This document shows, piece by piece, positions 1 through 64,000 of a stretch of DNA of 64,000 nt. The stretch covers positions 302,605 through 366,604 of the forward strand of contig CASFDV010000001.1 in assembly GCA_949293555.1 (NCBI GenBank), written 5' to 3'. The position numbers were made by a program, and so were the translations under genes. The stretch comes from an uncultured Bacillota bacterium (GTDB taxonomy: Bacteria; Bacillota_I; Bacilli_A; RFN20; CAG-826). The notes under the pieces were generated by a model. The model was not told where the DNA came from, did not search any database, and saw only the letters and a program-made list of their open reading frames with translations. Each line of letters opens with the position of its first letter. Position 1 is the stretch's first letter.

Positions 1-576
1 AAGCCAGCCGAGGTTATAGGAGAAGATGATGAGCAGGAAGGAGATGATGACGAAGGAAGGCACCGAGATGAAGATCATCACGACCGTCGAGATGACGTCG
101 TCCACCCAGGTGTTCTTCTTGAGGGCGGCGAGGATCCCGAGGCCAAGGCCGAGAGGGATCGAGACGACGATGGAGATGATGTTCAGCTCGATGGAGACGG
201 GGAGGCGCTGCATGATGATCTCGATGGCGCTGCGCCCGACGGAAAGGTTCGTCGAGACGCCCCAGTTCCACTTGGTGAAGATGTTGACGATCCAGGCGAC
301 GTAGCGGTCCCAGACGGGCCGGGCCGCATAGAAGTACCAGTTCGTCCCGTCGTTGAAGGAGACGTCGTAGGCGTCGAGCCCCGCCTGCGCCCGGATCGGG
401 TCGACGACCGTGTAGTAGCCGAGGCTCACCTGGTCGTTCCAGAAGGCGATGCGCGCGGAAGCGCTCCCCATCGGCTCCACCAGGGGAAGGTACTGGATGA
501 GGATGTAGGTGAGCGAAAGGACGATGAATGCCGTCAGGCATATGAGCAATATGCGTTTCGCAACGTACTTGGCCAT
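1..576 (-). CDS. Oligopeptide-type ABC transporter permease (OppB/DppB-like), 3' end beyond window
   Basis: Inner-membrane permease subunit of a peptide importer. The frame is open from the ATG at 574-576 to the window edge (192 codons), so the C-terminal half is missing. A GGGAGGAT ribosome site lies about 15 bases upstream. The protein begins MAKYVAKRILLICLTAF, a positively charged start followed by the first membrane helix. After a long extracytoplasmic loop (about residues 30-115) comes QRLPVSIELNIISIVVSI, then a helix and the IPLGLGLGILAALKK segment, which is typical of the OppB/DppB family start of the core permease domain. It follows the large binding lipoprotein at 688-3408 on the same strand. 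OppC- and ATPase-like genes would be expected just outside the window. Recognition of the family is from its characteristic layout; the exact substrate is unknown. Confidence 0.85.
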   Translation of the reverse strand, partial: MAKYVAKRILLICLTAFIVLSLTYILIQYLPLVEPMGSASARIAFWNDQVSLGYYTVVDPIRAQAGLDAYDVSFNDGTNWYFYAARPVWDRYVAWIVNIFTKWNWGVSTNLSVGRSAIEIIMQRLPVSIELNIISIVVSIPLGLGLGILAALKKNTWVDDVISTVVMIFISVPSFVIISFLLIIFSYNLGWL

Positions 577-638
577 CTTCGGTTATCTATCCTCCCGCAA
601 GGTTTCCACCGGGATTTTACCCGGGATAAGTTTGAAAG

Positions 639-669
639 GGCAGGGAAGCCATGAGCTGGCTCCCCCGCC
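639..669 (-). terminator. Intercistronic stem-loop between binding-protein and permease genes
   Basis: A 13-bp stem (two G-U pairs) with the 5-base loop GCTCA on the minus strand. It starts 19 bases after the stop of the binding protein and ends about 60 bases before the permease start. There is no strong T-run after it, so it is more likely an mRNA-stabilising or attenuating hairpin than a full terminator. Such hairpins commonly raise binding-protein dosage over permease. Confidence 0.55.
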
Positions 670-687
670 CGTTAGGACGCTGAAGGG

Positions 688-3408
688 CTAGTTGCCCCCG
701 GAGACGAGGCCGATGTTCTCGTAAGGGATGGTCTTGAGGATGCTCTGGCCCTTGTTGATCCCCGAGTAGCTCGCCTCGATGTAGATCATGATCTGGATCC
801 CGTCGAACACTTCGCCGGCCTGCTGGAGCCCGTCCATCTGGGTCTGGAGCCAGGCGGTCTCGCAGGTGATGGTCAGCCAGCGGTCGCTGATGGTCGCGGT
901 GAAGGCGGCCTGGCCCTCGTTCGGCGCGAGGTCCGGGTTCGAGGAGCCCTCCAGGTAGAGGAGGGAGGTGGCGTCGGCGTAGTACATGCTCATGCCTCCG
1001 CCGATGCTCCCGAGGAGCCAGAAGTAGTTGATGTCGTAGTGGATGAGCGGCGCGCCCTCATCGTCGACGAGGCCCGGCAGGCTGAAGCGGAACCGGGTGT
1101 TCTCGTCCCTGGTCTCGCCGTAGCTTTCCTCGACGTTGACCGGGTCGATGTTGACGCCCCTCCGGACGATGGCGGCGCCGTTGGCGGCCACGTAGAGGGC
1201 GTCGAAGGACCAGATCTTCCCGTCGAAGAGGATCGGGTTCTCCTGGCTCACGACGTCGGTCCTCTCGCCCCAGTTGGTGTTGAAGCCCTGGGCGCGGCTG
1301 TTGGTGCAGACGACGCTCATGAACTCGATCGGGTTGAGGACGTTGCCGGTGATGGCGCCCTCGGCGAAGTCGTACTCGCCGTTGTTCATCGCGGTGTAGC
1401 AGTCGTTGTAGGAGGAGCCGGCGACGACGTTGTCGATGATGAGGTCGATGTCGTAGCCGGTGATCTCGCAGGCCTCGTCCCAGGCGGTCTCGATGTAGTT
1501 CTTGAGGTAGGAGCCGATGTCGTCGATCGTCCGCTGGTAGCGCCACTTGGCGGTCAGGCGGATGACATCGCCGTTCTCGTAGTTCCCGGCGGCGACCTCC
1601 TCTTCGATCGCAAGAGCGAAGAGCTGGGCGGCGAGGCCCTGGTCGTAGGCGTAGTCGTTGTCCGGAGTCGCGTTGACGTAGGGATCGAGGACCGCCTCGG
1701 CCTGCGGGGTGTCGCGATAGGAAAGGTCAGTCTCCGGATCAATCTTGTAGGCTTCGGAGAGATAGCCGAGGGCCGGCTGCCTACCGAGCTCGTCGGCCAT
1801 CGTCTTCCGGTCGATCGCGAAGAAGACGCCATCAAGGAAGTTGTCGTTGCTCATGATGGGCTTGACCTGCCAGGTGCGATTCTGGACCATCGAGCCGTTC
1901 GGGCCGAAGTAGTAGTTCCACTCTTCCTGGGTGCAGGAGTTGACGTTGAGTTTGATCGTGGTCGTCCCCTCGGTCGGGTAGGCCATGCTGTTGTAGGTTC
2001 CGCCCGGCTTCGCTTCGTTGATGTAGGTGCTAGGGACGGTCATGTCGTCGAGCTTGCCCGCGACCCAAGCCTTCCAGGCGTTCTCCTCATTGTCCTGGAA
2101 GACGGTCTCGACGTAGCCCTCGTAGTGGTAGTCGGAAGCGCGGAAGTAGGTGTCGTTCTTGGAATAGACGCACAGTTTGTTCTGCTCCCAGCTGTCGACC
2201 ACGTAGGGGCCGGTGGAGATGATGTTGGCGACCGCCTGCTCCGGGGTGCCGCTCTGGATGCGGCCGAAGTTGCTGCCGCCGGAGGTGATGATGGAATTCC
2301 ACCTCGGGTCGAGCGAGGCGGCCTCCTCCTGGGTCACGTCGAGAGAGGTGTCGTCAGGGAGGTCGTTGGTGCCGCCGCCGACGCGATAGATGAACTCCGC
2401 AGGGACCGGGGCGTAGAGAGAGCTCGCGAGATTGTACATCGCGTAGAACTGGGTCTGCGGGGTGACGAACTCGAAGTCGAGCGAGCCCTCCGCCTCGTTG
2501 ATCTGGATCCCGACCTGGGACCAGTCGCGCTTGTCGGCGGTCGAGTAGAAGTAGTCGTAGGCCCCGGCAAAGCCGGAGCTATCCTGGACGAGGTTGGCCG
2601 CGCGGGTGAGCCCGGCGTCCAGCATGACCTTGAAGGGGGTCAGGTAGTCCTCGAGGCGGATCGGCCTCCCGTTGAACTCGGCGTAGTAAGGACTCTTTTC
2701 GCTGAGGGCATAGCAGTACTGGACGCCGTTCCCGTCGTCCTCGCCCGTGGAAAGGTGCACCCTCCAGAAACGGCTCGTGGCGCCCTCGGTGTAAGCGACC
2801 TCGTTCCCGTTCTCGTCGAGCATGATCGGGCGCTCGTCCTTGGAAAGGTCGTTCCTCCAGTAGAAGTTGTCCTTCGTCTCGTTCATCGCAACGCCGAAGT
2901 AGGAGGCGCTCACCATCCCGCTCTTCCCGGTGACGTCCTCGCCCTGGGAGTCCCAGGCGTTGAAGGTGCCGGAATCGTCGAGCGCGTACCCCTGGTAATA
3001 GGTCGGGTAGAGAACACCGTTCTCGGCCGCGGTCTTCCCGTTGGCCATCGGTCCGTTCGCATCGATCGTCCCTTCCCCGGAGCCATACCCGTAGTTCGGG
3101 ATGTACTTGTCCGTGGGGAGGGTGATGCGGGGGCTATAGAGGGTGTAGCCCGCGTCGTCGTAGATGGGGATGCCGGCCAGGTGGCTGTCCATGGCGTACT
3201 TCTCCATCGCGGCAAGGATCTCCGACTTCGTCTCGACGTCGGCGCCCTGGTAGTCGAGGATGCCGTCGGCGTACTCGTAGTCGCCGATGTCGATCGAAGC
3301 GCTTCCGCCGGTGCTGCCCGAGCCGGAATCGCTGGTTCCCGGCTGGTCGCAGCCTGCCAGAAGCATGGCCGCGCCTGCTAGGAGCACCAGTCCAATCGTC
3401 TTTTTCAT
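688..3408 (-). CDS. Peptide ABC transporter substrate-binding lipoprotein (OppA-like, SBP_bac_5)
   Basis: A 906-residue lipoprotein that probably captures peptides outside the cell and delivers them to the permease at 1-576. The N-terminus MKKTIGLVLLAGAAMLLAGC is a lipoprotein signal with lipobox LAGC, followed by a Ser/Gly-rich linker. The long two-lobe body with passages such as GPYVVDSW and FFAIDRKTMADELG resembles family-5 extracytoplasmic binding proteins. It is much longer than the usual 520-600 residues, mostly through inserted loops. The start is supported by AAGGAGA about 9 bases upstream. The gene is first in the operon, with a TTGACA promoter at 3457-3486. Family assignment is good; peptide rather than another substrate is inferred from the neighbouring OppB-type permease. 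Confidence 0.85.
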   Translation of the reverse strand: MKKTIGLVLLAGAAMLLAGCDQPGTSDSGSGSTGGSASIDIGDYEYADGILDYQGADVETKSEILAAMEKYAMDSHLAGIPIYDDAGYTLYSPRITLPTDKYIPNYGYGSGEGTIDANGPMANGKTAAENGVLYPTYYQGYALDDSGTFNAWDSQGEDVTGKSGMVSASYFGVAMNETKDNFYWRNDLSKDERPIMLDENGNEVAYTEGATSRFWRVHLSTGEDDGNGVQYCYALSEKSPYYAEFNGRPIRLEDYLTPFKVMLDAGLTRAANLVQDSSGFAGAYDYFYSTADKRDWSQVGIQINEAEGSLDFEFVTPQTQFYAMYNLASSLYAPVPAEFIYRVGGGTNDLPDDTSLDVTQEEAASLDPRWNSIITSGGSNFGRIQSGTPEQAVANIISTGPYVVDSWEQNKLCVYSKNDTYFRASDYHYEGYVETVFQDNEENAWKAWVAGKLDDMTVPSTYINEAKPGGTYNSMAYPTEGTTTIKLNVNSCTQEEWNYYFGPNGSMVQNRTWQVKPIMSNDNFLDGVFFAIDRKTMADELGRQPALGYLSEAYKIDPETDLSYRDTPQAEAVLDPYVNATPDNDYAYDQGLAAQLFALAIEEEVAAGNYENGDVIRLTAKWRYQRTIDDIGSYLKNYIETAWDEACEITGYDIDLIIDNVVAGSSYNDCYTAMNNGEYDFAEGAITGNVLNPIEFMSVVCTNSRAQGFNTNWGERTDVVSQENPILFDGKIWSFDALYVAANGAAIVRRGVNIDPVNVEESYGETRDENTRFRFSLPGLVDDEGAPLIHYDINYFWLLGSIGGGMSMYYADATSLLYLEGSSNPDLAPNEGQAAFTATISDRWLTITCETAWLQTQMDGLQQAGEVFDGIQIMIYIEASYSGINKGQSILKTIPYENIGLVSGGN

Positions 3409-3456
3409 GGCGATTTCTCCTTTCTTACTAAATGAGCGCGGAAAAAATCCGCACGG

Positions 3457-3486
3457 CTAATATCCGGAGAACATCGCGCATGTCAA
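3457..3486 (-). promoter_or_regulatory. Sigma-70-type promoter for the peptide transporter operon
   Basis: Reading the minus strand, a perfect TTGACA -35 box (3486-3481), an 18-base spacer and TATTAG as -10 (3462-3457), about 50 bases before the start codon at 3408. Confidence 0.7.
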
Positions 3487-3545
3487 CGATTATTTTCCTT
3501 TTCTAGCCAACGCCGGAAGGAAGTCATAAAGGAGGTAACGCGCGC

Positions 3546-3977
3546 TTACGCGAGGGAGGAGAAGACGATCGCGAGGACAAGGGCGATGGCCCCGAGGGCG
3601 AAGTAGGGCCAGAGGACCGGCTTGTTCCGCGAGCGCCTCTCCATCTTCTCAAGATGGTAGTCCGCGGCCGTCGCGTACCTCTTCTCCCCGCTCTTCCGGA
3701 AGCTTTCCGCGAGGCGGTAGAAACTATAGGAAAAGACGTCGAAGGTCCCCGTCCTCCCGACCCAGAGGAGCGCGGGAAAGCCAAGGAGCACCGCTCCCCC
3801 GGCGAAGCAGCCGTTCGAAAGGATGTCGTAGGCGTGCCACCAGCCCTCGTAGGCGGGGCCTTCCCCCGCCCCCGCCCGCGCCAGCCCCTGGCCGAGGTAG
3901 ACGGCGAGGAAGACGAGGAGGAAAAGTCCGAGGGCGATCCCCCCGCTGATCAGGGCCTTCCTCCAGTCGAACCGCAT
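3546..3977 (-). CDS. Small membrane protein, DUF3899-like
   Basis: A 143-residue membrane protein of unknown function. Helices are visible at about residues 8-30 (LISGGIALGLFLLVFLAVYLG), 50-72 and 120-141. The central AYDILSNGCFAGGAVLLGF and the FDVFSYSFYRL segment resemble the DUF3899 family of Firmicutes; this is recognition from memory with moderate certainty. AAAGGAGG lies about 14 bases before the ATG. It is divergent from the metalloprotease gene at 4079 and stands alone, so its context says little about its role. Confidence 0.6.
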   Translation of the reverse strand: MRFDWRKALISGGIALGLFLLVFLAVYLGQGLARAGAGEGPAYEGWWHAYDILSNGCFAGGAVLLGFPALLWVGRTGTFDVFSYSFYRLAESFRKSGEKRYATAADYHLEKMERRSRNKPVLWPYFALGAIALVLAIVFSSLA

Positions 3978-4019
3978 GGGGGGATGATACCCCTCCTTTC
4001 CTCAGGCGGGAAATAAGCC

Positions 4020-4047
4020 TTGAAAGGGAAAGCCTTTCGGGTATATT
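4020..4047 (+). promoter_or_regulatory. Promoter for the metalloprotease gene, with an inverted repeat in the spacer
   Basis: TTGAAA (4020-4025), a 16-base spacer and TATATT (4042-4047), followed by AAAGGAG and the ATG at 4079. The spacer region contains GAAAGG-N5-CCTTTC, a possible operator between the two promoter boxes. Confidence 0.6.
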
Positions 4048-4078
4048 GCCGGCGCGAAAGGAGATTTTTCTTTCTGAT

Positions 4079-6139
4079 ATGAAAAAACCCGCACTGATCA
4101 TGGCCTCAGCGCTCGCGGTCCTCGCGCTGGCCTCCTGCGTCACCGACCCCGACTCGAGCAGCCCTTCCGTAAGCGAGGGCTCCGGGGAGGAAAGCTCTTC
4201 CGTCGCGACGCCCAGCCGCTACGTCACCTTCACCCTCGAGAGGGACTCGATCCCCGAGGGGGCGACGTTCTTCGACGGCTGCCGCCCGACCGTGAAGTAC
4301 ACCGACCGGGGCGTCACCACCGACTACACCTACGTCCCGAACTACATCACCTTCACCATCACCGACCAGGACGGGAAGACGTACGGGGCCGGGGACGCCC
4401 TCCCCGCGGGCACCTACAACTGCAACGCCTTCGTCATCCAGCGTGACGCCGACGTCACCTTCACCGTCTACGAGACGACCCCGGAGACCGCCTCCGAGGG
4501 GAAGGGCTACAAGTCCTACTGGCACGAGGACCTCGCCGGGACCGAGGTGAGCAAGCACGCCGCCATCGGCTCCCTGGGCGTGGGCAAGTTCCCCGCCTAC
4601 GGCACCCCGAAGATGCTCGTCATCCCCGTCATCTTCAGGGACATGGTGGAGGGCAACAGCTTCACCGAGAGCGAGCTCGCGGACATCGAGGCCGCCTTCT
4701 TCGGCGATAGCGAGGAGACCGGCTGGGAGTCCCTCAAGAGCTACTACTACAAGAGCTCCTACGGCCTTCTCGACATCCAGGGCCACGTCGGCGAGCCCTA
4801 TGTCTCCACCTACACGGTGGACGAGGCCGACAGGATCGGCGTCAAGGCGTCCGCGGAGATCTGCTACCAGGCCGCCCTGGACTACTTCCGCCGGACCGGC
4901 GAGAGCCCGACCGACTACGACTACGACAAGGACGGCTGGATCGACGGGGTGAACCTCATCTACAAGACCACCAAGGCCAACACCAGCGAGAACCAGAACG
5001 CCTCCGACATCTGGTGGAACTACACGACCACCATCGACCAGCATCGGAACGTGTCCGCGGACGTCAACGACCCCGACCCCAACCGCTTCTTCTGGAGCGA
5101 GTACGACATGATGAAGAAGAGCTACTACAACCCTCCCATCGACGCGCACACGATCATCCATGAGAACGGCCACCAGATGGGCCTCAACGACTACTACTCC
5201 TACGACGAGAGCTCGACGGGCGGGAACTCCGAGGGCGTGGCCGGCTGCGTCGACATGATGGACATGAACGTCGGCGACCATAACGGCTACTCGAAGATGC
5301 TCTTCAACTGGCTCGCCGAGGACGAGGAAGCCAACGGCGTCCACCTGAAGGTCGTCGACGGCTCCAGCGACGACTTCACCATCACGCTCGAGTCCTTCAC
5401 CGACACCGGCGACCTCCTCCTCGTGAGGAACACCACCGAGGACCCCTGGAACGAGACCCCCTACGACGAGTACCTCATCCTCCAGTACTACACCCCGACC
5501 GGCGTGAACGAGAAGGACAGCACCGGCTACCCGGAGTGGAGCCAGCAGGAGAACTTCAACGCCCACGGCGGCACCTACAAGTACCCCGGGCTCCAGGTGT
5601 TCCATGTCGACGCGAGGCTCGGGACCCAGGTCACCGAGAACGGCGTCGCCCGCTGGGAGTACACCGACGAGATCCGCGACCAGGCCGAGACCATCGAGGG
5701 CGTCACCTATAGCGCCAGCGAGTTCCTGACCGACAACACCGGGAGCCGGAGCGAGCGCATCACCCTCGACGGCAAGAAGGTGGCGGGCGCCCCCTACCGC
5801 GAGATCTCCGCGATCCTCGCCGGCGGCACCGACAGCCTCTACGGGAACGCCCAGTACTACAACCTCTTCGGCGAGATGACCAACCTCTTCGGGAGCGAGG
5901 AGTTCGCCGACGAGATGAGCATGCCCGAGCGGGAGCGCTACGGCGGCAGCACCTATTCCACCTACAAGATGAGGGACTTCTTCAAGAACCCGGACACCAT
6001 CGACCCGGAGACCGGACTCGAGAGGAAGGGCATGTTCTTCAACGACGGGACGAGCCTCAACTGGACCTTCTCCGTCGTCGACCAGACCGAGAGCACGATC
6101 ACCCTCCACTTCGTCAACAACGACGCCTACGGAGCCTAA
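4079..6139 (+). CDS. M6-type (immune inhibitor A-like) metalloprotease lipoprotein
   Basis: A surface-anchored zinc protease of 686 residues. The ATG at 4079 gives MKKPALIMASALAVLALASC, a lipoprotein signal with lipobox LASC; an in-frame ATG at 4046 would add 11 residues before the signal and is less likely. The catalytic region has HENGHQMGLNDYY at about residues 361-373. This is the HExxH zinc motif followed by the G-x-x-D-Y-Y found in M6 peptidases, with VAGCVDMMDMNVGDHNGYSKMLFNW downstream as the expected GxDxMd/K-W region. The N-terminal 200 residues carry a beta-rich domain. The next lipoprotein gene starts 1 base after its stop, so the two are probably co-transcribed. The substrate is unknown; extracellular protein degradation feeding the peptide transporter is plausible. 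Confidence 0.85.
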   Translation: MKKPALIMASALAVLALASCVTDPDSSSPSVSEGSGEESSSVATPSRYVTFTLERDSIPEGATFFDGCRPTVKYTDRGVTTDYTYVPNYITFTITDQDGKTYGAGDALPAGTYNCNAFVIQRDADVTFTVYETTPETASEGKGYKSYWHEDLAGTEVSKHAAIGSLGVGKFPAYGTPKMLVIPVIFRDMVEGNSFTESELADIEAAFFGDSEETGWESLKSYYYKSSYGLLDIQGHVGEPYVSTYTVDEADRIGVKASAEICYQAALDYFRRTGESPTDYDYDKDGWIDGVNLIYKTTKANTSENQNASDIWWNYTTTIDQHRNVSADVNDPDPNRFFWSEYDMMKKSYYNPPIDAHTIIHENGHQMGLNDYYSYDESSTGGNSEGVAGCVDMMDMNVGDHNGYSKMLFNWLAEDEEANGVHLKVVDGSSDDFTITLESFTDTGDLLLVRNTTEDPWNETPYDEYLILQYYTPTGVNEKDSTGYPEWSQQENFNAHGGTYKYPGLQVFHVDARLGTQVTENGVARWEYTDEIRDQAETIEGVTYSASEFLTDNTGSRSERITLDGKKVAGAPYREISAILAGGTDSLYGNAQYYNLFGEMTNLFGSEEFADEMSMPERERYGGSTYSTYKMRDFFKNPDTIDPETGLERKGMFFNDGTSLNWTFSVVDQTESTITLHFVNNDAYGA

Positions 6140-6140
6140 G

Positions 6141-7961
6141 ATGAAGAAAGGAACGATCCTTCCCGTCGTTCTTTCGCTTGTCCTCCTCGCCTCCTGCGGG
6201 GATAAGGGCGACGTCTCCTCGACCACCCCCGACTCCGGAAGCGCGAGCGAAAGCATCTCCTCCGCGGTCGGGGCGGACGAGATCTGGCGCGTCGACGACT
6301 GCCCGACGGAATTCGCGATCGGCGTCCCCTTCCATATCGCCGACTACCTGGAGACCGATCCCCCGGGCGCGCCCCTTTCCTTCCAGCCCCTGACCCCGAA
6401 CGTCACGATCGACGCGGACGGGAACTGCACCCTCATCTCCGCCGGGGACTTCGCGATCCGCGTCACCTCCGGCTCGGCGGTCCGCCGCTTCGAGGGGAAG
6501 GCGGTCTCCCAGGAACTCCTGGAAGCCAAGGCCATCCTCTCCTCCATCAAGAACCAGTACCAGTGCGCCGGGCTGATGATCGACATGGACACCGGCCAGT
6601 ACGGCTACCTCGACCTCACCGTCCATGACAAGGACTACTACTGGTCGCTCGCGATCGGAGGAGGGCTCCTCCGCTCCAAGGCGGGCCACACCTACCAGTA
6701 CGAGATCGAGGCGGTCGAAAGCGGAGCCGCCGGAGAGATCGGCTTCCAGAACCTCAAGGTCCTGCCCGGCCGCTACAGCGACCTCTCGATCCTTACCTAC
6801 GGGAGCGACCTCCCCGACCTGAGCAACGCCCTCACGGACGTCGTCGACAAGAACGGGATGCCCACGAGGGTCGCCATCTCCTCCCTCGCCGTCGACGATT
6901 ACCTCTACTACGGCTTGAGCGGCTTTAGCCTCGCATCCGTGGAAGGCTACTTCGGCGTCAGCGACGCCAGCTACTACGCCGAGGTCATCAAGGACGAGGA
7001 AGGGAACACCTACGGGGTCGACATCGTCGGCTCCTCCGCCCGCCTCCAGGGCGACTTCCTCTACCTCGAGTTCACCGCGATCGGGGAGACCGGCCTCGTC
7101 GAGCCCGTGGTCAACTACATCGAAAGCGGATCCGAGCCCGCCCGCCTTGAAAATCCGACGATCGACGGGGTTCTTGCGGGAATCGCTTCCGGAAAGACCC
7201 CCTACACGATGGATAGCGAGGTCAGCGTCGGCACCTGGGCGGCGGAGGACACGGACTACTCCCTCTGGGAGAAGACCGAGGACCCCTACATCGTCAGCCA
7301 GGTCCAGAGCCTCCTCCCCGGGGAGCTCGGAAGCTACCGCACCTACGTGAACGCGACCACCCACCTCTCGAAGAACCTCGGGACCGGCGAGGAGGTGCTC
7401 TACCTCCCCTACGGCGGGAAGCTTTCCGGGACGAGCCGGACGAGCGAGGAGGCCAAGTGGTCCGCCCCGACGGAAATCGGCCTCGAGAGCATCTGGGAGG
7501 AAGGGATCGGCTCGGAAGTCGGCCCGATGGAGCCCCTCACCCCCTCGCCCCTGACCCTCGCCGACTGGACGAAGGAGACGCTCGGCAAGACGGATCCCCT
7601 CAATGTCGTCGAGGAGGAAGGGAAGGCGGTCGCCCTCCTCGGGAGCCAAGGGGACGACGAGGGCGCCCTCCAGCGCCTCCTCATCGGCCTCATCCCCTTC
7701 CGCGGGGTGCTCGACGCCTACAACATCACCACCCTCGCCGCGGGCAGCCTCTGGTGGGACGACCTCGTCGACCCCCTCCGCATCGCCTATGACGAGGCGG
7801 CCGGGACGATCGAGATGAGCGTCTCGCTCCTCTACCTCGCAAGCGACGCGGCCGGGACCGCCAGCTACGGCATCCGCTGGAAGGTCGTCCTCTCCGACAT
7901 CGGCGTGGACAACGTCCCTGCCGGACTCGAGGACGAGGTCCGGGCGGACCAGGCGGCCTAG
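6141..7961 (+). CDS. Uncharacterised lipoprotein, paralogue of the next gene
   Basis: A 606-residue lipoprotein with signal MKKGTILPVVLSLVLLASC and a Ser/Thr/Asp linker. It begins directly after the protease stop, with GGAG in the end of the preceding gene as ribosome site. No known domain was recognised. It shares an alignable pattern with the protein at 8088-10136. Both have a Big-like N-terminal segment ending in FEGKAVSQE / WRGSAISQE, then a Tyr-rich GGGLLRSKAG / GGGYLRLSNG strand, then similar C-terminal strands. The pair therefore looks like an ancient tandem duplication. A strong terminator follows at 7971-7996. Function unknown; probably exposed on the cell surface. Confidence 0.75.
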   Translation: MKKGTILPVVLSLVLLASCGDKGDVSSTTPDSGSASESISSAVGADEIWRVDDCPTEFAIGVPFHIADYLETDPPGAPLSFQPLTPNVTIDADGNCTLISAGDFAIRVTSGSAVRRFEGKAVSQELLEAKAILSSIKNQYQCAGLMIDMDTGQYGYLDLTVHDKDYYWSLAIGGGLLRSKAGHTYQYEIEAVESGAAGEIGFQNLKVLPGRYSDLSILTYGSDLPDLSNALTDVVDKNGMPTRVAISSLAVDDYLYYGLSGFSLASVEGYFGVSDASYYAEVIKDEEGNTYGVDIVGSSARLQGDFLYLEFTAIGETGLVEPVVNYIESGSEPARLENPTIDGVLAGIASGKTPYTMDSEVSVGTWAAEDTDYSLWEKTEDPYIVSQVQSLLPGELGSYRTYVNATTHLSKNLGTGEEVLYLPYGGKLSGTSRTSEEAKWSAPTEIGLESIWEEGIGSEVGPMEPLTPSPLTLADWTKETLGKTDPLNVVEEEGKAVALLGSQGDDEGALQRLLIGLIPFRGVLDAYNITTLAAGSLWWDDLVDPLRIAYDEAAGTIEMSVSLLYLASDAAGTASYGIRWKVVLSDIGVDNVPAGLEDEVRADQAA

Positions 7962-7970
7962 CAGTCCCCC

Positions 7971-7996
7971 AAGCACCCTGGAGAGGGTGCTTTTTT
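7971..7996 (+). terminator. Rho-independent terminator
   Basis: 8-bp stem AGCACCCT/AGGGTGCT with a 4-base loop and a run of six T, ending the protease-lipoprotein operon. Confidence 0.9.
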
Positions 7997-8006
7997 CAAT
8001 TTCCCA

Positions 8007-8020
8007 TGAAAGCGCTTTCC
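8007..8020. promoter_or_regulatory. CcpA/LacI-type (cre-like) operator
   Basis: TGAAAGCGCTTTCC, one base off the cre pattern TGWNANCGNTNWCA, with a perfect 12-base palindrome GAAAGCGCTTTC. It lies 68 bases upstream of the lipoprotein start at 8088 and suggests carbon control of that gene. A nearly identical site is present at 36491-36504. Confidence 0.6.
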
Positions 8021-8087
8021 TAATGGAACTTTTCGTTTACTTCCATAACTTCCCCCATATGCTCCACTCCATCGGAGGAATAACCAC

Positions 8088-10136
8088 ATGAGAAAGAGAA
8101 TTCCCGTGCTGGCCCTGATCGCGGCGACGAGCGCCGCCGTCCTTCTGCCTGGCTGCGACACGTCCACTGTCACGAGCAGCCAGCCCGACGAGGGATCCAG
8201 CAGCATCTTCGTCCCCGATGTCGAGATCGACGACATCGAGGTCGACGAGGACTACCAGAACATCGTCCTCGCGGTGGGCGACACGCTCAACATCCGCGAC
8301 CACATCACCGTCTACGACGTGGATGGCGAGGTGGTCGAGGAATACGCCCTCACCGTCACCACGACCACTCCTGACATCGTGAGCATTCAGGACGACGTCC
8401 TCACCGTCACGGGCATCGGCGACTGGCTCATCACCCTCAACGTCGGCGGCACTCCCCGCCAGTGGAGGGGCTCCGCGATCAGCCAGGAGAACAAGGAGAT
8501 CCGCGAGTTCGCCGCCACGATCGGGCTGAACTACACCGCGAGCCTCTACTCCCGGAAGAACGACGAACTCATGTCCTCGATGCTCCACCACGAGGACTAC
8601 GTCTACACCGACGAGTGGAAGGTCAACACCGAGGCCGGCGAGACCTTCGGGGGAGGCTACCTCCGTCTCTCGAACGGCACCTACAGCTACGACTACGACT
8701 ACGACATGGCCGCGGGCACGGGCGAGAACCTCGTCATCAACCCGGGCATCATGGCCGACCTCTCCCTCTATACGATCGGCGTCGAGCCCTCGCTACCAGC
8801 CGCCTCCTTCAAGGACGTGACCGTCACCGACTACCAGGGGAACCCCTACGACATGGTGGCCATCGGCTATGAGGAGGCCGACGCGCTCCTCATCGCCGCA
8901 ACCGGCGTCTACGGCGTCGCCGACATCCTCGAGGAACGCGGGGGCGACGCCGCCTCGGCCAGCACCTACAACTTCTACGTCGAGCATCTGACCGCCGAGG
9001 AGAACAGCGCCCGCGGCGGCAAGGCCGTCGAGGCCCTCGCGATGTCCTTCTACATGCGGAACATCCCGAAGGAGAACAACGCGATCGCCACCCTCTACAT
9101 CGAGGACATCAACGCCACCAGCATCGCCGAGGTCGACGAGGCCATCGAGGAGGACAGGATCCCCGCGAAGCTTTCCTTCGACCCGCTCACCGAGTTCTTC
9201 GCCGACATCATCGGCGCCAAAAAGAGCTACAAGATGACCTCCTGGGCCTTCGTGGGCGTCGGAGTCAGCTACACGGACGGCTCCACCGGCTACATCACCG
9301 TCGATGACGCCGTCGAGCTCTACCCCAACGACCCGAACGTCCTCGCCTACGCGAACGAGATCTACGAGACCGCGGCGTTGTTCAACTTCCAGACGGACGA
9401 CTACTGGACCACCTACGTCGATAGCGACGAGACTCTCAGCGTCCGCGAGGACGGGGCCTACCTCGGCTACAAGAACGCCTCGGACGGCAACATCTACGGC
9501 TATAGCGGGCTCGACTTCGACCAGGAAACCGGCACCGTCGGCGAGGCGCCGGCGAACGTGAGCCTCGTCATGGAGGAGGCCAGCATCTGGGACGCGGGCA
9601 TCAGCACCGACCTCGTGGACACCACGGGCCAGGTCGTCGGGACGATCCCCGCCCCCTTCACTGTCGCCGACCAGACCGCCGAGCTCCACGCGGGCATCGA
9701 CTACTCCTTGGCCGAGACCGATATCGACCTTGGGGACGGCACCCTTGCGCACGTCGCCCTCCCGACCGCCTATGGCGAGAGCGAGGACTGGATCCGCGAC
9801 ATGATCGCCCTCCACCCCCTCACCGGCCCGGACATGGCCTATAACCTCACCTATAACCTCGTCGGTTCCAACGGGCTGACCTGGAAGGACTTCATCAACA
9901 GCATCACCATCGAGATCGTCGATGGCTCCATCTACATCGACATCATGATGTACGGCATGGGCGGCATCTACATCCCTGACCTCGCCTCCTACGCGGTGAA
10001 CGCCGAGCTCCACTGGATCACCATGATCGACGGCGTCGGCGAGACCGTGGTACCCGACGTGGGCGCCATCGTCCCACCCGTGGCCGGAGGCGGCGAGACC
10101 GGCGGCACGGAGACGAGCGAGCCGAGCGCCAACTAA
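8088..10136 (+). CDS. Uncharacterised lipoprotein, tandem paralogue
   Basis: A 682-residue lipoprotein with signal MRKRIPVLALIAATSAAVLLPGC, lipobox LPGC and a Ser-rich linker. Residues of about 45-125 form a Big/immunoglobulin-like strand pattern (LAVGDTLNIRDHITVYD... VTGIGDWLITLNVGG). The rest has repeated aromatic strands and no recognisable catalytic motif. It aligns in order with the preceding lipoprotein (6141-7961). GGAGG (8073-8077) precedes the ATG. It is transcribed on its own, with a terminator on each side and a cre-like site upstream. The C-terminus ends in a Gly/Glu/Thr-rich tail. The function is unknown, and carbon-regulated surface display is an inference. Confidence 0.75.
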   Translation: MRKRIPVLALIAATSAAVLLPGCDTSTVTSSQPDEGSSSIFVPDVEIDDIEVDEDYQNIVLAVGDTLNIRDHITVYDVDGEVVEEYALTVTTTTPDIVSIQDDVLTVTGIGDWLITLNVGGTPRQWRGSAISQENKEIREFAATIGLNYTASLYSRKNDELMSSMLHHEDYVYTDEWKVNTEAGETFGGGYLRLSNGTYSYDYDYDMAAGTGENLVINPGIMADLSLYTIGVEPSLPAASFKDVTVTDYQGNPYDMVAIGYEEADALLIAATGVYGVADILEERGGDAASASTYNFYVEHLTAEENSARGGKAVEALAMSFYMRNIPKENNAIATLYIEDINATSIAEVDEAIEEDRIPAKLSFDPLTEFFADIIGAKKSYKMTSWAFVGVGVSYTDGSTGYITVDDAVELYPNDPNVLAYANEIYETAALFNFQTDDYWTTYVDSDETLSVREDGAYLGYKNASDGNIYGYSGLDFDQETGTVGEAPANVSLVMEEASIWDAGISTDLVDTTGQVVGTIPAPFTVADQTAELHAGIDYSLAETDIDLGDGTLAHVALPTAYGESEDWIRDMIALHPLTGPDMAYNLTYNLVGSNGLTWKDFINSITIEIVDGSIYIDIMMYGMGGIYIPDLASYAVNAELHWITMIDGVGETVVPDVGAIVPPVAGGGETGGTETSEPSAN

Positions 10137-10152
10137 GGCGAAATCACCTGCA

Positions 10153-10183
10153 AGAGGCCCTTCCTTCGGGGAGGGCCTTTTCT
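10153..10183 (+). terminator. Rho-independent terminator
   Basis: GC-rich stem AGGCCCTTCC/GGAGGGCCT around a TTCG-type loop followed by TTTTCT, just after the stop at 10136. Confidence 0.85.
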
Positions 10184-10260
10184 CTTGGCAAAGGAAACCT
10201 CTGCAATACGGGCAGATTGAATTTGAAAAGGGAAACCCTGCAAATCCCTGATAAGGGATA

Positions 10261-10290
10261 CGAAAAGCCGCCCTCCCGAAGGAAGGCGGC
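10261..10290 (-). terminator. Rho-independent terminator of the PIN-domain gene
   Basis: On the minus strand GCCGCC...GGCGGC with a TTCG loop and TTTTCG, starting 8 bases after the stop of the gene at 10299-12002. Between the two terminators (10184-10260) nothing else is seen. Confidence 0.85.
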
Positions 10291-10298
10291 CGGACTCG

Positions 10299-12002
10299 CT
10301 ACTTCTTGAGCTTCGCGCGTTCCTGCTGGATGGCGCGGAGCCCGAGCTTGAGCTTGGTCCTCTCGCTCGGCTTCAAGGCGCGGAGCCTTTCCTCCTGCTC
10401 GTCGAGGTCCTTGAGCTTCCTCTCGATGGTGACCGAGGGATTCCCGAGGTTGGCGAGAACGATCTGCTCGTGCTTGAGGGCGAGGACGAGGTTGTCGCTC
10501 TTGGGAGCAGGCTTCCTCGCGATCGCGACCTTCTTCTCAGGCGCAGGCTTCGCCTCGGGTTTCGGAACAGGCTTGGCCTGGGGTTTCGCCTCGGGCTTGG
10601 GCGCTGCCTCCTTCTTTTCCGGGGCGGGAGCCTTCTTGGGCCCGGGCTTCTGGTAGCCGGCCTTGTAGTCCCCCTTGTTCCCCTTCTCGAGGATGAATGT
10701 GGCGCCCTTGATGGTGACGGACTTCCTCTCGCCAGGGCCGAAGGAGATGTCCTTCACCGCGGCGAGGACCACGTCCTCCGTGAGGTCGAAGGGCCCGTGG
10801 ACGGCGGGGAGATAGGGCACCCCGGTCCCGCGGACCATCCCGCCCTCGTGGGCGACGCTCTTGGCGATCGCCGCCTCAAGGGTCGGCCCGAACTCGAAGA
10901 ACGGCTTGGGGAGCGATTCCTGGGGAGGAAGTTCCTTCCTGGCAGGGAGAGGCTTCTCCCGTCCCTCCATCGCGGTGAAGACGGGGATTTCCTCGTCTCC
11001 GCGGGGACGGCCGCCTTTCCGCTCGGGATAGCTCTTTTCGAAGTTCTCGTTGGGAGCGGGTTTCGTTTCCTGAGGCTTCTCCGAAGGCTTGGGGGCTTCC
11101 TTCTTGCCTGGTGTCTCGATCTCGGCGAGAAGCATCTTCTCCGCCTCGACTAGCTTGGGCATGTCGTAGGTGAGGGAGAGGGCCTCCAGCTCCGCCTTGG
11201 GAGCGTTCTTCATCCTCTCCATCTGCTCGCGGACGGCCTTGAGGGCCTTGTCGCGCGGGCAGCCGGGGTTCTTGACCATCGCCCCGACGACGGCGTTCTT
11301 GGCGATCAGCTCCGACTGGACGTCGGTGAGGGTCTTCGGGTTCCTGACCTTCCTGGCCGGCATGGGAGCGGCCTTCGTCTCCTGGGGCTTCGCTTCCTTC
11401 CGTTCGGGAAGGCGCGGCTCCTTCCTCTCCCTCCGGACCTCGGTCCTGGGAGCGGCCCTCGTTCCCTGTCCCTTCGCGCGGGCGATCGCGTCCTTGATGG
11501 GCCCGATCTCTCCCCCGGGAAGGAGGGTGAACACCTTGAGGGCGCGCCCGTGCTGGGACTCCATCTCGTTCAGATGGAGGAGGTCCCGCGCGAGCTTCCT
11601 GTCCTGGGTGATCACCATCACCTTGCTGTTGAGGCGGAGGGTGTTCGCGCGGTTCGTGATGACGTTATCCGCGAACTCCTGTTCTTCCTTTGGGTCCGCC
11701 TTCCAGTGTTCCAGTATCTTCTTCCCGAAGAGCCCCGAGTCCTTGGCGATGATCTTGAGAGCGCGGATCGCGCCGATCCGCGGCTCGGGATCGGTCGAGA
11801 GCTTGTTCTTCTCAAGCTCGTTCATCACCTGCTCGAGCAGCACGATGTGGACATTCTTGTCGAGATAGTCCTTGGAATCCTTGAGCACTTCCATGAATTC
11901 CGGGAACTCGTCGTCCATCAGGGAACAAGTATCCAGGAACACGTAGTTGAAGCCGCTGAGGGCCATCGCCAGTGCCGAGGATCTTTTTTCCTCTATGTAC
12001 AT
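10299..12002 (-). CDS. PIN-domain nuclease-like protein with long Lys/Pro-rich tail
   Basis: A 567-residue cytoplasmic protein. Residues of about 18-160 form a PIN fold. Asp24 sits in VFLDTCSLMDD, Glu62 in LLEQVMNELEK, and Asp112 and Asp134 in FADNV and VITQDRKLARDL. These match the acidic metal-binding set of PIN RNases and the N-terminal domain of PhoH-type proteins. No PhoH ATPase follows. Instead there is a long low-complexity stretch rich in Lys, Pro, Glu and Ala (about 185-530, with a PKPEAKPQAK-type repeat), interrupted by a folded segment at about 365-450. It ends with a short charged helix. AAAGGAGG is about 20 bases upstream of the ATG, rather far, so the start is uncertain. No antitoxin gene is adjacent, so a toxin role is not supported. 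RNA processing is the likeliest role. Confidence 0.7.
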   Translation of the reverse strand: MYIEEKRSSALAMALSGFNYVFLDTCSLMDDEFPEFMEVLKDSKDYLDKNVHIVLLEQVMNELEKNKLSTDPEPRIGAIRALKIIAKDSGLFGKKILEHWKADPKEEQEFADNVITNRANTLRLNSKVMVITQDRKLARDLLHLNEMESQHGRALKVFTLLPGGEIGPIKDAIARAKGQGTRAAPRTEVRRERKEPRLPERKEAKPQETKAAPMPARKVRNPKTLTDVQSELIAKNAVVGAMVKNPGCPRDKALKAVREQMERMKNAPKAELEALSLTYDMPKLVEAEKMLLAEIETPGKKEAPKPSEKPQETKPAPNENFEKSYPERKGGRPRGDEEIPVFTAMEGREKPLPARKELPPQESLPKPFFEFGPTLEAAIAKSVAHEGGMVRGTGVPYLPAVHGPFDLTEDVVLAAVKDISFGPGERKSVTIKGATFILEKGNKGDYKAGYQKPGPKKAPAPEKKEAAPKPEAKPQAKPVPKPEAKPAPEKKVAIARKPAPKSDNLVLALKHEQIVLANLGNPSVTIERKLKDLDEQEERLRALKPSERTKLKLGLRAIQQERAKLKK

Positions 12003-12084
12003 AGTCTTTTTCTTTCTACGTACCTCCTTTCTCCAAGTATTTTAAGACTCTCCCCTCCCCTTGGGAAATCCAATTGCAACGATG

Positions 12085-12113
12085 GAGAAAAAGCCGCCCT
12101 TTCGAGCGGCTTT
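12085..12113 (-). terminator. Rho-independent terminator
   Basis: Minus-strand stem AAGCCGC/GCGGCTT with TTTTTC following, about 25 bases beyond the stop at 12136. Confidence 0.8.
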
Positions 12114-12135
12114 GACGGAGATTTCGGGATTTTCC

Positions 12136-14475
12136 TTATTCGAGGTTCTCCGTGGAGGAACGCCAATGCCACATGGACTCGTTCCAGATCCGGAGGCTGA
12201 ACATAGAGGACTCGCTATAGAGAATCTCGATGTGGATCCCGTAGCCAGCCTTCCCCCAGGACTTGGAGATGTCCCCGTAGACGAACCCTTCCTCCACGAG
12301 AAGGGCCTTGTATGCTTCCGCGTACTCCTGGCTCTTCTCGCTCCCAACGAGGTCGCGATCATTGAAGATCTCAAAGGAGACGAGGGGATCCGTGTTGCTC
12401 AAATCCCACCAGCCGGAAAGATAGGGGTCGTAGAGGTAAGGGATCTTGTCCGCCCATTCCTCGCCGACCCACTCGATGCCCACGAGCTTCTCATAGACAT
12501 CCGGCTCTCCCTTCGACCATGTCGTCGGCCTCTCAAAGGACCCACGGATCGCGCTGAAGTCGATGTCCGAGGGAAGGGTCGCCCCGTAGGTGATCTCGAC
12601 CTTCTCCTCCCCGAAGCCGTCCGTGCCGTAGGTGTAGCCCTGCACCTTCCCGTCCCTGTAGTCGAAGGACAGGGTGGAGTCAACGATGTACTGGCCGTTG
12701 GGGCCGAGGAATAGGTGGTCCTTGAAGCCCTTGATGCCGGCCTTCGGGACGATGTGCTCGCCCGTGCCGTCGAAGGCGAGGGCGCGCGGGTCGATCCCCT
12801 TTACCGGGAGGTAGTCGGCCAGGGAAAGCGCCCCTACCCCCTCGTCGGTGAGGCGGGCGACGAGCCCGTCCTCCGTCTCATCGACGACGAAGGGAGAGAC
12901 CTTGTCGTTGGCGAACACATAGCCGCTGTAGGTGTGGATGATCCCGTAGTCGCCTCCCGGCGCGGTGTCCGTGGAGGCGGTGTCGTAGAGGATGATGTCG
13001 TCGGCGACGGTCACGGCCTTGGGAAAGGTCTCGTCCCCCGCCCTGGTCGCGACGAGCTTATAGCCGCCGGTCTCGTCGAGGTCCTCGAAGGCGAGGCCGA
13101 TGCTCTCGTCGTCGCTCCCGTCCTTGTAGGGAGCAACCTCCGCGAGGGGCTCGCCCTCAAGGAAGTCGATGCTCATCTCATAGTGGAAGATGCCGTCCCC
13201 GATCTGGACGTCGCGCGAGATGGCCTCGATATGGGCAAGCTTGCCTTCCTCGTCCAGGGAGGCGGTCATCTCGATGACGACCCCCATCCCGATCTCGGAG
13301 CCGCCGATCTTCGTGGCGATCTCGTCGTAGCGATAGCCGAAGTAGCGGTACTCGTTGGTCCCGGTCTTGCGGAAGGCCTTCCCTTCCAGAAGCGAGAGGA
13401 AGTCCGGGACGGAGGAGGCGTAGCTCTCCGTGGAAGAGACGTGATGCAGGAGGTTGTCCGGCCCGAGATAAACCTCCTCGAGCATTCCTTCCCCGTCGGC
13501 CTGGTAGCGGCTTTCCACGGGGACCTCTCCCCTCCGGTCGGTGATGGAGCGCTCCTCCCCCGCGATGTCGTAGGTAGCGAGGATGTCGCTCGGGACGTCA
13601 TAGATGACGTCGTCGAGATAGACGCTGACGTTCGCCTCGTAGGAGACGAGGTTCCCCGCGACCGGGGAAAGCATCTGCTCGGTCAGATACTCCTCAGGAA
13701 GCGACCAGGAGAGGAGGAAGTCTTCCACCTTGCTCTCGGAGGAGGTCCCGACCTCCTCGATGATCCCGACCGTCCCGTCGATCAGCTCGATGTCGCTCCC
13801 CTCGGTGAAGGAGGGGGCGAAGCTCACCTTCACGGAATCCCCGTCCACGAGCGACAGGGCGACGCGGAAGATGCCGGGGACCTGGGTGCTCAGCCCGAAC
13901 ATGTTCGCGAAGATGGCGATGATGTCCTCGTCCTCGCTTAGGTAGGAGCCGCTCTGGTAGAAGAAGGCGTCCTCGCTCCAGTCGACCCCCTCCACCTCGA
14001 GGAGCTTGAGGTAGTCGAGCTCGCTCGTCGCGGCGTATGGCCGGGCCTTCCCGGTGGAGTCCTCATAGGTGAGGGCGTTCCTCACCTCGTAGCCGGCGCT
14101 CCCGCGGACGAGGGAGTAAAGGAGCCTCCCCTCGCCCTCGTAGGAGTCGAGGGCGATCGAGGCGCTGTCGCTCGTCGTGTCGTAGATGTAGTCCTTGGTG
14201 AGGACGATCTTCCCGCTCACCGTCTCCCCGTCGTAAAGCCCGTAGGAGTAGTTGCTCCCCGCCTTGGCCTCGTCGATGAGGGCCATGATCGCGCCAAGGT
14301 CTTCCTTGTCATCGGTCTCGCCCCCGCCCTGGGACTCGCTTCCCGAGCCCTGGGAAATGCTTCCGGAGGATGAGCTATCCCCGCTCTCAGAGCCGCTCGA
14401 GGAGACGTCCCCGTTCCCGCAGGAGGCGAGGACCGCGGCCGCAAGAAACAGGGGCAATATGACTTTTTTCTTCAT
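12136..14475 (-). CDS. Large uncharacterised lipoprotein
   Basis: A 779-residue lipoprotein starting at 14475 (MKKKVILPLFLAAAVLASC). A longer frame begins at 14562 but places 29 residues before the signal and is rejected. After a Ser/Gly-rich linker the protein holds beta-rich repeats around the pattern of a YIYDTTSDSAS or YRYFGYRYDE strand followed by FEMSI-like strands. No catalytic motif is recognised. It shows the same architecture as the exported proteins at 18750, 53025 and 54506 (an early ALIDEAKAGSNYSYGL-type segment, then many short strands) and is probably a distant paralogue. AAAGGAAC lies about 18 bases upstream. It is divergent from the lipoprotein at 14675. Confidence 0.7.
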   Translation of the reverse strand: MKKKVILPLFLAAAVLASCGNGDVSSSGSESGDSSSSGSISQGSGSESQGGGETDDKEDLGAIMALIDEAKAGSNYSYGLYDGETVSGKIVLTKDYIYDTTSDSASIALDSYEGEGRLLYSLVRGSAGYEVRNALTYEDSTGKARPYAATSELDYLKLLEVEGVDWSEDAFFYQSGSYLSEDEDIIAIFANMFGLSTQVPGIFRVALSLVDGDSVKVSFAPSFTEGSDIELIDGTVGIIEEVGTSSESKVEDFLLSWSLPEEYLTEQMLSPVAGNLVSYEANVSVYLDDVIYDVPSDILATYDIAGEERSITDRRGEVPVESRYQADGEGMLEEVYLGPDNLLHHVSSTESYASSVPDFLSLLEGKAFRKTGTNEYRYFGYRYDEIATKIGGSEIGMGVVIEMTASLDEEGKLAHIEAISRDVQIGDGIFHYEMSIDFLEGEPLAEVAPYKDGSDDESIGLAFEDLDETGGYKLVATRAGDETFPKAVTVADDIILYDTASTDTAPGGDYGIIHTYSGYVFANDKVSPFVVDETEDGLVARLTDEGVGALSLADYLPVKGIDPRALAFDGTGEHIVPKAGIKGFKDHLFLGPNGQYIVDSTLSFDYRDGKVQGYTYGTDGFGEEKVEITYGATLPSDIDFSAIRGSFERPTTWSKGEPDVYEKLVGIEWVGEEWADKIPYLYDPYLSGWWDLSNTDPLVSFEIFNDRDLVGSEKSQEYAEAYKALLVEEGFVYGDISKSWGKAGYGIHIEILYSESSMFSLRIWNESMWHWRSSTENLE

Positions 14476-14599
14476 TTTTGGTCGGATATGGGTTCCTTTC
14501 CCGTGCAAGTTTCGCGAGATGAAGGGCAATGTCAACGGAAATCGCGCCGAAAAGGCATGCATACCTCCGATAAATGAGGCTCCCCATAGCGTTTTTCCG

Positions 14600-14627
14600 T
14601 TGACATCGTCCCGCCCCGGTGTAGATT
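14600..14627 (+). promoter_or_regulatory. Promoter for the two-lipoprotein unit
   Basis: Perfect TTGACA (14600-14605), a 16-base spacer and TAGATT (14622-14627), 47 bases before the ATG at 14675. A second TTGACA on the minus strand (14535-14530) probably serves the divergent gene, but no clear -10 follows it. Confidence 0.65.
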
Positions 14628-14674
14628 GCCGACGGTTTCCGGATATTCCGGATACAGGAGGTTACGCGCAAAGA

Positions 14675-15472
14675 ATGCCAATGAAAACGAAAGTAATGCT
14701 TCTGGCGGCCTTGCCGCTTCTTCTCGCCGGTTGCGCGGGAGGCGGCCCCACCTCGGCCTCCGGCAGCGCTTCCTCGGAAGAAGGCGGCTCCAGCGGCCAG
14801 GGCTCCGCTTCCTCGAGCCACAACCCCGCCCTCGACATCAGCGACTACTCCTATGGGTTCAGCTCCCAGGACGCCCTCATCGAGATCGCCGTCGGACGCG
14901 CCCTTGCGATCGGGCACGAGTATCTGATCCGCTTCTCCTACACCGACAACACCCCGCTCGCGGGCACGACCATCGAGGTCGTCAACGGCCACATGCTCGA
15001 GGCGGAGGGGTCCGAGGGACGCTGGACCCTCATTCCCAAGGAAGAGGGCATCTGCGCCATCATCATCAAGGACGGGGAGGGAATCATCCGCTACCGCCAC
15101 AAGGTCCGCGTCCTCGCGCCCAAGGATGAGACGACGATGGAGGACTACCTCGTCTCCGTCGACTACTTCCAGAGCTGGCGGCTCGGAGGCCAGGACATGC
15201 AGCTGACCTTCATCCCCGGGAAGACCGCGATCGTCACGGGCGATGACGACGGGGGCGCTTCCATCGGGAGCATCACCTTCCAGTACGAGTACAGCTCGAG
15301 CTCGGGCGACGAGTTCGTCTACGACATCCTCGGCTGGCAGAACCAATCCACCACCCTCAACCCCCACACGATGACGATCACCATGGCCGGCGACATGATC
15401 CACTTCATCGGCGGTCTGGAGAGCGACCCCTACACGGTCGCCGTCTTCCAGCTTCCCGAAATCGCCTACTAG
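14675..15472 (+). CDS. Small lipoprotein of unknown function
   Basis: A 265-residue lipoprotein, MPMKTKVMLLAALPLLLAGC, with lipobox LAGC and a Ser/Gly linker to about residue 45. The start is at 14675 (or the second Met at 14681), with AGGAGG at 14656-14661. The mature part has a Big-like segment (ALAIGHEYLIRFSYTDNTPLAGTTIEVVNG) followed by a lipocalin-like strand region (SWRLGGQDMQLTFIPGKTAIV). No function was recognised. It is followed after 40 bases by the 893-residue lipoprotein at 15513, probably in one operon. Confidence 0.7.
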   Translation: MPMKTKVMLLAALPLLLAGCAGGGPTSASGSASSEEGGSSGQGSASSSHNPALDISDYSYGFSSQDALIEIAVGRALAIGHEYLIRFSYTDNTPLAGTTIEVVNGHMLEAEGSEGRWTLIPKEEGICAIIIKDGEGIIRYRHKVRVLAPKDETTMEDYLVSVDYFQSWRLGGQDMQLTFIPGKTAIVTGDDDGGASIGSITFQYEYSSSSGDEFVYDILGWQNQSTTLNPHTMTITMAGDMIHFIGGLESDPYTVAVFQLPEIAY

Positions 15473-15512
15473 CACTTCACTTTCTAAGGATTAAGGAAAC
15501 AAGGAGACACCT

Positions 15513-18194
15513 ATGAATTCCAAGAAGCTACTTCTCCTTCTGGTTCCCGCGGCGCTCGCCCTCGCGGCGTGCAACACGGACGTCCCCTCCACCTCGAGCG
15601 GCGAAGACCAGAGCAGCCAGAGCGCCCAAGGCAGCCAGGGCTCCCAGGGCGAGACCTCGGGGAGCGAGAGCGTCCCGCCCGTCGAGTTCACCTACAAGGT
15701 CGACGTCGAGGAGCGTCCCGGCATCACCATCGTCCCGGACAAGACCGAGGCCAAGGAAGGGGAGACCGTCACCCTCACCATCACCCTCGAGGAAGGCTGG
15801 ACCCTTCAGAAGCTGACCGTCAACGGGGTCGAGATCGAGGTCGTCGACGGGAAGGCGACCTTCGTCATGCCCGACGTCGACGCGCACGTCCGCGTCACCC
15901 TCGGGACCGACGCCCCCGTCTCGATCGCCGGGGACATCGCCGCGGCCATGGCCAAGGAAGGCGACATCTACGTCGCCCGGAACGTCGAGTGCCAGTCCGC
16001 CTCTTCCTTCTACATCGCCATCCAGGGCGAGGAGAAGGACACCTACGTCGCCTACGACAAGCTGAACCGCTACAAGTGCTTCGGAAACATCACCTATAGC
16101 GACGAGGACCTCCGCGACATCCTCGGCGACAAGGTTCCCGAGAGCCAGCGCCTCACCTCCCTCGTCGAGCTCGGCGGGAACGCCGCCTACGACATCTTCT
16201 ACGACGTCGCCAGGGACGAGCTCTACATCCAGCGCGTCAAGGTGCTCACCCTCCCCGACTCCCCCGAGGACTACGAGGAGCTCTTCGCCGGGAGGATCCT
16301 GAGCGAGAGCAGCAGCTACCCCGAGGGCGTCAACCACGTCGAGTTCAGCGACTCCATGCGCGACCAGGACTACTCCTGGGATCTCTACGAGGGGAACGCT
16401 TCCCTCGCGACGGTCACCGACGAGAACGACAGGACCTACTACGAGTACCACTCCCTCGAGGACGGGGTGCTGACCACCGTCGACACCTACGTCGAGTACT
16501 ACAGGATCCCCAACCCCTACTCCACCGGCGCGACGACCGAGATCGTCGATGACACGAAGAGCGAGGACACCACCCGCTACAGCGGGCGCTACAACATCGT
16601 CGAGGAAGTCGCCTCCGGCATGAGCCAGCGCGAGATGACCGAGGAACAGGCCCTCTTCGAGGTGGAGAACTACTCCCACGACATGGAGGCGATCGACCGC
16701 ATGCAGTGGCGCGCCTACCGCAGCTCCTTCGACCTTGAGGAAGACCTCGTCAAGGCCGAGCGCGACGTGACGAGCGTCCAGAACGAGGACGGCTCCTTCA
16801 CCGTCACCATCAAGAGCGAGAAGACCTACGACCCGAGCAAGGGCAACGCCTCCTACAACTACATGACGGAGAAGACCCACATCGAGTACGAGATCGTCGC
16901 CTCCTTCACCGCGGCGGGCGCCCCCCTGACCGGCTCCTACGAGGAGTTCAAGTACGGCGAGCTCGACTATGACTTCGACCGCCTGGAGTTCGTCTCCGGC
17001 GGCGAGCTCGGCGGCACCAACGTCAAGAGCTTCGAGTGGTCCTACTCCTACGGCGACCCCAAGGCCGGGACTCCCGACTTCGATCCCTCCCCCTACTTCG
17101 CGACCGCGGTCGAGGCGCACCTTGAGGACGATCAGGGCAATCCTCTCGAGAACACCGTCACCAGGGGCTGGGCGACCGACGACGAGGACGTCGTCCTCGT
17201 GATCGAGGCCACCGGCGAGAACGCCGGGACCGCCCTCGACGCCTGGCAGTACACCGTCACCGGCACCTCCGTCCCCGGGCTCTTCGTCCAGGACACCTGG
17301 AGCCCGAACGTCTGGATCGCCGATCCGGCGTATGACGGCTCCGCCACTTCCGCGACCCTCGACCTCGGGAACAACGTGGACGGCGTCGTACGCGGGACCT
17401 TCGACATCAACGTCGTCGACGCGAAGGTGAACAGCTTCTACCTCACCGCGGTCAACCAGTGGTCGAGCGACCCGCACCTCAGCTCCTCCGACACGTTCGC
17501 CATGTATAGCGACACCACCTGGACGAGCGGCATCCACAGCTCGCCGGATGACAACGCGAACCTCAACAACGTCACCATCGAGACCAGCAACCCCGACCTT
17601 CTGCAGGCGGAAGTCGACCCCGTGACCCGCACGATCAAGTGGACCGCCGGCCATGTCGATAGCGACACCGTCGTCCAGGCCGTCGTCCTCACCGACGACT
17701 ACAACGAGGGCTGGGACGAGTCCATCTTCATCTGCACCATCGTCGCCACCGACGTCGCCCCGATCACGGAGGAGGACGTCGTCGGCACCTGGAAGCTGGA
17801 GCAAAGCGAGGACAGCGACCTCCCCGACCTCACCGCGCCCGACACGCTCGTCTTCAACGAGGACCACACCGGGACCCTCTACACCGTCATGACCGACGGG
17901 ACGGAGTACAACTTCACCTTCGCCTGGGAGCTTGATACGAACTCCGGCCTCCTCTACATGACCGACATCGTCGACGTCGACGGGAAGCTCAGCTGGCTCA
18001 CCGCGAGCGTCGCGGTCGAGGTCAGGGATCCCTACCGCATCGGGATCGAGCTCCACGCGGAGTCGATCGCCGTAGGCGAGGACGGCTGGGTCTCCAACAT
18101 CACCCAGATCCTCGGCGCCGCCGATTCCCTTGATGACGAAGGCCTCCCTGTCGGGGACGCCCAGTACGTCTTCTGGCTGAAGGTCAGCGAGTAA
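15513..18194 (+). CDS. Large lipoprotein with one InlB-type repeat
   Basis: An 893-residue lipoprotein (MNSKKLLLLLVPAALALAAC; lipobox LAAC) with a Gln/Ser/Gly linker. Residues of about 55-130 form a bacterial repeat domain that ends in the FVMPDVDAHVRVTL signature. The same motif is reiterated about 13 times in the protein at 56055-59834. The middle is a long Asp/Glu/Tyr-rich region with no recognised fold. The last 100 residues (GTWKLEQSEDSDLP... LVFNEDHTGTLYT) look like a lipocalin-like domain. AAGGAG is 9 bases from the ATG. The terminator at 18211 ends the unit. It is probably a surface-exposed binding or adhesion protein, which is inference. Confidence 0.75.
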   Translation: MNSKKLLLLLVPAALALAACNTDVPSTSSGEDQSSQSAQGSQGSQGETSGSESVPPVEFTYKVDVEERPGITIVPDKTEAKEGETVTLTITLEEGWTLQKLTVNGVEIEVVDGKATFVMPDVDAHVRVTLGTDAPVSIAGDIAAAMAKEGDIYVARNVECQSASSFYIAIQGEEKDTYVAYDKLNRYKCFGNITYSDEDLRDILGDKVPESQRLTSLVELGGNAAYDIFYDVARDELYIQRVKVLTLPDSPEDYEELFAGRILSESSSYPEGVNHVEFSDSMRDQDYSWDLYEGNASLATVTDENDRTYYEYHSLEDGVLTTVDTYVEYYRIPNPYSTGATTEIVDDTKSEDTTRYSGRYNIVEEVASGMSQREMTEEQALFEVENYSHDMEAIDRMQWRAYRSSFDLEEDLVKAERDVTSVQNEDGSFTVTIKSEKTYDPSKGNASYNYMTEKTHIEYEIVASFTAAGAPLTGSYEEFKYGELDYDFDRLEFVSGGELGGTNVKSFEWSYSYGDPKAGTPDFDPSPYFATAVEAHLEDDQGNPLENTVTRGWATDDEDVVLVIEATGENAGTALDAWQYTVTGTSVPGLFVQDTWSPNVWIADPAYDGSATSATLDLGNNVDGVVRGTFDINVVDAKVNSFYLTAVNQWSSDPHLSSSDTFAMYSDTTWTSGIHSSPDDNANLNNVTIETSNPDLLQAEVDPVTRTIKWTAGHVDSDTVVQAVVLTDDYNEGWDESIFICTIVATDVAPITEEDVVGTWKLEQSEDSDLPDLTAPDTLVFNEDHTGTLYTVMTDGTEYNFTFAWELDTNSGLLYMTDIVDVDGKLSWLTASVAVEVRDPYRIGIELHAESIAVGEDGWVSNITQILGAADSLDDEGLPVGDAQYVFWLKVSE

Positions 18195-18210
18195 AGGCAC
18201 ATCCGACCAT

Positions 18211-18237
18211 AAGGACGTCCGGGAGGGCGTCCTTTTT
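18211..18237 (+). terminator. Rho-independent terminator
   Basis: AAGGACG/CGTCCTT stem extended by inner CC/GG pairs, followed by TTTTT. Confidence 0.85.
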
Positions 18238-18372
18238 CGGTTCAACGGGATTGAGTGTGGTGTCTGTGGCTCCTTGGGCCACACCAGAATCCGCGGCTTC
18301 CGAATTCGGCGAGGGTAAGCAAAAGGTTTTTCCTACAATAGCGCTGGTGCAAAGCCAAGGAGGAAAAACCAC

Positions 18373-18492
18373 ATGCATTTTAGCATCCAGGCTAGGAGGG
18401 CCGGCCCCGGAAGGGAGGTCGTAGAGGAGGAGTCAGGCACCGGGACAGGGCGGCTCTGCTACCGGAAGATGTCTTCGATGAGCCCGGGATGA
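18373..18492 (+). CDS. Possible 39-residue protein or gene remnant
   Basis: A short frame, MHFSIQARRAGPGREVVEEE..., with a near-perfect ribosome site (AAGGAGG, 9-base spacing) and a TACAAT box at 18334-18339. It ends at TGA 18490-18492 without a terminator. The strong translation signals with a truncated basic N-terminus suggest the start of a decayed gene, possibly a transposase; I cannot identify it. It lies in a 555-base stretch (18195-18749) with no clear gene. Confidence 0.35.
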   Translation: MHFSIQARRAGPGREVVEEESGTGTGRLCYRKMSSMSPG

Positions 18493-18684
18493 AAAGAGGC
18501 GCCAGCCACAGAGTAATGAGGGGGCTAAGATGCCAAGGCTCCTCGTTTTGAGTGTCATTGGATGGACGTCATAGGACTCGGAAAGAAAATCCTGCAAAAC
18601 ACCGTTATTAGCTCCATAAAGTCCTGATAACCCATCAAAAACCGCTTGGATAATCTGATTCCTAAATTTGGGTTTTCGCGGCAA
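18433..18684 (-). pseudogene. Possible AT-rich coding remnant (83 codons, TTG start)
   Basis: A minus-strand frame whose first 50 residues (MPRKPKFRNQIIQAVFDGLS...) look protein-like and use AT-rich codons unlike the neighbours. The 3' part turns GC-rich and basic, as out-of-frame sequence does. No ribosome site is visible. It overlaps the small plus-strand frame at 18373. It may be debris of an acquired element. Confidence 0.25.
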
Positions 18685-18701
18685 AAGATAGGGTTTGCAA
18701 T

Positions 18702-18726
18702 AGAAAAGGGAGGGACATGCCCTCCC
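18702..18726 (-). terminator. Rho-independent terminator
   Basis: Minus-strand stem GGGAGGG/CCCTCCC with a 5-base loop and TTTTCT, 24 bases after the stop at 18750. Confidence 0.85.
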
Positions 18727-18749
18727 GTTCCCTCTGAGGAGCAGGGCTC

Positions 18750-20084
18750 CTAGATGAGGTTGTTCTCCTCCATGAAGTCGTCCACCACGGGGATGTTCGC
18801 GTTCCCGAAGGAGGTGAAGGGATAGACGCAGGACCCCTCCCCGTAGTTGCTGTTGTAGTCGAGGGAGAAGGTGACGATGGTGTTGGGCCCCGCGACAGGA
18901 TCAGTGATGGACATCGAGAGGGACACGGCCTCCCCGCCGATTTCCGAGAGGAAGCTCCCCGTCTGGTTGTTGCTTACGAAATCCGCGAGAAGCCCGGAAT
19001 CGTAGGTGACGTAAACGCCTTCCTCTTCCTCGGCGAAGAGCTCGAGCCTGTTCCAGAGCTCCATGTTCCCCGGGTAGTTGAAGACATGGGGGCTCGTGAT
19101 GTCAGGATCGTTGTTGTAAGAGCCCTGGAAGAATGGGATGACGGTCAGCCCGTCCACGAGGAACATGTATGTGCCGTTGAGGATCTTCCCCTGGTACTCC
19201 TTGTTCCTGATGCCCATGTAGCCGCCGGTATAGAGGGCGGCATCCCCGGTGTAGGAACCATAGAAGTAGTGGGGCGTGTACCGTTCCGTCCCGTCGCTTT
19301 CGCCGGTGGAGTAGTTGATGACGTCGCGGATGAAGTTCTCGCCCAGGAAGCCTTCCTTGGCGAAGGAAAGCCTCTCGTCGAGGACGAGGGAGGAGCCACC
19401 TCCGCCGATATAGCTTTCCACAGGCTCGTAGGCAGTGCTCCCGAACTCGTCGAAGGACATCTCGTACCGCGTGAGGCCAAGGGTGATCTCGATGGAAAGG
19501 TCGAGCAGGGAATCCCCTCCTCCCAGGAGGCTCACGGTGGCGCTATCGATGTCGAGAAGCCGGTCGGGCTCGAAGCCGAAGAGCTCGAGAAGGGCGATCT
19601 TCGCGAGCTTGTCCCCTCCGAGGTCGATTTCCGCGAGCCCCTCCTCCCAGGAGGAGGTGTCGAGGTCGGCGACGGTCGGGAAAAGGCCGGAGGAATAAAG
19701 GTCCCCCTCCTTGCCGGTGAGCTCGCCTCCGACGATGGTGCCCGATCCTTCATCGTCCATCCTCATGGCGAGCGGGAAGATCCCCTCGGAAGAAAGGGCG
19801 TAGCCATGCTCGTCCTCGTACTCGTCGCTGAAGAAGTAGTCCTCGGTGTAGTAGTCGCAGTAGTACATCCCGATTCCCCCGGTGGTGGAGGAAAGCTGGA
19901 CGAAGGCGGTGTAGTTCCGGGCTTTCGAAAGAAGGGCGAACGCTTCCTTGACGCCTTCGACAGGCTGGGAGAAGTCGATCTCGGCTTCCCCGCTGGAGGA
20001 AGAGGCGCTCACTTCGCCATCCCCGCAAGAAGCAAGGAGCAGGACGGGAAGGGCCAGAAGCAATGCTGGACGGATGTTTTTCAT
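18750..20084 (-). CDS. Uncharacterised lipoprotein
   Basis: A 444-residue lipoprotein starting at 20084 (MKNIRPALLLALPVLLLASC), with AGGAGG 13 bases upstream. The frame extends 15 codons further but those precede the signal peptide. A Ser-rich linker is followed by VEGVKEAFALLSKARNYTAFVQL. This resembles the early segments of the proteins at 12136 and 54506 (ALIDEAKAGSNYSYGL, KIAALRTGFRVEGDL), and the C-terminal ITDPVAGPNTIVTFSLDY strand has counterparts in those at 53025 and 54506. I read these as one expanded family of exported beta-rich proteins. No catalytic motif is seen. The role is unknown. Confidence 0.7.
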   Translation of the reverse strand: MKNIRPALLLALPVLLLASCGDGEVSASSSSGEAEIDFSQPVEGVKEAFALLSKARNYTAFVQLSSTTGGIGMYYCDYYTEDYFFSDEYEDEHGYALSSEGIFPLAMRMDDEGSGTIVGGELTGKEGDLYSSGLFPTVADLDTSSWEEGLAEIDLGGDKLAKIALLELFGFEPDRLLDIDSATVSLLGGGDSLLDLSIEITLGLTRYEMSFDEFGSTAYEPVESYIGGGGSSLVLDERLSFAKEGFLGENFIRDVINYSTGESDGTERYTPHYFYGSYTGDAALYTGGYMGIRNKEYQGKILNGTYMFLVDGLTVIPFFQGSYNNDPDITSPHVFNYPGNMELWNRLELFAEEEEGVYVTYDSGLLADFVSNNQTGSFLSEIGGEAVSLSMSITDPVAGPNTIVTFSLDYNSNYGEGSCVYPFTSFGNANIPVVDDFMEENNLI

Positions 20085-20223
20085 ATTCGTTTGGGAACCT
20101 CCTAGTTCGGAGCGAGGGGAAGTTACCACCCTTTCGCGATTAAGTCATGCCTTATCCGCGCGCACGCGAATGAAAAACAATGAAAACGGCAGGACGCAAC
20201 CTCAGATTCTCATGGTTTCGAAA

Positions 20224-20237
20224 TGAAAACGATTACA
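20224..20237. promoter_or_regulatory. cre-like operator (first of two)
   Basis: TGAAAACGATTACA matches the cre pattern TGWAANCGNTNWCA at every position. It lies in the 333-base gap 20085-20417, between the divergent lipoprotein at 20084 and the small gene at 20418. Confidence 0.55.
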
Positions 20238-20291
20238 TGAAATCAAGCGTTTTCTTCGATGCTGTCTTTATTTCCTAAAAAGAGATATTCC

Positions 20292-20305
20292 TGTAATCGC
20301 TTACT
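20292..20305. promoter_or_regulatory. cre-like operator (second of two)
   Basis: TGTAATCGCTTACT, one mismatch to the cre pattern, 68 bases from the first site and 26 bases upstream of the -35 box at 20331. The pair could loop or jointly control the small gene at 20418. Confidence 0.5.
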
Positions 20306-20330
20306 GAAAAGCCTTTCCAAGAAACACCCG

Positions 20331-20358
20331 TTGATTCGCTATATGGAAGCCCTATATT
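20331..20358 (+). promoter_or_regulatory. Promoter of the 41-residue protein gene
   Basis: TTGATT (20331-20336), a 16-base spacer and TATATT (20353-20358), 59 bases before the ATG at 20418. Confidence 0.65.
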
Positions 20359-20417
20359 GATGGCGCTCCGGGAGAGAAAAACCGGGGCCAGCAGAGTACA
20401 GAAAGGGAGGACAGCGT

Positions 20418-20543
20418 ATGGACAAGGCTATCGAGACCGTTGCGATGGGCGCCCTCTTCAGCATGAGGCTCGAGGAAATCGCCGAGGAGGGACCCCTCTT
20501 CTCCGACGACGAGGAGTACATCCCCGATCCTGAGCTCCAGTAA
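20418..20543 (+). CDS. 41-residue acidic protein
   Basis: A small gene with its own promoter (20331-20358), AGGGAGG ribosome site 7 bases from the ATG, TAA stop and strong terminator (20563-20586), so it is a complete transcription unit. The product begins MDKAIETVAMGALFSMRLEE and ends in a very acidic tail with the SDDEEYIPDPELQ sequence. The N-terminal half could form an amphipathic helix. I do not recognise it. The two cre-like sites upstream suggest carbon-source or LacI-type control. Confidence 0.6.
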   Translation: MDKAIETVAMGALFSMRLEEIAEEGPLFSDDEEYIPDPELQ

Positions 20544-20562
20544 GAACAGGGCATGACATCAC

Positions 20563-20586
20563 GCCGGGCCTGGTCCCGGCTTTTTC
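20563..20586 (+). terminator. Rho-independent terminator
   Basis: GCCGGG/CCCGGC stem, 6-base loop, TTTTT; closes the 41-residue gene. Confidence 0.85.
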
Positions 20587-20605
20587 GTCCTTGGGGCAGG
20601 GAGGG

Positions 20606-20611
20606 TATACT
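20606..20611 (+). promoter_or_regulatory. -10 box placed for a leaderless transcript of the XRE gene
   Basis: TATACT ends 7 bases before the ATG at 20619, so transcription would start at or next to the start codon. No TTGACA-like -35 is clear. GGGAGG at 20600-20605 could alternatively act as a distant ribosome site for a longer transcript. Confidence 0.45.
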
Positions 20612-20618
20612 AGCCACC

Positions 20619-21272
20619 ATGAAAAGCCTCGAGGAAATCGTCGCCAGGAACCTCGCCGAGCTGAGGAAGGCCCGCGGGCTCACCCAGCTCGAGGTCGCGG
20701 AGCGCTTCAACTACACGGACAAGTCCGTCTCGAAATGGGAGCACGGGGACGGCCTCCCCGACGTGAGGACCCTCCAGGCGTTCGCGGACTTCTACGGGGT
20801 CACCCTCGACTACCTAACCCATGACCAGAGCGACCTCTCCCTCCACGAGAAGGGGCGCATCTCCCCCAAGGACCTCAGGATGAACAAGATCATCCTCACG
20901 GCCCTGGCGATCGTCCTCGTCTTCTCCATCGCGACGGTCATATTCGCCGCGACGGTCGTCATGGACAACGTCTGGTGGAACGGCTGGCTCGCCTTCGTAT
21001 GGGCGGTGCCCGTCTCCTTCCTTTGCCTGATCTCCTTCAACAGGAGGTGGGGGAGGCGCGAATGGGGGCTTCCCCTTGCGATCGCCTTCGTCTGGACCTT
21101 CCTCTTCGCCGTCTACATCGAGCTCGCCGTCGACCTCGACTACGACTCCGGCTACAACCTCTGGTTCGTCCTCCTCCTCGGGATCCCCCTCACCCTCGGG
21201 ATCTTCCTGTTCTGGAGGTTCCGCGAGCTTCACCGGCGTTCCAGGTCCCAGGAAGAAAACGCGAACAAATAG
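20619..21272 (+). CDS. XRE-family regulator with four membrane helices
   Basis: A 217-residue protein. Residues 1-68 form a Cro/CI helix-turn-helix (RNLAELRKARGLTQLEVAERF, then YTDKSVSKWEHGDGLPDVRTL), a common form in Firmicutes. After a short linker come four hydrophobic segments (about residues 88-112, 116-135, 148-168 and 180-200) and a basic tail. It is likely a membrane-tethered repressor or sensor of envelope state. The frame opens further upstream (20553), but that part contains the preceding terminator, so the ATG at 20619 is chosen. It is monocistronic, and its target is unknown. Confidence 0.8.
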   Translation: MKSLEEIVARNLAELRKARGLTQLEVAERFNYTDKSVSKWEHGDGLPDVRTLQAFADFYGVTLDYLTHDQSDLSLHEKGRISPKDLRMNKIILTALAIVLVFSIATVIFAATVVMDNVWWNGWLAFVWAVPVSFLCLISFNRRWGRREWGLPLAIAFVWTFLFAVYIELAVDLDYDSGYNLWFVLLLGIPLTLGIFLFWRFRELHRRSRSQEENANK

Positions 21273-21332
21273 CCTTGTTCCTCTATCGGTTTTCTAAAGA
21301 AACGATGGCGGGCTGCTTGCTTCAAATATCGT

Positions 21333-21671
21333 TCACCTATCCAGAGTGCTGCGGAAAAGGTCTCTCAGTTCATTAATGTCTTCAGAAACAATTTCATAGA
21401 CGGTCATCAAATTTACCTTGCCATAGGCGTGAACGATTCCATTGCGAAACCCAATGATTTCACCCCAAGGTATGTCAGGGAACTGCCGTTTGAACGTGTC
21501 TGAGAGCGACTTGATTTTCTCTATCAGCTGCTGCAGACGGAACATCGTTGCGTCAACTGTCTTTCCGTCCCTTGCAAATTCTTCATAAGAAAGATCAAGC
21601 GTGTAACTGAGGATAACGTCCATGTCCCCAATTGCTTGGCGAATGTAATAAAGATCGCCCTTGCTACCCAT
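21333..21671 (-). CDS. HepT-type ribonuclease toxin
   Basis: A 112-residue helical protein of the HepT (DUF86) family. The signature R-x4-H-x-Y is present as RNGIVHAY (Arg76, His81, Tyr83), the catalytic and AMPylated site in studied MntA-HepT pairs. It overlaps the upstream nucleotidyltransferase gene by 8 bases, the usual antitoxin-toxin order. The codon use is less GC-rich than the neighbours, suggesting acquisition. Its role is probably RNA cleavage when the partner fails to AMPylate it, from family knowledge. Confidence 0.85.
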   Translation of the reverse strand: MGSKGDLYYIRQAIGDMDVILSYTLDLSYEEFARDGKTVDATMFRLQQLIEKIKSLSDTFKRQFPDIPWGEIIGFRNGIVHAYGKVNLMTVYEIVSEDINELRDLFRSTLDR

Positions 21672-22143
21672 AAATCCTTATCCCGTCCCTCAGTATTTCG
21701 TAGACCAACTTCCAGTTGTCCTCGAGCTCGCTGTCGCGAATGACGTCGACCTTCTTGCGAAGCCTCTCGCGGACGCGCTCCATCAACCCAAGAAACGCAA
21801 TGCCCCCCAATGAAGAAGAGACATAAATATCGACGTCGCTCTCCGGTTTCGGGTTTCCTCTCGCATAGCTGCCGAAGAGATAGCAAAAACGCACCTTGCC
21901 TTTATATTGGTTCGCGAAAAGGTCTCGTAGCTGACCCCGGATCCACTCAATCGTCAGGAGGCCTTTCTCCTCGGTTATCTCGCATTCCTCATTCAGCCGA
22001 GAAATAAGGGCAGACCTTTTCAACGAGTCGCCGTAGTCATCGTCGCTTTCGTAGCGACGATAGGTCCTAAGCGGAATGCCGACGATGCGAGCGGCCTCCG
22101 CCTGCGCTAGCCCGTAATGTTTCCTTGTTTCGTACAAGTTCAT
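21664..22143 (-). CDS. MntA-type nucleotidyltransferase antitoxin fused to an XRE-like DNA-binding domain
   Basis: A 159-residue protein. Residues 1-35 (YETRKHYGLAQAEAARIVGI, then PLRTYRRYE) look like a helix-turn-helix. The C-terminal half is a minimal nucleotidyltransferase with GSYARGNPKPESDVDIYV at 91-108, i.e. GSx10DxD with Asp103 and Asp105. In MntA-HepT systems this enzyme AMPylates the toxin's Tyr. Most MntA proteins lack the DNA-binding part, so the fusion likely gives autoregulation, consistent with three CCA-N3/4-TGG repeats upstream (22167-22242). GGGGAAAGG precedes the ATG. Confidence 0.85.
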   Translation of the reverse strand: MNLYETRKHYGLAQAEAARIVGIPLRTYRRYESDDDYGDSLKRSALISRLNEECEITEEKGLLTIEWIRGQLRDLFANQYKGKVRFCYLFGSYARGNPKPESDVDIYVSSSLGGIAFLGLMERVRERLRKKVDVIRDSELEDNWKLVYEILRDGIRIYG

Positions 22144-22160
22144 GCCTTTCCCCCATGAGC

Positions 22161-22242
22161 ACTATACCAACAATGGCCTCTTGCTTCTATGTTTAAGGGC
22201 CATTTTGGCCTATCAAGTATAAACATATATGCCATTCTGGCC
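22161..22242 (-). promoter_or_regulatory. Promoter and triple operator of the toxin-antitoxin pair
   Basis: A -10 box TATAGT with upstream TG (minus strand, 22166-22161) lies 17 bases before the antitoxin ATG. Three imperfect palindromes of the form CCA-N3/4-TGG lie at 22167-22178, 22198-22210 and 22231-22242. Their centres are about 32 bases apart, i.e. three helical turns. The first abuts the -10 box. They are the natural binding sites for the HTH domain of the antitoxin. Confidence 0.5.
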
Positions 22243-22283
22243 GTTCGCAGGGAAACGACAGTCAAGTAAGTATTGCCTTTGCT

Positions 22284-23156
22284 TCAGCAAAGCTTTTTCA
22301 TCCATTCCGTTTCCTCATCAAGGACACGGAACGCGATCTTCGTCCGGAAGTCGAGATGGAAGACATGGCCGAGCCGGTTCCCTTCCTTCGACCAGCAGTA
22401 ACGGTATTCATGGGGAATTCCCCTGGACAGGAGATAGCCGTGGAGCCACTCGGTCTCCCAGAGGAGGAAGTCCTTCTCCGCGCTCAGGAGGAAGATGGGA
22501 GGAATGGACTTCTTGATGAAACGTAGGGGATTCAGCCGCGGGTCGTCCCTGTCGTAGTCCTTCCAAAGGAGGTTCTTCGCGACGAACCTCGTCATGAAGT
22601 CTTCCTTCCTGTCCCCGAAGCCCATGTAGGTTCCGCAGTTGAGGACAAGCCCTCTTATAGGGAGAGGGAAGCGGAGGGGATAGAGCATCCCGTGCTCCGG
22701 GACGGACTCGGCGATCCCGTACTGGAGTGCCATCGAGGCCCCCGCGGAATCCCCGACGAGAAAGATCCTCCCAAGGTCGGCTCCCCATTCCTCGTGCCTT
22801 TCCTTCAGGAGGGAAAGGGTTTCGTCCAGGGCGACGAGCTGGGCGGGGAAGCGCACCCCGGGGGCAAGGGGATACTCATAGATGATCGCAAGGAAGCCCT
22901 TGGACGCGAGCATGTTCCCATAAAGCGCGTACGTCTCGATCCCTCCGTACACCCAGCCTCCCCCGTGGGTGATGAGGGCGACGGGAAGAGGATTCCCCTC
23001 CGGTCCTTCCTTCCGGTAAAGGCCGATCCTCATCTTCCCGAAGGAAAAGGCCTCCTCGAGGATTCTCTCCTCCACTCCCTCGGGCGCAGGGACGGAATCC
23101 CTTTTCCTGTCCCCGCGGGCGGAAATGGAAGCGAAGCAACGCGCAAGGAACGACAT
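22284..23156 (-). CDS. Alpha/beta-hydrolase, hormone-sensitive-lipase type esterase
   Basis: A 290-residue hydrolase. HGGGWVYGG (about residues 75-83) is the HSL-family oxyanion-hole motif and VGDSAGAS holds the nucleophile Ser. A late Asp in SAEKDFLLWETEWL and His in GHVFHLD complete the triad. The substrate is a small ester or acyl compound and is otherwise unknown. The start at 23156 is chosen because AAGGAG lies 15 bases upstream. The frame runs open to 23417, but that part is antisense-frame sequence inside clpB. A residual N-terminal hydrophobic start (MSFLARCFASISA) is not a clear signal peptide. It follows clpB's terminator. Confidence 0.8.
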   Translation of the reverse strand: MSFLARCFASISARGDRKRDSVPAPEGVEERILEEAFSFGKMRIGLYRKEGPEGNPLPVALITHGGGWVYGGIETYALYGNMLASKGFLAIIYEYPLAPGVRFPAQLVALDETLSLLKERHEEWGADLGRIFLVGDSAGASMALQYGIAESVPEHGMLYPLRFPLPIRGLVLNCGTYMGFGDRKEDFMTRFVAKNLLWKDYDRDDPRLNPLRFIKKSIPPIFLLSAEKDFLLWETEWLHGYLLSRGIPHEYRYCWSKEGNRLGHVFHLDFRTKIAFRVLDEETEWMKKLC

Positions 23157-23190
23157 AACGGATATATAGCACTCCTTGCGGGAAAGCGCG

Positions 23191-23215
23191 AGAAAAGGGG
23201 GGCGTTCCCGCCCCC
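23191..23215 (-). terminator. Rho-independent terminator of clpB
   Basis: Minus-strand GGGGGCG/CGCCCCC stem with GGAA loop followed by CTTTTCT. Confidence 0.85.
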
Positions 23216-23221
23216 TCGAGG

Positions 23222-25333
23222 TTATTTCTCCCGGATGAAGATGCCCTCCTTTGAGGCATCCAGCACGTAGGGCTTCTCGGCCCGCATCTCGCCGCGGACG
23301 ATCCGGTCGGCGAGAAGGGTCTCCACCTTGTCCTGGATGTAGCGCTTGATGGGCCTCGCCCCGAAGTCGGGCGAATAGCTCTCCTCGAGGACCTTGTCCA
23401 CGAGCGCGGGCGTCCATTCGACGAGGTAGTACTGCTCCTCGAGCCTCGCCTTCATCTCCCGGAGCATCTTCTCGACGATCTTCCGCTGGACTTCCTTCCC
23501 AAGGGGATTGAAGTAGCAGATCTCGTCGATCCTGTTCAGGAACTCGGGCTTGAATGTCTGGCGGAGGAGGCGCTCCACGCCGTCCTTGTCCCCGTGGAGG
23601 AGAAGGTCGCTCCCGAGGTTGCTCGTCATGATGATGACGGTGTTCCGGAAGTCGACGAGACGCCCCTGGGAATCCGTTAGCCTGCCTTCGTCCAGCACCT
23701 GGAGGAGGAGGTTGAACACCTCGGGGTTCGCCTTCTCGATCTCGTCGAAGAGGACGATGGAGTAAGGGGCCCGCCTGACCTTCTCGGTCAGCTGGCCGCC
23801 TTCCTCGTAGCCGACGTATCCGGGAGGCGCCCCGATGAGGCGGGAGACGCTGAAGCGTTCCATGTACTCGGACATGTCGATGCGGATGATGCTGTTCTCG
23901 TTGTCGAAGAGGGCCTCGGCGAGGGACTTGGCGACTTCCGTCTTGCCGACGCCGGTAGGCCCGAGGAAGAGGAAGCTTCCGATCGGCCGGTTGGGGTTCT
24001 TGATGCCCGCCCTCTGGCGGAGGATGGCGTTCCCCACGAGCTCGATGGCCTCGTCCTGCCCGATGACCCTCTTCCTGAGGGTGTCCTTCAAATCGAGGAC
24101 CTTCTCGCGGTCGCCCTTCTCGATCCTAGAGACGGGGATGCCGGTCATCCTGCTGACGATGCGGGCGATCTCCTCCTCGTCGACGACCTCGGATAGGATG
24201 CGTCCCGCCTTGGAGGAGGACTGGATCTCGCGGAGCCTTTTCTCCAGCTCCGGGATTTCCTGGTACTGGATGCGAGAGGCCTTCTCGTAGTCCCCCGCGG
24301 TGAAGCTGTTCTGAAGGGCGAGGCGCTTCCTCTCGAGCTCCTCCTTGATGGACTTGGACTCGGAAAGCTCGGACTTCTCCTTCTCCCACTCCGCCTTCAG
24401 CGCGTCGAACCTGGCGTTCAGGGAGGAAAGCTCGGCCTTGAGGGCCTCGAGCCTCTTCCTGCTCCCCTCGTCCGACTCCTTCTCGAGGGCGTAGCGCTCG
24501 ATCTCGAGCTGGCGGATCTTGCGGTTGACCTCGTCGAGCTCCGTGGGCATCGACTCGATCTCCACCTTGATCCCGGCGCACGCCTCGTCCACGAGGTCGA
24601 TGGCCTTGTCCGGGAGGAAGCGGCTGGTGACGTAGCGGTTGCTCAGGGTCGCCGCGGCGACGAGCGCCCCGTCGGTTATGGTGACCCCATGGAAGGTCTC
24701 GAAGCGCTCCTTGAGGCCGCGGAGGATCGAAATCGTGTCCGCGACCGTCGGCTCCCCCACCATCACGGGCTGGAAGCGGCGCTCGAGCGCACGGTCCTTC
24801 TCGATGTACTGGCGGTATTCGTTGAGGGTGGTAGCCCCGATGCAGTCGATCTCCCCTCTGGCGAGAAGGGGCTTCAGCATGTTCGAGGCGTCCAGCGCCC
24901 CGTCGGACTTCCCCGCCCCGACGATGAGATGGATCTCGTCGATGAAAAGGATGATCTTCCCGTCGCTCTCCTTGATCTTGTTGAGGACGGCCTTGAGGCG
25001 CTCCTCGAACTCGCCGCGGTACTTCGCCCCGGCCACGAGCGCGCCCATGTCGAGCTCGTAGATCCGCTTCCCCTTTAGGGTCGCGGGCACGTCGTCTTTC
25101 ACGATGCGCTCCGCAAGCCCCTCCACGATCGCGGTCTTGCCGACGCCAGGTTCGCCCAAAAGGACGACGTTGTTCTTCGTTTTCCTTGCTAGAACCTGGA
25201 TTACTTTTCGGATTTCCTCGTCTCTCCCGATGACGGGGTCGACCTTCCCGGACTCGACGGCGGTGTTGATGTCGCGGCCGAACTTCTCAAGGATGTTCTC
25301 GTCCGCGGCGTAGTTCTCCATTCCCTGTTCCAT
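23222..25333 (-). CDS. clpB: ClpB-type disaggregase lacking the N-terminal domain
   Basis: A 703-residue hexameric AAA+ chaperone that threads aggregated proteins with DnaK. Two nucleotide-binding domains are present: Walker [10 protein letters not shown] (60-68) with Walker [10 protein letters not shown], and GPTGVGKTE with [11 protein letters not shown] coiled-coil middle domain of about 130 residues separates them, so this is ClpB rather than ClpC. The usual N domain (about 150 residues) is absent. The ATG at 25333 is preceded by AAAGGAGG, so the short form is genuine and resembles mycoplasma ClpB. A TTGACA promoter and a CIRCE-like repeat lie directly upstream, indicating HrcA heat-shock control. 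Confidence 0.95.
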
Positions 25334-25369
25334 TGGAAAGCCCTCCTTTCTCCCTGTCGGGCAGAAGGT

Positions 25370-25397
25370 ACTATATCCATGGTTTTAGCAGTGTCAA
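25370..25397 (-). promoter_or_regulatory. clpB promoter
   Basis: On the minus strand TTGACA (25397-25392), a 16-base spacer and TATAGT (25375-25370), 37 bases before the ATG. Confidence 0.75.
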
Positions 25398-25411
25398 TAT
25401 GTTGGTGCTAG
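25385..25411. promoter_or_regulatory. Degenerate CIRCE element (HrcA operator)
   Basis: Arms TTAGCAGTG and TGGTGCTAG separated by exactly 9 bases. They match the CIRCE arms TTAGCACTC/GAGTGCTAA at 7 of 9 and 6 of 9 positions, and the TTAGCA/TGCTA cores are conserved. The element overlaps the -35 box of clpB, as expected for a repressor site. Confidence 0.65.
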
Positions 25412-25424
25412 ATTGTAAACGGAA

Positions 25425-27158
25425 TTATTTCCTCAGCTTGGCGAAGAGAATCTCCCCGACGTAGAGGCTCTCCTCCCTGGGGATCATCACCCCGAGGGGA
25501 TGCCCCTTGTCGTCCTCGAGGGCGAGGGCCATCCTGCCTTCGTCCCTGAGGTCCTCGATCGCGATGATCTTGTAGTGCTTCCTTCTGGACAGCTCCTTGT
25601 CAGGAAGGAACAGGAAGGGCGACTTCCCGATCAGGCGGAAGGAGGCTTCCACGAGGGGATGGGGCAGGGGGACGCTTCCGGTGATGGTCTTCCCTTCGAC
25701 GATCAGGGAGCCCTTCCCTGCGTCGAGGTAGACCGTCCTTTCCTCCCCTTTCTTGAGAAGGGGGCCGCCTTCGGGAGCGCGCATCGTGAGCCTCGTCCCG
25801 TCCTCCAGGAGCAAGTAGGCGGCCTGGTAGCCGCTGTACTGGTCGATGGCCTCGACCCTGGCCTTGCGGACGAGCCTCCCTTCCCCCTCCTCCAGATGGA
25901 TCGCGTCCATCGGAAGGGAAAGGGTCGCCCCGAAGCTTCCCTCCGGGGCCTCGAAAAGAAGCCGTTCCTCGAAATGAGGGTAAAGCGACCCATCCACGAA
26001 GGCCTCGCCCTTTCCTCTCTCCACGCGGACAGGCACCAAGGCATGGTCGCGAAGGCGGCTTAGGGAGACCCCGTCCTTCGGGGAGAACAGGTGGATGTGG
26101 CTCCGTTCGATCTTGAGGGAGGGATGCTCCTCGAGCCGATCGCTCATCTGGAGGCGGAGCGAGGCCAGGGTGGCCTCCTTCCGGCCGGGAAGCTGGAAGT
26201 AAAGGAGGGTCTCGTTCCCGAGCTTCTCCACGAGGTCGAGTTTCTCCACGAGGACGTCCCTCTCCTTCTCGTTCCCGAGGGAGAAGTCGGAAGGACGGAT
26301 GCCGACGATGGCCTTCTGCCCTTCCTCGTGATGCTCCATCTTGAGGAAGGTCTCCGGAAGAAGGTCGAGGGCGAGCGGCTCTTCCCCTTCGCCCCCAAGG
26401 AGCGCCTTCCCGCCCTCGAGCCTCGCTTCGAAGAGGTTCATCTGGGGGCTCCCGAGGAAGGTCGCGACGAAGGTGTTCGCCGGATGCTCGTAAAGGTTCT
26501 CCGGAGTGTCCACCTGCTGGATGAGGCCGTCCTTCATGACGACGATCCTGTCGCCCATCGTCATCGCCTCGGTCTGGTCGTGGGTGACGTAGACGAAGGT
26601 CCCCCCGATCCTCTGGTGGAGGCGGCTGATCTCGCTTCGCATCTGGACGCGAAGCTTCGCGTCGAGGTTCGAGAGCGGCTCGTCGAAGAGGAACACCTCC
26701 GGGTCGCGGATGAGGCAGCGCCCGAGGGCGACCCTCTGCCTCTGCCCGCCGGAGAGCTCCTTGGGCTTCCTTTCGAGGAACTCCTCGATGTCGAGCATCT
26801 TCGCGACCTCATGGACCTTCTTCTCGATGACGTCCTTCTTCTCCCCGAAGCAGCGGAGCGAGTACCCGAGGTTGTCGTAGACGGACATGTGCGGGTAAAG
26901 GGCGTAGTTCTGGAACACCATCGCGATGTTCCTGTCCTTCGGCTCGAGGTCGTTGACCAGGCGGTCGCCGATGTAGATCTTCCCCGAGGTGATTTCCTCA
27001 AGCCCCGCGATCATGCGGAGGGTCGTCGACTTCCCGCATCCGGAGGGGCCGACGAGGACGACGAACTCCCCGTCCTTGATCTCAAGGCTGAACTCCTTGA
27101 CCGCCTTGACCTTGCCTCCGTACACCTTGCAGACGTCGGAAAGAACCACCTTTGCCAT
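25425..27158 (-). CDS. Sugar ABC transporter ATPase (MsmK/MalK-like) with an extra C-terminal region
   Basis: A 577-residue ATPase energising glucan uptake. It has Walker A GPSGCGKST, Q-loop FQNYALYPH, signature LSGGQRQR, Walker B VFLFDEPLSNLDA and the switch His in THDQTE. Residues up to about 370 match the MsmK/UgpC/MalK subfamily including the first TOBE-like domain. Some 200 further residues contain more short beta strands, probably a duplicated or extended regulatory/TOBE domain; the usual length is 360-380. It is last in the operon after malG, whose stop lies 4 bases upstream. Because this type of ATPase often serves several importers, it may remain useful although malE and malG are damaged. 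Confidence 0.9.
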   Translation of the reverse strand: MAKVVLSDVCKVYGGKVKAVKEFSLEIKDGEFVVLVGPSGCGKSTTLRMIAGLEEITSGKIYIGDRLVNDLEPKDRNIAMVFQNYALYPHMSVYDNLGYSLRCFGEKKDVIEKKVHEVAKMLDIEEFLERKPKELSGGQRQRVALGRCLIRDPEVFLFDEPLSNLDAKLRVQMRSEISRLHQRIGGTFVYVTHDQTEAMTMGDRIVVMKDGLIQQVDTPENLYEHPANTFVATFLGSPQMNLFEARLEGGKALLGGEGEEPLALDLLPETFLKMEHHEEGQKAIVGIRPSDFSLGNEKERDVLVEKLDLVEKLGNETLLYFQLPGRKEATLASLRLQMSDRLEEHPSLKIERSHIHLFSPKDGVSLSRLRDHALVPVRVERGKGEAFVDGSLYPHFEERLLFEAPEGSFGATLSLPMDAIHLEEGEGRLVRKARVEAIDQYSGYQAAYLLLEDGTRLTMRAPEGGPLLKKGEERTVYLDAGKGSLIVEGKTITGSVPLPHPLVEASFRLIGKSPFLFLPDKELSRRKHYKIIAIEDLRDEGRMALALEDDKGHPLGVMIPREESLYVGEILFAKLRK

Positions 27159-27162
27159 ATCG

Positions 27163-27996
27163 CTATCCTTTCACCGAGCCTGCGGTCAGGCCCGTCACCA
27201 TGTTCTTCGCCAGGACGAAGTAGAGGACGATGATGGGCACGGCGATGAACACCGAGCCCGCGGCGAAGCGGGAGAATTCCTCCTCCCCGAGGCCCATGAG
27301 GCCGACGGCGACCGTGTAGTTGCTCTCGTCGGAAAGAAGGAGCTTCGGGAGGATGTAGTCGCTCCAGGGTCAGGTGAAGCTCGTGAGGGCGGTGTAGACG
27401 ATCATCGGCTTGGCCAGGGGGAGGGTGATCGTGCGGAAGATGCGGGCGTTCGTCGCCCCGTCGATCCGGGCCGCCTCGTAGATCGAGTGGGGGATCGTGT
27501 CGAAGAAGCCCTTCTGCACCAGGTAGCCAAGAGGCGCGGTGCAGGAATAGATGAAGACGAGGCCGAGGAGGTTGTTCAGGAGGTTGAACTGCGTCATCAG
27601 GAGATAGACCGCGGTCATCCCCATGAAGGAAGGGAACATCGAAAGGACGAGCGTCAGCTTCATGAGGGGCTTCCGCGCCCGGAACTCGAAGTAGCTCATC
27701 ACGTAGGCCGTCCCGATGAGGAGGACGGTGGAGAGGATGCAGGAGAGCGAGGCGACGATGAAGGTGTTCAGGAGCCAGTTCGGGTAGTCGTAGATCGCCG
27801 TGTCGGTGAATAGCTTCACGAAGGCGTCCACCGAAAGCCTCGTGTCGAAGAAGCCGTCGATGTTATAGAGGTTTCCCGTCGCGGAGAAGCTCCCCATCAC
27901 GAGCCAGAGGCAGGGGAAGACGAAGATGAAGGCGACGATGATGAGGAGGCAGTAGGTCCAGAGGGCGGTCAGGACTTTCTTCGCTTTCGCGTTCAT
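27163..27996 (-). pseudogene. malG: Maltodextrin ABC permease MalG-like, interrupted by in-frame TGA
   Basis: The reading frame of 278 codons contains one in-frame TGA at 27370-27372. Upstream lie the membrane segments and the EAA loop YEAARIDGATNARIFRTITLP. Immediately after the TGA the same frame continues PWSDYILPKLLL to TAG at 27163-27165, matching the usual end of MalG (family consensus FTGPWxDfI). The stop therefore replaces the conserved Gly, consistent with a single GGA to TGA change. TGA is a normal stop elsewhere in this window, so the product would lack about 68 residues, including its last helices. Its ATG overlaps the malF stop (ATGA). Confidence 0.85.
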
Positions 27997-29423
27997 CGGA
28001 AGGTGCCCTCCTTGCGATAGGCCGGCGAGCGGACGTAGACGATGAGGGAGATGAGGGAGGTGATGAGGAAGATGAGGAGGGAGACCGCCGCGCCGATGGA
28101 GTAGTAGTTGTTGTCGATGGAGAGGCGGTAGAGCCAGTTGATGAGGAGGTCGGTGTCGTTGGCGGCCGTGTACCCTTCCGAGGGGACGATGTCGCCCCGG
28201 AGGAAGTAGAACACCCCGAAGTTGTTGAAATTGTTGATGAAGGAAGTGATGAGGGTCGGGGTGGTCGCGAAGACGACGAAGGGGAGCGTCAGGTCCTTGA
28301 ACTGGCGGAAGGAGGAGGCCCCGTCGATCCTGGCGGCCTCGTACATGTCCGCGGGGGCGTTGGATAAGATCCCCGTGGCGAGGAGCATCGTCGAGGGGAC
28401 GGTCAGCCAGGCGTTCACCATGAGGCCGATGAGGCGGGCGCCCCAGGTGTTGTCGAGCCCGAGGAAATGGATGGGCGTCCCTCCGAGGTCGGAGATGATG
28501 TCGTTGATGGGGCCGCCCATGGAGAACATGAACTTGAAAGCGGTCAGCGTGATGAAGCCGGGGATCGCGTAGGCGAGGATCGGGAAGAGGCGCCAGAAGG
28601 CCTTCCCCTTCACCACCTTCTTGGAAAGGAGGAGGGCGAGGAGAAGCCCGAGGAGATAGTTCACGAGGGTGGAGGCGACCGCCCAGAGTAGGTTCCAGCC
28701 TAGGATCTTCACGAACGTCGAGCCGATGTTCGTCGCGGAGAAGATCGTCTCGAAGCTCTCGAAGCCGGTCCAGTCCACCAGGTTCGGCGGGATATGGTCC
28801 GGGCCGTAGTTGGTGAAGGCGATGAGGATCATGAAGACGATCGGGAGGACGGAGAAGACGGAAACCCCGAGAATCGGAATAAAGAGGACGGATTTGTAGA
28901 ACTTTTTGTCCAGGAGGTCCTTCAGCTCGTCCCGGAAGGAGGGGAGCTTCTTCCCTTCGAGGATCATCAGCTGGCTCTTCCTCGCGTCCTTGACGTTGCT
29001 GACGTAGAGGACGAGGAAGAGGATGAGGATCACGAAGGCGAAGAGCCCGAGGAGCATCATGATGACGGAGTTATCGCCTTCCTGTCCCGTCCACGGGTCC
29101 GCGGCGATCGTCCCGAGGGTGAAGAAGCCCGAGATCCAGGTGAAGCCTACGAGGGATAAGAAGAGGACGGCGCCGATCTCAATCGCGAGGTAGACGATCC
29201 CCTTCCCGTACTGGCGGTACATGAGCTGGCCGAGCCCCATGAGGCAGAGGGAGGCGCGGACGTTCTGGTTGCTGCTCTTGAAGAAATTCAGGAAGGAGGA
29301 GAAGAGGTCCCCCGCCTTCCCCCATAGTTCCCGGAAGAAGCGGGCGGTCCTTCCCGGGAGGGCCTTGAAGAAGGCGACCGTCCTCCCGGGAAGTTCCTTC
29401 AGGCGCTTAAGGAAGGCTTTCAT
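27993..29423 (-). CDS. malF: Maltodextrin ABC transporter permease, MalF-like
   Basis: A 476-residue inner-membrane permease. The N-terminus has a repeated basic amphipathic stretch (LPGRTVAFFKALPGRTARFFRE), then two helices, a cytoplasmic segment, and the six-helix core with EAA loop YEAARIDGASSFRQFKDLTLP. The periplasmic P2 loop of enteric MalF is absent, as usual in Gram-positives. It lies between malE and malG with a 2-base gap and a 4-base overlap. The sequence looks intact. Confidence 0.9.
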   Translation of the reverse strand: MKAFLKRLKELPGRTVAFFKALPGRTARFFRELWGKAGDLFSSFLNFFKSSNQNVRASLCLMGLGQLMYRQYGKGIVYLAIEIGAVLFLSLVGFTWISGFFTLGTIAADPWTGQEGDNSVIMMLLGLFAFVILILFLVLYVSNVKDARKSQLMILEGKKLPSFRDELKDLLDKKFYKSVLFIPILGVSVFSVLPIVFMILIAFTNYGPDHIPPNLVDWTGFESFETIFSATNIGSTFVKILGWNLLWAVASTLVNYLLGLLLALLLSKKVVKGKAFWRLFPILAYAIPGFITLTAFKFMFSMGGPINDIISDLGGTPIHFLGLDNTWGARLIGLMVNAWLTVPSTMLLATGILSNAPADMYEAARIDGASSFRQFKDLTLPFVVFATTPTLITSFINNFNNFGVFYFLRGDIVPSEGYTAANDTDLLINWLYRLSIDNNYYSIGAAVSLLIFLITSLISLIVYVRSPAYRKEGTFR

Positions 29424-30277
29424 CCCTAGACTCCGAGGATGTGGATGGCGTCGTAGATGTTCTGGCTCGTCTTCTCAAGCCCGGCCTGGATCTTCTCCAG
29501 GGTGTCGTACTTCCTCTCCGCGACCGGGCGGATGAGGTTGTCCTCCGCGAGGTCCCCGAAGAAGGAGCCGGCGGGAGACCACACCTGGCTGAGGCTGGAG
29601 AGGGAGGGCATGAGGTAGATGGCCCCTTCGTCCACCTTTTCGAAGAGCTGCTTGGAAAGTTCGCCGGCGATTTCGGCTGCGTCCTCGCGGCAGGGGGCGA
29701 TCCCCAGCATCTCGGAGCGCCGGCACACCATCTCGTAGGAGGCGGCGAAGTTGATGAAGGCGAGGGAAGCCTTCGGATACTTGGTGTAGCTGCTGATGGC
29801 GAAGCCGTTGATGCCGCCCATCGTGAGGGCGGAAGCGAACCCTTCCGAATCGTCCTCCAGATCGCCGGACAGCGGGAGGTCGGGGAAGGGGACGGAGAGG
29901 AGGTTCTTCCTGGCGAGGGCGTCGCATTCCTCGGCGCTGCCCTTTCCGTCGGCCTCGTACTGGTCGGCGAGCGCGCTGATGATGACCTCGTAGTTATCCG
30001 GCGTGGTGACGGAGGCGAAGTACTTGCCCGAGGCCATGTTCCCCGAGATCGCAAGCTTTGCCGAGTCGTCGATGCATTCCTCGCTCATGACGCCGGCGAA
30101 GGTGCGGGCGATGTTCGCCCCGACCGCGGCATCGCCCTTGTGGAGGCCGATGTCCGTGTCGTCGGTGTCCCCGTTCCCGAAGACGTATCCTCCGTAGGTG
30201 AAAAGGAAGGAGCCCGAGAAGTAGAAGTCGTTCAGGGAGAAGACGAGGCCATACTCGTCCTTGTTCGCCTCGTGGCG

Positions 30278-30285
30278 GATCTTGG
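30278..30285. repeat. Target-site duplication of the IS, left copy
   Basis: GATCTTGG, an exact copy of 31660-31667, directly flanking the element. Confidence 0.9.
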
Positions 30286-30338
30286 GAGAGTGTCCGGAAT
30301 CTTGTGTAAACGGCCCTCGTAGGTCATCTGGATTCTAA

Positions 30339-31544
30339 TCACCTCGCGTCGTAGTAATCAACTATCTCCCTCCAGCACCTGACCCTCCGCCTGCCGATCG
30401 CCTCGTTGTAGTGCAGGAACATCGAGACGATCCGCTTCTCCAGGGCCTCCTCCGTAACGAACTGGATCTGCTTCTTCAGCATCCTCTTGAGCTGCTTGTT
30501 GAAGGACTCGACCCTGTTGTTCGTGTAGACGAGCCTCCTGAGCCCTGCGGGGAACTCGTAGAAGGTCAGGACGTGCTCGGCCCTCTCGGACCAGACCGCT
30601 AGCCTCGGGTACTTCGGCCTCCACTTGGCGACGAAGGCCTCGAGGGCCGCGCGGCCCTCCTCCGGCCCGTCCTGCCTGGCGATCGCCATGAAGTCGTCCG
30701 CGACCTGGGCGCGGTCCCCGGCCCGCACCTTCGAGCAGACGTTCCGGAGGAGGTGGACGAAGCAGCGCTGCCTCCTGGCCCCGGGGAAGGACCTGGAGAC
30801 GGCCTCGTCGACGCCCGGGAGGCCGTCCGTGACCGCGACCTCGACCCGCTCGAGCCCCCGCGCCCGGAAGCCCTCGAGGAGCTCCGCGTAGGCCTCGGCC
30901 GACTCGGACGGGGTGATCGAGTAGCCGACGACGAGGGGAATCCCCTCGTCCGTCACCCCCGGAATCCCCTCGTCCGTCACCCCCATCGCGATGTTCACGG
31001 CCTCTTTCTCCACCGCGCCCCTGCGGAGGGGGACGTAGGTGGAGTCGAGGAAGAGGGCGAAGAGCCTCCCAGGGAGCGGCCTCGAGGAGAAGCGCCTGAC
31101 GTCCTCGGCGACCGCGTCCGTGATGGCTGATATCGTCGATCGGGAGCAGCTCGCCTCGTAGATCGAGGAGATCGCCAGGCGCATCTCCTCGTCCGTCATC
31201 CCGGATGAGTAGAGCTTGAGGACGGTGGACGCGACGAGGTCCGTCCTCCGGCTGTAGCGCGGGATCGCCATGGGAGTGTACTCCCCGTTCCTGTCGCGTG
31301 GCACGTCGATTGTGATGGGGCCGAGGGACGTCTGTAGGGTCCTCTGGTAGGTCCCGTTCCTCGAGTCGCCGGAGTTCCTCCCGGCGGGGTCGTGCTTCCC
31401 GTAGCCTAGGAGGGCGGACACCTCGCTCCTCAGGAGGGACTCGATCGCCTCCTTCGCCGCCCGGGCGGCGGCCTTACGCATCGCCTCCTCGAGGCCGTCC
31501 CCTCCCTCTATCGCCTCCTTGAGCAGTTCGCTAAAATCCTCCAT
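30339..31544 (-). CDS. IS256-family (mutator-type) transposase
   Basis: A 401-residue DDE transposase. The first catalytic Asp is Asp167 in LFLDSTYVPLR, the second Asp240 in VAVTDGLPG, and the Glu lies in YTNNRVESFNKQLKR, the typical IS256 C-terminal signature. A perfect 8-residue tandem duplication (GVTDEGIP twice, 188-203) sits between the first and second Asp. The extra copy lies next to the conserved strand LVVGYSI and may impair the enzyme. AAAGGAG precedes the ATG at 31544. Confidence 0.93.
   Translation of the reverse strand: MEDFSELLKEAIEGGDGLEEAMRKAAARAAKEAIESLLRSEVSALLGYGKHDPAGRNSGDSRNGTYQRTLQTSLGPITIDVPRDRNGEYTPMAIPRYSRRTDLVASTVLKLYSSGMTDEEMRLAISSIYEASCSRSTISAITDAVAEDVRRFSSRPLPGRLFALFLDSTYVPLRRGAVEKEAVNIAMGVTDEGIPGVTDEGIPLVVGYSITPSESAEAYAELLEGFRARGLERVEVAVTDGLPGVDEAVSRSFPGARRQRCFVHLLRNVCSKVRAGDRAQVADDFMAIARQDGPEEGRAALEAFVAKWRPKYPRLAVWSERAEHVLTFYEFPAGLRRLVYTNNRVESFNKQLKRMLKKQIQFVTEEALEKRIVSMFLHYNEAIGRRRVRCWREIVDYYDAR
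30937..30984. repeat. 24-bp perfect tandem duplication inside the transposase
   Basis: Two adjacent identical 24-base units (30937-30960 and 30961-30984), in frame, giving an 8-residue repeat. Both copies are identical, so the event is recent. Confidence 0.95.
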
Positions 31545-31659
31545 GCAGGGCTCCTTTCAGATTTTGTTAGCAGACAAATCCTACTAGGGCCCTGCTTTTT
31601 ATGCAGTCCTTGGAGCGGGGTCGCCGCTCCGGCGTTTACACAAGGTTCTGGTTACTCCC

Positions 31660-31667
31660 GATCTTGG
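31660..31667. repeat. Target-site duplication of the IS, right copy
   Basis: GATCTTGG, matching 30278-30285; it belongs to the original malE codons for SKI. Confidence 0.9.
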
Positions 31668-32312
31668 AGAACCGGTAGAGATCGTTCATGTTCTCCACCA
31701 TGTCGGGGATGCCGTTCTTGTCATCGTCCCATTCCGCCTCCCAGTTCTCCGGGAGGAGGTCGGCCCGGTAGTAGAGGAGCCCGGTCTGGACGTTGATGGG
31801 GATGCCGAAGGTGTACTTCTCCCCCGTGGCGGAGGACTCGTAGGCCTTCCAGGCGGTCGCCGGGATCTCCTTGTAGTCAGGCATGTAGTAGGTCGGCAGA
31901 GGCGTGACGAGCTTGTCGTCCACGTAGCCCATGATGATGTCGTTTGCCTGGTAGAGGACGTCCGGCCCCGTCCCGTAGGGGCCCATCTGGGCGAGGTCGT
32001 TGTACTCGCCGATGTTCGCGTCCACCGCGGTGATCCCGTATTCCTCGTAGGCCTCGTTGAACGCGTCGAAGAGCTCGTCGCTATAGCCGACCTTGTCCGC
32101 GTTCCCGTTCTCGAGGACCTTGATCTCGACGTTCCTCTCGAGCTCCCCTTCGAACTTCTCGAACACCGCGGGGACGACGTCGGGCTTCACGGTCGGGTCG
32201 TCGGGGTCGTAGCCGCTTCCGCCGCTCCCGAGCGAGGAGCCCGTGTCGCGGGTCCCGCACCCGGTGAGCAGGATCGCCAGGACGGCGAGGGGAAGGATGA
32301 TGCGCTTGTCTT

Positions 32313-34007
32313 TCATTGGAAATCCTCCTGGAGCGCGATTAGGAGCCCGTCCGGGAAAAGGGTGTTCCCCTTGAGGCTATGGGAGTAGAGAAGGCGGACG
32401 CCTTCGTGGATCGGGCGAGGGAGGGGCGAGGCGGAAAGGATGAGAAGCACCTTGCCCCTCCTGAGGAGGATGAGCCCGTCCCTTTCCTCGATCGTCTCGG
32501 GGGAAAGGACGTCGAGATATTCCTTGCGGATGGAGAGAATCTTTCTCATTCCCTCTCGTATCTCCGGATTTTGGTCTTCTTCCCTCCACGGGAAGCAGCG
32601 CCTGCTGTCGGGATCGTAGCCGCCTTCCAGCCCCATCTCGTCCCCGTAGTAGAGGCAAGGGAGCCCCTCGAGGAAGAGGAGGAGGGCGTAGCTCCCGAGG
32701 AAGCGCCCCGCGTTTCCCTTCACCTCGGTGAGGAAGCGGTAGGTGTCGTGGCTCCCCAGGAGGTTGAGGAGGTTCCGGTTCGTCCCGTCCTTGTAGCGCA
32801 TCCTGAGGTCCACGAGCCTTTTGACGAAGCTGGATGCGCTGATGTCGCGGTCTCTTTCCAGGTCGAGGAACGCCTTCGTCAGGGGGTAGTTCATCACCCC
32901 GTCCAGCTCATCGCCCTTGTCGAGGTAGGAGCTGGCCTCGTGCCAGTTCTCCCCGATGAGGAGGAAGTCCTCCTTCTTCTCTTCCAGGGCGAGGCGGAGC
33001 TCCCGGTAGAAGCGGTGGGGGATCTCATCGGCGACGTCGAGGCGGAGCCCGTCGATGTCGAAGCGGTCCACGAGGGAGCAGGCGTAGCGGACGAACCAGT
33101 CCCTCGTCTTCTTCGAATCAAGGTTCGTCCGCGGCATGTACTCGCAGAAGGAGAAAGTCTCGTAATGGCCTTTCCTTGGCAAATCCCCCTCGTAACGGAA
33201 GAAATCCGAATATTGGGATTCCCTTCCCCGGAGGAGCACGTCCTGGAAGAGGGGGTTCTGGTCGGACATGTGGTTATAGACCGCGTCGAGGACGAGGAGG
33301 ATGCCCGCCTCGTGGCATTTCTCCGAAAGCCTCCGGAGGTCCTCGTCCGTGCCGAAGTCCTTGGCGACGTGGAGGTAGTCCGTCGTGTCGTACTTGTGGT
33401 TGCTGGGCGACTCGAAGACCGGGGTGAGGTAGAGGGCGCCCACGCCCAGGGACTTCAGGTAGGGGATCTTCTCCTCGATCCCCCTGAGGCTTCCCCCGGC
33501 GATGGACTTCGGGGTGACCGGGTCCCCCCATTCCATGTTCGTCCGCGGATTGAGGAAGGCCTCGCTCGTGGCGAAGCGGTCCACGAAGACCTGGTAGAAG
33601 AGCCGCCCCCGGAAGCGGGGGTTCGCCTTCACCATGTCGCTCTCGCTCACCGCGGGCATCTGGAAGAAGGAATAGAAGCTTTCCTTCAAAGGGTAGCGTT
33701 CCGTCTGGCCGAGCTCGGAGAAGTAGGAGACGTTACCTTCCTTGTCATAGAGGCGGAAGGCGTAGGCGAAGCGCGGGTCCTCCTGGTGGATCGTGGTCTG
33801 GAAGTAGAGGCAATCCTCCCCTTCTTCGATTTCCTCCATCTCCTGGGGGAAGGCTTCCTCGTGGAAGCGGTACTTGCAGTTATGGAGCACCTCTACGCGG
33901 GAGGGGGCGAACCCTTTCCACGCCTTGAGGCGCACCCGGAGGGAGTGGCCGTCCAAGGGGAAAGAGAAGGGGGAATCGCTATGGTGCTCGAGGATGAATC
34001 GCTCCAT
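32313..34007 (-). CDS. GH13 alpha-glucanase (neopullulanase/cyclomaltodextrinase-like), cytoplasmic
   Basis: A 564-residue alpha-amylase family enzyme without signal peptide. It probably hydrolyses imported maltodextrins. An N-terminal beta-sandwich of about 125 residues resembles CBM34. The (beta/alpha)8 domain has region I DAVYNH (241-246), region II DGLRLDVAD with nucleophile Asp324, region III GENWHE with acid Glu353, and region IV GSHDT with Asp421. All catalytic residues are present. AAAAGGAG precedes the start. It is the first gene of the locus, overlapping malE by 4 bases, and divergent from the LacI-type regulator 35 bases away. Intact, although the importer that would feed it is damaged. 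Confidence 0.9.
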   Translation of the reverse strand: MERFILEHHSDSPFSFPLDGHSLRVRLKAWKGFAPSRVEVLHNCKYRFHEEAFPQEMEEIEEGEDCLYFQTTIHQEDPRFAYAFRLYDKEGNVSYFSELGQTERYPLKESFYSFFQMPAVSESDMVKANPRFRGRLFYQVFVDRFATSEAFLNPRTNMEWGDPVTPKSIAGGSLRGIEEKIPYLKSLGVGALYLTPVFESPSNHKYDTTDYLHVAKDFGTDEDLRRLSEKCHEAGILLVLDAVYNHMSDQNPLFQDVLLRGRESQYSDFFRYEGDLPRKGHYETFSFCEYMPRTNLDSKKTRDWFVRYACSLVDRFDIDGLRLDVADEIPHRFYRELRLALEEKKEDFLLIGENWHEASSYLDKGDELDGVMNYPLTKAFLDLERDRDISASSFVKRLVDLRMRYKDGTNRNLLNLLGSHDTYRFLTEVKGNAGRFLGSYALLLFLEGLPCLYYGDEMGLEGGYDPDSRRCFPWREEDQNPEIREGMRKILSIRKEYLDVLSPETIEERDGLILLRRGKVLLILSASPLPRPIHEGVRLLYSHSLKGNTLFPDGLLIALQEDFQ

Positions 34008-34030
34008 CTCTTTCTCCTTTTCTCGTGGTG

Positions 34031-34036
34031 TAAGAT
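34031..34036 (+). promoter_or_regulatory. -10 box for a leaderless lacI-type transcript
   Basis: TAAGAT ends 6 bases before the ATG at 34043 and no ribosome site lies between, so the mRNA would start at the initiation codon. No clear -35 box is visible. Confidence 0.45.
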
Positions 34037-34042
34037 TCTCTC

Positions 34043-34819
34043 ATGCCGCTTAAGCGCGTCACCATGAAGGACATCGCCCGGGAGGCGGGCTGCAGCACCG
34101 CGTCCGTTTCCTATGTCCTCAACGACGTGAAGGGGCAGAAGATCAGCGAGGAGCTCCGGCGGAAGATCCTCCAGGTCGCCAACCTCTACCACTACACCCA
34201 GAACCTCGCCGGCAAGGCGCTCGCCAGGGGGGAGTCCGGCCTCATCGGCTTCCTCTACCGAACGCCCAGGGGCGACTTCGAGGCAAGCGACATGATGGGG
34301 GTCTCCGACACCCTCTCCTCCCTCCTCCAGCGGAAGGGGAAGAGGCTCGTCCTCGTCCCCCACAGGGAGAGGGAGGCGCTCAAGGGGATGGACGCGATCA
34401 TCGCCTTCCGGCTGAGCGAGAAGCGCTTCCTGGAATCAGCCAACCTCACCTTCTCCCCGATCGTCAGCTACGGGACGGACATCCCGAACTCGATCTTCTT
34501 CTCCCTCATCACCGACCCGGACAAGATCGACGAGGCGGGGAAGGGCAGGAGGATCCTTTCCGGAGGAAGGATCGGCGGGGAGGCCGCGGGCGTGGATATC
34601 GAGGAGGTCTCGACCTACCAGGAGGCGGAGGCCGTCCTTCGGGAAGGGGGCTCGTACCTATCCTTGTCCCCGAGCCTCCACGAATATCTTCTCGCAAGGG
34701 GCGGGGACTCGGTCCTCTTCCCTCTGGACGGGGAGGAGAAGCTCTCGCTCCTCCTGGAGACGATCGGCAGGTCCCTGGACGAGGACCCGGAACGGTGGGA
34801 GCACCACCTCCGGGCGTAA
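34043..34819 (+). CDS. LacI-family regulator with shortened effector domain
   Basis: A 258-residue DNA-binding protein, divergent from the glucanase operon it probably controls. MKDIAREAGCSTASVSYVL is the LacI helix-turn-helix, followed by the hinge-helix region LAGKALARGESGLIGFLYRT. The effector domain is about 70 residues shorter than in typical 330-residue members, and several sugar-binding strands are hard to identify, so ligand response may be altered. The likely operators are the palindrome at 36431-36446 and the cre-like sites at 36491 and 36526. The gene converges with the lipoprotein at 34851 through a shared terminator. Confidence 0.85.
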   Translation: MPLKRVTMKDIAREAGCSTASVSYVLNDVKGQKISEELRRKILQVANLYHYTQNLAGKALARGESGLIGFLYRTPRGDFEASDMMGVSDTLSSLLQRKGKRLVLVPHREREALKGMDAIIAFRLSEKRFLESANLTFSPIVSYGTDIPNSIFFSLITDPDKIDEAGKGRRILSGGRIGGEAAGVDIEEVSTYQEAEAVLREGGSYLSLSPSLHEYLLARGGDSVLFPLDGEEKLSLLLETIGRSLDEDPERWEHHLRA

Positions 34820-34844
34820 GGGGGAGGTCGCCCTCCCCCTTTTC
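34818..34844. terminator. Bidirectional terminator
   Basis: AAGGGGGAG/CTCCCCCTT stem with 6-base loop, A-run on one side and TTTTCCC on the other. It overlaps the lacI-type stop codon and lies 7 bases from the stop of the converging gene. Confidence 0.85.
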
Positions 34845-34850
34845 CCTAGG

Positions 34851-36416
34851 CTAGACGGCGGGCGCGATCTTCACGATCTCGCTGTAGAGGTCGATGGTGA
34901 CGTCGTAGTCGCCCGCGACGTCGCAGACGATGTTGCCGGTGTAGCCGTTCTTGCCGTGGAAGTAGTCGTTCTCGACGGCAGGGACCGCGAAGTGGACGAG
35001 CCTGTCATAGGACCAGAAGGGGCCGTAATCCTCCCCGTCCATGAGCTGGATGCCGAGCTCCTCCCCTTCCTTGAGGGTGATGGGGGAGGAAAGCTCGAGG
35101 ATGTCGGGATCCTCCGCGGTCGGCACGAACTTGTACTCGTCGTTCCCGACCTTGTTCTGCCAGCTCGGGTCGTCCTCGAAGTTCCCGTTCACGTAGATGT
35201 CATAGGTCGGGCGGACGTAGTCCTTGTCGACCTCGACCTCGAGGGCCTTGGTCTCGACGGTGTAGGTGAAGCTATAGAGCCCGGCGGTGTTGATCTGCAT
35301 GTTGCTCCCGCTGAGGGAGGTGATGTCCTCCGCGAGGATCGGGTCGTCCGCGGCGATGTTCTCGGCCTTGATGTACTCGTTCCCCATCGAGTACTCGAGG
35401 GTGGCCGTGTCCTGGAGGCGGGAGGCGAACATGACCTGGTCCCCGGCCTCGAGGTAGATGTCCTTGGTGTAGACGGTCCTGTCCTCGTTCGCGGTCATGA
35501 GAGTGTGATCGTTGATGTAGTTCTGCCACTCCGAGATGTTCGCGCCCTTGATGAAGAAGTCGGTGATGGTCTCGGCTTGCTCCTCGATGGGATCCCCGTT
35601 CCTCGTCCACTCGATGTAGTCGTAGTCGTTGTAGTTGTCCTGGATCTGCTCGAGGGTGCCGTCCGTGACCGCCTCTCCGCCTTCCTCGGTCCGGTCGTAC
35701 TGCGGGAAGGTGTGGAGACGGAAGGTGTAGTTCCCCGCGACGAGGGTGGTGAGGTTCGTCTTGTAGTTGGAGCCGCCGAGGCCGCCGCCCGCGGAGAAAG
35801 TCTCGGTCCCGTCCTCGTCGACGAGGGTCTGAACGTAGGCGCCGCCCCTCTGGACGCCCCAGGAGATGGAGTCGTCCTCGTTATAGACGGGCATCATGAA
35901 CTGGAACTGGTCGCCGACGAAGGCGTCGAAGGTGATCGCGTAGACGTTCTCGCCCGCGACCTCTTCCTTGACGAGCTTGTGCTCCTCGTTCACGACGACG
36001 CCCCAGTTGCTGCTCTTGAGGATCGATGAGGAGCCGCTGCCGGCGAGAGCCCACGTGCGGGTGTCCTCGACGTAGCTGGTGAACTTCCCGTAGATGTTCG
36101 TGTCCTTGGTGATGGCGACCGTGAAGTCGAACTCGTGGGCGAGGGAGGGCTCGATGTACCAGCCGCCGAAGGTCTTGTCCGTGACCTCCGAGGTCGGGTC
36201 CCACTCCTCGACGGTCTTGCCGGATTCCACCTCGACGGTGTGAAGGGCGGTGTCCTGGTCGTAGAAGGTGACGGTGAATGTCTCCTCTTCCTGGACGGAG
36301 CTGGAGACGGGCTCGGGAGTCGTGCTGGACGAATCGACGTCATTTTGTTCGCACCCGGCCAGGAGCAAAAGTCCCGCCGAGGCGAGCATAACCGTTGTTA
36401 GAGCAAGTTTGTTCAT
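34851..36416 (-). CDS. Probable glucan-binding lipoprotein with InlB-type repeat
   Basis: A 521-residue lipoprotein (MNKLALTTVMLASAGLLLLAGC). Residues of about 47-112 (FTVTFYDQDTALHTVEVESG..., FGGWYIEP..., YGKF) are a Listeria-Bacteroides InlB B-repeat. The remainder holds about three beta-sandwich units, each with a FFIKGANISEWQNY or YDIYVNGNFEDDPSW opening. This resembles starch-binding or SusE/F-like modules that recur in Firmicutes amylolytic proteins. Location next to the maltodextrin locus and a LacI-type operator 15 bases upstream of the start support glucan capture at the surface. Ligand and exact fold are inferred. Confidence 0.7.
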   Translation of the reverse strand: MNKLALTTVMLASAGLLLLAGCEQNDVDSSSTTPEPVSSSVQEEETFTVTFYDQDTALHTVEVESGKTVEEWDPTSEVTDKTFGGWYIEPSLAHEFDFTVAITKDTNIYGKFTSYVEDTRTWALAGSGSSSILKSSNWGVVVNEEHKLVKEEVAGENVYAITFDAFVGDQFQFMMPVYNEDDSISWGVQRGGAYVQTLVDEDGTETFSAGGGLGGSNYKTNLTTLVAGNYTFRLHTFPQYDRTEEGGEAVTDGTLEQIQDNYNDYDYIEWTRNGDPIEEQAETITDFFIKGANISEWQNYINDHTLMTANEDRTVYTKDIYLEAGDQVMFASRLQDTATLEYSMGNEYIKAENIAADDPILAEDITSLSGSNMQINTAGLYSFTYTVETKALEVEVDKDYVRPTYDIYVNGNFEDDPSWQNKVGNDEYKFVPTAEDPDILELSSPITLKEGEELGIQLMDGEDYGPFWSYDRLVHFAVPAVENDYFHGKNGYTGNIVCDVAGDYDVTIDLYSEIVKIAPAV

Positions 36417-36430
36417 GGTTCCTCCTCTCT

Positions 36431-36446
36431 ACTTAAGCGGTTAAGT
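36431..36446. promoter_or_regulatory. LacI-type operator in front of the glucan-binding lipoprotein
   Basis: ACTTAAGCGGTTAAGT: 6-base perfect arms around a central CG, placed 15-30 bases from the start codon at 36416. The half ACTTAAGCGG resembles GCTTAAGCGG inside the lacI-type gene (34049-34058), possibly a second, weaker site. Confidence 0.55.
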
Positions 36447-36490
36447 TGACATCATGAAAGCACCAAACCCCAACCTTGACAATAGGGAAT

Positions 36491-36504
36491 CGAAAGCGCT
36501 TTCA
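36491..36504. promoter_or_regulatory. cre-like operator
   Basis: CGAAAGCGCTTTCA: the same 12-base palindrome core as at 8007-8020; it lies between the lipoprotein start at 36416 and the MATE gene. Confidence 0.6.
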
Positions 36505-36525
36505 ACAAAATGGGAGGCCAAAGGG

Positions 36526-36539
36526 TGTAACCGCTTTCC
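36526..36539. promoter_or_regulatory. cre-like operator, second site
   Basis: TGTAACCGCTTTCC, one mismatch to the cre pattern, 35 bases from the previous site, upstream of the MATE efflux gene. Confidence 0.45.
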
Positions 36540-36620
36540 ATAAATACCTTACCTTCCCCCTCTCACTCCTTGGGAGTGGCCGGCGTATCTTTATCCGGTT
36601 TTCGGGCAAGGGGGTTCTCT

Positions 36621-38099
36621 ATGGCGCAGATCGGTGTCAAGGCAACGAAGACGATCGACATGACGAAAGGCTCGATCATCAAGGGGATGCTGATCTTCCT
36701 CGTCCCCCTTCTGATCGGCAATCTGTTCCAGCAGGCCTATAACGTCGTCGACTCCGTCATCGTCGGCCAGATCGTCGGGGACGCGGCCTTCTCCGCGGTC
36801 GGGGCGACCGGCTCCTCGAGCTTCATGATCCTCGGCTTCGCCTCCGGCCTCACGAGCGGGCTCGCGGTGCTGGCCGCTCAGTACTTCGGGGCGAAGGACG
36901 CGGAAGGGCTCCGGAAGTCCCTGGCAACCTCGATCCTCATCTCGGCGATCGCCTCGGTCATCCTCACCGTCGTCGGCGTGGCCTGCATCGACCCCCTCCT
37001 CACCCTCACGGAACTCGGCCCCGACTTCTATGGCTACGCGAAGGAGTACCTCTTCCCCATTTTCCTTGGGCTTGGGGCGACGATCTTCTATAACCTCTTC
37101 TCCAACATCCTGCGCTCCCTCGGGGACACGAGGACTCCTCTATACGCGCTCATCCTCGCCTCCCTCGTCAACATCGGCGCCGACTACCTCTTCGTCGGCC
37201 CCTTCGGGATGGGCACCGCCGGGGCGGCGTGGGCGACGATCCTCTCGCAGTTCCTGAGCGCGGGCTTCTGCGCCTTCTGGCTCTTCTGGCGCTACGACTA
37301 CGCGCGCATCAGGAAGAGCGAATGGAAGCCGGACTGGAAGATGTGGAAGGACCACGCGAGGGTCTCCATCCCGATGGCCATCCAGTTCTCGATCGTCGGC
37401 ATCGGGCTCCTCATGCAGCAAAGGGGCGCGAACATGATCAACGCGATGTACGAGGAGTCCTTCCAAGGGACTGCCGACTACTACGGCGGGCTCTACACGA
37501 CCGCCTATAGCGTCGCCGGCAGGATCGACGGCTTCAGCAACTGCGTCATCCTAGCGATCGGCACGATGATGGCGACCTACTGCGGGCAGAACTACGGGTC
37601 GGCGGACCTCCCGCGCATCAAGAAGGGCCTCATCCGGGGAACCCTCATGGGCATCTCCGTCTGCCTCCTCATGGCGGCTCTCGTCATCCCCCTCATCCCC
37701 TACCTCGTAATGCTCTTCCTCACCAACGTCACCCCGGTCATCCAGGACGCCGTCCTCCTTTATCTCGGGATACAGCTGGGCTGCTACGCCCTCCTCTCGA
37801 CCCTCTACGTCTTCCGGAGCTCGATCCAGGGCCTAGGAAGAAGCGAGATCACCATCATCGTCTCCTTCGTCGAGCTTACCCTCCGCATCATCTTCTCCCT
37901 CGTCCTCGCCCAGTACGCCGGGTGGATGGGGCTCGCCTTCTCCAACCCGATCGCGTGGCTCGGCGCGGACCTCGTCCTCGTCCCCGCGATGATCCTCATC
38001 ATCCGGAAGTTCAACCGCCAGGAAAAGGAAGGCACCTTCGGGCTCAAGAAAGGCGCGGATAAGAAAGAGCCTGCCCCAGAGCCCGCGGAAAACGCCTAG
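36621..38099 (+). CDS. MATE-family efflux transporter
   Basis: A 492-residue, twelve-helix exporter of drugs or metabolites driven by Na+ or H+. The start region TKGSIIKGMLIFLVPLLIGN, then LFQQAYNVVDSVIVG, is the classical MATE opening, and a second half-repeat begins near ARVSIPMAIQFS. The start at 36621 has AGGGGG 7 bases upstream. The frame opens at 36570, but those codons carry no ribosome site. The C-terminus is a charged tail (KKGADKKEPAPEPAENA). Its stop overlaps the stop of the converging ogt gene by a few bases. Substrate unknown. Confidence 0.9.
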   Translation: MAQIGVKATKTIDMTKGSIIKGMLIFLVPLLIGNLFQQAYNVVDSVIVGQIVGDAAFSAVGATGSSSFMILGFASGLTSGLAVLAAQYFGAKDAEGLRKSLATSILISAIASVILTVVGVACIDPLLTLTELGPDFYGYAKEYLFPIFLGLGATIFYNLFSNILRSLGDTRTPLYALILASLVNIGADYLFVGPFGMGTAGAAWATILSQFLSAGFCAFWLFWRYDYARIRKSEWKPDWKMWKDHARVSIPMAIQFSIVGIGLLMQQRGANMINAMYEESFQGTADYYGGLYTTAYSVAGRIDGFSNCVILAIGTMMATYCGQNYGSADLPRIKKGLIRGTLMGISVCLLMAALVIPLIPYLVMLFLTNVTPVIQDAVLLYLGIQLGCYALLSTLYVFRSSIQGLGRSEITIIVSFVELTLRIIFSLVLAQYAGWMGLAFSNPIAWLGADLVLVPAMILIIRKFNRQEKEGTFGLKKGADKKEPAPEPAENA

Positions 38100-38590
38100 G
38101 GAAGAAACGTCCCTTCGCCCGGGACGACCTTGTCTCCTTTGAACAGCACGCCCTCCCGGAGAAGGAGGGCTTTCTTTATGTCCGTCCCGAAGGCGTAGCC
38201 CCCGAGCGAGAGATCGCTTGCGACGACCCTGTGGCATGGGTAAAGGATCGCCAGGGAGTTCTTACCAAGGGCCTGACCGACCGACCGCGCATACTTCCTC
38301 GAGCCGAACGCCATCTCAGCAAAGGAGGCGTAGGTCATGAGATGCCCGCGGGGGATCTTCAGGAGGGAACGCCATACGTCAAGCTCGAAAGTAGTTCCCG
38401 TGAGCCCGGCCTTCGGAAAGGGCGTCTCTTCCTCGCCATGGAAATACGCCTCGAGAAAATCCCGCGAAAGGCCGTCGGGGAGACGCGGAAGGCCCTTTCC
38501 CATGCCAAAAGAAATGCGAGTCAGCGAATCCCCCTCAAAATCCAAAAGCAGAGAAAATCCCTCTGTTTCGTAGAAATATCTCTTATCCAT
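38096..38590 (-). CDS. ogt: Methylated-DNA-protein-cysteine methyltransferase
   Basis: A 164-residue suicide DNA-repair protein that takes the alkyl group from O6-alkylguanine. The active site LYPCHRVV (Cys119, His120) and the helix-turn-helix IPRGHLMTYASFAEMAFGSRKYARSVG are intact. Its length is that of the Ogt/MGMT family without an Ada domain. It is third in the metG-rlmD-ogt operon, overlapping rlmD by 8 bases; AGAAGGG directly abuts the ATG. It ends on top of the MATE stop codon. Confidence 0.92.
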   Translation of the reverse strand: MDKRYFYETEGFSLLLDFEGDSLTRISFGMGKGLPRLPDGLSRDFLEAYFHGEEETPFPKAGLTGTTFELDVWRSLLKIPRGHLMTYASFAEMAFGSRKYARSVGQALGKNSLAILYPCHRVVASDLSLGGYAFGTDIKKALLLREGVLFKGDKVVPGEGTFLP

Positions 38591-39947
38591 CCCTTCTAAC
38601 CAAAAGGGCCAGGGTCTCCACGTGCGGGGTCATCGGGAACATGTCGAAGGGCTCCGCGGACTGGAGGCGGTACTCCGGTAGAAGGAAGGCAATATCCCTG
38701 GCGAGCGTCGCCGGATTGCAGGAGACATAGACGATCTTCCTGGGGGCAAGCTCCTTTGCCGCGGAGAGGAAGCGCTCGGTCGAGCCTTTCCTTGGGGGAT
38801 CCATGAAGAGGACGTCGCATCTCCTGCCTTCCCTGGCGAACCCGGAGAGAACGTCCGGACAGTCGCCCAAGATCATGCGGAAGTTCTCCCTGCCGTTAAT
38901 CTCCCTGTTCCGTTCCGCGTCCCTCACGGCCTCTTCCACTTCCTCGATTCCAATGACTTCCTTCGCGTAGGAGGAAGCGACGAGCCCGATCGTCCCGATC
39001 CCAGAGTAGGCATCGATCACGACGTCCTCTTCCCCGAGGCCGGCAGCCTCCATCGCGCGGAGATAAAGCCGCTCGGTCATCCACGGGTTCGTCTGGTAGA
39101 AGCTCTTCGAGGAAATCCGGAAGCGAAGACCGAGAAGCTCGTCTTCGATGAACCCCGGGCCAAGGAGAATCTCCTCCTTTCCCCCGAGAACGACGTTCGT
39201 CCTCCCCTTCTGGATGTTGAGGACGAGGGAAGAAACCTCGGGAATTTCCCTCTTGATCCTCGCGACAAGCTCTTTCTTTCCCGGGAAGGAACGCCTCCTC
39301 GAAATGAGGACGAGAAGCGCCTTCCCGTCCTTCCGAGAAATGCGGGCGAGCATCCCGCGGACGGCCCCGCTATCTTCCTTCTCATCGTAGGGAGGAACCT
39401 TTAGCTCGTTCAAGAGGGCGCCGGCCTTCTTGATGATCGAGGAAAGGGCGGGATCCTCGATGTCGCAGGAGGAACACGGAACGATCTCGTGCGTGCCCTT
39501 CCGGAAGAAGCCCCATGAAGCACGGCCCTTCCTGTCCTTCCGGACGGGGACGCTTGCCTTGTTCCGGTAGCCATGGGGATTCTCCATCCCCACCGCAGGA
39601 AGCACTTCCGGCTCTTCCCCGAGCTTCCTCCGGAGTTCCCGGAGGACGAACTCCCTCTTGACCCGGAGCTGTTCGTCGTAGGCGAGGGCCTGGAAGGAAC
39701 AGCCCCCGCAGGCGGTGGGCACTGGACAGGAAGGCTTGACGCGGGAAGGCGAGGCCTTGAGGAGCTTTCTCAATCTCCCATGGAGCGCCCCGTTCCGGGA
39801 GTAGAGGACCTCGAACTCCCCTTCTTCCCCCAGGAAAACGCCGGGGACGAAGACGATCCGCCCGTCCTCAAGCTGCACGACCCCTTCGCCGGAAAGAAGA
39901 TAATCCCTGCAATGCCCTGTCGAAATAAAGGGAAATTGGTTTTCCAT
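38583..39947 (-). CDS. 23S rRNA (uracil-C5)-methyltransferase, RlmD/RlmCD type
   Basis: A 454-residue TrmA/RumA-family enzyme. It has an N-terminal TRAM-like domain, a 4Fe-4S cysteine set CPVPTACGGC with a further Cys in VPCSSCD, the SAM-binding VIDAYSGIGTIGLVAS and the catalytic SCNPATLARD. Gram-positive members (RlmCD) modify U747 and/or U1939 of 23S rRNA; which site applies cannot be told. The start at 39947 overlaps the metG stop (ATGA). An upstream in-frame Met at 39995 lies within metG and is rejected. Confidence 0.92.
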   Translation of the reverse strand: MENQFPFISTGHCRDYLLSGEGVVQLEDGRIVFVPGVFLGEEGEFEVLYSRNGALHGRLRKLLKASPSRVKPSCPVPTACGGCSFQALAYDEQLRVKREFVLRELRRKLGEEPEVLPAVGMENPHGYRNKASVPVRKDRKGRASWGFFRKGTHEIVPCSSCDIEDPALSSIIKKAGALLNELKVPPYDEKEDSGAVRGMLARISRKDGKALLVLISRRRSFPGKKELVARIKREIPEVSSLVLNIQKGRTNVVLGGKEEILLGPGFIEDELLGLRFRISSKSFYQTNPWMTERLYLRAMEAAGLGEEDVVIDAYSGIGTIGLVASSYAKEVIGIEEVEEAVRDAERNREINGRENFRMILGDCPDVLSGFAREGRRCDVLFMDPPRKGSTERFLSAAKELAPRKIVYVSCNPATLARDIAFLLPEYRLQSAEPFDMFPMTPHVETLALLVRRDG

Positions 39948-41551
39948 CAGGCGGCGGCCTTCTCCTTGGGCGCCGCCATGACGGCCTTGAGCCATTCGGT
40001 CTCCTGCTGGACGTCAAGACGCGGGAAGAGAGGGGCTCCTTTCTCCACGCGGAGGGCAGGAAGATAAATGTCCTCGAGGGAGGCGAAGGTCTGGAGGCCG
40101 GAAGGAAGTCCTAGTTGCTCGAAAAGGGAACCGGCCTTCGTGATGAGGATCGGGGAGAGGAGGACGCCCGCCATGCGGAGGGCCATCGCGAGGTGACCCA
40201 TCGTCGAGGCAAGCTCATCGCGCTTCCCCGGATCCTTCGCAAGCGCCCAGGGAGCCTTCGTGTCGATGTACTTGTTCGCCATGGAAAGGACGTCCATGAT
40301 GCCCCGGTAGGCCTCCGTCACCTTGAGGGAGTCGACGTTCTCCCCGTAGGAACGGACGCACTCCCGGATGGCCTCGCTCAGCTTCCGGTCCTCCTCGTCG
40401 AGGTCGGCTTTTGTTTCGGGGAGGTCCCCGCCGAAGTACTTCCCGATCATCGAGACGGTCCGGTTCAGGAGGTTCCCGAGGTTGTTCGCGAGGTCGGCGT
40501 TCAGCCGGTCAACGAAGAGCTCCGGGGTGAACTGGCCGTCCGTCCCGAAGACGATCTCGCTCGCCAGGTAGTAGCGCACCGCGTCCACGCCGTAGCGTTC
40601 CACGAGGGGCTCGGCGTACACGACGTTCCCCTTGGATTTGCTCATCTTCCCGTCCTTCATCATCATGAGCCCGTGGACGAAGATGCGGTCGGGCGCCCTT
40701 AGGCCGAGCGACTCGAGGAACATCGGCCAGTAGATGGTATGGAACCTCGTGATGTCCGCGCCCACGAGATGGACGATCTCGGAATCAGGATCCTGCCAGA
40801 ACTTCTGGAAGAGGGAGTCATCCTCCTGGAGGTAGCCGAGGGCGCTCACGTAGTTTAGGAGGGCGTCGAGCCAGACGTAGACGACGTGCTTCTGGTCCTC
40901 CTTCACCGGGATCCCCCAGCGGAACGTGGTCCTCGTGACGCAAAGGTCATTGAGGCCCGGGGCGATGAAGTTGTTGATCATCTCCGTCTTCCTGCCCGTC
41001 GGGGTGATGAAGAGGGGGTTCTCCTCGAAGAGCTTCAGAAGTGCAGGAAGATGCTTCCCGCAGGAGAAGAAGTAGGCTTCCTCCTCCTTCTCCTCCACGG
41101 GGCGCCCGCATTCAGGGCAGACATGCTCCTTCCCTACCTGGGTCTCGGTCCAGAAGGTCTCTTCGTGGACGCAGTACCAGCCCTTGTACTTGGAAAGATA
41201 GACGTCGCCCTCCTTCAGGAAGCGGGAGAACACCTTCTGCACCGTGGAGACGTGGCGAGGCTGGGTCGTGCGAATGAAGTCGTCGTTGGTGATCCCGAGG
41301 AGCTTCCAGAGAGCGAGGAACTTCTCCGCGACCCCGTCGACGAACTCCTGGGGCGTCATCCCCTTGCTCTCGGCGTTCTTCTCGATCTTCTCCCCGTGCT
41401 CGTCGAGGCCGGTGAGGAAATACGTCTCGTAGCCCATGAGGGCCTTGCTCCTGCGGATGATATCCGCCATGACGGAACAGTAGGCATGCCCGAGGTGCGG
41501 GGAGGCGCTCGGATAGTAGATCGGCGTGGTGATGTAGAACTTCTTGCTCAT
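39947..41551 (-). CDS. metG: Methionyl-tRNA synthetase
   Basis: A 534-residue class I synthetase charging tRNA-Met. HLGH (19-22) and KMSKS are the ATP-binding signatures. The connective domain holds one CPEC knuckle with a following SCGKH. The C-terminal tRNA-binding (EMAP-like) domain present in B. subtilis MetG is absent, and the protein ends after the anticodon-binding helices. GAAGGAAG lies 7 bases from the ATG. It heads the metG-rlmD-ogt operon. No T-box leader fits in the 51-base gap upstream. An inverted repeat (41579-41596) there has no T-run. Confidence 0.95.
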   Translation of the reverse strand: MSKKFYITTPIYYPSASPHLGHAYCSVMADIIRRSKALMGYETYFLTGLDEHGEKIEKNAESKGMTPQEFVDGVAEKFLALWKLLGITNDDFIRTTQPRHVSTVQKVFSRFLKEGDVYLSKYKGWYCVHEETFWTETQVGKEHVCPECGRPVEEKEEEAYFFSCGKHLPALLKLFEENPLFITPTGRKTEMINNFIAPGLNDLCVTRTTFRWGIPVKEDQKHVVYVWLDALLNYVSALGYLQEDDSLFQKFWQDPDSEIVHLVGADITRFHTIYWPMFLESLGLRAPDRIFVHGLMMMKDGKMSKSKGNVVYAEPLVERYGVDAVRYYLASEIVFGTDGQFTPELFVDRLNADLANNLGNLLNRTVSMIGKYFGGDLPETKADLDEEDRKLSEAIRECVRSYGENVDSLKVTEAYRGIMDVLSMANKYIDTKAPWALAKDPGKRDELASTMGHLAMALRMAGVLLSPILITKAGSLFEQLGLPSGLQTFASLEDIYLPALRVEKGAPLFPRLDVQQETEWLKAVMAAPKEKAAA

Positions 41552-41602
41552 GGGATGCTTCCTTCGGGCTGAATTCTACCCCATCCAATGGATGGGAAGG
41601 GA

Positions 41603-42529
41603 CTAGCGCCGGCTCCCGAGGTCCAGTCCTTCGCGGCAATCCTCGCTCAGGTCTGTGGGAAGCCCGGAGGGAGTGGGGGGGCCTTCCATGATCTCCCTCA
41701 GCCGCCGATCCCCTTGGTCGTAGGACCAAAGGAGAAGGTACCCGCCGATATAAGGGAAGAACGCGAGGTCAAAGTTATAGGCGGAAAGCCAGACCCCGAG
41801 GCCCCACCCGAGGAAGACGAAGAAGGCGAGAAGTAGGTAGACCCAAAGGAAGGAGGAGAGGAAATACCCACGCCTTTCTTTCGGGTAGCGGATCCTGATA
41901 AGAAGGGCAAGGTATCCCAGCGGGACGAGGACGAGACAGGGAATTTTCGCAAACCTTTCGTCGTAGTAAATCAACGTAATTAATATGGCGAACCCAACAA
42001 TCCAAAGCAGCCGCTCGGGATTGTTTCGGAAAACAAACCATCCCTTCAAATAATCGGACAGACGTTGAAGCAATCTTCTTTTCGGGGTGGGGTGCCCCAT
42101 CAAAAAGGCGACAAGAGGAGGCAGATCCCTGGCAATGAATGTCATGACGCTGGCGCCTGGGATGAGGCTGATGATCACGGAAAGGTAGCCCATTACCCGG
42201 AGCAATTTGACGTCCGCCGACTGTCCCGAGAAACATAACACATAGGTGAGGAAGGGAGCGACACAGGAGAAGAAGAGCGGTAAAAACGAATAGAGTGCAG
42301 GCGAGGTTTCCTGGCTCAGGGAAAGGAGCCCGCCATATACGGCGAGGAGCAAGACGAGAATCCCCGACACCCCGAAGACGAGGGCAGGCGACCACCAGGG
42401 TGACGTCCCGAGGGACGCGTAGACGCCAAGGGGAATCACCGCGACCGCAAAGCACCAGATGCCGATGAACCAGTTCACAAAGGGGAACAACGCCAACAAT
42501 GCATTGTTCCTTCTGTCTTCGCTATTCAT
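41603..42529 (-). CDS. Integral membrane protein of unknown function
   Basis: A 308-residue protein with about eight hydrophobic segments (for example ALLALFPFVNWFIGIWCFAV, VFGVSGILVLLLAVYGGLL and LWIVGFAILITLIYY). Its C-terminus is short, charged and cytoplasmic. No family was recognised. Its ATG overlaps the stop of the exported protein gene at 42526-43776 (ATGA), so the two are translationally coupled and probably act together. The middle of the gene is less GC-rich than the neighbourhood. Confidence 0.75.
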   Translation of the reverse strand: MNSEDRRNNALLALFPFVNWFIGIWCFAVAVIPLGVYASLGTSPWWSPALVFGVSGILVLLLAVYGGLLSLSQETSPALYSFLPLFFSCVAPFLTYVLCFSGQSADVKLLRVMGYLSVIISLIPGASVMTFIARDLPPLVAFLMGHPTPKRRLLQRLSDYLKGWFVFRNNPERLLWIVGFAILITLIYYDERFAKIPCLVLVPLGYLALLIRIRYPKERRGYFLSSFLWVYLLLAFFVFLGWGLGVWLSAYNFDLAFFPYIGGYLLLWSYDQGDRRLREIMEGPPTPSGLPTDLSEDCREGLDLGSRR

Positions 42530-43776
42530 GTGGACAAATGGTATTCGGCAGATGTAATTGGTTCAAAAACAAATCCGCATGGCACAAATAGCGCCATTTG
42601 AACTCCGGCAGCTAAACCCATTTTTCTTTGTCCGCAACTAACCATCATCATGTAAGTGACCAATGCCCCCAAAGCGAAGAGGGCTAGAACAACACCCAAA
42701 ACGAAGCTAATTACGTTTGAGCTAAACATCATCCAAAAGGATTGACCGAGGCCGTACGCTAGAGTCGTAACCCGACCCACAATTGAACCAGCAAAACTAA
42801 AGAGCTTACTGACCAGAACTTCCAATCCTATGTTTCCTAAAAGAACCAGGAACGAAAGTATTTCGTAAATGGTACCAATTAAACTCGCAAAAGTATTATC
42901 AATATCCAAATTGACGCTCAGAACCCATTCCAAACCAGCAATTAAACTATTGTACGTTTCAGCACAAGTCCTGGGGCTAATCTCGACGCCCAAAAACCAC
43001 ATTCCCCATTCGTCCGAACCGTGATGCCCTGTGTTAAAGCTAACGCCCCCCTGTCCAAGTGAATTTAATTCCAGATCTGTTATCTTCGGAGGGATCTTAG
43101 AACGGAGATAGTTGCGGAGATTGGACGAATTACCTGCAGGCATGGTTTCTTCGAACCAAACGTCAAAGTCGATGGAAGGAGCCGGTTCAGTAATGTCAGT
43201 AACCCGGAGGATTGTCTCATTGCCCGAAAACACGACACGCTCTTCGGGGTTAATGAGAGCGGCGATTTTTGTATACTCTTCATATGGTTTAATTATTTCC
43301 GGGAGAGAAGTGATCCCTTCTCCAAGATCAAGGGACAGGGTTGAAATTCCCCCATCCCCGCCACCTCCCAAAATTGGAGGCGTTGGTTCTCCTGTATTTG
43401 GATCTTCAATATCGTATCCAGGCCAAAAAGGCCGATCAGGGTTTTGGTCGTCATCAAGATAGAAACCATCAATACCTGATGTATCCAAGTCTATAAGGCC
43501 AGAAGATTGATCCCGAATCTTAGTCGCAACTTCGGGTGTAATTAGACCAAGGGTGCTCTCGGCAGTTAATAATCTGTCCAACGAATCCTGATTGAAGGAG
43601 GCGGAGTAACCATCCATAGGAATTTCGTTATTAAAGAACAAGTAATCAACTACATCGTCACTGAGAGAGGGCTGACTCTCAGAAAAATCAATAACACCCG
43701 TTTTGCAGTAACCAGAATCCGAGATCGTTGTTGTACAAAGGGACGAGATAATGGCCAATGTCAGTGTGGTGTACAT
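42526..43776 (-). CDS. Exported, membrane-anchored protein of unknown function
   Basis: A 416-residue protein with signal-like N-terminus MYTTLTLAIISSLCTTTISD and an extracytoplasmic part of about 270 residues. That part is rich in Ser/Asp/Pro, includes a GGGGDGG hinge, and carries conserved-looking GHHGSDEWGMWFLGVEIS. It is followed by three or four membrane helices (about 280-395). Codon use is clearly AT-rich compared with the flanks, suggesting horizontal acquisition. AAGGAG lies 6 bases from the ATG, and a TATAAT box lies upstream. Coupled to the membrane protein at 41603-42529. I recognise no family; a two-component secreted or envelope complex is possible. Confidence 0.7.
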   Translation of the reverse strand: MYTTLTLAIISSLCTTTISDSGYCKTGVIDFSESQPSLSDDVVDYLFFNNEIPMDGYSASFNQDSLDRLLTAESTLGLITPEVATKIRDQSSGLIDLDTSGIDGFYLDDDQNPDRPFWPGYDIEDPNTGEPTPPILGGGGDGGISTLSLDLGEGITSLPEIIKPYEEYTKIAALINPEERVVFSGNETILRVTDITEPAPSIDFDVWFEETMPAGNSSNLRNYLRSKIPPKITDLELNSLGQGGVSFNTGHHGSDEWGMWFLGVEISPRTCAETYNSLIAGLEWVLSVNLDIDNTFASLIGTIYEILSFLVLLGNIGLEVLVSKLFSFAGSIVGRVTTLAYGLGQSFWMMFSSNVISFVLGVVLALFALGALVTYMMMVSCGQRKMGLAAGVQMALFVPCGFVFEPITSAEYHLST

Positions 43777-43839
43777 ACCCTTCTCCTTGATTCACTAAAA
43801 CCACAGCTTCGAGCGCAAATCAATAAGAAAATAAGAGGG

Positions 43840-43845
43840 ATTATA
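43840..43845 (-). promoter_or_regulatory. -10 box of the two-gene membrane unit
   Basis: Perfect TATAAT on the minus strand, 63 bases before the ATG at 43776, in AT-rich sequence. The -35 region is not convincing. Confidence 0.5.
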
Positions 43846-43913
43846 AAAAGGCCTAAAGTAAACAAAATAAAATGGAACAATTTCTCGTTGTCGTGTTATA
43901 AGAACAAGATTGG

Positions 43914-44387
43914 CTACACCCTCACGAAGACGAAGAGGTACTCCCCGTAGTACTCGTCCCTAAGAAGGATGTTCGCCTTCCCGGAATCCTGCCGGAAGTG
44001 AAGGCTGACGGGACGAGGCTCCTCGGAATCGAAGAGCACGTCGGAGACGAGGGTGCCGTTATAGGAGCTCGTAACCTCGCTATAGGCAAGGTCGTGGAAC
44101 GTCCCCTGGGAGGAGGACTCGTCCTCGATGTCCGTAAGGGTCAGTTTCAGGAGATAGGCCCTCTCCCCAGAAGCGGAGAGAAGGGTGTTCTCCCCTCCCC
44201 GAGCCTCGTACTGCTCGAGGGTGATGGGCGAGAAGGTCAGCCTCCCCTCGTAGCGCACCATCCAGTCGTTGGCCGAGGACATCTCCGCGGGTGTCAAATA
44301 GACGCCCGCGTCGACCGCGCTCTTCCCGCATGAGGAAAGAAGGGCGCCCAAGCAAAGCGCCAGAGGAACGATCTTCTTCCTGATCAT
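43914..44387 (-). CDS. Small lipoprotein of unknown function
   Basis: A 157-residue lipoprotein (MIRKKIVPLALCLGALLSSC) with a mature beta-rich domain; no linker and no recognised motif. Its start lies just 14 bases after the U-tract of the rpmE terminator on the same strand and has only a weak AGG ribosome site. It is therefore expressed either by read-through or from an unseen promoter. Confidence 0.65.
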   Translation of the reverse strand: MIRKKIVPLALCLGALLSSCGKSAVDAGVYLTPAEMSSANDWMVRYEGRLTFSPITLEQYEARGGENTLLSASGERAYLLKLTLTDIEDESSSQGTFHDLAYSEVTSSYNGTLVSDVLFDSEEPRPVSLHFRQDSGKANILLRDEYYGEYLFVFVRV

Positions 44388-44400
44388 GCTGTGGACCTAC

Positions 44401-44428
44401 GAAAAAAGGCTTACCGAAGCGAGCCTTT
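44401..44428 (-). terminator. Rho-independent terminator of rpmE
   Basis: Minus-strand AAGGCT/AGCCTT stem with TTCG-containing loop and TTTTTTCG, about 10 bases after the rpmE stop. Confidence 0.85.
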
Positions 44429-44438
44429 TGAAAAACTA

Positions 44439-44648
44439 CTACTTCTTCGCCCTAGCGAGCTTCCTGTTGAACTTGTCGATGACGCCGTCGGCCTGGACCG
44501 CGCGCTGCTTCCCAGTGTAGAAGGGGTGGCAGTTCGAGCAGGTGTCGACCTTGATCTCGTCGAGCACCGAGCCCGTCTCGAAGGTGGCTCCGCAGGTGAC
44601 GCAGGTCACCGTGCACTTGTGGTAGGCCGGGTGGATTCCTTTTTTCAT
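44439..44648 (-). CDS. rpmE: Ribosomal protein L31 (zinc-type)
   Basis: A 69-residue large-subunit protein. The start MKKGIHPAYHKCTVTCVTCG has AAGGAG 8 bases upstream; a longer frame from 44678 is rejected. Cys residues in CTVTCVTCG and DTCSNCHPFYTGKQ are those of the zinc-binding C+ form, and the C-terminal HPFYTGKQR motif is diagnostic of L31. Confidence 0.95.
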   Translation of the reverse strand: MKKGIHPAYHKCTVTCVTCGATFETGSVLDEIKVDTCSNCHPFYTGKQRAVQADGVIDKFNRKLARAKK

Positions 44649-45013
44649 CTTGATAACTCCTTCCGCCTTGCGGACCATCGCCGCAAAGAGAGCGGGGCTA
44701 CTCTACTCATCCGGGGAAGGAAACGCAACGATGAGTTCAGGGCAGAGATCTTCTTGTTTTAGCGCTCCGCCTTCAAGGCGACATGCCCTTGGGGCATGGA
44801 TTATGTTCCTTAACCGCAAACCAATATCTAGTTTCACCTTACAAAAAGGAAGGGCAAATCCAAAACCACGACCACTATAAAAAGTTTGTCTTCACCTAAT
44901 GAATAACATCCTTTGCCGCTCAATCACCAGTAATCCATTTTGTTGGGCACTAATCCTAACTCTCTAAACGACGTCCTTCTCCAAGGCAATACAGAAGAAA
45001 GGAGGGCTACCCA
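44649..45013. other. 365-base stretch without a recognised gene
   Basis: Upstream of rpmE; becomes AT-rich from about 44810. It contains a small hairpin (CATGCCC/GGGCATG, 44782-44798) without a T-run. No convincing coding frame was seen. The 5' untranslated region of rpmE must lie at its start. Confidence 0.4.
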
Positions 45014-45462
45014 TTGTTCTACGCGAAAGAAAAACGGCATTTCCGGGACACAAAACAAAAATCAAAGGGAAGCGGCTTATTCATCCCTCTTACATCGTGG
45101 GAGAGGACAAGGCCCGCTATGCCTACTTCGGGCTCACACACTCTCCCAAAAAGGGGAAGGGGCACGGAAACCATCGACTAAAAACGAACCCGAAAACCAC
45201 AGATTCAGCCCCTTCCTACATGAGAAAGAAGCTTGAGTGGCAGCCTAAGCGGTCATTTACAAGCTGGAAACTCGATGGATATCGGATGAGCCCAGAGGAC
45301 GACGAATATGTCGACCTGCTTATTCACAAGGCCATCGGACAGGAGCCTCGGCCGAAGATGGAAGAACAAAAGGCGTCATTAATATCGCCAAGTAATGGAG
45401 GAAAACGCAAACAGGCAGCTGCAAAAGGGAAGAAGAGGCGCAATCTGAAAAAGCGAAGGTAA
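45014..45462 (+). pseudogene. Accessory small-protein gene, probably frameshifted
   Basis: An AAAGGAGG ribosome site (44998-45005) is followed 8 bases later by TTG (45014), giving FYAKEKRHFRDTKQKSKG. The protein-like sequence then switches to another frame, near the A-rich tract 45052-45068, as KRLIHPSYIVGEDKARYAYFGLTHSPKK, and continues to TAA at 45460. The C-terminus is a Lys/Arg-rich tail. The basic composition, the GLTHS segment and AT-rich codons recall short proteins of mobile elements, but I cannot name a family. An ATT start at 45013 in the second frame is the alternative that avoids a frameshift. Confidence 0.4.
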
Positions 45463-45644
45463 AAAATGGCCCCTGCGCGCGATCACTCCGTTCCCGGCGA
45501 CACACATATCCAAAAGGGACCGCGCATATTTAAGGCTGATAATGATGGATACGCAATCAGTATCTTCCTGATTGTGGTTATGAGGTGACTTGTTTCCAGG
45601 AATCCAGAACGAAATCCGTTCCCCGCCTCAAGAGCCCAAAAGCG

Positions 45645-48600
45645 TCAGTCCTGGACGAAAAGACGGCTCCCGTTCTGGTCCTTCCGAACACTGATCTTCT
45701 TCTCAATCGAGCCTTTCAAGGCCTCCACGTGGGAGATGATCCCGACCATCCTGTCTCCTTGGGACGAAAGGGACATGAGGGTGTTCACCACGGAGTCGAG
45801 GGATGCCGGGTCAAGGGTCCCGAACCCTTCGTCCACGAAGAGGCAGTCCATCTCCCTCGCTCCCGCCTCGCTGGCGATCTTCTCGGCGAAGGAAAGCGCC
45901 AACGCCAGGGCGGCCTTGAAGGACTCCCCGCCTGAGAGGGTGCGGATCGGCCGGATCTTCCCCGTCGCCACGTCATAGACGTCGATGTCCAGCGCATGGG
46001 ACTCCGACTCGTCGTCCTTGGAGAAATCGTGGGCCAGCAGCTGGTAGGAGCCGCCGCTCATGCGGGAAAGCCTGTCGGACGCAAGCGCACAGATCTCCTG
46101 GAACACCTGGGCTTGGAAATAGGTCTCGAAGTCGGTCCGGGGGCGGCCCACCAGCTTTCCGCGGGCGAGGTCCGACAGTTCCCTCCGGCGGAGCAGTTCC
46201 TCCGCCTTCCCATCAGAGGAGGAGAAGCTGGCCTTCAGCCGCCGTTCCGATTCCTGCGCTTGCTGGAAGATCGCCTTCCTTGTTGCCAACGCATCCCTCA
46301 AGAGGCGGCACTGTTCCTGGAGGGCGGCCAGTTCCTCTTCCAAGGGAGCCAGTTCCCTTGGGACCAGCCTGTCGTAGCCAAGCACCTTGAAGTTGGAGAC
46401 GATCGCTTCTTTGTTTCCAAGGTCTCTGAAGTATTTCTCCACGGCCGTCTTCCTGCCCGCGAGGTCTTCGCATTCGTGCTCCTTCGCCTCCTCCAAGGAA
46501 GAGAAGTTCCCTTTCTCAAGCAAGGCCTGGAGAGCGGCCTTCAGCCTCTCAAGGCTTCCTTTCAGCCCGGGGAGAGTGTCCTTGGCGCTCTTCCGTTCAC
46601 CCTCAAGCGCGGCCTTCCTCTTCTGAAGCTCCGCGCGTTCGTTCGCCAAGGAAGCGATCCTGTCCTCGAGCTCCTTCTTCCTTTTCTCCGCCTCTTCCTT
46701 TTCCGTTTGGAGAGCGTCCTTGTCCTTGCCACCTACCCTTTTCTCAAGTTCCGACGCTTTCTCTTCAAGCCTTGCCGCTTCGGCCTGGAGGGAGGCGCTT
46801 TCCTTTTTGAGTTCCTCAAGGTCGCTCTCTTCTCCCGGGAGGGAGTCTTCGAGACGCCTGGCCTCCGCAAGCTCCGCTTCTTCCGTTACCTTTTGCTTCT
46901 TAAGGACAGCGATCCGCTGCTTCTTCCCATCGATCTCCAGGAGAAGGGAGGACAGGGCTTCCTTCAGTTCCTCCTCGAGACCGCAGGACAAGGAGGGCTT
47001 GCCGGAAAGGGACAGGAGCTTACCCTCAAGTGCCTTCCGTCCTGCTTCTGCCTTCGCCTGGAAGGAGGCGAGGGAGGAGAGGGCCTCCTTGAGAGATTCG
47101 TCGGCCTCCTCCATCGCTTTCTTCGCTTCCTCGAGGGTTTCCTCGGAGATGGCTTCCCCCTTCCCCTTCGCAGGGCATGGGTGGTCGAGAGATCCACAGA
47201 CGGGGCAGGGAGACCCATCCTTCAGCCCAAGGGCGAGGGCGGAGGAAAGCTGGGCGAAATGACTCCGATAAAGCCTTTCATACTCATCATGACGCGCCTG
47301 GGCCTTTTGCTTGAGGGAAGCGCAGGAGGCGCGCTCCTTGTCCAGAGAGGATTCCATCTTTCGGAGCGAATGGAGCGATTCCTCCAGGCCATCTAGCTCC
47401 CTCTTCTTCTCCAAGAGAGAGGAAAGGGCCTGCTCCTCCTTTTGGAGAGCCAAGGCGAGGGAAAAGCCTTCATGCTTCTTCCTAAGCGAAAGAACGCGTT
47501 CCTTGATATTGGAGATTTGCTTGGCTTTCTGCAGGATTTCCTCTTCCTTGGCCGCGAGGCTTTCCTTTGCCTTAGCCAAGGACGAAGCCGCTTTCCCGAG
47601 TTCCTCCAGATCCTTGAGCAAGAGGTCCGCCTGAGTGACTTGGACGGCAAGCTCCTCCTTTTGCTTCTGCCAGAGAGGGACGTTCTCCGCCTCCTCGTCT
47701 TTCTCCCTGATCGCCTTTTCAATGGAGGGGAGTTCTTCGGATTCGATCTCCTGGATCCTTTCCTCGGCCTTGCGGAGGGACTCCCTGAGGGAAGAGACCT
47801 CCTTATCGCGCGCGAGGATGTCCGCGACGAGGGAAAGCTTCTCAAGGAGGGCCCGCTCCTCCTTCATCTCCCCTTCCCTCTCCTTCAGGATGGCGAGAGC
47901 GTGCGCCGCCTCTTCGTATAGTCGCCGATTCTTCTTCTCTTCCCGGAAGGCATTGAGGGCCTTCTCCTTCTTGCAATTTCCCTCCTCCATCTCGGAAAGC
48001 GACCTCTCTTCTTCCTTGATGCCCTTTTCTTCTTCCTCCAGGCACGAGGAAAGAAGCGCAAGCGCGTTCTTCATGTCGAGCTCCGGAGGAAGGGATCCTT
48101 CCTTCCCGTAGGCCTCCGCAAGAGGGGCGAAGGACCCTTCGTTAGCAAGAAGACGGCCAAACTCCCTCCCGAAGTCGTCGCGGATCGCGCGGAGCTCTTC
48201 CCCGAGGGCGTCCGCCTTCTCCTTCAGAAGGTCCTGGAACTTCACGAGAGGAAGGGTCCCGAGAAGGCTCCGGAGGATCTTCCTTCTCTCCTCCGTGTTC
48301 GCCTGCACGAGCTTCCCGAAGAGGTTCTGGGCGATGAGCGTGGTCTTCGAGAACTCGTCCTTCGTGAGGCCGAGGATCTCGACCACCTTCGCGTTCGCCT
48401 CGCGGAGCCTCTCCCAGGACTTCCCTTCCGAAGAGGAGACAAGGAGGACCTTCTCCCCCTCGACCTTTGTCGTTTTCGCGCCGTCCCTGGACTTCCTCTT
48501 GAGAAGCGCCTCCTGGGGAGGGCTCCTCCGGATGACGTATTCCTTCCCGTTCGCGAGGAAGGTCAGCGACACGTAGCACTCCGCGTAGTCCTCGCGGAAG

Positions 48601-48803
48601 TCGCTCACGAGGTTTTCCTTCGGACGGTCGCCGCTCGCGCTTTCCCCGTACAGGGCATAGGAAATCGCGTCGAAGATCGTCGTCTTCCCCGCCCCGGTGG
48701 GTCCTTCGATGAGGAAAAGTGAGCCCTCGAACTTCCTGAAGTCGATCATCACCTTCCCCGCGTAGGACTCGAAGGCCTGGAATTCCAGAATAAGCGGCTT
48801 CAT
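45645..48803 (-). CDS. sbcC: Nuclease SbcCD ATPase subunit
   Basis: A 1052-residue SMC-like ATPase that, with SbcD, opens hairpins and processes double-strand ends. It has Walker A GPTGAGKTT near residue 35 and two very long coiled coils. These flank a zinc hook CPVCGSLDHPC around residue 535. The signature TLSGGESFKAALALALSF and Walker B MDCLFVDEGFGTLD lie near the C-terminus. The start overlaps the sbcD stop (ATGA). The length is that expected for the family. No terminator is visible in the 45463-45644 gap, which holds only a small hairpin (45554-45574). Confidence 0.95.
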   Translation of the reverse strand: MKPLILEFQAFESYAGKVMIDFRKFEGSLFLIEGPTGAGKTTIFDAISYALYGESASGDRPKENLVSDFREDYAECYVSLTFLANGKEYVIRRSPPQEALLKRKSRDGAKTTKVEGEKVLLVSSSEGKSWERLREANAKVVEILGLTKDEFSKTTLIAQNLFGKLVQANTEERRKILRSLLGTLPLVKFQDLLKEKADALGEELRAIRDDFGREFGRLLANEGSFAPLAEAYGKEGSLPPELDMKNALALLSSCLEEEEKGIKEEERSLSEMEEGNCKKEKALNAFREEKKNRRLYEEAAHALAILKEREGEMKEERALLEKLSLVADILARDKEVSSLRESLRKAEERIQEIESEELPSIEKAIREKDEEAENVPLWQKQKEELAVQVTQADLLLKDLEELGKAASSLAKAKESLAAKEEEILQKAKQISNIKERVLSLRKKHEGFSLALALQKEEQALSSLLEKKRELDGLEESLHSLRKMESSLDKERASCASLKQKAQARHDEYERLYRSHFAQLSSALALGLKDGSPCPVCGSLDHPCPAKGKGEAISEETLEEAKKAMEEADESLKEALSSLASFQAKAEAGRKALEGKLLSLSGKPSLSCGLEEELKEALSSLLLEIDGKKQRIAVLKKQKVTEEAELAEARRLEDSLPGEESDLEELKKESASLQAEAARLEEKASELEKRVGGKDKDALQTEKEEAEKRKKELEDRIASLANERAELQKRKAALEGERKSAKDTLPGLKGSLERLKAALQALLEKGNFSSLEEAKEHECEDLAGRKTAVEKYFRDLGNKEAIVSNFKVLGYDRLVPRELAPLEEELAALQEQCRLLRDALATRKAIFQQAQESERRLKASFSSSDGKAEELLRRRELSDLARGKLVGRPRTDFETYFQAQVFQEICALASDRLSRMSGGSYQLLAHDFSKDDESESHALDIDVYDVATGKIRPIRTLSGGESFKAALALALSFAEKIASEAGAREMDCLFVDEGFGTLDPASLDSVVNTLMSLSSQGDRMVGIISHVEALKGSIEKKISVRKDQNGSRLFVQD

Positions 48804-49975
48804 TCCCTGTCCCCCTCCCCGGTCGCCTCATGGAACGCTGCCTTCGCGTACTCCCTCTCCTCCTCGCCCATCTCCTTCCCGAGCATCGCCTTGTGGAACT
48901 CCTCGAAAAGAAGGAGGGGCTCCTTCCTTTCCCCGGTCTTCGGGGAAGAAAGGAGGGCACGCCCTTCCATCCTCCGGTAGCCCACCCAGGCTGCCAGAGG
49001 AAACCGAGCCTTCAGCCTCCGCATCGGCTCCTCGACCCTTTCCCTGTCCTCGAGAAGGGCGAACACGTAGTCCCCCTCATGGCCTTCCGTAGAAAGGATT
49101 TCCTCAAGGGTGCCCTGAAGGAGTACGACGTCGTGGAGCGGCTTCCAGGGAAAAAATCGGGGCGAGGCCTTTCCCTCCCCGTCGATCTCCACGACGAGAA
49201 AGTCCCTCTCCTGCCCCGCCTCGTCCCTCTCGAACTTCAAGGGAGCGCCTGGGTAATAGCCATGGGAGCACACCTTCGTCCTCTTGTGGATGTGCCCGAG
49301 GGCGAGGTAGTCGAACCCATCGAAAAGGGAAAGGGGAAGGTTCCCCGTCCCCCCGACCTCGTAGCCATCCTCCCCCGCGACAAGGGGAAGGGCCGTCTCC
49401 GACCCCCCGGGGACCAAGGGCTTCCCGGAGGAAGGAAGGACGAGCTGGTGGGCGAGGAGGACCCGAGGTCCATTCTTTTCCGGAAGAAGAGAGAAGAGGG
49501 AAGAGATCCCTTCCCCGAGGGAGGAGAACTCCTTCCCTAGGGCAAGGGAGAGGGACGCCCTGCTTTGGTAGGGAAGGAGATGGAAGTCCACCCCTTTGAT
49601 CGAAACTGGAGCGAGGACGTCCTTCGCCTCCGTGGCGATATGGACCCCTCCCCTCCGGGCGAACTCCGAAAGGTAGGAAAGCCGGTCCGCGGAATCATGG
49701 TTCCCCGCGATCATAAGGACGGGAATCCTGGCCTCCGCGCAGTCGGCGAGAAAGGTCCCCAGGACCTTCTGGGCCGCCCCGGATGGCGCGCCCGTGTCGT
49801 AGACGTCCCCCGCGACAAGGATCGCGTCGAGCGCCTCCCTCTTCGCAAGCGAAAGCGCCTTCTCTAGCATGAAGGAGGCATCCTCGAGAAGGTCGTACTC
49901 CCGGAGCCTCTTCCCGAGGTGGAGGTCGCTTAGCTGGAGGAACTTCACGGGGACACTATAAGGCAGAGGAAGCAT
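48800..49975 (-). CDS. sbcD: Nuclease SbcCD exonuclease subunit
   Basis: A 391-residue Mre11-type metallophosphoesterase. It has motifs LSDLHLGK, AGDVYDTG, AGNHDSADR, LLAHQ and LGHIHKR, all in order. Possible starts are GTG 49984, ATG 49975 and GTG 49948. The ATG is chosen because AAAGGG/GGGG precede it; the family start usually corresponds to VKFLQLSDLHLG at 49948. First gene of the sbcDC operon, divergent from the DUF362 gene. Confidence 0.93.
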   Translation of the reverse strand: MLPLPYSVPVKFLQLSDLHLGKRLREYDLLEDASFMLEKALSLAKREALDAILVAGDVYDTGAPSGAAQKVLGTFLADCAEARIPVLMIAGNHDSADRLSYLSEFARRGGVHIATEAKDVLAPVSIKGVDFHLLPYQSRASLSLALGKEFSSLGEGISSLFSLLPEKNGPRVLLAHQLVLPSSGKPLVPGGSETALPLVAGEDGYEVGGTGNLPLSLFDGFDYLALGHIHKRTKVCSHGYYPGAPLKFERDEAGQERDFLVVEIDGEGKASPRFFPWKPLHDVVLLQGTLEEILSTEGHEGDYVFALLEDRERVEEPMRRLKARFPLAAWVGYRRMEGRALLSSPKTGERKEPLLLFEEFHKAMLGKEMGEEEREYAKAAFHEATGEGDRE

Positions 49976-49986
49976 CTTCCCCACCC

Positions 49987-50015
49987 TTTACAAGGAAGAA
50001 CGGCGACATGAGAAT
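49987..50015 (+). promoter_or_regulatory. Promoter of the DUF362 gene
   Basis: TTTACA (49987-49992), a 17-base spacer and GAGAAT (50010-50015), followed by AAGGAGG and the ATG at 50043. Confidence 0.5.
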
Positions 50016-50042
50016 TTTCCTGGACAAAGAAGGAGGCTTCCG

Positions 50043-51044
50043 ATGAGCGAGAAGATCATTCCCGGGACGGGCGGGGACCATTACGTCCCTTATGAGGAAA
50101 GGACCGGCTCCGAGTCGATCGTCTACTTCACCCGCGACCTATCCGCCGAAGGGCTGAGGAAAGCCTTCCTCAAGGTAAGGGATCCTCTCGTCGGGAAGAT
50201 CGCGGTCAAGCTCCACACCGGCGAGCCCCACGGGCCGAACATCATCCCGCGGCCCTGGGTGAAGGAGCTCCTGGAGAAGGAGCTGCCAGAAGCCACGATC
50301 GTCGAGACGAACTCCTACTACGACGGCCCGCGCTACACGACGGAACGCCATAGGGAAACCCTGAAGGTAAACGGCTGGACCGACTTCGCCGAGGTGGACA
50401 TCCTCGACGAGGACGGGGCGAAGGAATACCCCGTCCACGGAGGCAAATGGTTCGACCATATGTGCCTCGGGGCGCACGTGGACCGCTACGACTCCCTCCT
50501 CGCCCTCACCCACTTCAAGGGCCATAGCAAGGGCGGCTTCGGCGGCTCCAACAAGAACCTCGGCATCGGCATGGCCGACGGCAGGCTCGGCAAAGCCATG
50601 ATCCACACCACCCCGGGGCAAAGCGACCAGTGGGACATCGGCGACGAGGAGTTCATGGAAAGGATGACGGAGTCCACGAAGGCCACCCTCGACCATTTCG
50701 CCCCGCGCATCTCCTACGTCAACGTGATGAGGAACATGTCGGTGAGCTGCGACTGCGAGGGAGTGAACGCCGAGCCCGTCGTCACCCCTGACGTCGGGAT
50801 CCTAGCCTCCCTCGACATCCTCGCGATCGACCAGGCATGCGTCGACATCGTCTACGCGATGAAGGAAGAGGAGCACCACGACCTCGTGGAAAGGATCGAG
50901 TCCCGTCACGGGCACCGCCAGCTCAGCTACATGAAGGAGCTCGGCATGGGGAACGACCGCTACGTGCTGATCGACCTCGACAACGGAGAGAAGCGCATCT
51001 ACGCCAAGGACTGCGTAGTCAACCTGAAGCCCTTTGGCAAGTAA
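50043..51044 (+). CDS. DUF362-domain protein
   Basis: A 333-residue cytoplasmic protein matching DUF362. Segments include KIAVKLHTGEPHGPNIIPRP, then a THFKGHSKGGFGGSNKNLGIGMADG core and CDCEGVNAEPVVTPDVGILASLDILAIDQAC. The ferredoxin-type 4Fe-4S cluster seen in many relatives is missing; only the CDC pair remains. The family is widespread in anaerobes with no settled function. AAGGAGG lies 8 bases from the ATG. It is monocistronic with its own promoter and terminator. Confidence 0.85.
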   Translation: MSEKIIPGTGGDHYVPYEERTGSESIVYFTRDLSAEGLRKAFLKVRDPLVGKIAVKLHTGEPHGPNIIPRPWVKELLEKELPEATIVETNSYYDGPRYTTERHRETLKVNGWTDFAEVDILDEDGAKEYPVHGGKWFDHMCLGAHVDRYDSLLALTHFKGHSKGGFGGSNKNLGIGMADGRLGKAMIHTTPGQSDQWDIGDEEFMERMTESTKATLDHFAPRISYVNVMRNMSVSCDCEGVNAEPVVTPDVGILASLDILAIDQACVDIVYAMKEEEHHDLVERIESRHGHRQLSYMKELGMGNDRYVLIDLDNGEKRIYAKDCVVNLKPFGK

Positions 51045-51060
51045 GGGCAATCCGGCGCGA

Positions 51061-51087
51061 AGGAGGGCTGCAACGGCCCTCTTTTTC
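51061..51087 (+). terminator. Rho-independent terminator
   Basis: GAGGGC/GCCCTC stem followed by TTTTTCT, 17 bases after the stop at 51044. Confidence 0.85.
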
Positions 51088-51117
51088 TAAGAAATGGATT
51101 GGGATTTGCGTAATTAA

Positions 51118-51161
51118 GGAACACCCTTGATCGATAGCGAAGGACGATCGGCAGGTGTTCC
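51118..51161. other. Long imperfect hairpin of unknown role
   Basis: GGAACACC (51118-51125) pairs with GGTGTTCC (51154-51161), and an inner GATCG pairs with CGATC. It lies between two converging terminators and belongs to no recognised gene. It may be element debris or a small structured RNA. Confidence 0.35.
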
Positions 51162-51212
51162 CTGACAGGAGAGACCCAAGGGGAAAATCTTGATTCATCA
51201 TGGGTTTTCGCA

Positions 51213-51240
51213 AGAAAAAGGCGCCCTCGACGGGCGCCTT
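51213..51240 (-). terminator. Rho-independent terminator
   Basis: Minus-strand AAGGCGCCC/GGGCGCCTT stem, 5-base loop, TTTTTC; ends the three-gene surface-protein operon. Confidence 0.9.
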
Positions 51241-51255
51241 GGTGAAGTCGGGGGC

Positions 51256-53028
51256 TCAAGCTACCGTTACGTCCCCGTCGGAGCAGTGGACGACAGAGCC
51301 TTCGATGAGGGTGTCTTCGTGCCACTCCCCGGCGGAGCCGTGGAGGTTGACGGAGGCCCACTCCGCCACCGTGCCCAGGTAGTTGACCCGGAGGGCGTTG
51401 CCCGCCGCGCCTCCCGCGGCCTCGAGGTACATGGAACGGAACGCCCCGTGGATCGAAGTGACGCTCGCGGGGATGGTCACCTCCTTCAGCACGCTCTGGT
51501 AGCAGAACGAGTCCTGCGCAAGGGAAGCAACGCCCTCAGGCACGGAGAAGGAAGTCGCCGGAAGGGCGTACGGATAGACGAGAAGCGAAGGCTCCTCGCC
51601 CTTCGTATAAAGCACCCCGTCCTTGATTTCGAGATAGAGGTTCCCTTCCTCGATGGTGAAGGTCCCCTCCCTCCCGAGGGTGGTCACCCCTTGGAAAGGG
51701 TTGATGCCGACTTCCCTGAGGGTGCTGGGAAGATGGACGGAGGCGATGTAGTTCGCCCTCCCGAAGGCGACGTCCCCGATGCTGAGGAGCCCTTCGTTCA
51801 GGGAGAGCGATATGAGGGATGAGCAAAGCTCGAAGGCGGACTTCTCGATCCTCCGGAGGCTCGCCGGGCAGGAGAGGAAGCTCACCGCGGTGGAGATGAA
51901 CGCCTCCTCCCCGATGGTCTCGAGTCCCTCCGCAAGATAGATCTCGCGAAGGCTCCTGGCGAAGTAGAAGGAACGGGATCCGATCTCCTTGAGAGTGGAA
52001 GGGAAGCTCGCCTTCCTCGCGCCCGTCGAGTAGAAGGACCCCTCCCCCAGGGAAAGGAGGCCTTCGGGAAGGATGGCTTCCTCAAGGGAAGAGGTGTAGG
52101 AGAAGGCCATCTCCCCGATGCTCTCCAGCCCGTCGGGGAAGGAAACCTCCCTGAGATTCCTCGCGGAAGCGAAGGACTCCTCCCCGACGGAAAGGACGCC
52201 GGCAGGAATGGCGACACTCTCGAGGGCCCCCGCGTCCTCGAAGGCGTGCGCGAGGATGTTTTTCGTCCCGGAAGGCACCAAGTACTCCTTCCCGGGCTTC
52301 GCGATCGGGTAGCGGGCCAGGTCGTCCCCTTGGAATAGGACGCCGTCGACGGAAGAGAAGGCCTCGTTCTCCTCGTCCACCAGAATCTCCTCAAGATCCC
52401 AGGCATCGAGGAAGGGGTCGCCGGAGAAGGAGGACACGCTCTTCCCGATCCTCACGGAATCCACCGCAAGATTCCGGAAGACGCCTTCGCCAAGGCTCGT
52501 CACGGGGATGCTCTCCCCAGAGGAGACGACTTCGTCGGGAATCACAACGGGAGAGGGAACCTCGACAGGGGCTTCATAAGAGAGAATCTCCGCAGTCCCG
52601 TCCTCTTTCACTCGGAAACCGAAGTCCGAGGGATCCGTCTCGATAAGGACGAACCTCGCCTCAAGAAGGTTCTCTCCCTCCTGCGCGACGAAGGTGTGGT
52701 AGCGCCCGCTCAGGGGAAGGGGCTCTCCCCCCATGGTCAGCGAGAGGAGGGTCTCCCCCTTCCCGGGACGAGCTTCGACAGTGACGGTGTCCCCGGGCTC
52801 GACGAGTTCCGCGAAATTGTCCTGGTTGATCTCCTTCCCGTCCTTGAAGAGGCGGACGATGCCCGAACCCTCCACGACGATCGACAAGGAAAAGGATTCT
52901 TCCTGGAACGAGGAGGAAACACCCGAGGAAAGAGAGGAGGAGGGACTCCCCTCCTCCCCGTTCCCGCAGGATCCCAGGACCACGGCGGACCCCAAAAGGA
53001 CCGCCGCGAGAAGAACGGACTTCCTCAC
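51256..53028 (-). CDS. BspA-type leucine-rich-repeat lipoprotein
   Basis: A 590-residue lipoprotein starting with GTG at 53028 (MRKSVLLAAVLLGSAVVLGSC; lipobox LGSC). A Ser-rich linker and an InlB-like strand domain (about 45-130) are followed by about twelve LRR_5 units. These have the form SVAIPAGVLSVGEESFASARNLREVSFPDG..., with I-G-x-x-A/S-F spacing. Such treponemal BspA-like repeats commonly mediate host or matrix binding. The GTG overlaps the stop of the preceding gene (GTGA), so it is the last gene of a three-protein operon. Adhesion is inferred from the family. Confidence 0.85.
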   Translation of the reverse strand: MRKSVLLAAVLLGSAVVLGSCGNGEEGSPSSSLSSGVSSSFQEESFSLSIVVEGSGIVRLFKDGKEINQDNFAELVEPGDTVTVEARPGKGETLLSLTMGGEPLPLSGRYHTFVAQEGENLLEARFVLIETDPSDFGFRVKEDGTAEILSYEAPVEVPSPVVIPDEVVSSGESIPVTSLGEGVFRNLAVDSVRIGKSVSSFSGDPFLDAWDLEEILVDEENEAFSSVDGVLFQGDDLARYPIAKPGKEYLVPSGTKNILAHAFEDAGALESVAIPAGVLSVGEESFASARNLREVSFPDGLESIGEMAFSYTSSLEEAILPEGLLSLGEGSFYSTGARKASFPSTLKEIGSRSFYFARSLREIYLAEGLETIGEEAFISTAVSFLSCPASLRRIEKSAFELCSSLISLSLNEGLLSIGDVAFGRANYIASVHLPSTLREVGINPFQGVTTLGREGTFTIEEGNLYLEIKDGVLYTKGEEPSLLVYPYALPATSFSVPEGVASLAQDSFCYQSVLKEVTIPASVTSIHGAFRSMYLEAAGGAAGNALRVNYLGTVAEWASVNLHGSAGEWHEDTLIEGSVVHCSDGDVTVA

Positions 53029-54497
53029 CCGATCAGGCCCTCGAGAGTGGTCGACCCGACGCCGGAGAATGTGATCGTCGCCTCGCCCGAGACATAGGTC
53101 CCCATGATGCCGTCAAGGAGCCCGTAGGAGAGGACGATCTTCCCGATGCCGCCATCCTCGCCGAGGGTAACCCGGACTTCATCGAGCCCGTCCATCCCGT
53201 CGATCGCGAAGGGCCTCCTGTCGATATGGAAGCAATCGGTGAGAAGGGAGGCGTAACCCTCCTTGGACACATATTCCTCCCCGACCTTCTCGAAGAAGGC
53301 GCCGGAGACCCCGGCGATCGTGGGGAGGAGGTCCTCGTAGACATAGGCCCCGCAGTAGCCGGCGGGGAAGGGGGAGCTCCCGTCGTCATTGTAGATGCCT
53401 TCCTCGTGGATGACCCACTCGCCCGACTCGGAATCGTAGGCGTAGGGATATAGGCTCGGATCCATCTCTGAACGAGGCGCGAGGTAGTAGTCCTCCTCGA
53501 ACACCGGGCCGGGGAGTCCGGTCTTGGTGACGTCATGGACATAGAGCTCCTTCCCGGTGAAGGAATACTCCATCGTCTCCTCGACTTGCTCGGTGGTGCT
53601 GTCCGCGAGGTTCTCCTCCGTCCTCTTGTCCTCCACCTTCATCAGGAAGCTCTGGCCCTCGAGGGTGGAGAAGGCGTCTCCCACCCTCTTCGCGTCCGCA
53701 TCCTCCTCAAGAGGGGAAAGATGCTCGATCGTCCTCTCCCCGAGGCTCTCGATATAGAAGGTGGCCTTGTTGGAGATGAGGCTCCTCGCCCCGGTGAGGG
53801 AGTCGATGCTCGTGATGGGGGAAAGGACGAGCGAGAAGGAGGTGAACTTCCCTCCGTCCACCCGGAAGTAGGCTTCCTGGGGAAGGGAGAAGGCGCCCGA
53901 GTTCAGGGAGTAGAGAAGATTGTTGGCAATGATGCCGGCCTTCCCGGGATCAACGTCGTAGCGCACGTACGCCTCGAAGTCCTCGTCGAGGACGAGGTCC
54001 TCCTCGAGGAGGATCGTCGCGAAGTTATAGAAGCCGTTGTCCCCGAAAGTGAGGTTTGCGTAATCCTGGACGACCTCGTTCTTCTCATTGAGGCGTTCCT
54101 GGTAGGCGCGGCCGTTTTCGTCGGAGAAGTAGGCGTAGGGTCCTTCCGCGTCGATGGTGACGCCGCCCTCGACCCGGTAGGAGTAGCGGGACATCGCCTC
54201 CTCGGCCCCGTTGAAGGCGATCTCGTTGTAGTAGGTGTTCGTCTCCTGAGGCTCCCCGGAGATCACCGGGAATCCCTCTGCGTCATAGGCGGCGGGATAG
54301 CGTTCCTGGACGATGGTCCCGCTCAAGGCGAAGCCCTCCCGCATGAGGCGGATGTTCTCCCCGAGGGTGACGTCGGAGAAAGGCTCGATCTCGCTTACGG
54401 CGGGGCTGCCGTTGGCAAGGAGGAAAGTCCCGCCCCCGAGAAGGGGAAGGGCAAGGAGCCCGGGAAGGAGGATGAGGATCGTTTTCTTGCTGTTCAT
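53025..54497 (-). CDS. Exported protein, paralogue of the upstream lipoprotein
   Basis: A 490-residue protein with an N-terminal hydrophobic segment (LILLPGLLALPLLGGGTFLLANG) but no lipobox Cys. It is therefore a secreted or signal-anchored protein. The body parallels the lipoprotein at 54506. An opening NIRLMREGFALSGTIVQERY matches KIAALRTGFRVEGDLVVEESY, and there is a shared middle segment LEGQSFLMKV/MEGKEVTLSR and ending GEATITFSGVGS/GTMTISFSGLGD. Function unknown. It lies between, and is coupled to, two other surface-protein genes. Confidence 0.75.
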   Translation of the reverse strand: MNSKKTILILLPGLLALPLLGGGTFLLANGSPAVSEIEPFSDVTLGENIRLMREGFALSGTIVQERYPAAYDAEGFPVISGEPQETNTYYNEIAFNGAEEAMSRYSYRVEGGVTIDAEGPYAYFSDENGRAYQERLNEKNEVVQDYANLTFGDNGFYNFATILLEEDLVLDEDFEAYVRYDVDPGKAGIIANNLLYSLNSGAFSLPQEAYFRVDGGKFTSFSLVLSPITSIDSLTGARSLISNKATFYIESLGERTIEHLSPLEEDADAKRVGDAFSTLEGQSFLMKVEDKRTEENLADSTTEQVEETMEYSFTGKELYVHDVTKTGLPGPVFEEDYYLAPRSEMDPSLYPYAYDSESGEWVIHEEGIYNDDGSSPFPAGYCGAYVYEDLLPTIAGVSGAFFEKVGEEYVSKEGYASLLTDCFHIDRRPFAIDGMDGLDEVRVTLGEDGGIGKIVLSYGLLDGIMGTYVSGEATITFSGVGSTTLEGLIG

Positions 54498-54505
54498 AGG
54501 GCACC

Positions 54506-55990
54506 TCAGATGATCTCGACGGGGAAGGGAGGCTTGGAGTCGCCAAGCCCGGAGAAGGAGATGGTCATCGTCCCGGAGTTTCCGAGGAAGTCGCTATAGG
54601 AGGACTCCACGTGGGAGATGCAGTTCTCCGCCTCGTCGACGTACACCTTGACGTCCGTCACGTAGCCGTTATCCACGGGGGTGAAGGTGTCGAAGGTGGA
54701 CATGAAGACGTCGCGGACGATGAAGGGGATGTTGTCGAGGTTCGGCGTGTAGGAGCCGTCCTCGTTCCGATCGAAGATGTTCGCGGAGAGGCCGGAAAGC
54801 GAGTAGGCGACCTGCGCGTAGGTGAAGACGTTGTCGATCCCCGTGAAGTTCGAAGAGTTCATCTGGAAGGCGTTCTGGGAGGCGTTCCACTGATGGACCC
54901 GGAGCTTCCCGCCCGGGAGGACGCTCTTGAGAAGGAAGTCCGAGGCGCTAGGCGCGGTCGGGGCCTCTTCCCCTTCCTCGAGGGAATAGGCCTGGCTGTA
55001 GATGCCCTCGTCCTCGCCCATGTTGTAGATGGTGAGGCAGGAGTCCTCCCCGACATAGACGCCGTCCATGTAGGGCGAGATCCTCCGGGAGAGGGTGACT
55101 TCCTTCCCCTCCATGTTCTGGAGAGCGTTCCGGAGCGGCTCGTTCTCAGCCTTCATCGGCTGGGCCTGGATGACGTCCTTCGCGTTCGCCGTCCCGATCT
55201 GGTCGATCGCGAGCGACACCTCGTAGTTCCTCCTGACCCAGGTCTGGTGATAGGGATCCTCCTCGGTCCCCACCGTGGAGGCCGAGGTCCCGTCCATCGC
55301 CTCGGAGACGAAATGCGCGGAGGCGGAGCCATCCCCAAAGGTCACCCGCCTCGTCGCGAAGGCGACGTTCTGCCGGAAGCCTTCCGTCTGGGAGAAGAGG
55401 GTGCTGAAGAAGATGCTTGCCTTGGAGGGCGCGAGGGAGAAGGTCCAGCCCTCGACAGGGGAAAGATCCTCCCTCTGGATCATCTTGAAGGGGTTGATGA
55501 GGCCGTTCGCCCCATAGGGGATGAGCTCCCCGTCGGCATCCGCGGCAAGCCCGCGGACGACCTGGTTCCCGTAGTCGAGGTACACCAGCGCGGCGTATCC
55601 CCCCTCGTCATAGGCGTTCTCCCCGCCCGAGTAGACGAGGCTCCCGTCCTCGAGGACTTCGTAGGCCCGCCGGTCGATCCCGACGTAGTCCGAGTGGTCC
55701 TGGAAGAGGAAGACGACGCGGTAGCGCTCCTCCTTCGCCTCCAGCGCCTCGTCGGGCACCTGGAAGGAAGAGTCCGCGAAGTAGCTTTCCTCGACGACGA
55801 GGTCCCCCTCCACCCGGAAGCCGGTCCGGAGGGCAGCGATCTTGTCGTTGATGAAGTTCTCCGCGACCGGAACGGAGGAAGAGACTCCCTCGCTTCCCGA
55901 GGAAGAGCTCGCGGAGGTGACCGTATCGTCCCCGCACGCGGCAAGGACGAGAAGCGGCACTCCCAGTAGCAATAGGCATGCTTTCTTCAT
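54506..55990 (-). CDS. Uncharacterised lipoprotein, first gene of the surface operon
   Basis: A 494-residue lipoprotein (MKKACLLLLGVPLLVLAAC) with a Ser/Gly-rich linker. AAAGGAG is 5 bases before the ATG. The mature part is beta-rich and aligns along its length with the exported protein encoded next (53025-54497). It also shows weaker similarity to those at 18750 and 12136. It ends FLGNSGTMTISFSGLGDS before a short tail. No catalytic motif; probably one of an expanded family of surface proteins. Confidence 0.75.
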   Translation of the reverse strand: MKKACLLLLGVPLLVLAACGDDTVTSASSSSGSEGVSSSVPVAENFINDKIAALRTGFRVEGDLVVEESYFADSSFQVPDEALEAKEERYRVVFLFQDHSDYVGIDRRAYEVLEDGSLVYSGGENAYDEGGYAALVYLDYGNQVVRGLAADADGELIPYGANGLINPFKMIQREDLSPVEGWTFSLAPSKASIFFSTLFSQTEGFRQNVAFATRRVTFGDGSASAHFVSEAMDGTSASTVGTEEDPYHQTWVRRNYEVSLAIDQIGTANAKDVIQAQPMKAENEPLRNALQNMEGKEVTLSRRISPYMDGVYVGEDSCLTIYNMGEDEGIYSQAYSLEEGEEAPTAPSASDFLLKSVLPGGKLRVHQWNASQNAFQMNSSNFTGIDNVFTYAQVAYSLSGLSANIFDRNEDGSYTPNLDNIPFIVRDVFMSTFDTFTPVDNGYVTDVKVYVDEAENCISHVESSYSDFLGNSGTMTISFSGLGDSKPPFPVEII

Positions 55991-56010
55991 ATTTCTCCTT
56001 TCATGGGAAA

Positions 56011-56032
56011 CGGGCGGCCTCGCGGTCGCCCG
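56011..56032 (-). terminator. Possible attenuating terminator between surface-protein genes
   Basis: CGGGCG/CGCCCG stem with a GC-rich 10-base loop followed by only TTT on the minus strand. It lies 22 bases after the giant lipoprotein's stop and 20 bases before the next start codon. Confidence 0.5.
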
Positions 56033-56054
56033 GATCGTCTTGCTGGACTACCTT

Positions 56055-59000
56055 CTAATAGATGAACCAATTGATGGTGACCGTGGCGCTGCCTTCCGCG
56101 GGCATTTCGAAGTAGTAGTAGCCCGTCATTTCGACCACAATGACATCTCCGCCGTTCACCTGGACTCCGTTGGTGCGGACGTTCCCGCCCGTCACCCCGA
56201 TGTAGACGAGGTCACCAGGATTCGCGGAGGTAATCTCCGTCTCGCCGAAGTCGCTGTAGAACTTCACCTCGGCGCCTTCCGGAGCGTTCTCCTCCGGCAC
56301 CCAGATGAGGTTGCCCTGAGCGGGATCGTCTTCCTCCTCCCAGAGAACGGTGATCGTCACGTTCTCCTCGGGCATTTCGAACTCCCAGGTCCCTGCGCCG
56401 TAATCAGCGCTCGGGGTGGCAGGCTCTCCGTTCACGAGGACGCCGGTCGGAGTCGCGGTCTCACACCAGACGTTCACCAGCACGGTGTCACCGGCAGAAG
56501 CGGTGGTAATCTGCCCGGCATCCGATCCGGAGCTAGGGAAGAACATCACATCGGCGTCGGGATCGCCCTCGCCAGGAACGTACGTGAGGCTGTAGGAATC
56601 ACCAGTGACAGGCGGCTCCCCTGACTCGCCCCAGGTAAGGACAAGGTGAGCATTCTCTTCCGGCATAGTGATGACGTAGTAAGTGATATACCCATCGGAA
56701 TAGGTTTCCGTGACAGGGTCGCCATTCATGGTGATTGAGGTCGGCGCGGCGTAAGTCCCATCCTCATAGGCGTCGATGTAAATCATTTCGCCAGCGGGAA
56801 CTGCGTCGAGACCGGAAAGCGTAAGCTGTTCCATCCATCCGCCCGGGTTCAGGGTGTAGAAGTCGGCGTTCCCGCTTTCGGTGCCAGCGGTTTCATAAGT
56901 AAGCGCGTAGGTGTCCGCGGGCGGATCCTGCTCTTCCCAGGAAAGGACCAGGTGGGCATCGCCCTCGGGCATGGTGATGACGTAATAGGTGACGAAGCTG
57001 GTTTCGTAGGTGTCGGTTACCGGCTCGCCGTTCAGGGTGACGGAGGTCGGGATGGGCCAGCCGCTCACATCGAGATAGGCGTCAATGTAAATGACCGTTC
57101 CGGGTTCCACGGACTGAAGTTCTGCGGTTGTAAACTGCTGGTAGCCAGGCGCGCCGGACCCGTTGTCTTTGTAGAAGTAGGCAACGCCACTGCCGTTGTC
57201 ATTCTGGAGCTCGTATGTAAGCGCGCCTCCAGCGGGCTTCGTCAGGTGGACAACGATCTCGACATCCTCCGCGCCCATGTCGAAGGTGTAGTAGGTCTTG
57301 CCAAGGTACTGGGAAGTCAGAAGAGCGGAGCCGTCCTTCGTGACGGACTCAAGCTCATAGCCGCTCTCGGGATCGACCTGGACAAGGACATTGACCCAGA
57401 CGCCTTCCTCTACGGAAGAGGGATCGATCGGGTTGGTGAGGCCCTTGTACCCGTCGTAGTAGGTCAGGGTGACGGCGCCCGCGGCCTCGGCGGGATCGAC
57501 CACATGGGTGACCGCGTGCCCCGTCTCGGCAGAGGAGGCCCACTCGATTGTGATCACGACGTCCTCGGCCGGCATGATGAAGGACCATGTGGCCCCGTAC
57601 TCGTGGGTCGCTTCCGTTCCGTTGACGAGAACCCTGGAGACTTCGGAGCCGCTGATGATGCCGCCGGTGATGCCGAACATGATCTCATCGCCTTCCTCGG
57701 CCTGGGTGGTCGAAACCCAGTTGACGTAAATGTAGTAGGAAAGGTCAGCGGGATCGTTTTCGCTCGGCTGGTAGGTGATGGTGTAGGTGTCGGCTGCCTG
57801 CGGCCACTCGACAGTGATGGCCACGTTTTCCGAAGGAACGGTCAGCTTGTACTTGCCGGTGTTGTCGTCAAGAGGGACTTCCACGCCGTTGGCGAACACC
57901 TTGTCCGGCCAGATGTTGTCCGCGTAGATGTCAAGGTAATAAGTCTCTCCAGGAACGGCCTGGAAGGAAGTGCCCTCGATGGTCTGCCAGCTGGAGTTCT
58001 GGACAACGCATGCGGCCCCTTCGGGAGCATCGGCCCCAAGGTTGATGGTGACGGTGACGGCCTGCGCGTAGACGATGCGAATCTGAACGTCTTCGTCCGG
58101 CATCTCCTCGATGACGTACCTGGTCCAGCCATCGACAAGGGTGGTCCCAAGCGCCGTATCTCCGAGATAGACCCCGACGAGCTTGTGGTTGAGGGGCGCG
58201 TTGCTCACCTTGATGTAGACGGTCTCTCCCGCCTTGGCGGTGGTGATCTCTTCCTGGCTCTCGTTATAGAAGGTCGCGGAGAGGGTGGGGTCGGTCGTTC
58301 CTTCGATCTTGTAGGAGAGGGCGTGCCCGGTGGTCGGGACGGTGGCCTCGACGCTGATCGCGATGTCCTGATAGGGCATCGTGAAGGTGTAGACGTAGGG
58401 CTCTTCCTCGCTCTCGGTCCACCCGATGTACTTGTCCTCGGCAGGAGTGCCGTTCACAAGCACCTGGTCGACGGTGACGCCCTCGGGAACGTCGAGAGTG
58501 ACGGTGATGGTCTCGCCCTGGTGGGCGACCGCGGTCGTCCCTTCCTCGTTCGCGAAAGTCGCGGTGATCCCGGTGTCCCCGCCGTCGAAGGAGAGGTTGT
58601 AGTAGATCCACTCCGCCTCCGCGGTCAGGACGACGCCTTCCTCGGGCATCACGAAGGAGCCGAACCCGTCCTCGTCGAGGGCGATCTCGTTCCCGTTCCA
58701 GGTCACCTTCTCAAGGGTGAGGATCTTCGTGTAGGAGCCCATGACCTTGGCCTGCACGTAGATGGTCTCCCCGGCCTCCCAGGTCGTCTGGTCGAAGGGA
58801 TAGGGGACGAGCTCGCGCTGGGTGCCGAAGTAGGTCTCGTTCTCGACGATCTCCGAGCCGATGGAGATGCTGATCCCGTCCGGCTCCTGGATCTCGATCG
58901 CGTGGCCGGCAGGAGCCTGTCCCTCGGTCTCGATGGTGATGGTGACGTCCTTCGCGGGCATCGTGAAGAAGGCGCTGGTGCCCTCTAGCTCAAGAGCCTC

Positions 59001-59834
59001 TCCATCAAGAAGGATTCCCGTGACAGCGTAGCCCGGGTTCGCGGACGGAGAGACGTAGACGTTCGTCCCCTCGATGATCGAGGAGGCGTTGAGCTCCGTC
59101 ATCGCGTCGGAATCCATGAGGTAGACCTCGCTGATCGCATCCGCGTCGTAGTCGAGGGTCACCTTGTAGGAGGGGATGGTCTCGATGGTGATGGTGGCGT
59201 CGGAGGCAGGCATCGTGAAGGAATAGGAGCCTTCGTTCGCCTGGATGACCGTGTCCCCGATCCGCACCCGGTAGGCGCCAGTGCCGCTCCCCGGTTTGAT
59301 AAGAAGCGTGTACGTCTCGTTGGGCTTGAGGTCGTAGGTGCCGTCCGCGTTCGCGGGGATCGTGTTCCACCCCTTGTCCATGAGATCGACGATCTCGACG
59401 CCCGCCTTGTTATCGATGGTCAGGACGTAGGAGGAGAGCACCTCGTCCTTGAGGGTCACCGTGACGGTGACGTCCCCCGCGGGCATGAGGAAGGAGTAGG
59501 TGCCGTCAGGGTTCTCGGTGACCTCGACCTCGGCAACGCTCAGGCTGACCGTGTCGACTTCCTTCCCTTCGGGGCAATCGATGGTGAGGGTGATCCGCTC
59601 GCCAGAGGAGGCGGTCTCCTTGCTCGGGGTGACGGTCGCGCCCCCAGTCTCGCCGATGAGGATGGAGTGGGTCTCGACAACCGGCGTGCTCGAGGAACCC
59701 GAATCTCCGGCGCTGGAGCTCGTCCCTGTGGAGGACTCGCTGGAAGAACCGGCGGAAGTGACTCCCTGCTGGTCGCATCCTGCGAGCGTCACAAGGGCCA
59801 GGAGCAGCGCAAGGCCGATGTTCGCTTTCTTCAT
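56055..59834 (-). CDS. 1259-residue lipoprotein made of about 13 InlB/Big-type repeats
   Basis: A surface lipoprotein (MKKANIGLALLLALVTLAGC) with a Ser/Gly/Thr linker, then repeats of about 75-100 residues running to the C-terminus. Each repeat has a VKAGETVYIKV-like strand, a VLVNGTP-type strand, and a closing F-x-MPxxDVTITIEW signature. I count 13 of these closing motifs, from SFLMPAGDVTVTVTL to YFEMPAEGSATVTINW. Two neighbouring repeats (residues of about 950-1100) are nearly identical (VITMPEGDAHLVLSW and VITMPEENAHLVLTW), showing recent internal duplication. No enzymatic domain is present. It is likely a stalk or adhesin. GGAGGT precedes the ATG. Confidence 0.85.
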   Translation of the reverse strand: MKKANIGLALLLALVTLAGCDQQGVTSAGSSSESSTGTSSSAGDSGSSSTPVVETHSILIGETGGATVTPSKETASSGERITLTIDCPEGKEVDTVSLSVAEVEVTENPDGTYSFLMPAGDVTVTVTLKDEVLSSYVLTIDNKAGVEIVDLMDKGWNTIPANADGTYDLKPNETYTLLIKPGSGTGAYRVRIGDTVIQANEGSYSFTMPASDATITIETIPSYKVTLDYDADAISEVYLMDSDAMTELNASSIIEGTNVYVSPSANPGYAVTGILLDGEALELEGTSAFFTMPAKDVTITIETEGQAPAGHAIEIQEPDGISISIGSEIVENETYFGTQRELVPYPFDQTTWEAGETIYVQAKVMGSYTKILTLEKVTWNGNEIALDEDGFGSFVMPEEGVVLTAEAEWIYYNLSFDGGDTGITATFANEEGTTAVAHQGETITVTLDVPEGVTVDQVLVNGTPAEDKYIGWTESEEEPYVYTFTMPYQDIAISVEATVPTTGHALSYKIEGTTDPTLSATFYNESQEEITTAKAGETVYIKVSNAPLNHKLVGVYLGDTALGTTLVDGWTRYVIEEMPDEDVQIRIVYAQAVTVTINLGADAPEGAACVVQNSSWQTIEGTSFQAVPGETYYLDIYADNIWPDKVFANGVEVPLDDNTGKYKLTVPSENVAITVEWPQAADTYTITYQPSENDPADLSYYIYVNWVSTTQAEEGDEIMFGITGGIISGSEVSRVLVNGTEATHEYGATWSFIMPAEDVVITIEWASSAETGHAVTHVVDPAEAAGAVTLTYYDGYKGLTNPIDPSSVEEGVWVNVLVQVDPESGYELESVTKDGSALLTSQYLGKTYYTFDMGAEDVEIVVHLTKPAGGALTYELQNDNGSGVAYFYKDNGSGAPGYQQFTTAELQSVEPGTVIYIDAYLDVSGWPIPTSVTLNGEPVTDTYETSFVTYYVITMPEGDAHLVLSWEEQDPPADTYALTYETAGTESGNADFYTLNPGGWMEQLTLSGLDAVPAGEMIYIDAYEDGTYAAPTSITMNGDPVTETYSDGYITYYVITMPEENAHLVLTWGESGEPPVTGDSYSLTYVPGEGDPDADVMFFPSSGSDAGQITTASAGDTVLVNVWCETATPTGVLVNGEPATPSADYGAGTWEFEMPEENVTITVLWEEEDDPAQGNLIWVPEENAPEGAEVKFYSDFGETEITSANPGDLVYIGVTGGNVRTNGVQVNGGDVIVVEMTGYYYFEMPAEGSATVTINWFIY

Positions 59835-59932
59835 GTCTTTACCTCCGACTAATTCGAAAAGACGGCTTACTATGTATCCGAGGACTCATTTCTCAAGACT
59901 TTTCTTGTTTCTTCGACAAACTTTTTCCTCAT

Positions 59933-59968
59933 AAGGAAAACGGATGCCCTGAGTTTCGGCGCATCCGT
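59933..59968 (-). terminator. Rho-independent terminator of the cysK-cysE operon
   Basis: Minus-strand ACGGATGC/GCATCCGT stem with a 13-base loop and TTTTCC, just after the cysE stop. Confidence 0.8.
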
Positions 59969-59973
59969 CGTTT

Positions 59974-60774
59974 TTATTCCTTATGCAGGAGGTCGATGTC
60001 GAAGGGCTTGGCGCGCACGAGGCTGTTTGGGGGCACGCTTTCGAGGATGAAGGCGTTCGACCCGATGATGGAATCGTGCCCGATCACCGTCCCGCCCCCG
60101 AGGATCGAGGCGCCCGCGTAGACGGTGACCCTGGCTTCCAGGGTCGGGTGGCGCTTCTCCCCGGCGAGGAGCCTTCCCTTTCGGAGGGAAAGCGCGCCGA
60201 TCGTCACCCCCTGGTAGATCCGGCATCCCTCGCCAATCTCGGAAGTCTCCCCGATGACGATCCCGGTCCCGTGGTCGATGCAGAGCCCGGGGGCGATCCT
60301 CGCGCCTGGATGAATGTCGATCCCCGTCCTGCTGTGGGCGTACTCGCTGATGACCCTCGCCGCGAAGGGGAAGCCCAGGCCCAGGAGATGATGGGCGATC
60401 CGGTAGGCGCTGATCGCGATGAAGCCGGGATAGGCCAGGACAATCTCCGCCTTCCCGTGCGAGGCGGGGTCCCCCTCGTAGATGGCCTCCACATCCTTCT
60501 CAAGGCTTTCCCGGATAGAAGGGATTCCCTCGAGGAACTTCCGGAAGGGAGGCTTCCCTCCCTCTTCTTCCGAAAGGGACTCGTAGCGGGACTCCGCCCT
60601 TTGGAGGATCCTCTCGACGAGGGATTCGTCCCTGTCCTTATGGTAGTAGTCGAAGAACATGAGCTCCCTCATGTCCTCGTAAAGCTCGCGCGCCCCTTCG
60701 CGCGAAAGGCGGGGGCCCTCCTCCCTTTCGGGTCCAAGGATCCCTTTCAAGAGCTCCATCGTTTCCTTATTCAT
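59974..60774 (-). CDS. cysE: Serine O-acetyltransferase
   Basis: A 266-residue enzyme making O-acetylserine from serine and acetyl-CoA, the substrate of the cysK product encoded upstream. The N-terminal helical half has the YPGFIAISAYRIAHHLL segment. The C-terminal left-handed beta-helix carries HSRTGIDIHPGARIAPGLCIDHGTGIVIGET with both catalytic-region His residues. It overlaps cysK by 8 bases. The usual C-terminal Ile tail that binds CysK is not obvious (it ends LLHKE), so the cysteine synthase complex may not form in the classical way. Confidence 0.93.
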   Translation of the reverse strand: MNKETMELLKGILGPEREEGPRLSREGARELYEDMRELMFFDYYHKDRDESLVERILQRAESRYESLSEEEGGKPPFRKFLEGIPSIRESLEKDVEAIYEGDPASHGKAEIVLAYPGFIAISAYRIAHHLLGLGFPFAARVISEYAHSRTGIDIHPGARIAPGLCIDHGTGIVIGETSEIGEGCRIYQGVTIGALSLRKGRLLAGEKRHPTLEARVTVYAGASILGGGTVIGHDSIIGSNAFILESVPPNSLVRAKPFDIDLLHKE

Positions 60775-61690
60775 ATAGTCCCTCGACAGACAGATACCTC
60801 TCTCCCCCGTCCGGGAGAAGGATGACCGCGTTCTCCCCCTTCTTCACGCGGTCCCTCGCCTTCAGGATGCCCATAAGCGCCGCCCCGGAGGAGATGCCGG
60901 CGAGAATCCCTTCCTCCCGGGCAAGCCTCCTCGCGCCCTCGTAGGCTTCCTCGTCCCCCACGGGAACGATCTCGTCCACGAGGGAGAGGTCCAGCACCTC
61001 GGGGACGAAGTTCGCCCCGAGCCCCTGGATCCTGTGGGGACCCGCATGTCCTTCCCTCAGGAGGGGCGAGGAGGAAGGCTCCACCCCGAGGATCTTCACC
61101 GCAGGGTCCTTGCTTCTCAAGTAGGAGGCGGTCCCGGTGATCGTGCCTCCCGTCCCGATCCCGGCGAGGAAGACCCCGACCTTCCCTTCCAGGTCCTCCC
61201 ATATTTCCTCCCCCGTCCTCTCGTGAGCCCTGGGGTTCTCCGGATTCTCGAACTGGCGGGCCCTCACCGCGTCGGGATGGGAGAGGAGGTATTCCTCCTC
61301 CATCCTAAGGGAGCCCTTCATTCCTTCGGAAGCAGGGCTGAGGATGACTTCCGCGCCGAAGGCCCTCATCGCGAGGATCCGCTCGCGCGAGGCGTTCTCC
61401 GGCATGAAGGAGACGAAATGGACCTTCTTGACCGCGCAGGCCATCGCAAGGGAAATCCCCATGTTCCCGCTAGTGGCCTCGACGAGGGTCCCTCCTTCCC
61501 GGAGGCCCCCTTTCCTCAGCGCATCCTCGACGATCATGGCGGCAGGGCGATCCTTCACGGACCCGGAGGGATTCGACCTTTCCAGCTTCGCATACAAGGA
61601 GAAAGCGAGGCCCTCCTTCTCCATGATGTTCCCGAGAAGGATGAGGGGGGTTCCCCCGATTGCCTCGAGGACGTTCTTCCTGACTGCCAT
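60767..61690 (-). CDS. cysK: Cysteine synthase (O-acetylserine sulfhydrylase)
   Basis: A 307-residue PLP enzyme that forms cysteine from O-acetylserine and sulfide. The PLP lysine is Lys46 in NPSGSVKDRPA. The substrate loop EATSGNMGIS and the phosphate-binding GTGGTITGT are intact. The start is ATG 61690; the frame is open to 62062, but that extension has no ribosome site and overlaps the region before the XRE gene. Only a distant GGAG precedes the ATG; a -10 box 6 bases upstream suggests a leaderless transcript. A T-box-like motif further upstream is an alternative reading. Confidence 0.93.
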   Translation of the reverse strand: MAVRKNVLEAIGGTPLILLGNIMEKEGLAFSLYAKLERSNPSGSVKDRPAAMIVEDALRKGGLREGGTLVEATSGNMGISLAMACAVKKVHFVSFMPENASRERILAMRAFGAEVILSPASEGMKGSLRMEEEYLLSHPDAVRARQFENPENPRAHERTGEEIWEDLEGKVGVFLAGIGTGGTITGTASYLRSKDPAVKILGVEPSSSPLLREGHAGPHRIQGLGANFVPEVLDLSLVDEIVPVGDEEAYEGARRLAREEGILAGISSGAALMGILKARDRVKKGENAVILLPDGGERYLSVEGLYE

Positions 61691-61696
61691 GAGGAA

Positions 61697-61702
61697 AGGA
61701 TA
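61697..61702 (-). promoter_or_regulatory. -10 box for a possible leaderless cysK transcript
   Basis: TATCCT on the minus strand ends 6 bases before the ATG at 61690, the same spacing as at lacI-type 34043. No -35 box is clear. Confidence 0.35.
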
Positions 61703-61775
61703 CTCCAAAGGGCGAGATCCCTCCCCAAACTCTCCTCCTTTCCCGGCCTTCTTTCCCCAAGGAGGTGGTTCTCCT

Positions 61776-61952
61776 ATGAAAAATCCCACAATCAATAAGG
61801 GAATTGCGAGGTTCCATGATTCACCTAGAAAGGATCGCCCAGGAAGGCGGGACGTCCTTCCTGGATTCCCCCGCTGGTTGAGGGAATTCAGCCAGCAGGA
61901 GAGAAACGCGCCCAGGCGGTTATTGAGGAAATCCGGGGAAGGGGAAGAATAA
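61776..61952 (+). CDS. Possible 58-residue basic protein
   Basis: An ATG with a perfect AAGGAGGT site 8 bases upstream, followed by 58 Arg-rich codons (MKNPTINKGIARFHDSPRK...) ending 17 bases before the XRE gene. The ribosome site can pair with CTCCT just before the ATG. The region also contains a perfect 9-bp hairpin (61839-61864), so the sequence may be an RNA element of the opposite strand instead. Confidence 0.25.
   Translation: MKNPTINKGIARFHDSPRKDRPGRRDVLPGFPRWLREFSQQERNAPRRLLRKSGEGEE
61783..61864 (-). promoter_or_regulatory. T-box-like leader element upstream of cysK (tentative)
   Basis: On the minus strand a perfect 9-bp hairpin CCAGGAAGG/CCTTCCTGG (61864-61839) precedes TGGAACCTCG (61816-61807). 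This matches the T-box antiterminator consensus TGGNACCGCG at all but one position. A weak terminator-like AATTCCC/GGGATTT with TTTTTC follows. UGGA would pair with the UCCA end of tRNA-Cys. A stem I with a Cys specifier codon was not found, so this remains tentative. Confidence 0.3.
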
Positions 61953-61969
61953 AGGCAGGAGGACATGAC

Positions 61970-62422
61970 ATGGAAAACATCGGCGAAAGGCTCTTGCGGC
62001 TCCGGAAAGAGAAAGGACTGACGCAGGAGGAGGTGGGGGCGAGGCTCTCCCTCTCCCCGCAAAGCGTCTCCAAGTGGGAGAACGGCACGAGCCTCCCGGA
62101 GATCGACACTCTCGGGAAGCTCGCGGACCTATACGGGGTCAGCACGGACTACTTGCTCGGGAGGGACGATGCCAAGGAACGGAGAAGCAGCTCCCCGACC
62201 ATCGTCATCCACGTCGAGGAAGGCGGGAAGGAAGAGGTGAACATCACCCTTCCCTATCTCCTCGCGAAAATGTTCCTGAGGAAGGGGATGCATCTCGGCA
62301 CAGAGAAGACCGACGGCATTCTTTCAGCAGAGCAGCTGGATGAGGCGGTGGCATCTGGAGCGAGGGGCAAGATCATTGAGGTGAAGGACGAGGATGCCTA
62401 CGTCACGATCGCGATCGAGTAG
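61970..62422 (+). CDS. XRE-family transcriptional regulator
   Basis: A 150-residue soluble regulator. A Cro/CI helix-turn-helix occupies residues 1-66 (GERLLRLRKEKGLTQEEVGA, then SPQSVSKWENGTSLPEIDTL). It ends with the TDYLLGRDD signature common in Firmicutes. The C-terminal part (TIVIHVEEGGKEEVNITLPYLLAKMFL... IIEVKDEDAYVTIAIE) resembles the strand-plus-helix seen in DUF4097/SHOCT-like bactofilin-type sensors, but I cannot name it. AGGAGG lies 8 bases from the ATG. Divergent from cysK. Confidence 0.85.
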   Translation: MENIGERLLRLRKEKGLTQEEVGARLSLSPQSVSKWENGTSLPEIDTLGKLADLYGVSTDYLLGRDDAKERRSSSPTIVIHVEEGGKEEVNITLPYLLAKMFLRKGMHLGTEKTDGILSAEQLDEAVASGARGKIIEVKDEDAYVTIAIE

Positions 62423-62777
62423 CGAACCCGGCAGAAGAGCGCCTGATTGCCGGAAGGAAGGCCTCCTTCCTCTCAAGACAAAGGCCTGATAACGAAAAAG
62501 GACCCACAGGGGCCCTTCCAAGAGCAATCGCCTTTCCTTAGTGTCGCCGCACGGACCCATCCGTCCCCGAAATGACGATCTTCTCCCTTCCAAGGCGATC
62601 ATGCCGCGTTTCCATAAATCCGCGAACGGCTTTTCCAAAATACCCCTTGCCCATGCCCAGGCAGCCTCGCATAAGGAAAACGCAAGCCGAAAGCAATGCC
62701 GCCGGAAATAGGAATTTGGTAATTCCGAATGTTTAATATCTCCGAAACATTGGGCGGCCCGCCCAAATGATTCATGC
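62423..62777. other. 355-base stretch without a clear gene
   Basis: It contains a minus-strand terminator-like hairpin (62495-62520), two perfect palindromes (GGAATT-TGGT-AATTCC at 62711-62726 and GGGCGG-C-CCGCCC at 62752-62764), and a 44-codon minus-strand frame (62672-62538). That frame ends just before the terminator but has no ribosome site. No convincing coding region. Confidence 0.4.
62495..62520 (-). terminator. Rho-independent terminator, probably for the gene at 62778
   Basis: Minus-strand AGGGCCC/GGGTCCT stem (one G-U), CTGT loop, TTTTTCG. About 255 bases beyond the stop of the membrane protein gene. Confidence 0.65.
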
Positions 62778-64000
62778 CTAATAACGTATGTCTATGCTGT
62801 ATGGCGGCTTCAGCAGGTTTTGGTGTTTCGAGAATTGCGCCCGAACGTTCCTATAGGCATCGTTCATCAAATCGCTGTCCTCGCTCCTATTGGGAAGGCT
62901 GCGGTCTTCCGGACTGCTATATATTTCGTAACTGACGCGGATGACGAACTTACTGCCGTAAACCCCTTCAAGATGGGCCCGGGCATAAGCAAAGAACTGA
63001 TGACTGTAGGAACCGCAGAAAAGACAGCTGTCGTTTATATCGCTGCAGATGGCTTCGACGGCATCGCGGTTCGTATAATTAGGAAGGAGGTCGAAGGCAG
63101 AAGACGAATAAGAGGTGCTCTTCACGTAATTTTCGTTTTCGCGGAAAAGCGCATATTTGACGATCAAATACACGACTAGCACGGACACGCCCATGGAAAC
63201 ATAGACGGCCCAGGAAGCCGCTAGGGAAACGAATCCGAGTCCGATTCCGACGACGATTATTGCGATCGGGAATCCAAAACACATCCAGAATTCATTATTC
63301 GCGATGTCTTTTTCCTCCCTTTCCTTCATGCCGACGACCTTGAACATCGAAAATACATAGCCTATCGATAAGCCAGCAAAGGAGATGAACGCGGCCGAAA
63401 CAAGGGGAACGATGGAGTTCGCGTACATAACGATTCCGACGATGATCGAGACGATGGAGAGCAAAATTGCGAGATAGTGACCGAGAATCGTCAGGGAATT
63501 CCCGTTGGGAAGGGAATAGAGGACGTCGAACACGACGAAGAAAAATCCGATGACTACCACCGAAGCGAAATCGAGGTATTGGGAAAAGGCAATCATAAGC
63601 GGAACGACGGCGGCCGAAGAAACAAAAAGCAATATCCACCGGAAGTTCTGGAAATACATCTCCCTTTTGCTTGCCCCGTTGATTCCCAGCAGCAGGGTAT
63701 TAGTCAGATAGACGAATCCAAAATATCCGGCTTCCTTGGCCAGGTTGACGGCATATTCCGGTCCGCTCGGCTCGGGCGTACCGTCAAAAACGGTGATAAA
63801 CCGCATAATCAAGACCAGCCCGATGACCAAGTAGAAGATTATGTAAAACAGGATCCTGGTAAAACGGCTAATGAAGCTGATGTTCGTCATTGCACCGAAA
63901 CAGTGCAATACGGAAAGGCAGCTAAGGAGGAGCAAAAGGGGCCAGTTGAAACCATTGGCAGACGAAAGATCGAAGGAATTAACGAAAAGTTCTATTACAA
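62778..64000 (-). CDS. Multi-pass membrane protein of unknown function, 5' end beyond window
   Basis: The frame is open from the window edge to TAA at 62778 (407 codons visible). Because reading continues in frame upstream of the first possible start (TTG 63935) with protein-like sequence (LFVNSFDLSSANGFNWP), the true start is probably outside the window. About ten hydrophobic segments are seen up to residue ~275 (counted from the TTG), followed by a soluble cytoplasmic domain of about 110 residues with a CSDINDSCLFCGS cysteine cluster. No family was recognised. Codon use is less GC-rich than the neighbours. Confidence 0.75.
   Translation of the reverse strand, partial: VIELFVNSFDLSSANGFNWPLLLLLSCLSVLHCFGAMTNISFISRFTRILFYIIFYLVIGLVLIMRFITVFDGTPEPSGPEYAVNLAKEAGYFGFVYLTNTLLLGINGASKREMYFQNFRWILLFVSSAAVVPLMIAFSQYLDFASVVVIGFFFVVFDVLYSLPNGNSLTILGHYLAILLSIVSIIVGIVMYANSIVPLVSAAFISFAGLSIGYVFSMFKVVGMKEREEKDIANNEFWMCFGFPIAIIVVGIGLGFVSLAASWAVYVSMGVSVLVVYLIVKYALFRENENYVKSTSYSSSAFDLLPNYTNRDAVEAICSDINDSCLFCGSYSHQFFAYARAHLEGVYGSKFVIRVSYEIYSSPEDRSLPNRSEDSDLMNDAYRNVRAQFSKHQNLLKPPYSIDIRY

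Follow-up and report, generated by a model that had tools for sequence, protein, structure and literature searches.

A single explanation very probably accounts for a small operon on the minus strand of the window (i.e. the whole stretch of 64,000 nucleotides of an uncultured Bacillota bacterium that was analysed). It would be a class I HEPN/MNT toxin-antitoxin operon in which the antitoxin is fused to an XRE-type helix-turn-helix (HTH) domain, represses its own synthesis through three upstream sites O1 to O3, AMPylates the HepT toxin, and draws its DNA specificity from residues 29 and 30. At the level of sequence the evidence lies in the fusion itself, the geometry of the array of sites, the way in which this array overlaps the promoter, and the covariation between protein and operators.

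The antitoxin gene (21664..22143, minus strand), identified from its open reading frame and Pfam matches, encodes a protein of 159 amino acids. The N-terminus is an XRE-type HTH (residues 3-33), followed by a linker helix (residues 40-54) and an MNT nucleotidyltransferase domain (residues 81-158). The Pfam HTH_3 match to residues 3-34 is marginal, at 23.1 bits against a cut-off of 23. The MNT domain is matched by Polbeta (E 7.9e-14) and NTP_transf_2 (E 4.2e-08), and the antitoxin scores 33.9 bits with PF01909 (cut-off 21). The occurrence of both domains in one 159-residue reading frame bears out the HTH-nucleotidyltransferase fusion proposed in the first-pass annotation. Direct reading shows that the nucleotidyltransferase motif GSX10DXD is intact and exact at residues 91-105 (GSYARGNPKPESDVD; 21829..21873, minus strand); among 74 homologues G91, S92, D103 and D133 are invariant, and D105 is nearly so. 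An AlphaFold2 model calculated with these 74 homologues has a mean pLDDT of 92. Helices 3-9, 14-21 and 25-33 form a classical HTH, the last two predicted with high confidence, and the MNT fold lies behind it. On structural comparison the MNT half matches the solved MntA/MNT antitoxins 8xeh and 7bxo, including Shewanella MntA.

The adjacent gene (21333..21671, minus strand) encodes the HepT toxin of 112 amino acids. It matches PF01934 with an E of 1.8e-20 (73.3 bits, cut-off 23.5), the only such match across the 1.34-Mb genome. The two genes overlap by 8 nt, an arrangement also present in 44 of the 77 relatives that have a HepT. The RX4HXY motif, read directly as RNGIVHAY, is intact (R76-Y83; 21423..21446, minus strand) and holds the predicted RNase residues together with the predicted AMP-accepting tyrosine. 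Class I HEPN/MNT systems are defined by a PF01934 or PF08780 toxin with RX4HXY and a neighbouring PF01909 protein with GSX10DXD (PMC7641770), and by this published motif definition the locus is assigned to the class (HepT-MntA, type VII TA). With the NCBIfam models HepT_toxin (NF047751) and MntA_antitoxin (NF047752) the proteins score 40.1 and 45.7 bits respectively, below the curated whole-protein cut-offs of 60 bits, so that the pair is not assigned to those narrower equivalogs. The MNT domain would AMPylate HepT at the motif tyrosine Y83, thereby silencing a presumably toxic RNase; AMPylation of HepT by MntA has been demonstrated for the Shewanella and Thermococcus pairs (PMC7641770).

HepT is detected next to 77 of the 118 relatives with enough downstream sequence, and 76 of these 77 toxins retain RX4-6HXY. 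The remaining 41 have no recognisable neighbouring HepT, a count that may be inflated by incomplete contigs, truncated or frameshifted neighbours, or divergent HepTs. These, several of which (L011, L098, L099, L117 and L128) retain perfect arrays, could indicate that the HTH-MNT protein is mainly an autonomous self-repressor, in which neutralisation of HepT is secondary or has been lost in some members. We consider this rather unlikely, because at this locus the motifs of HepT and MNT are intact and the genes overlap, and because the motif is so well kept in the detected HepTs. An alternative downstream partner was sought in the 41 solitary loci; only assorted genes were found. In one of these loci (L009) the solitary HTH-MNT gene is followed by a metallopeptidase-like protein of 189 amino acids with a HEIRH motif, where HepT would sit.

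Upstream of the antitoxin gene there are three CCA-N3/4-TGG words, at 22167-22176, 22200-22208 and 22232-22240. Two of them lie within 13-bp palindromes 32 bp apart, i.e. O1 (22230..22242; GGCCAGAATGGCA on the minus strand, centre 22236) and O2 (22198..22210; GGCCAAAATGGCC on the minus strand, centre 22204). A further 32 bp from O2 is O3, which we define as a half-site AGGCCA (22174..22179, minus strand) with a virtual centre at 22172. The first-pass annotation had described three palindromes about 32 bp apart. Measured between the words, the spacings are 32.5 and 32 bp; the centre given at 22204 falls at 22204.0, and those given as 22172.5 and 22236.5 fall at 22171.5 and 22236.0. All three words are present, but the third is conserved only as its GGCCA half (22174-22178).

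The arrangement recurs in relatives. From 198 loci gathered, 125 were left once those at least 80% identical had been removed, and palindrome pairs were sought in their upstream regions without any given sequence, using a threshold score of at least 17 and 1000 control windows from the same contigs. Pairs were found in 56/125 upstream regions compared with 9/1000 control windows; pairs spaced by 30-33 bp were present in 51/125 and in none of the 1000 controls. Such conservation of geometry leaves negligible room for an artefact of chance or composition, even though the palindromes are short and there are many words to choose from. Within the 1.34-Mb genome there are 25 GCCA-N3-TGGC sites, and O1 and O2 are the sole pair within 45 bp; no close pair occurred in any of 200 shuffled windows. 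O1 and O2 exceed chance expectation.

A generic scan for sigma-70 promoters gave no hit here, which, like the weak -35 described below, speaks against the proposed model; the promoter was located from relatives, in which its position is conserved. When 44 loci are aligned on the centre of O2, 33 of them have a -35 element starting at +14 to +16, and 32 have a -10 element starting at +37 to +39. At this locus the predicted -35 position reads TAGAAG, a weak match (22184..22189, minus strand), and the -10 element is extended, TGG-TATAGT (TGGTATAGT; 22161..22169, minus strand). The purine-rich stretch GGGGGAAAGG before the ATG (22145..22154, minus strand, by direct reading) is likely to be the ribosome-binding site. 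In the same 44 loci a third half-site, corresponding to a left arm, is found at +32 from O2 in 29, with the peak at exactly +32. These positions place O2 against the -35 element, and the third half-site within the spacer between -35 and -10.

The alignment also bears on the nature of the third site. A rival reading treats all three words as equivalent palindromes, with an antitoxin dimer on each, and three words of the required kind do exist. Yet at +32 the left arm recurs with a mean of 4.36 of 6 matches against a background of about 1.4, whereas the right arm reaches only 1.68. The third word also has N4, against N3 in the two others, and the outer half of this word falls on the extended -10 (i.e. 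the TGG of the -10 element is the 'CCA' half of the supposed palindrome). The locus of a sister species (L002) is syntenic over 3.4 kb with 84% DNA identity; it keeps O1, O2 and the half-site, but reads AGGCCATCTTC at the third site, with no right arm and without the TGG. Three equivalent operators are therefore very unlikely, and we rejected the third word as a full palindromic operator in favour of two palindromes and one half-site.

The recognition helix in the AlphaFold2 model comprises residues 25-33 (LRTYRRYES; 22045..22071, minus strand) and contains the residues that covary most strongly with the DNA. The operators vary among relatives, and this variation follows the fused HTH. In 55 arrays selected for palindromy alone, two protein-DNA pairs show the strongest association, namely residue 29 and base -6, and residue 30 and base -3, although there is a background of relatedness, with residue 37 and residue 136 of the MNT domain close behind. 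Under stricter selection, which leaves 33 arrays, residue 30 is still first, and residue 136 ranks above residue 29. At bases -7/-6 arginine at position 29 corresponds to AG, lysine to GT, glutamine to AC, and isoleucine, valine, serine or alanine to AT. At base -3 arginine at position 30 corresponds to C, and asparagine, serine, threonine, glutamate or tyrosine to A. The G at -5 and R26 are near constant. The combinations are modular, such that R29N30 is found with AGGCAA in L184. For R29 and R30 of the present protein (22054..22059, minus strand) the covariation predicts the half-site AGGNCA, and AGGCCA occurs at both O2 and O3.

With no selection of sites, 94 of 116 upstream regions have the predicted half-site as their most frequent word (the code was itself derived from a subset of these 116 loci); on permutation the mean was 22 and the maximum 36 in 1000. 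Homologues that carry the fusion and lack upstream repeats had been named as speaking against the original proposal. Some relatives may be of this kind, but only a minority, the predicted half-site not being the commonest word in 22/116, mostly members of a divergent Q29 group. A tree was calculated from the MNT domain alone for 101 rows, leaving out tied loci and those with at most one hit. R30 and C at -3 are concordant in 101/101 rows through 5 switches, and R29 and AG in 101/101 rows through 7. K29 occurs with GT in all 20 K proteins, with 4 further GT operators lacking K, and Q29 occurs with AC in 8/12. Restricting the count to well-supported branches leaves 2, 5, ~3 and ~3 concordant independent pairs and none opposed; these switch tests are small, and none alone reaches p 0.05. 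Among later-fetched relatives less than 90% identical to the earlier ones 8 of 11 fit the code. Exceptions are the SRRxYQxYEE group, the Y25 loci (YRTYIRYE), the L30K30 type and some V29 proteins.

We conclude from these comparisons that DNA specificity is probably set largely by residue 29 (bases -7/-6) and residue 30 (base -3). The changing together of these residues and the upstream sites strongly suggests that the antitoxin shuts off its own gene, and autoregulation by the fused HTH, as first proposed, is thus strongly supported by the covariation of recognition helix and operator. Further XRE proteins are encoded nearby, for example by the divergent neighbour at 20553-21272, and another regulator might bind the repeats, leaving the fused HTH a different role, for instance in dimerisation or targeting. 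This is highly improbable, since residues of the fused recognition helix have changed in step with the sites in several independent switches, so that the sites must be read by the fused HTH itself or by a factor whose evolution matches it exactly.

The repression that we infer by the fused HTH would proceed as follows. HTH dimers would bind O1 and O2, and a single HTH would contact the half-site O3 in the promoter spacer. Antitoxin covering the promoter from O1 to O3 would exclude RNA polymerase, and hence repress the mntA-hepT operon. A spacing of 32 bp is approximately three helical turns, which would place the sites on the same face of the DNA. It is kept across relatives and would fit cooperative binding between the operators. 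Since the Shewanella HepT-MntA complex is a 6:2 hetero-octamer (PMC7641770), by analogy HepT could bridge operator-bound antitoxins. Several solitary HTH-MNT genes retain the array, and this suggests that operator binding is independent of HepT.

The locus resembles Shewanella oneidensis HepT-MntA (SO_3166/SO_3165) in having a PF01934 toxin with RX4HXY, an MNT antitoxin with GSX10DXD, and the antitoxin gene placed first and overlapping that of the toxin (PMC7641770, PMC4621449). Shewanella MntA binds its own promoter without an HTH, and a deletion strain has 1.6-fold more promoter activity (PMC4621449); its lack of a DNA-binding domain is stressed in both studies (PMC4621449, PMC7641770). In contrast to SO_3165, which has no HTH and reportedly no predicted DNA-binding domain, a dedicated XRE domain is fused here. 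The promoter of SO_3165 has two dissimilar palindromes, whereas the operators described here are regular and readable. Another nucleotidyltransferase system with a two-domain antitoxin is AbiEi/AbiEii (type IV TA; Streptococcus agalactiae and M. tuberculosis; PMC7319586, PMC7205606), in which the antitoxin controls its own expression via several inverted repeats and the cooperativity may be positive or negative. There, however, the nucleotidyltransferase is the toxin, and here it is the antitoxin. XRE and MNT act jointly in Xress-MNTss of Streptococcus suis, where autoregulation was shown by EMSA (PMC8406773), but as separate proteins with the MNT reported as the toxin, rather than as one fused antitoxin acting with HepT. 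In Xre-RES of Pseudomonas putida the XRE-type antitoxin complex, which has at least two DNA-binding units, likewise represses via promoter repeats (PMC12204516); the toxin there is unrelated and the antitoxin has no MNT enzyme domain. No description of an HTH-MNT fusion with HepT was found in the searchable, largely non-subscription literature. The HepT-MntA class would thereby gain a clear route to transcriptional control, in which one and the same enzyme silences the toxin and bears the DNA reader, accompanied by a fixed three-site promoter array. As two amino acids predict specificity, the orthogonality of toxin-antitoxin paralogues and the evolution of repressor and operator become testable by swaps.

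The organisation was initially thought to be unusual. It is common in this lineage; at the level of the order 165 of 279 genomes give a profile match, and at that of the class 68 of 395. A scan of GTDB contigs gave at least 480 relatives, and the 80 of them that were retained belong to Bacilli, Erysipelotrichaceae, Clostridia and Anaeroplasma; there is an example (L102) in a cultured species, Anaeroplasma bactoclasticum ATCC 27112. In L079, L089, L157 and L203 two HTH-MNT genes lie in tandem or near each other, and the two copies in L089 differ in their recognition helix. The G+C content of the operon and its upstream region (21400-22600) is 49-53%, compared with 52-64% in most flanks, and the upstream regions of most relatives are A+T-rich; the operon may have been gained laterally. 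Plasmid records contained no match and phage records a single one, an unannotated contig at 43% identity, so that nothing points to a module carried by plasmids or phages.

At the 5' ends of open reading frames in L031-L038 and L040 this same XRE HTH, with up to 52% identity to that of the present protein, is fused to nucleotide-sugar enzymes. The enzymes include types like UDP-GlcNAc 4,6-dehydratase (Polysacc_synt_2), a UDP-glucose dehydrogenase (L033) and a UDP-GlcNAc 2-epimerase (L040), and the promoter is often immediately preceded by a similar palindrome. L033 (K,R) has GTGNCA and L040 (Q,R) has ACGNCA, in agreement with the code, though in both another word is equally common or commoner; several V29 fusions of this kind have GTGNAA in place of ATGNAA. 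In L039 the HTH is carried by an AAA_14-type ATPase; from its R-T-Y-Q-N the code expects ACGNAA, of which the upstream region contains one copy. Tentatively, the XRE domain might be a portable autoregulation cassette with a modular two-residue code, grafted onto AMPylating antitoxins and nucleotide-sugar enzymes, with each fusion repressing its own promoter and paralogues in the same genome insulated by different codes. Finally, the MNT proteins of L049 (611-1084, plus strand) and L050 have a different N-terminal region of 60 amino acids that is ribbon-helix-helix-like, Pfam finding the MNT part only. Here MNT may have acquired a DNA-binding domain for a second time, independently of the first.
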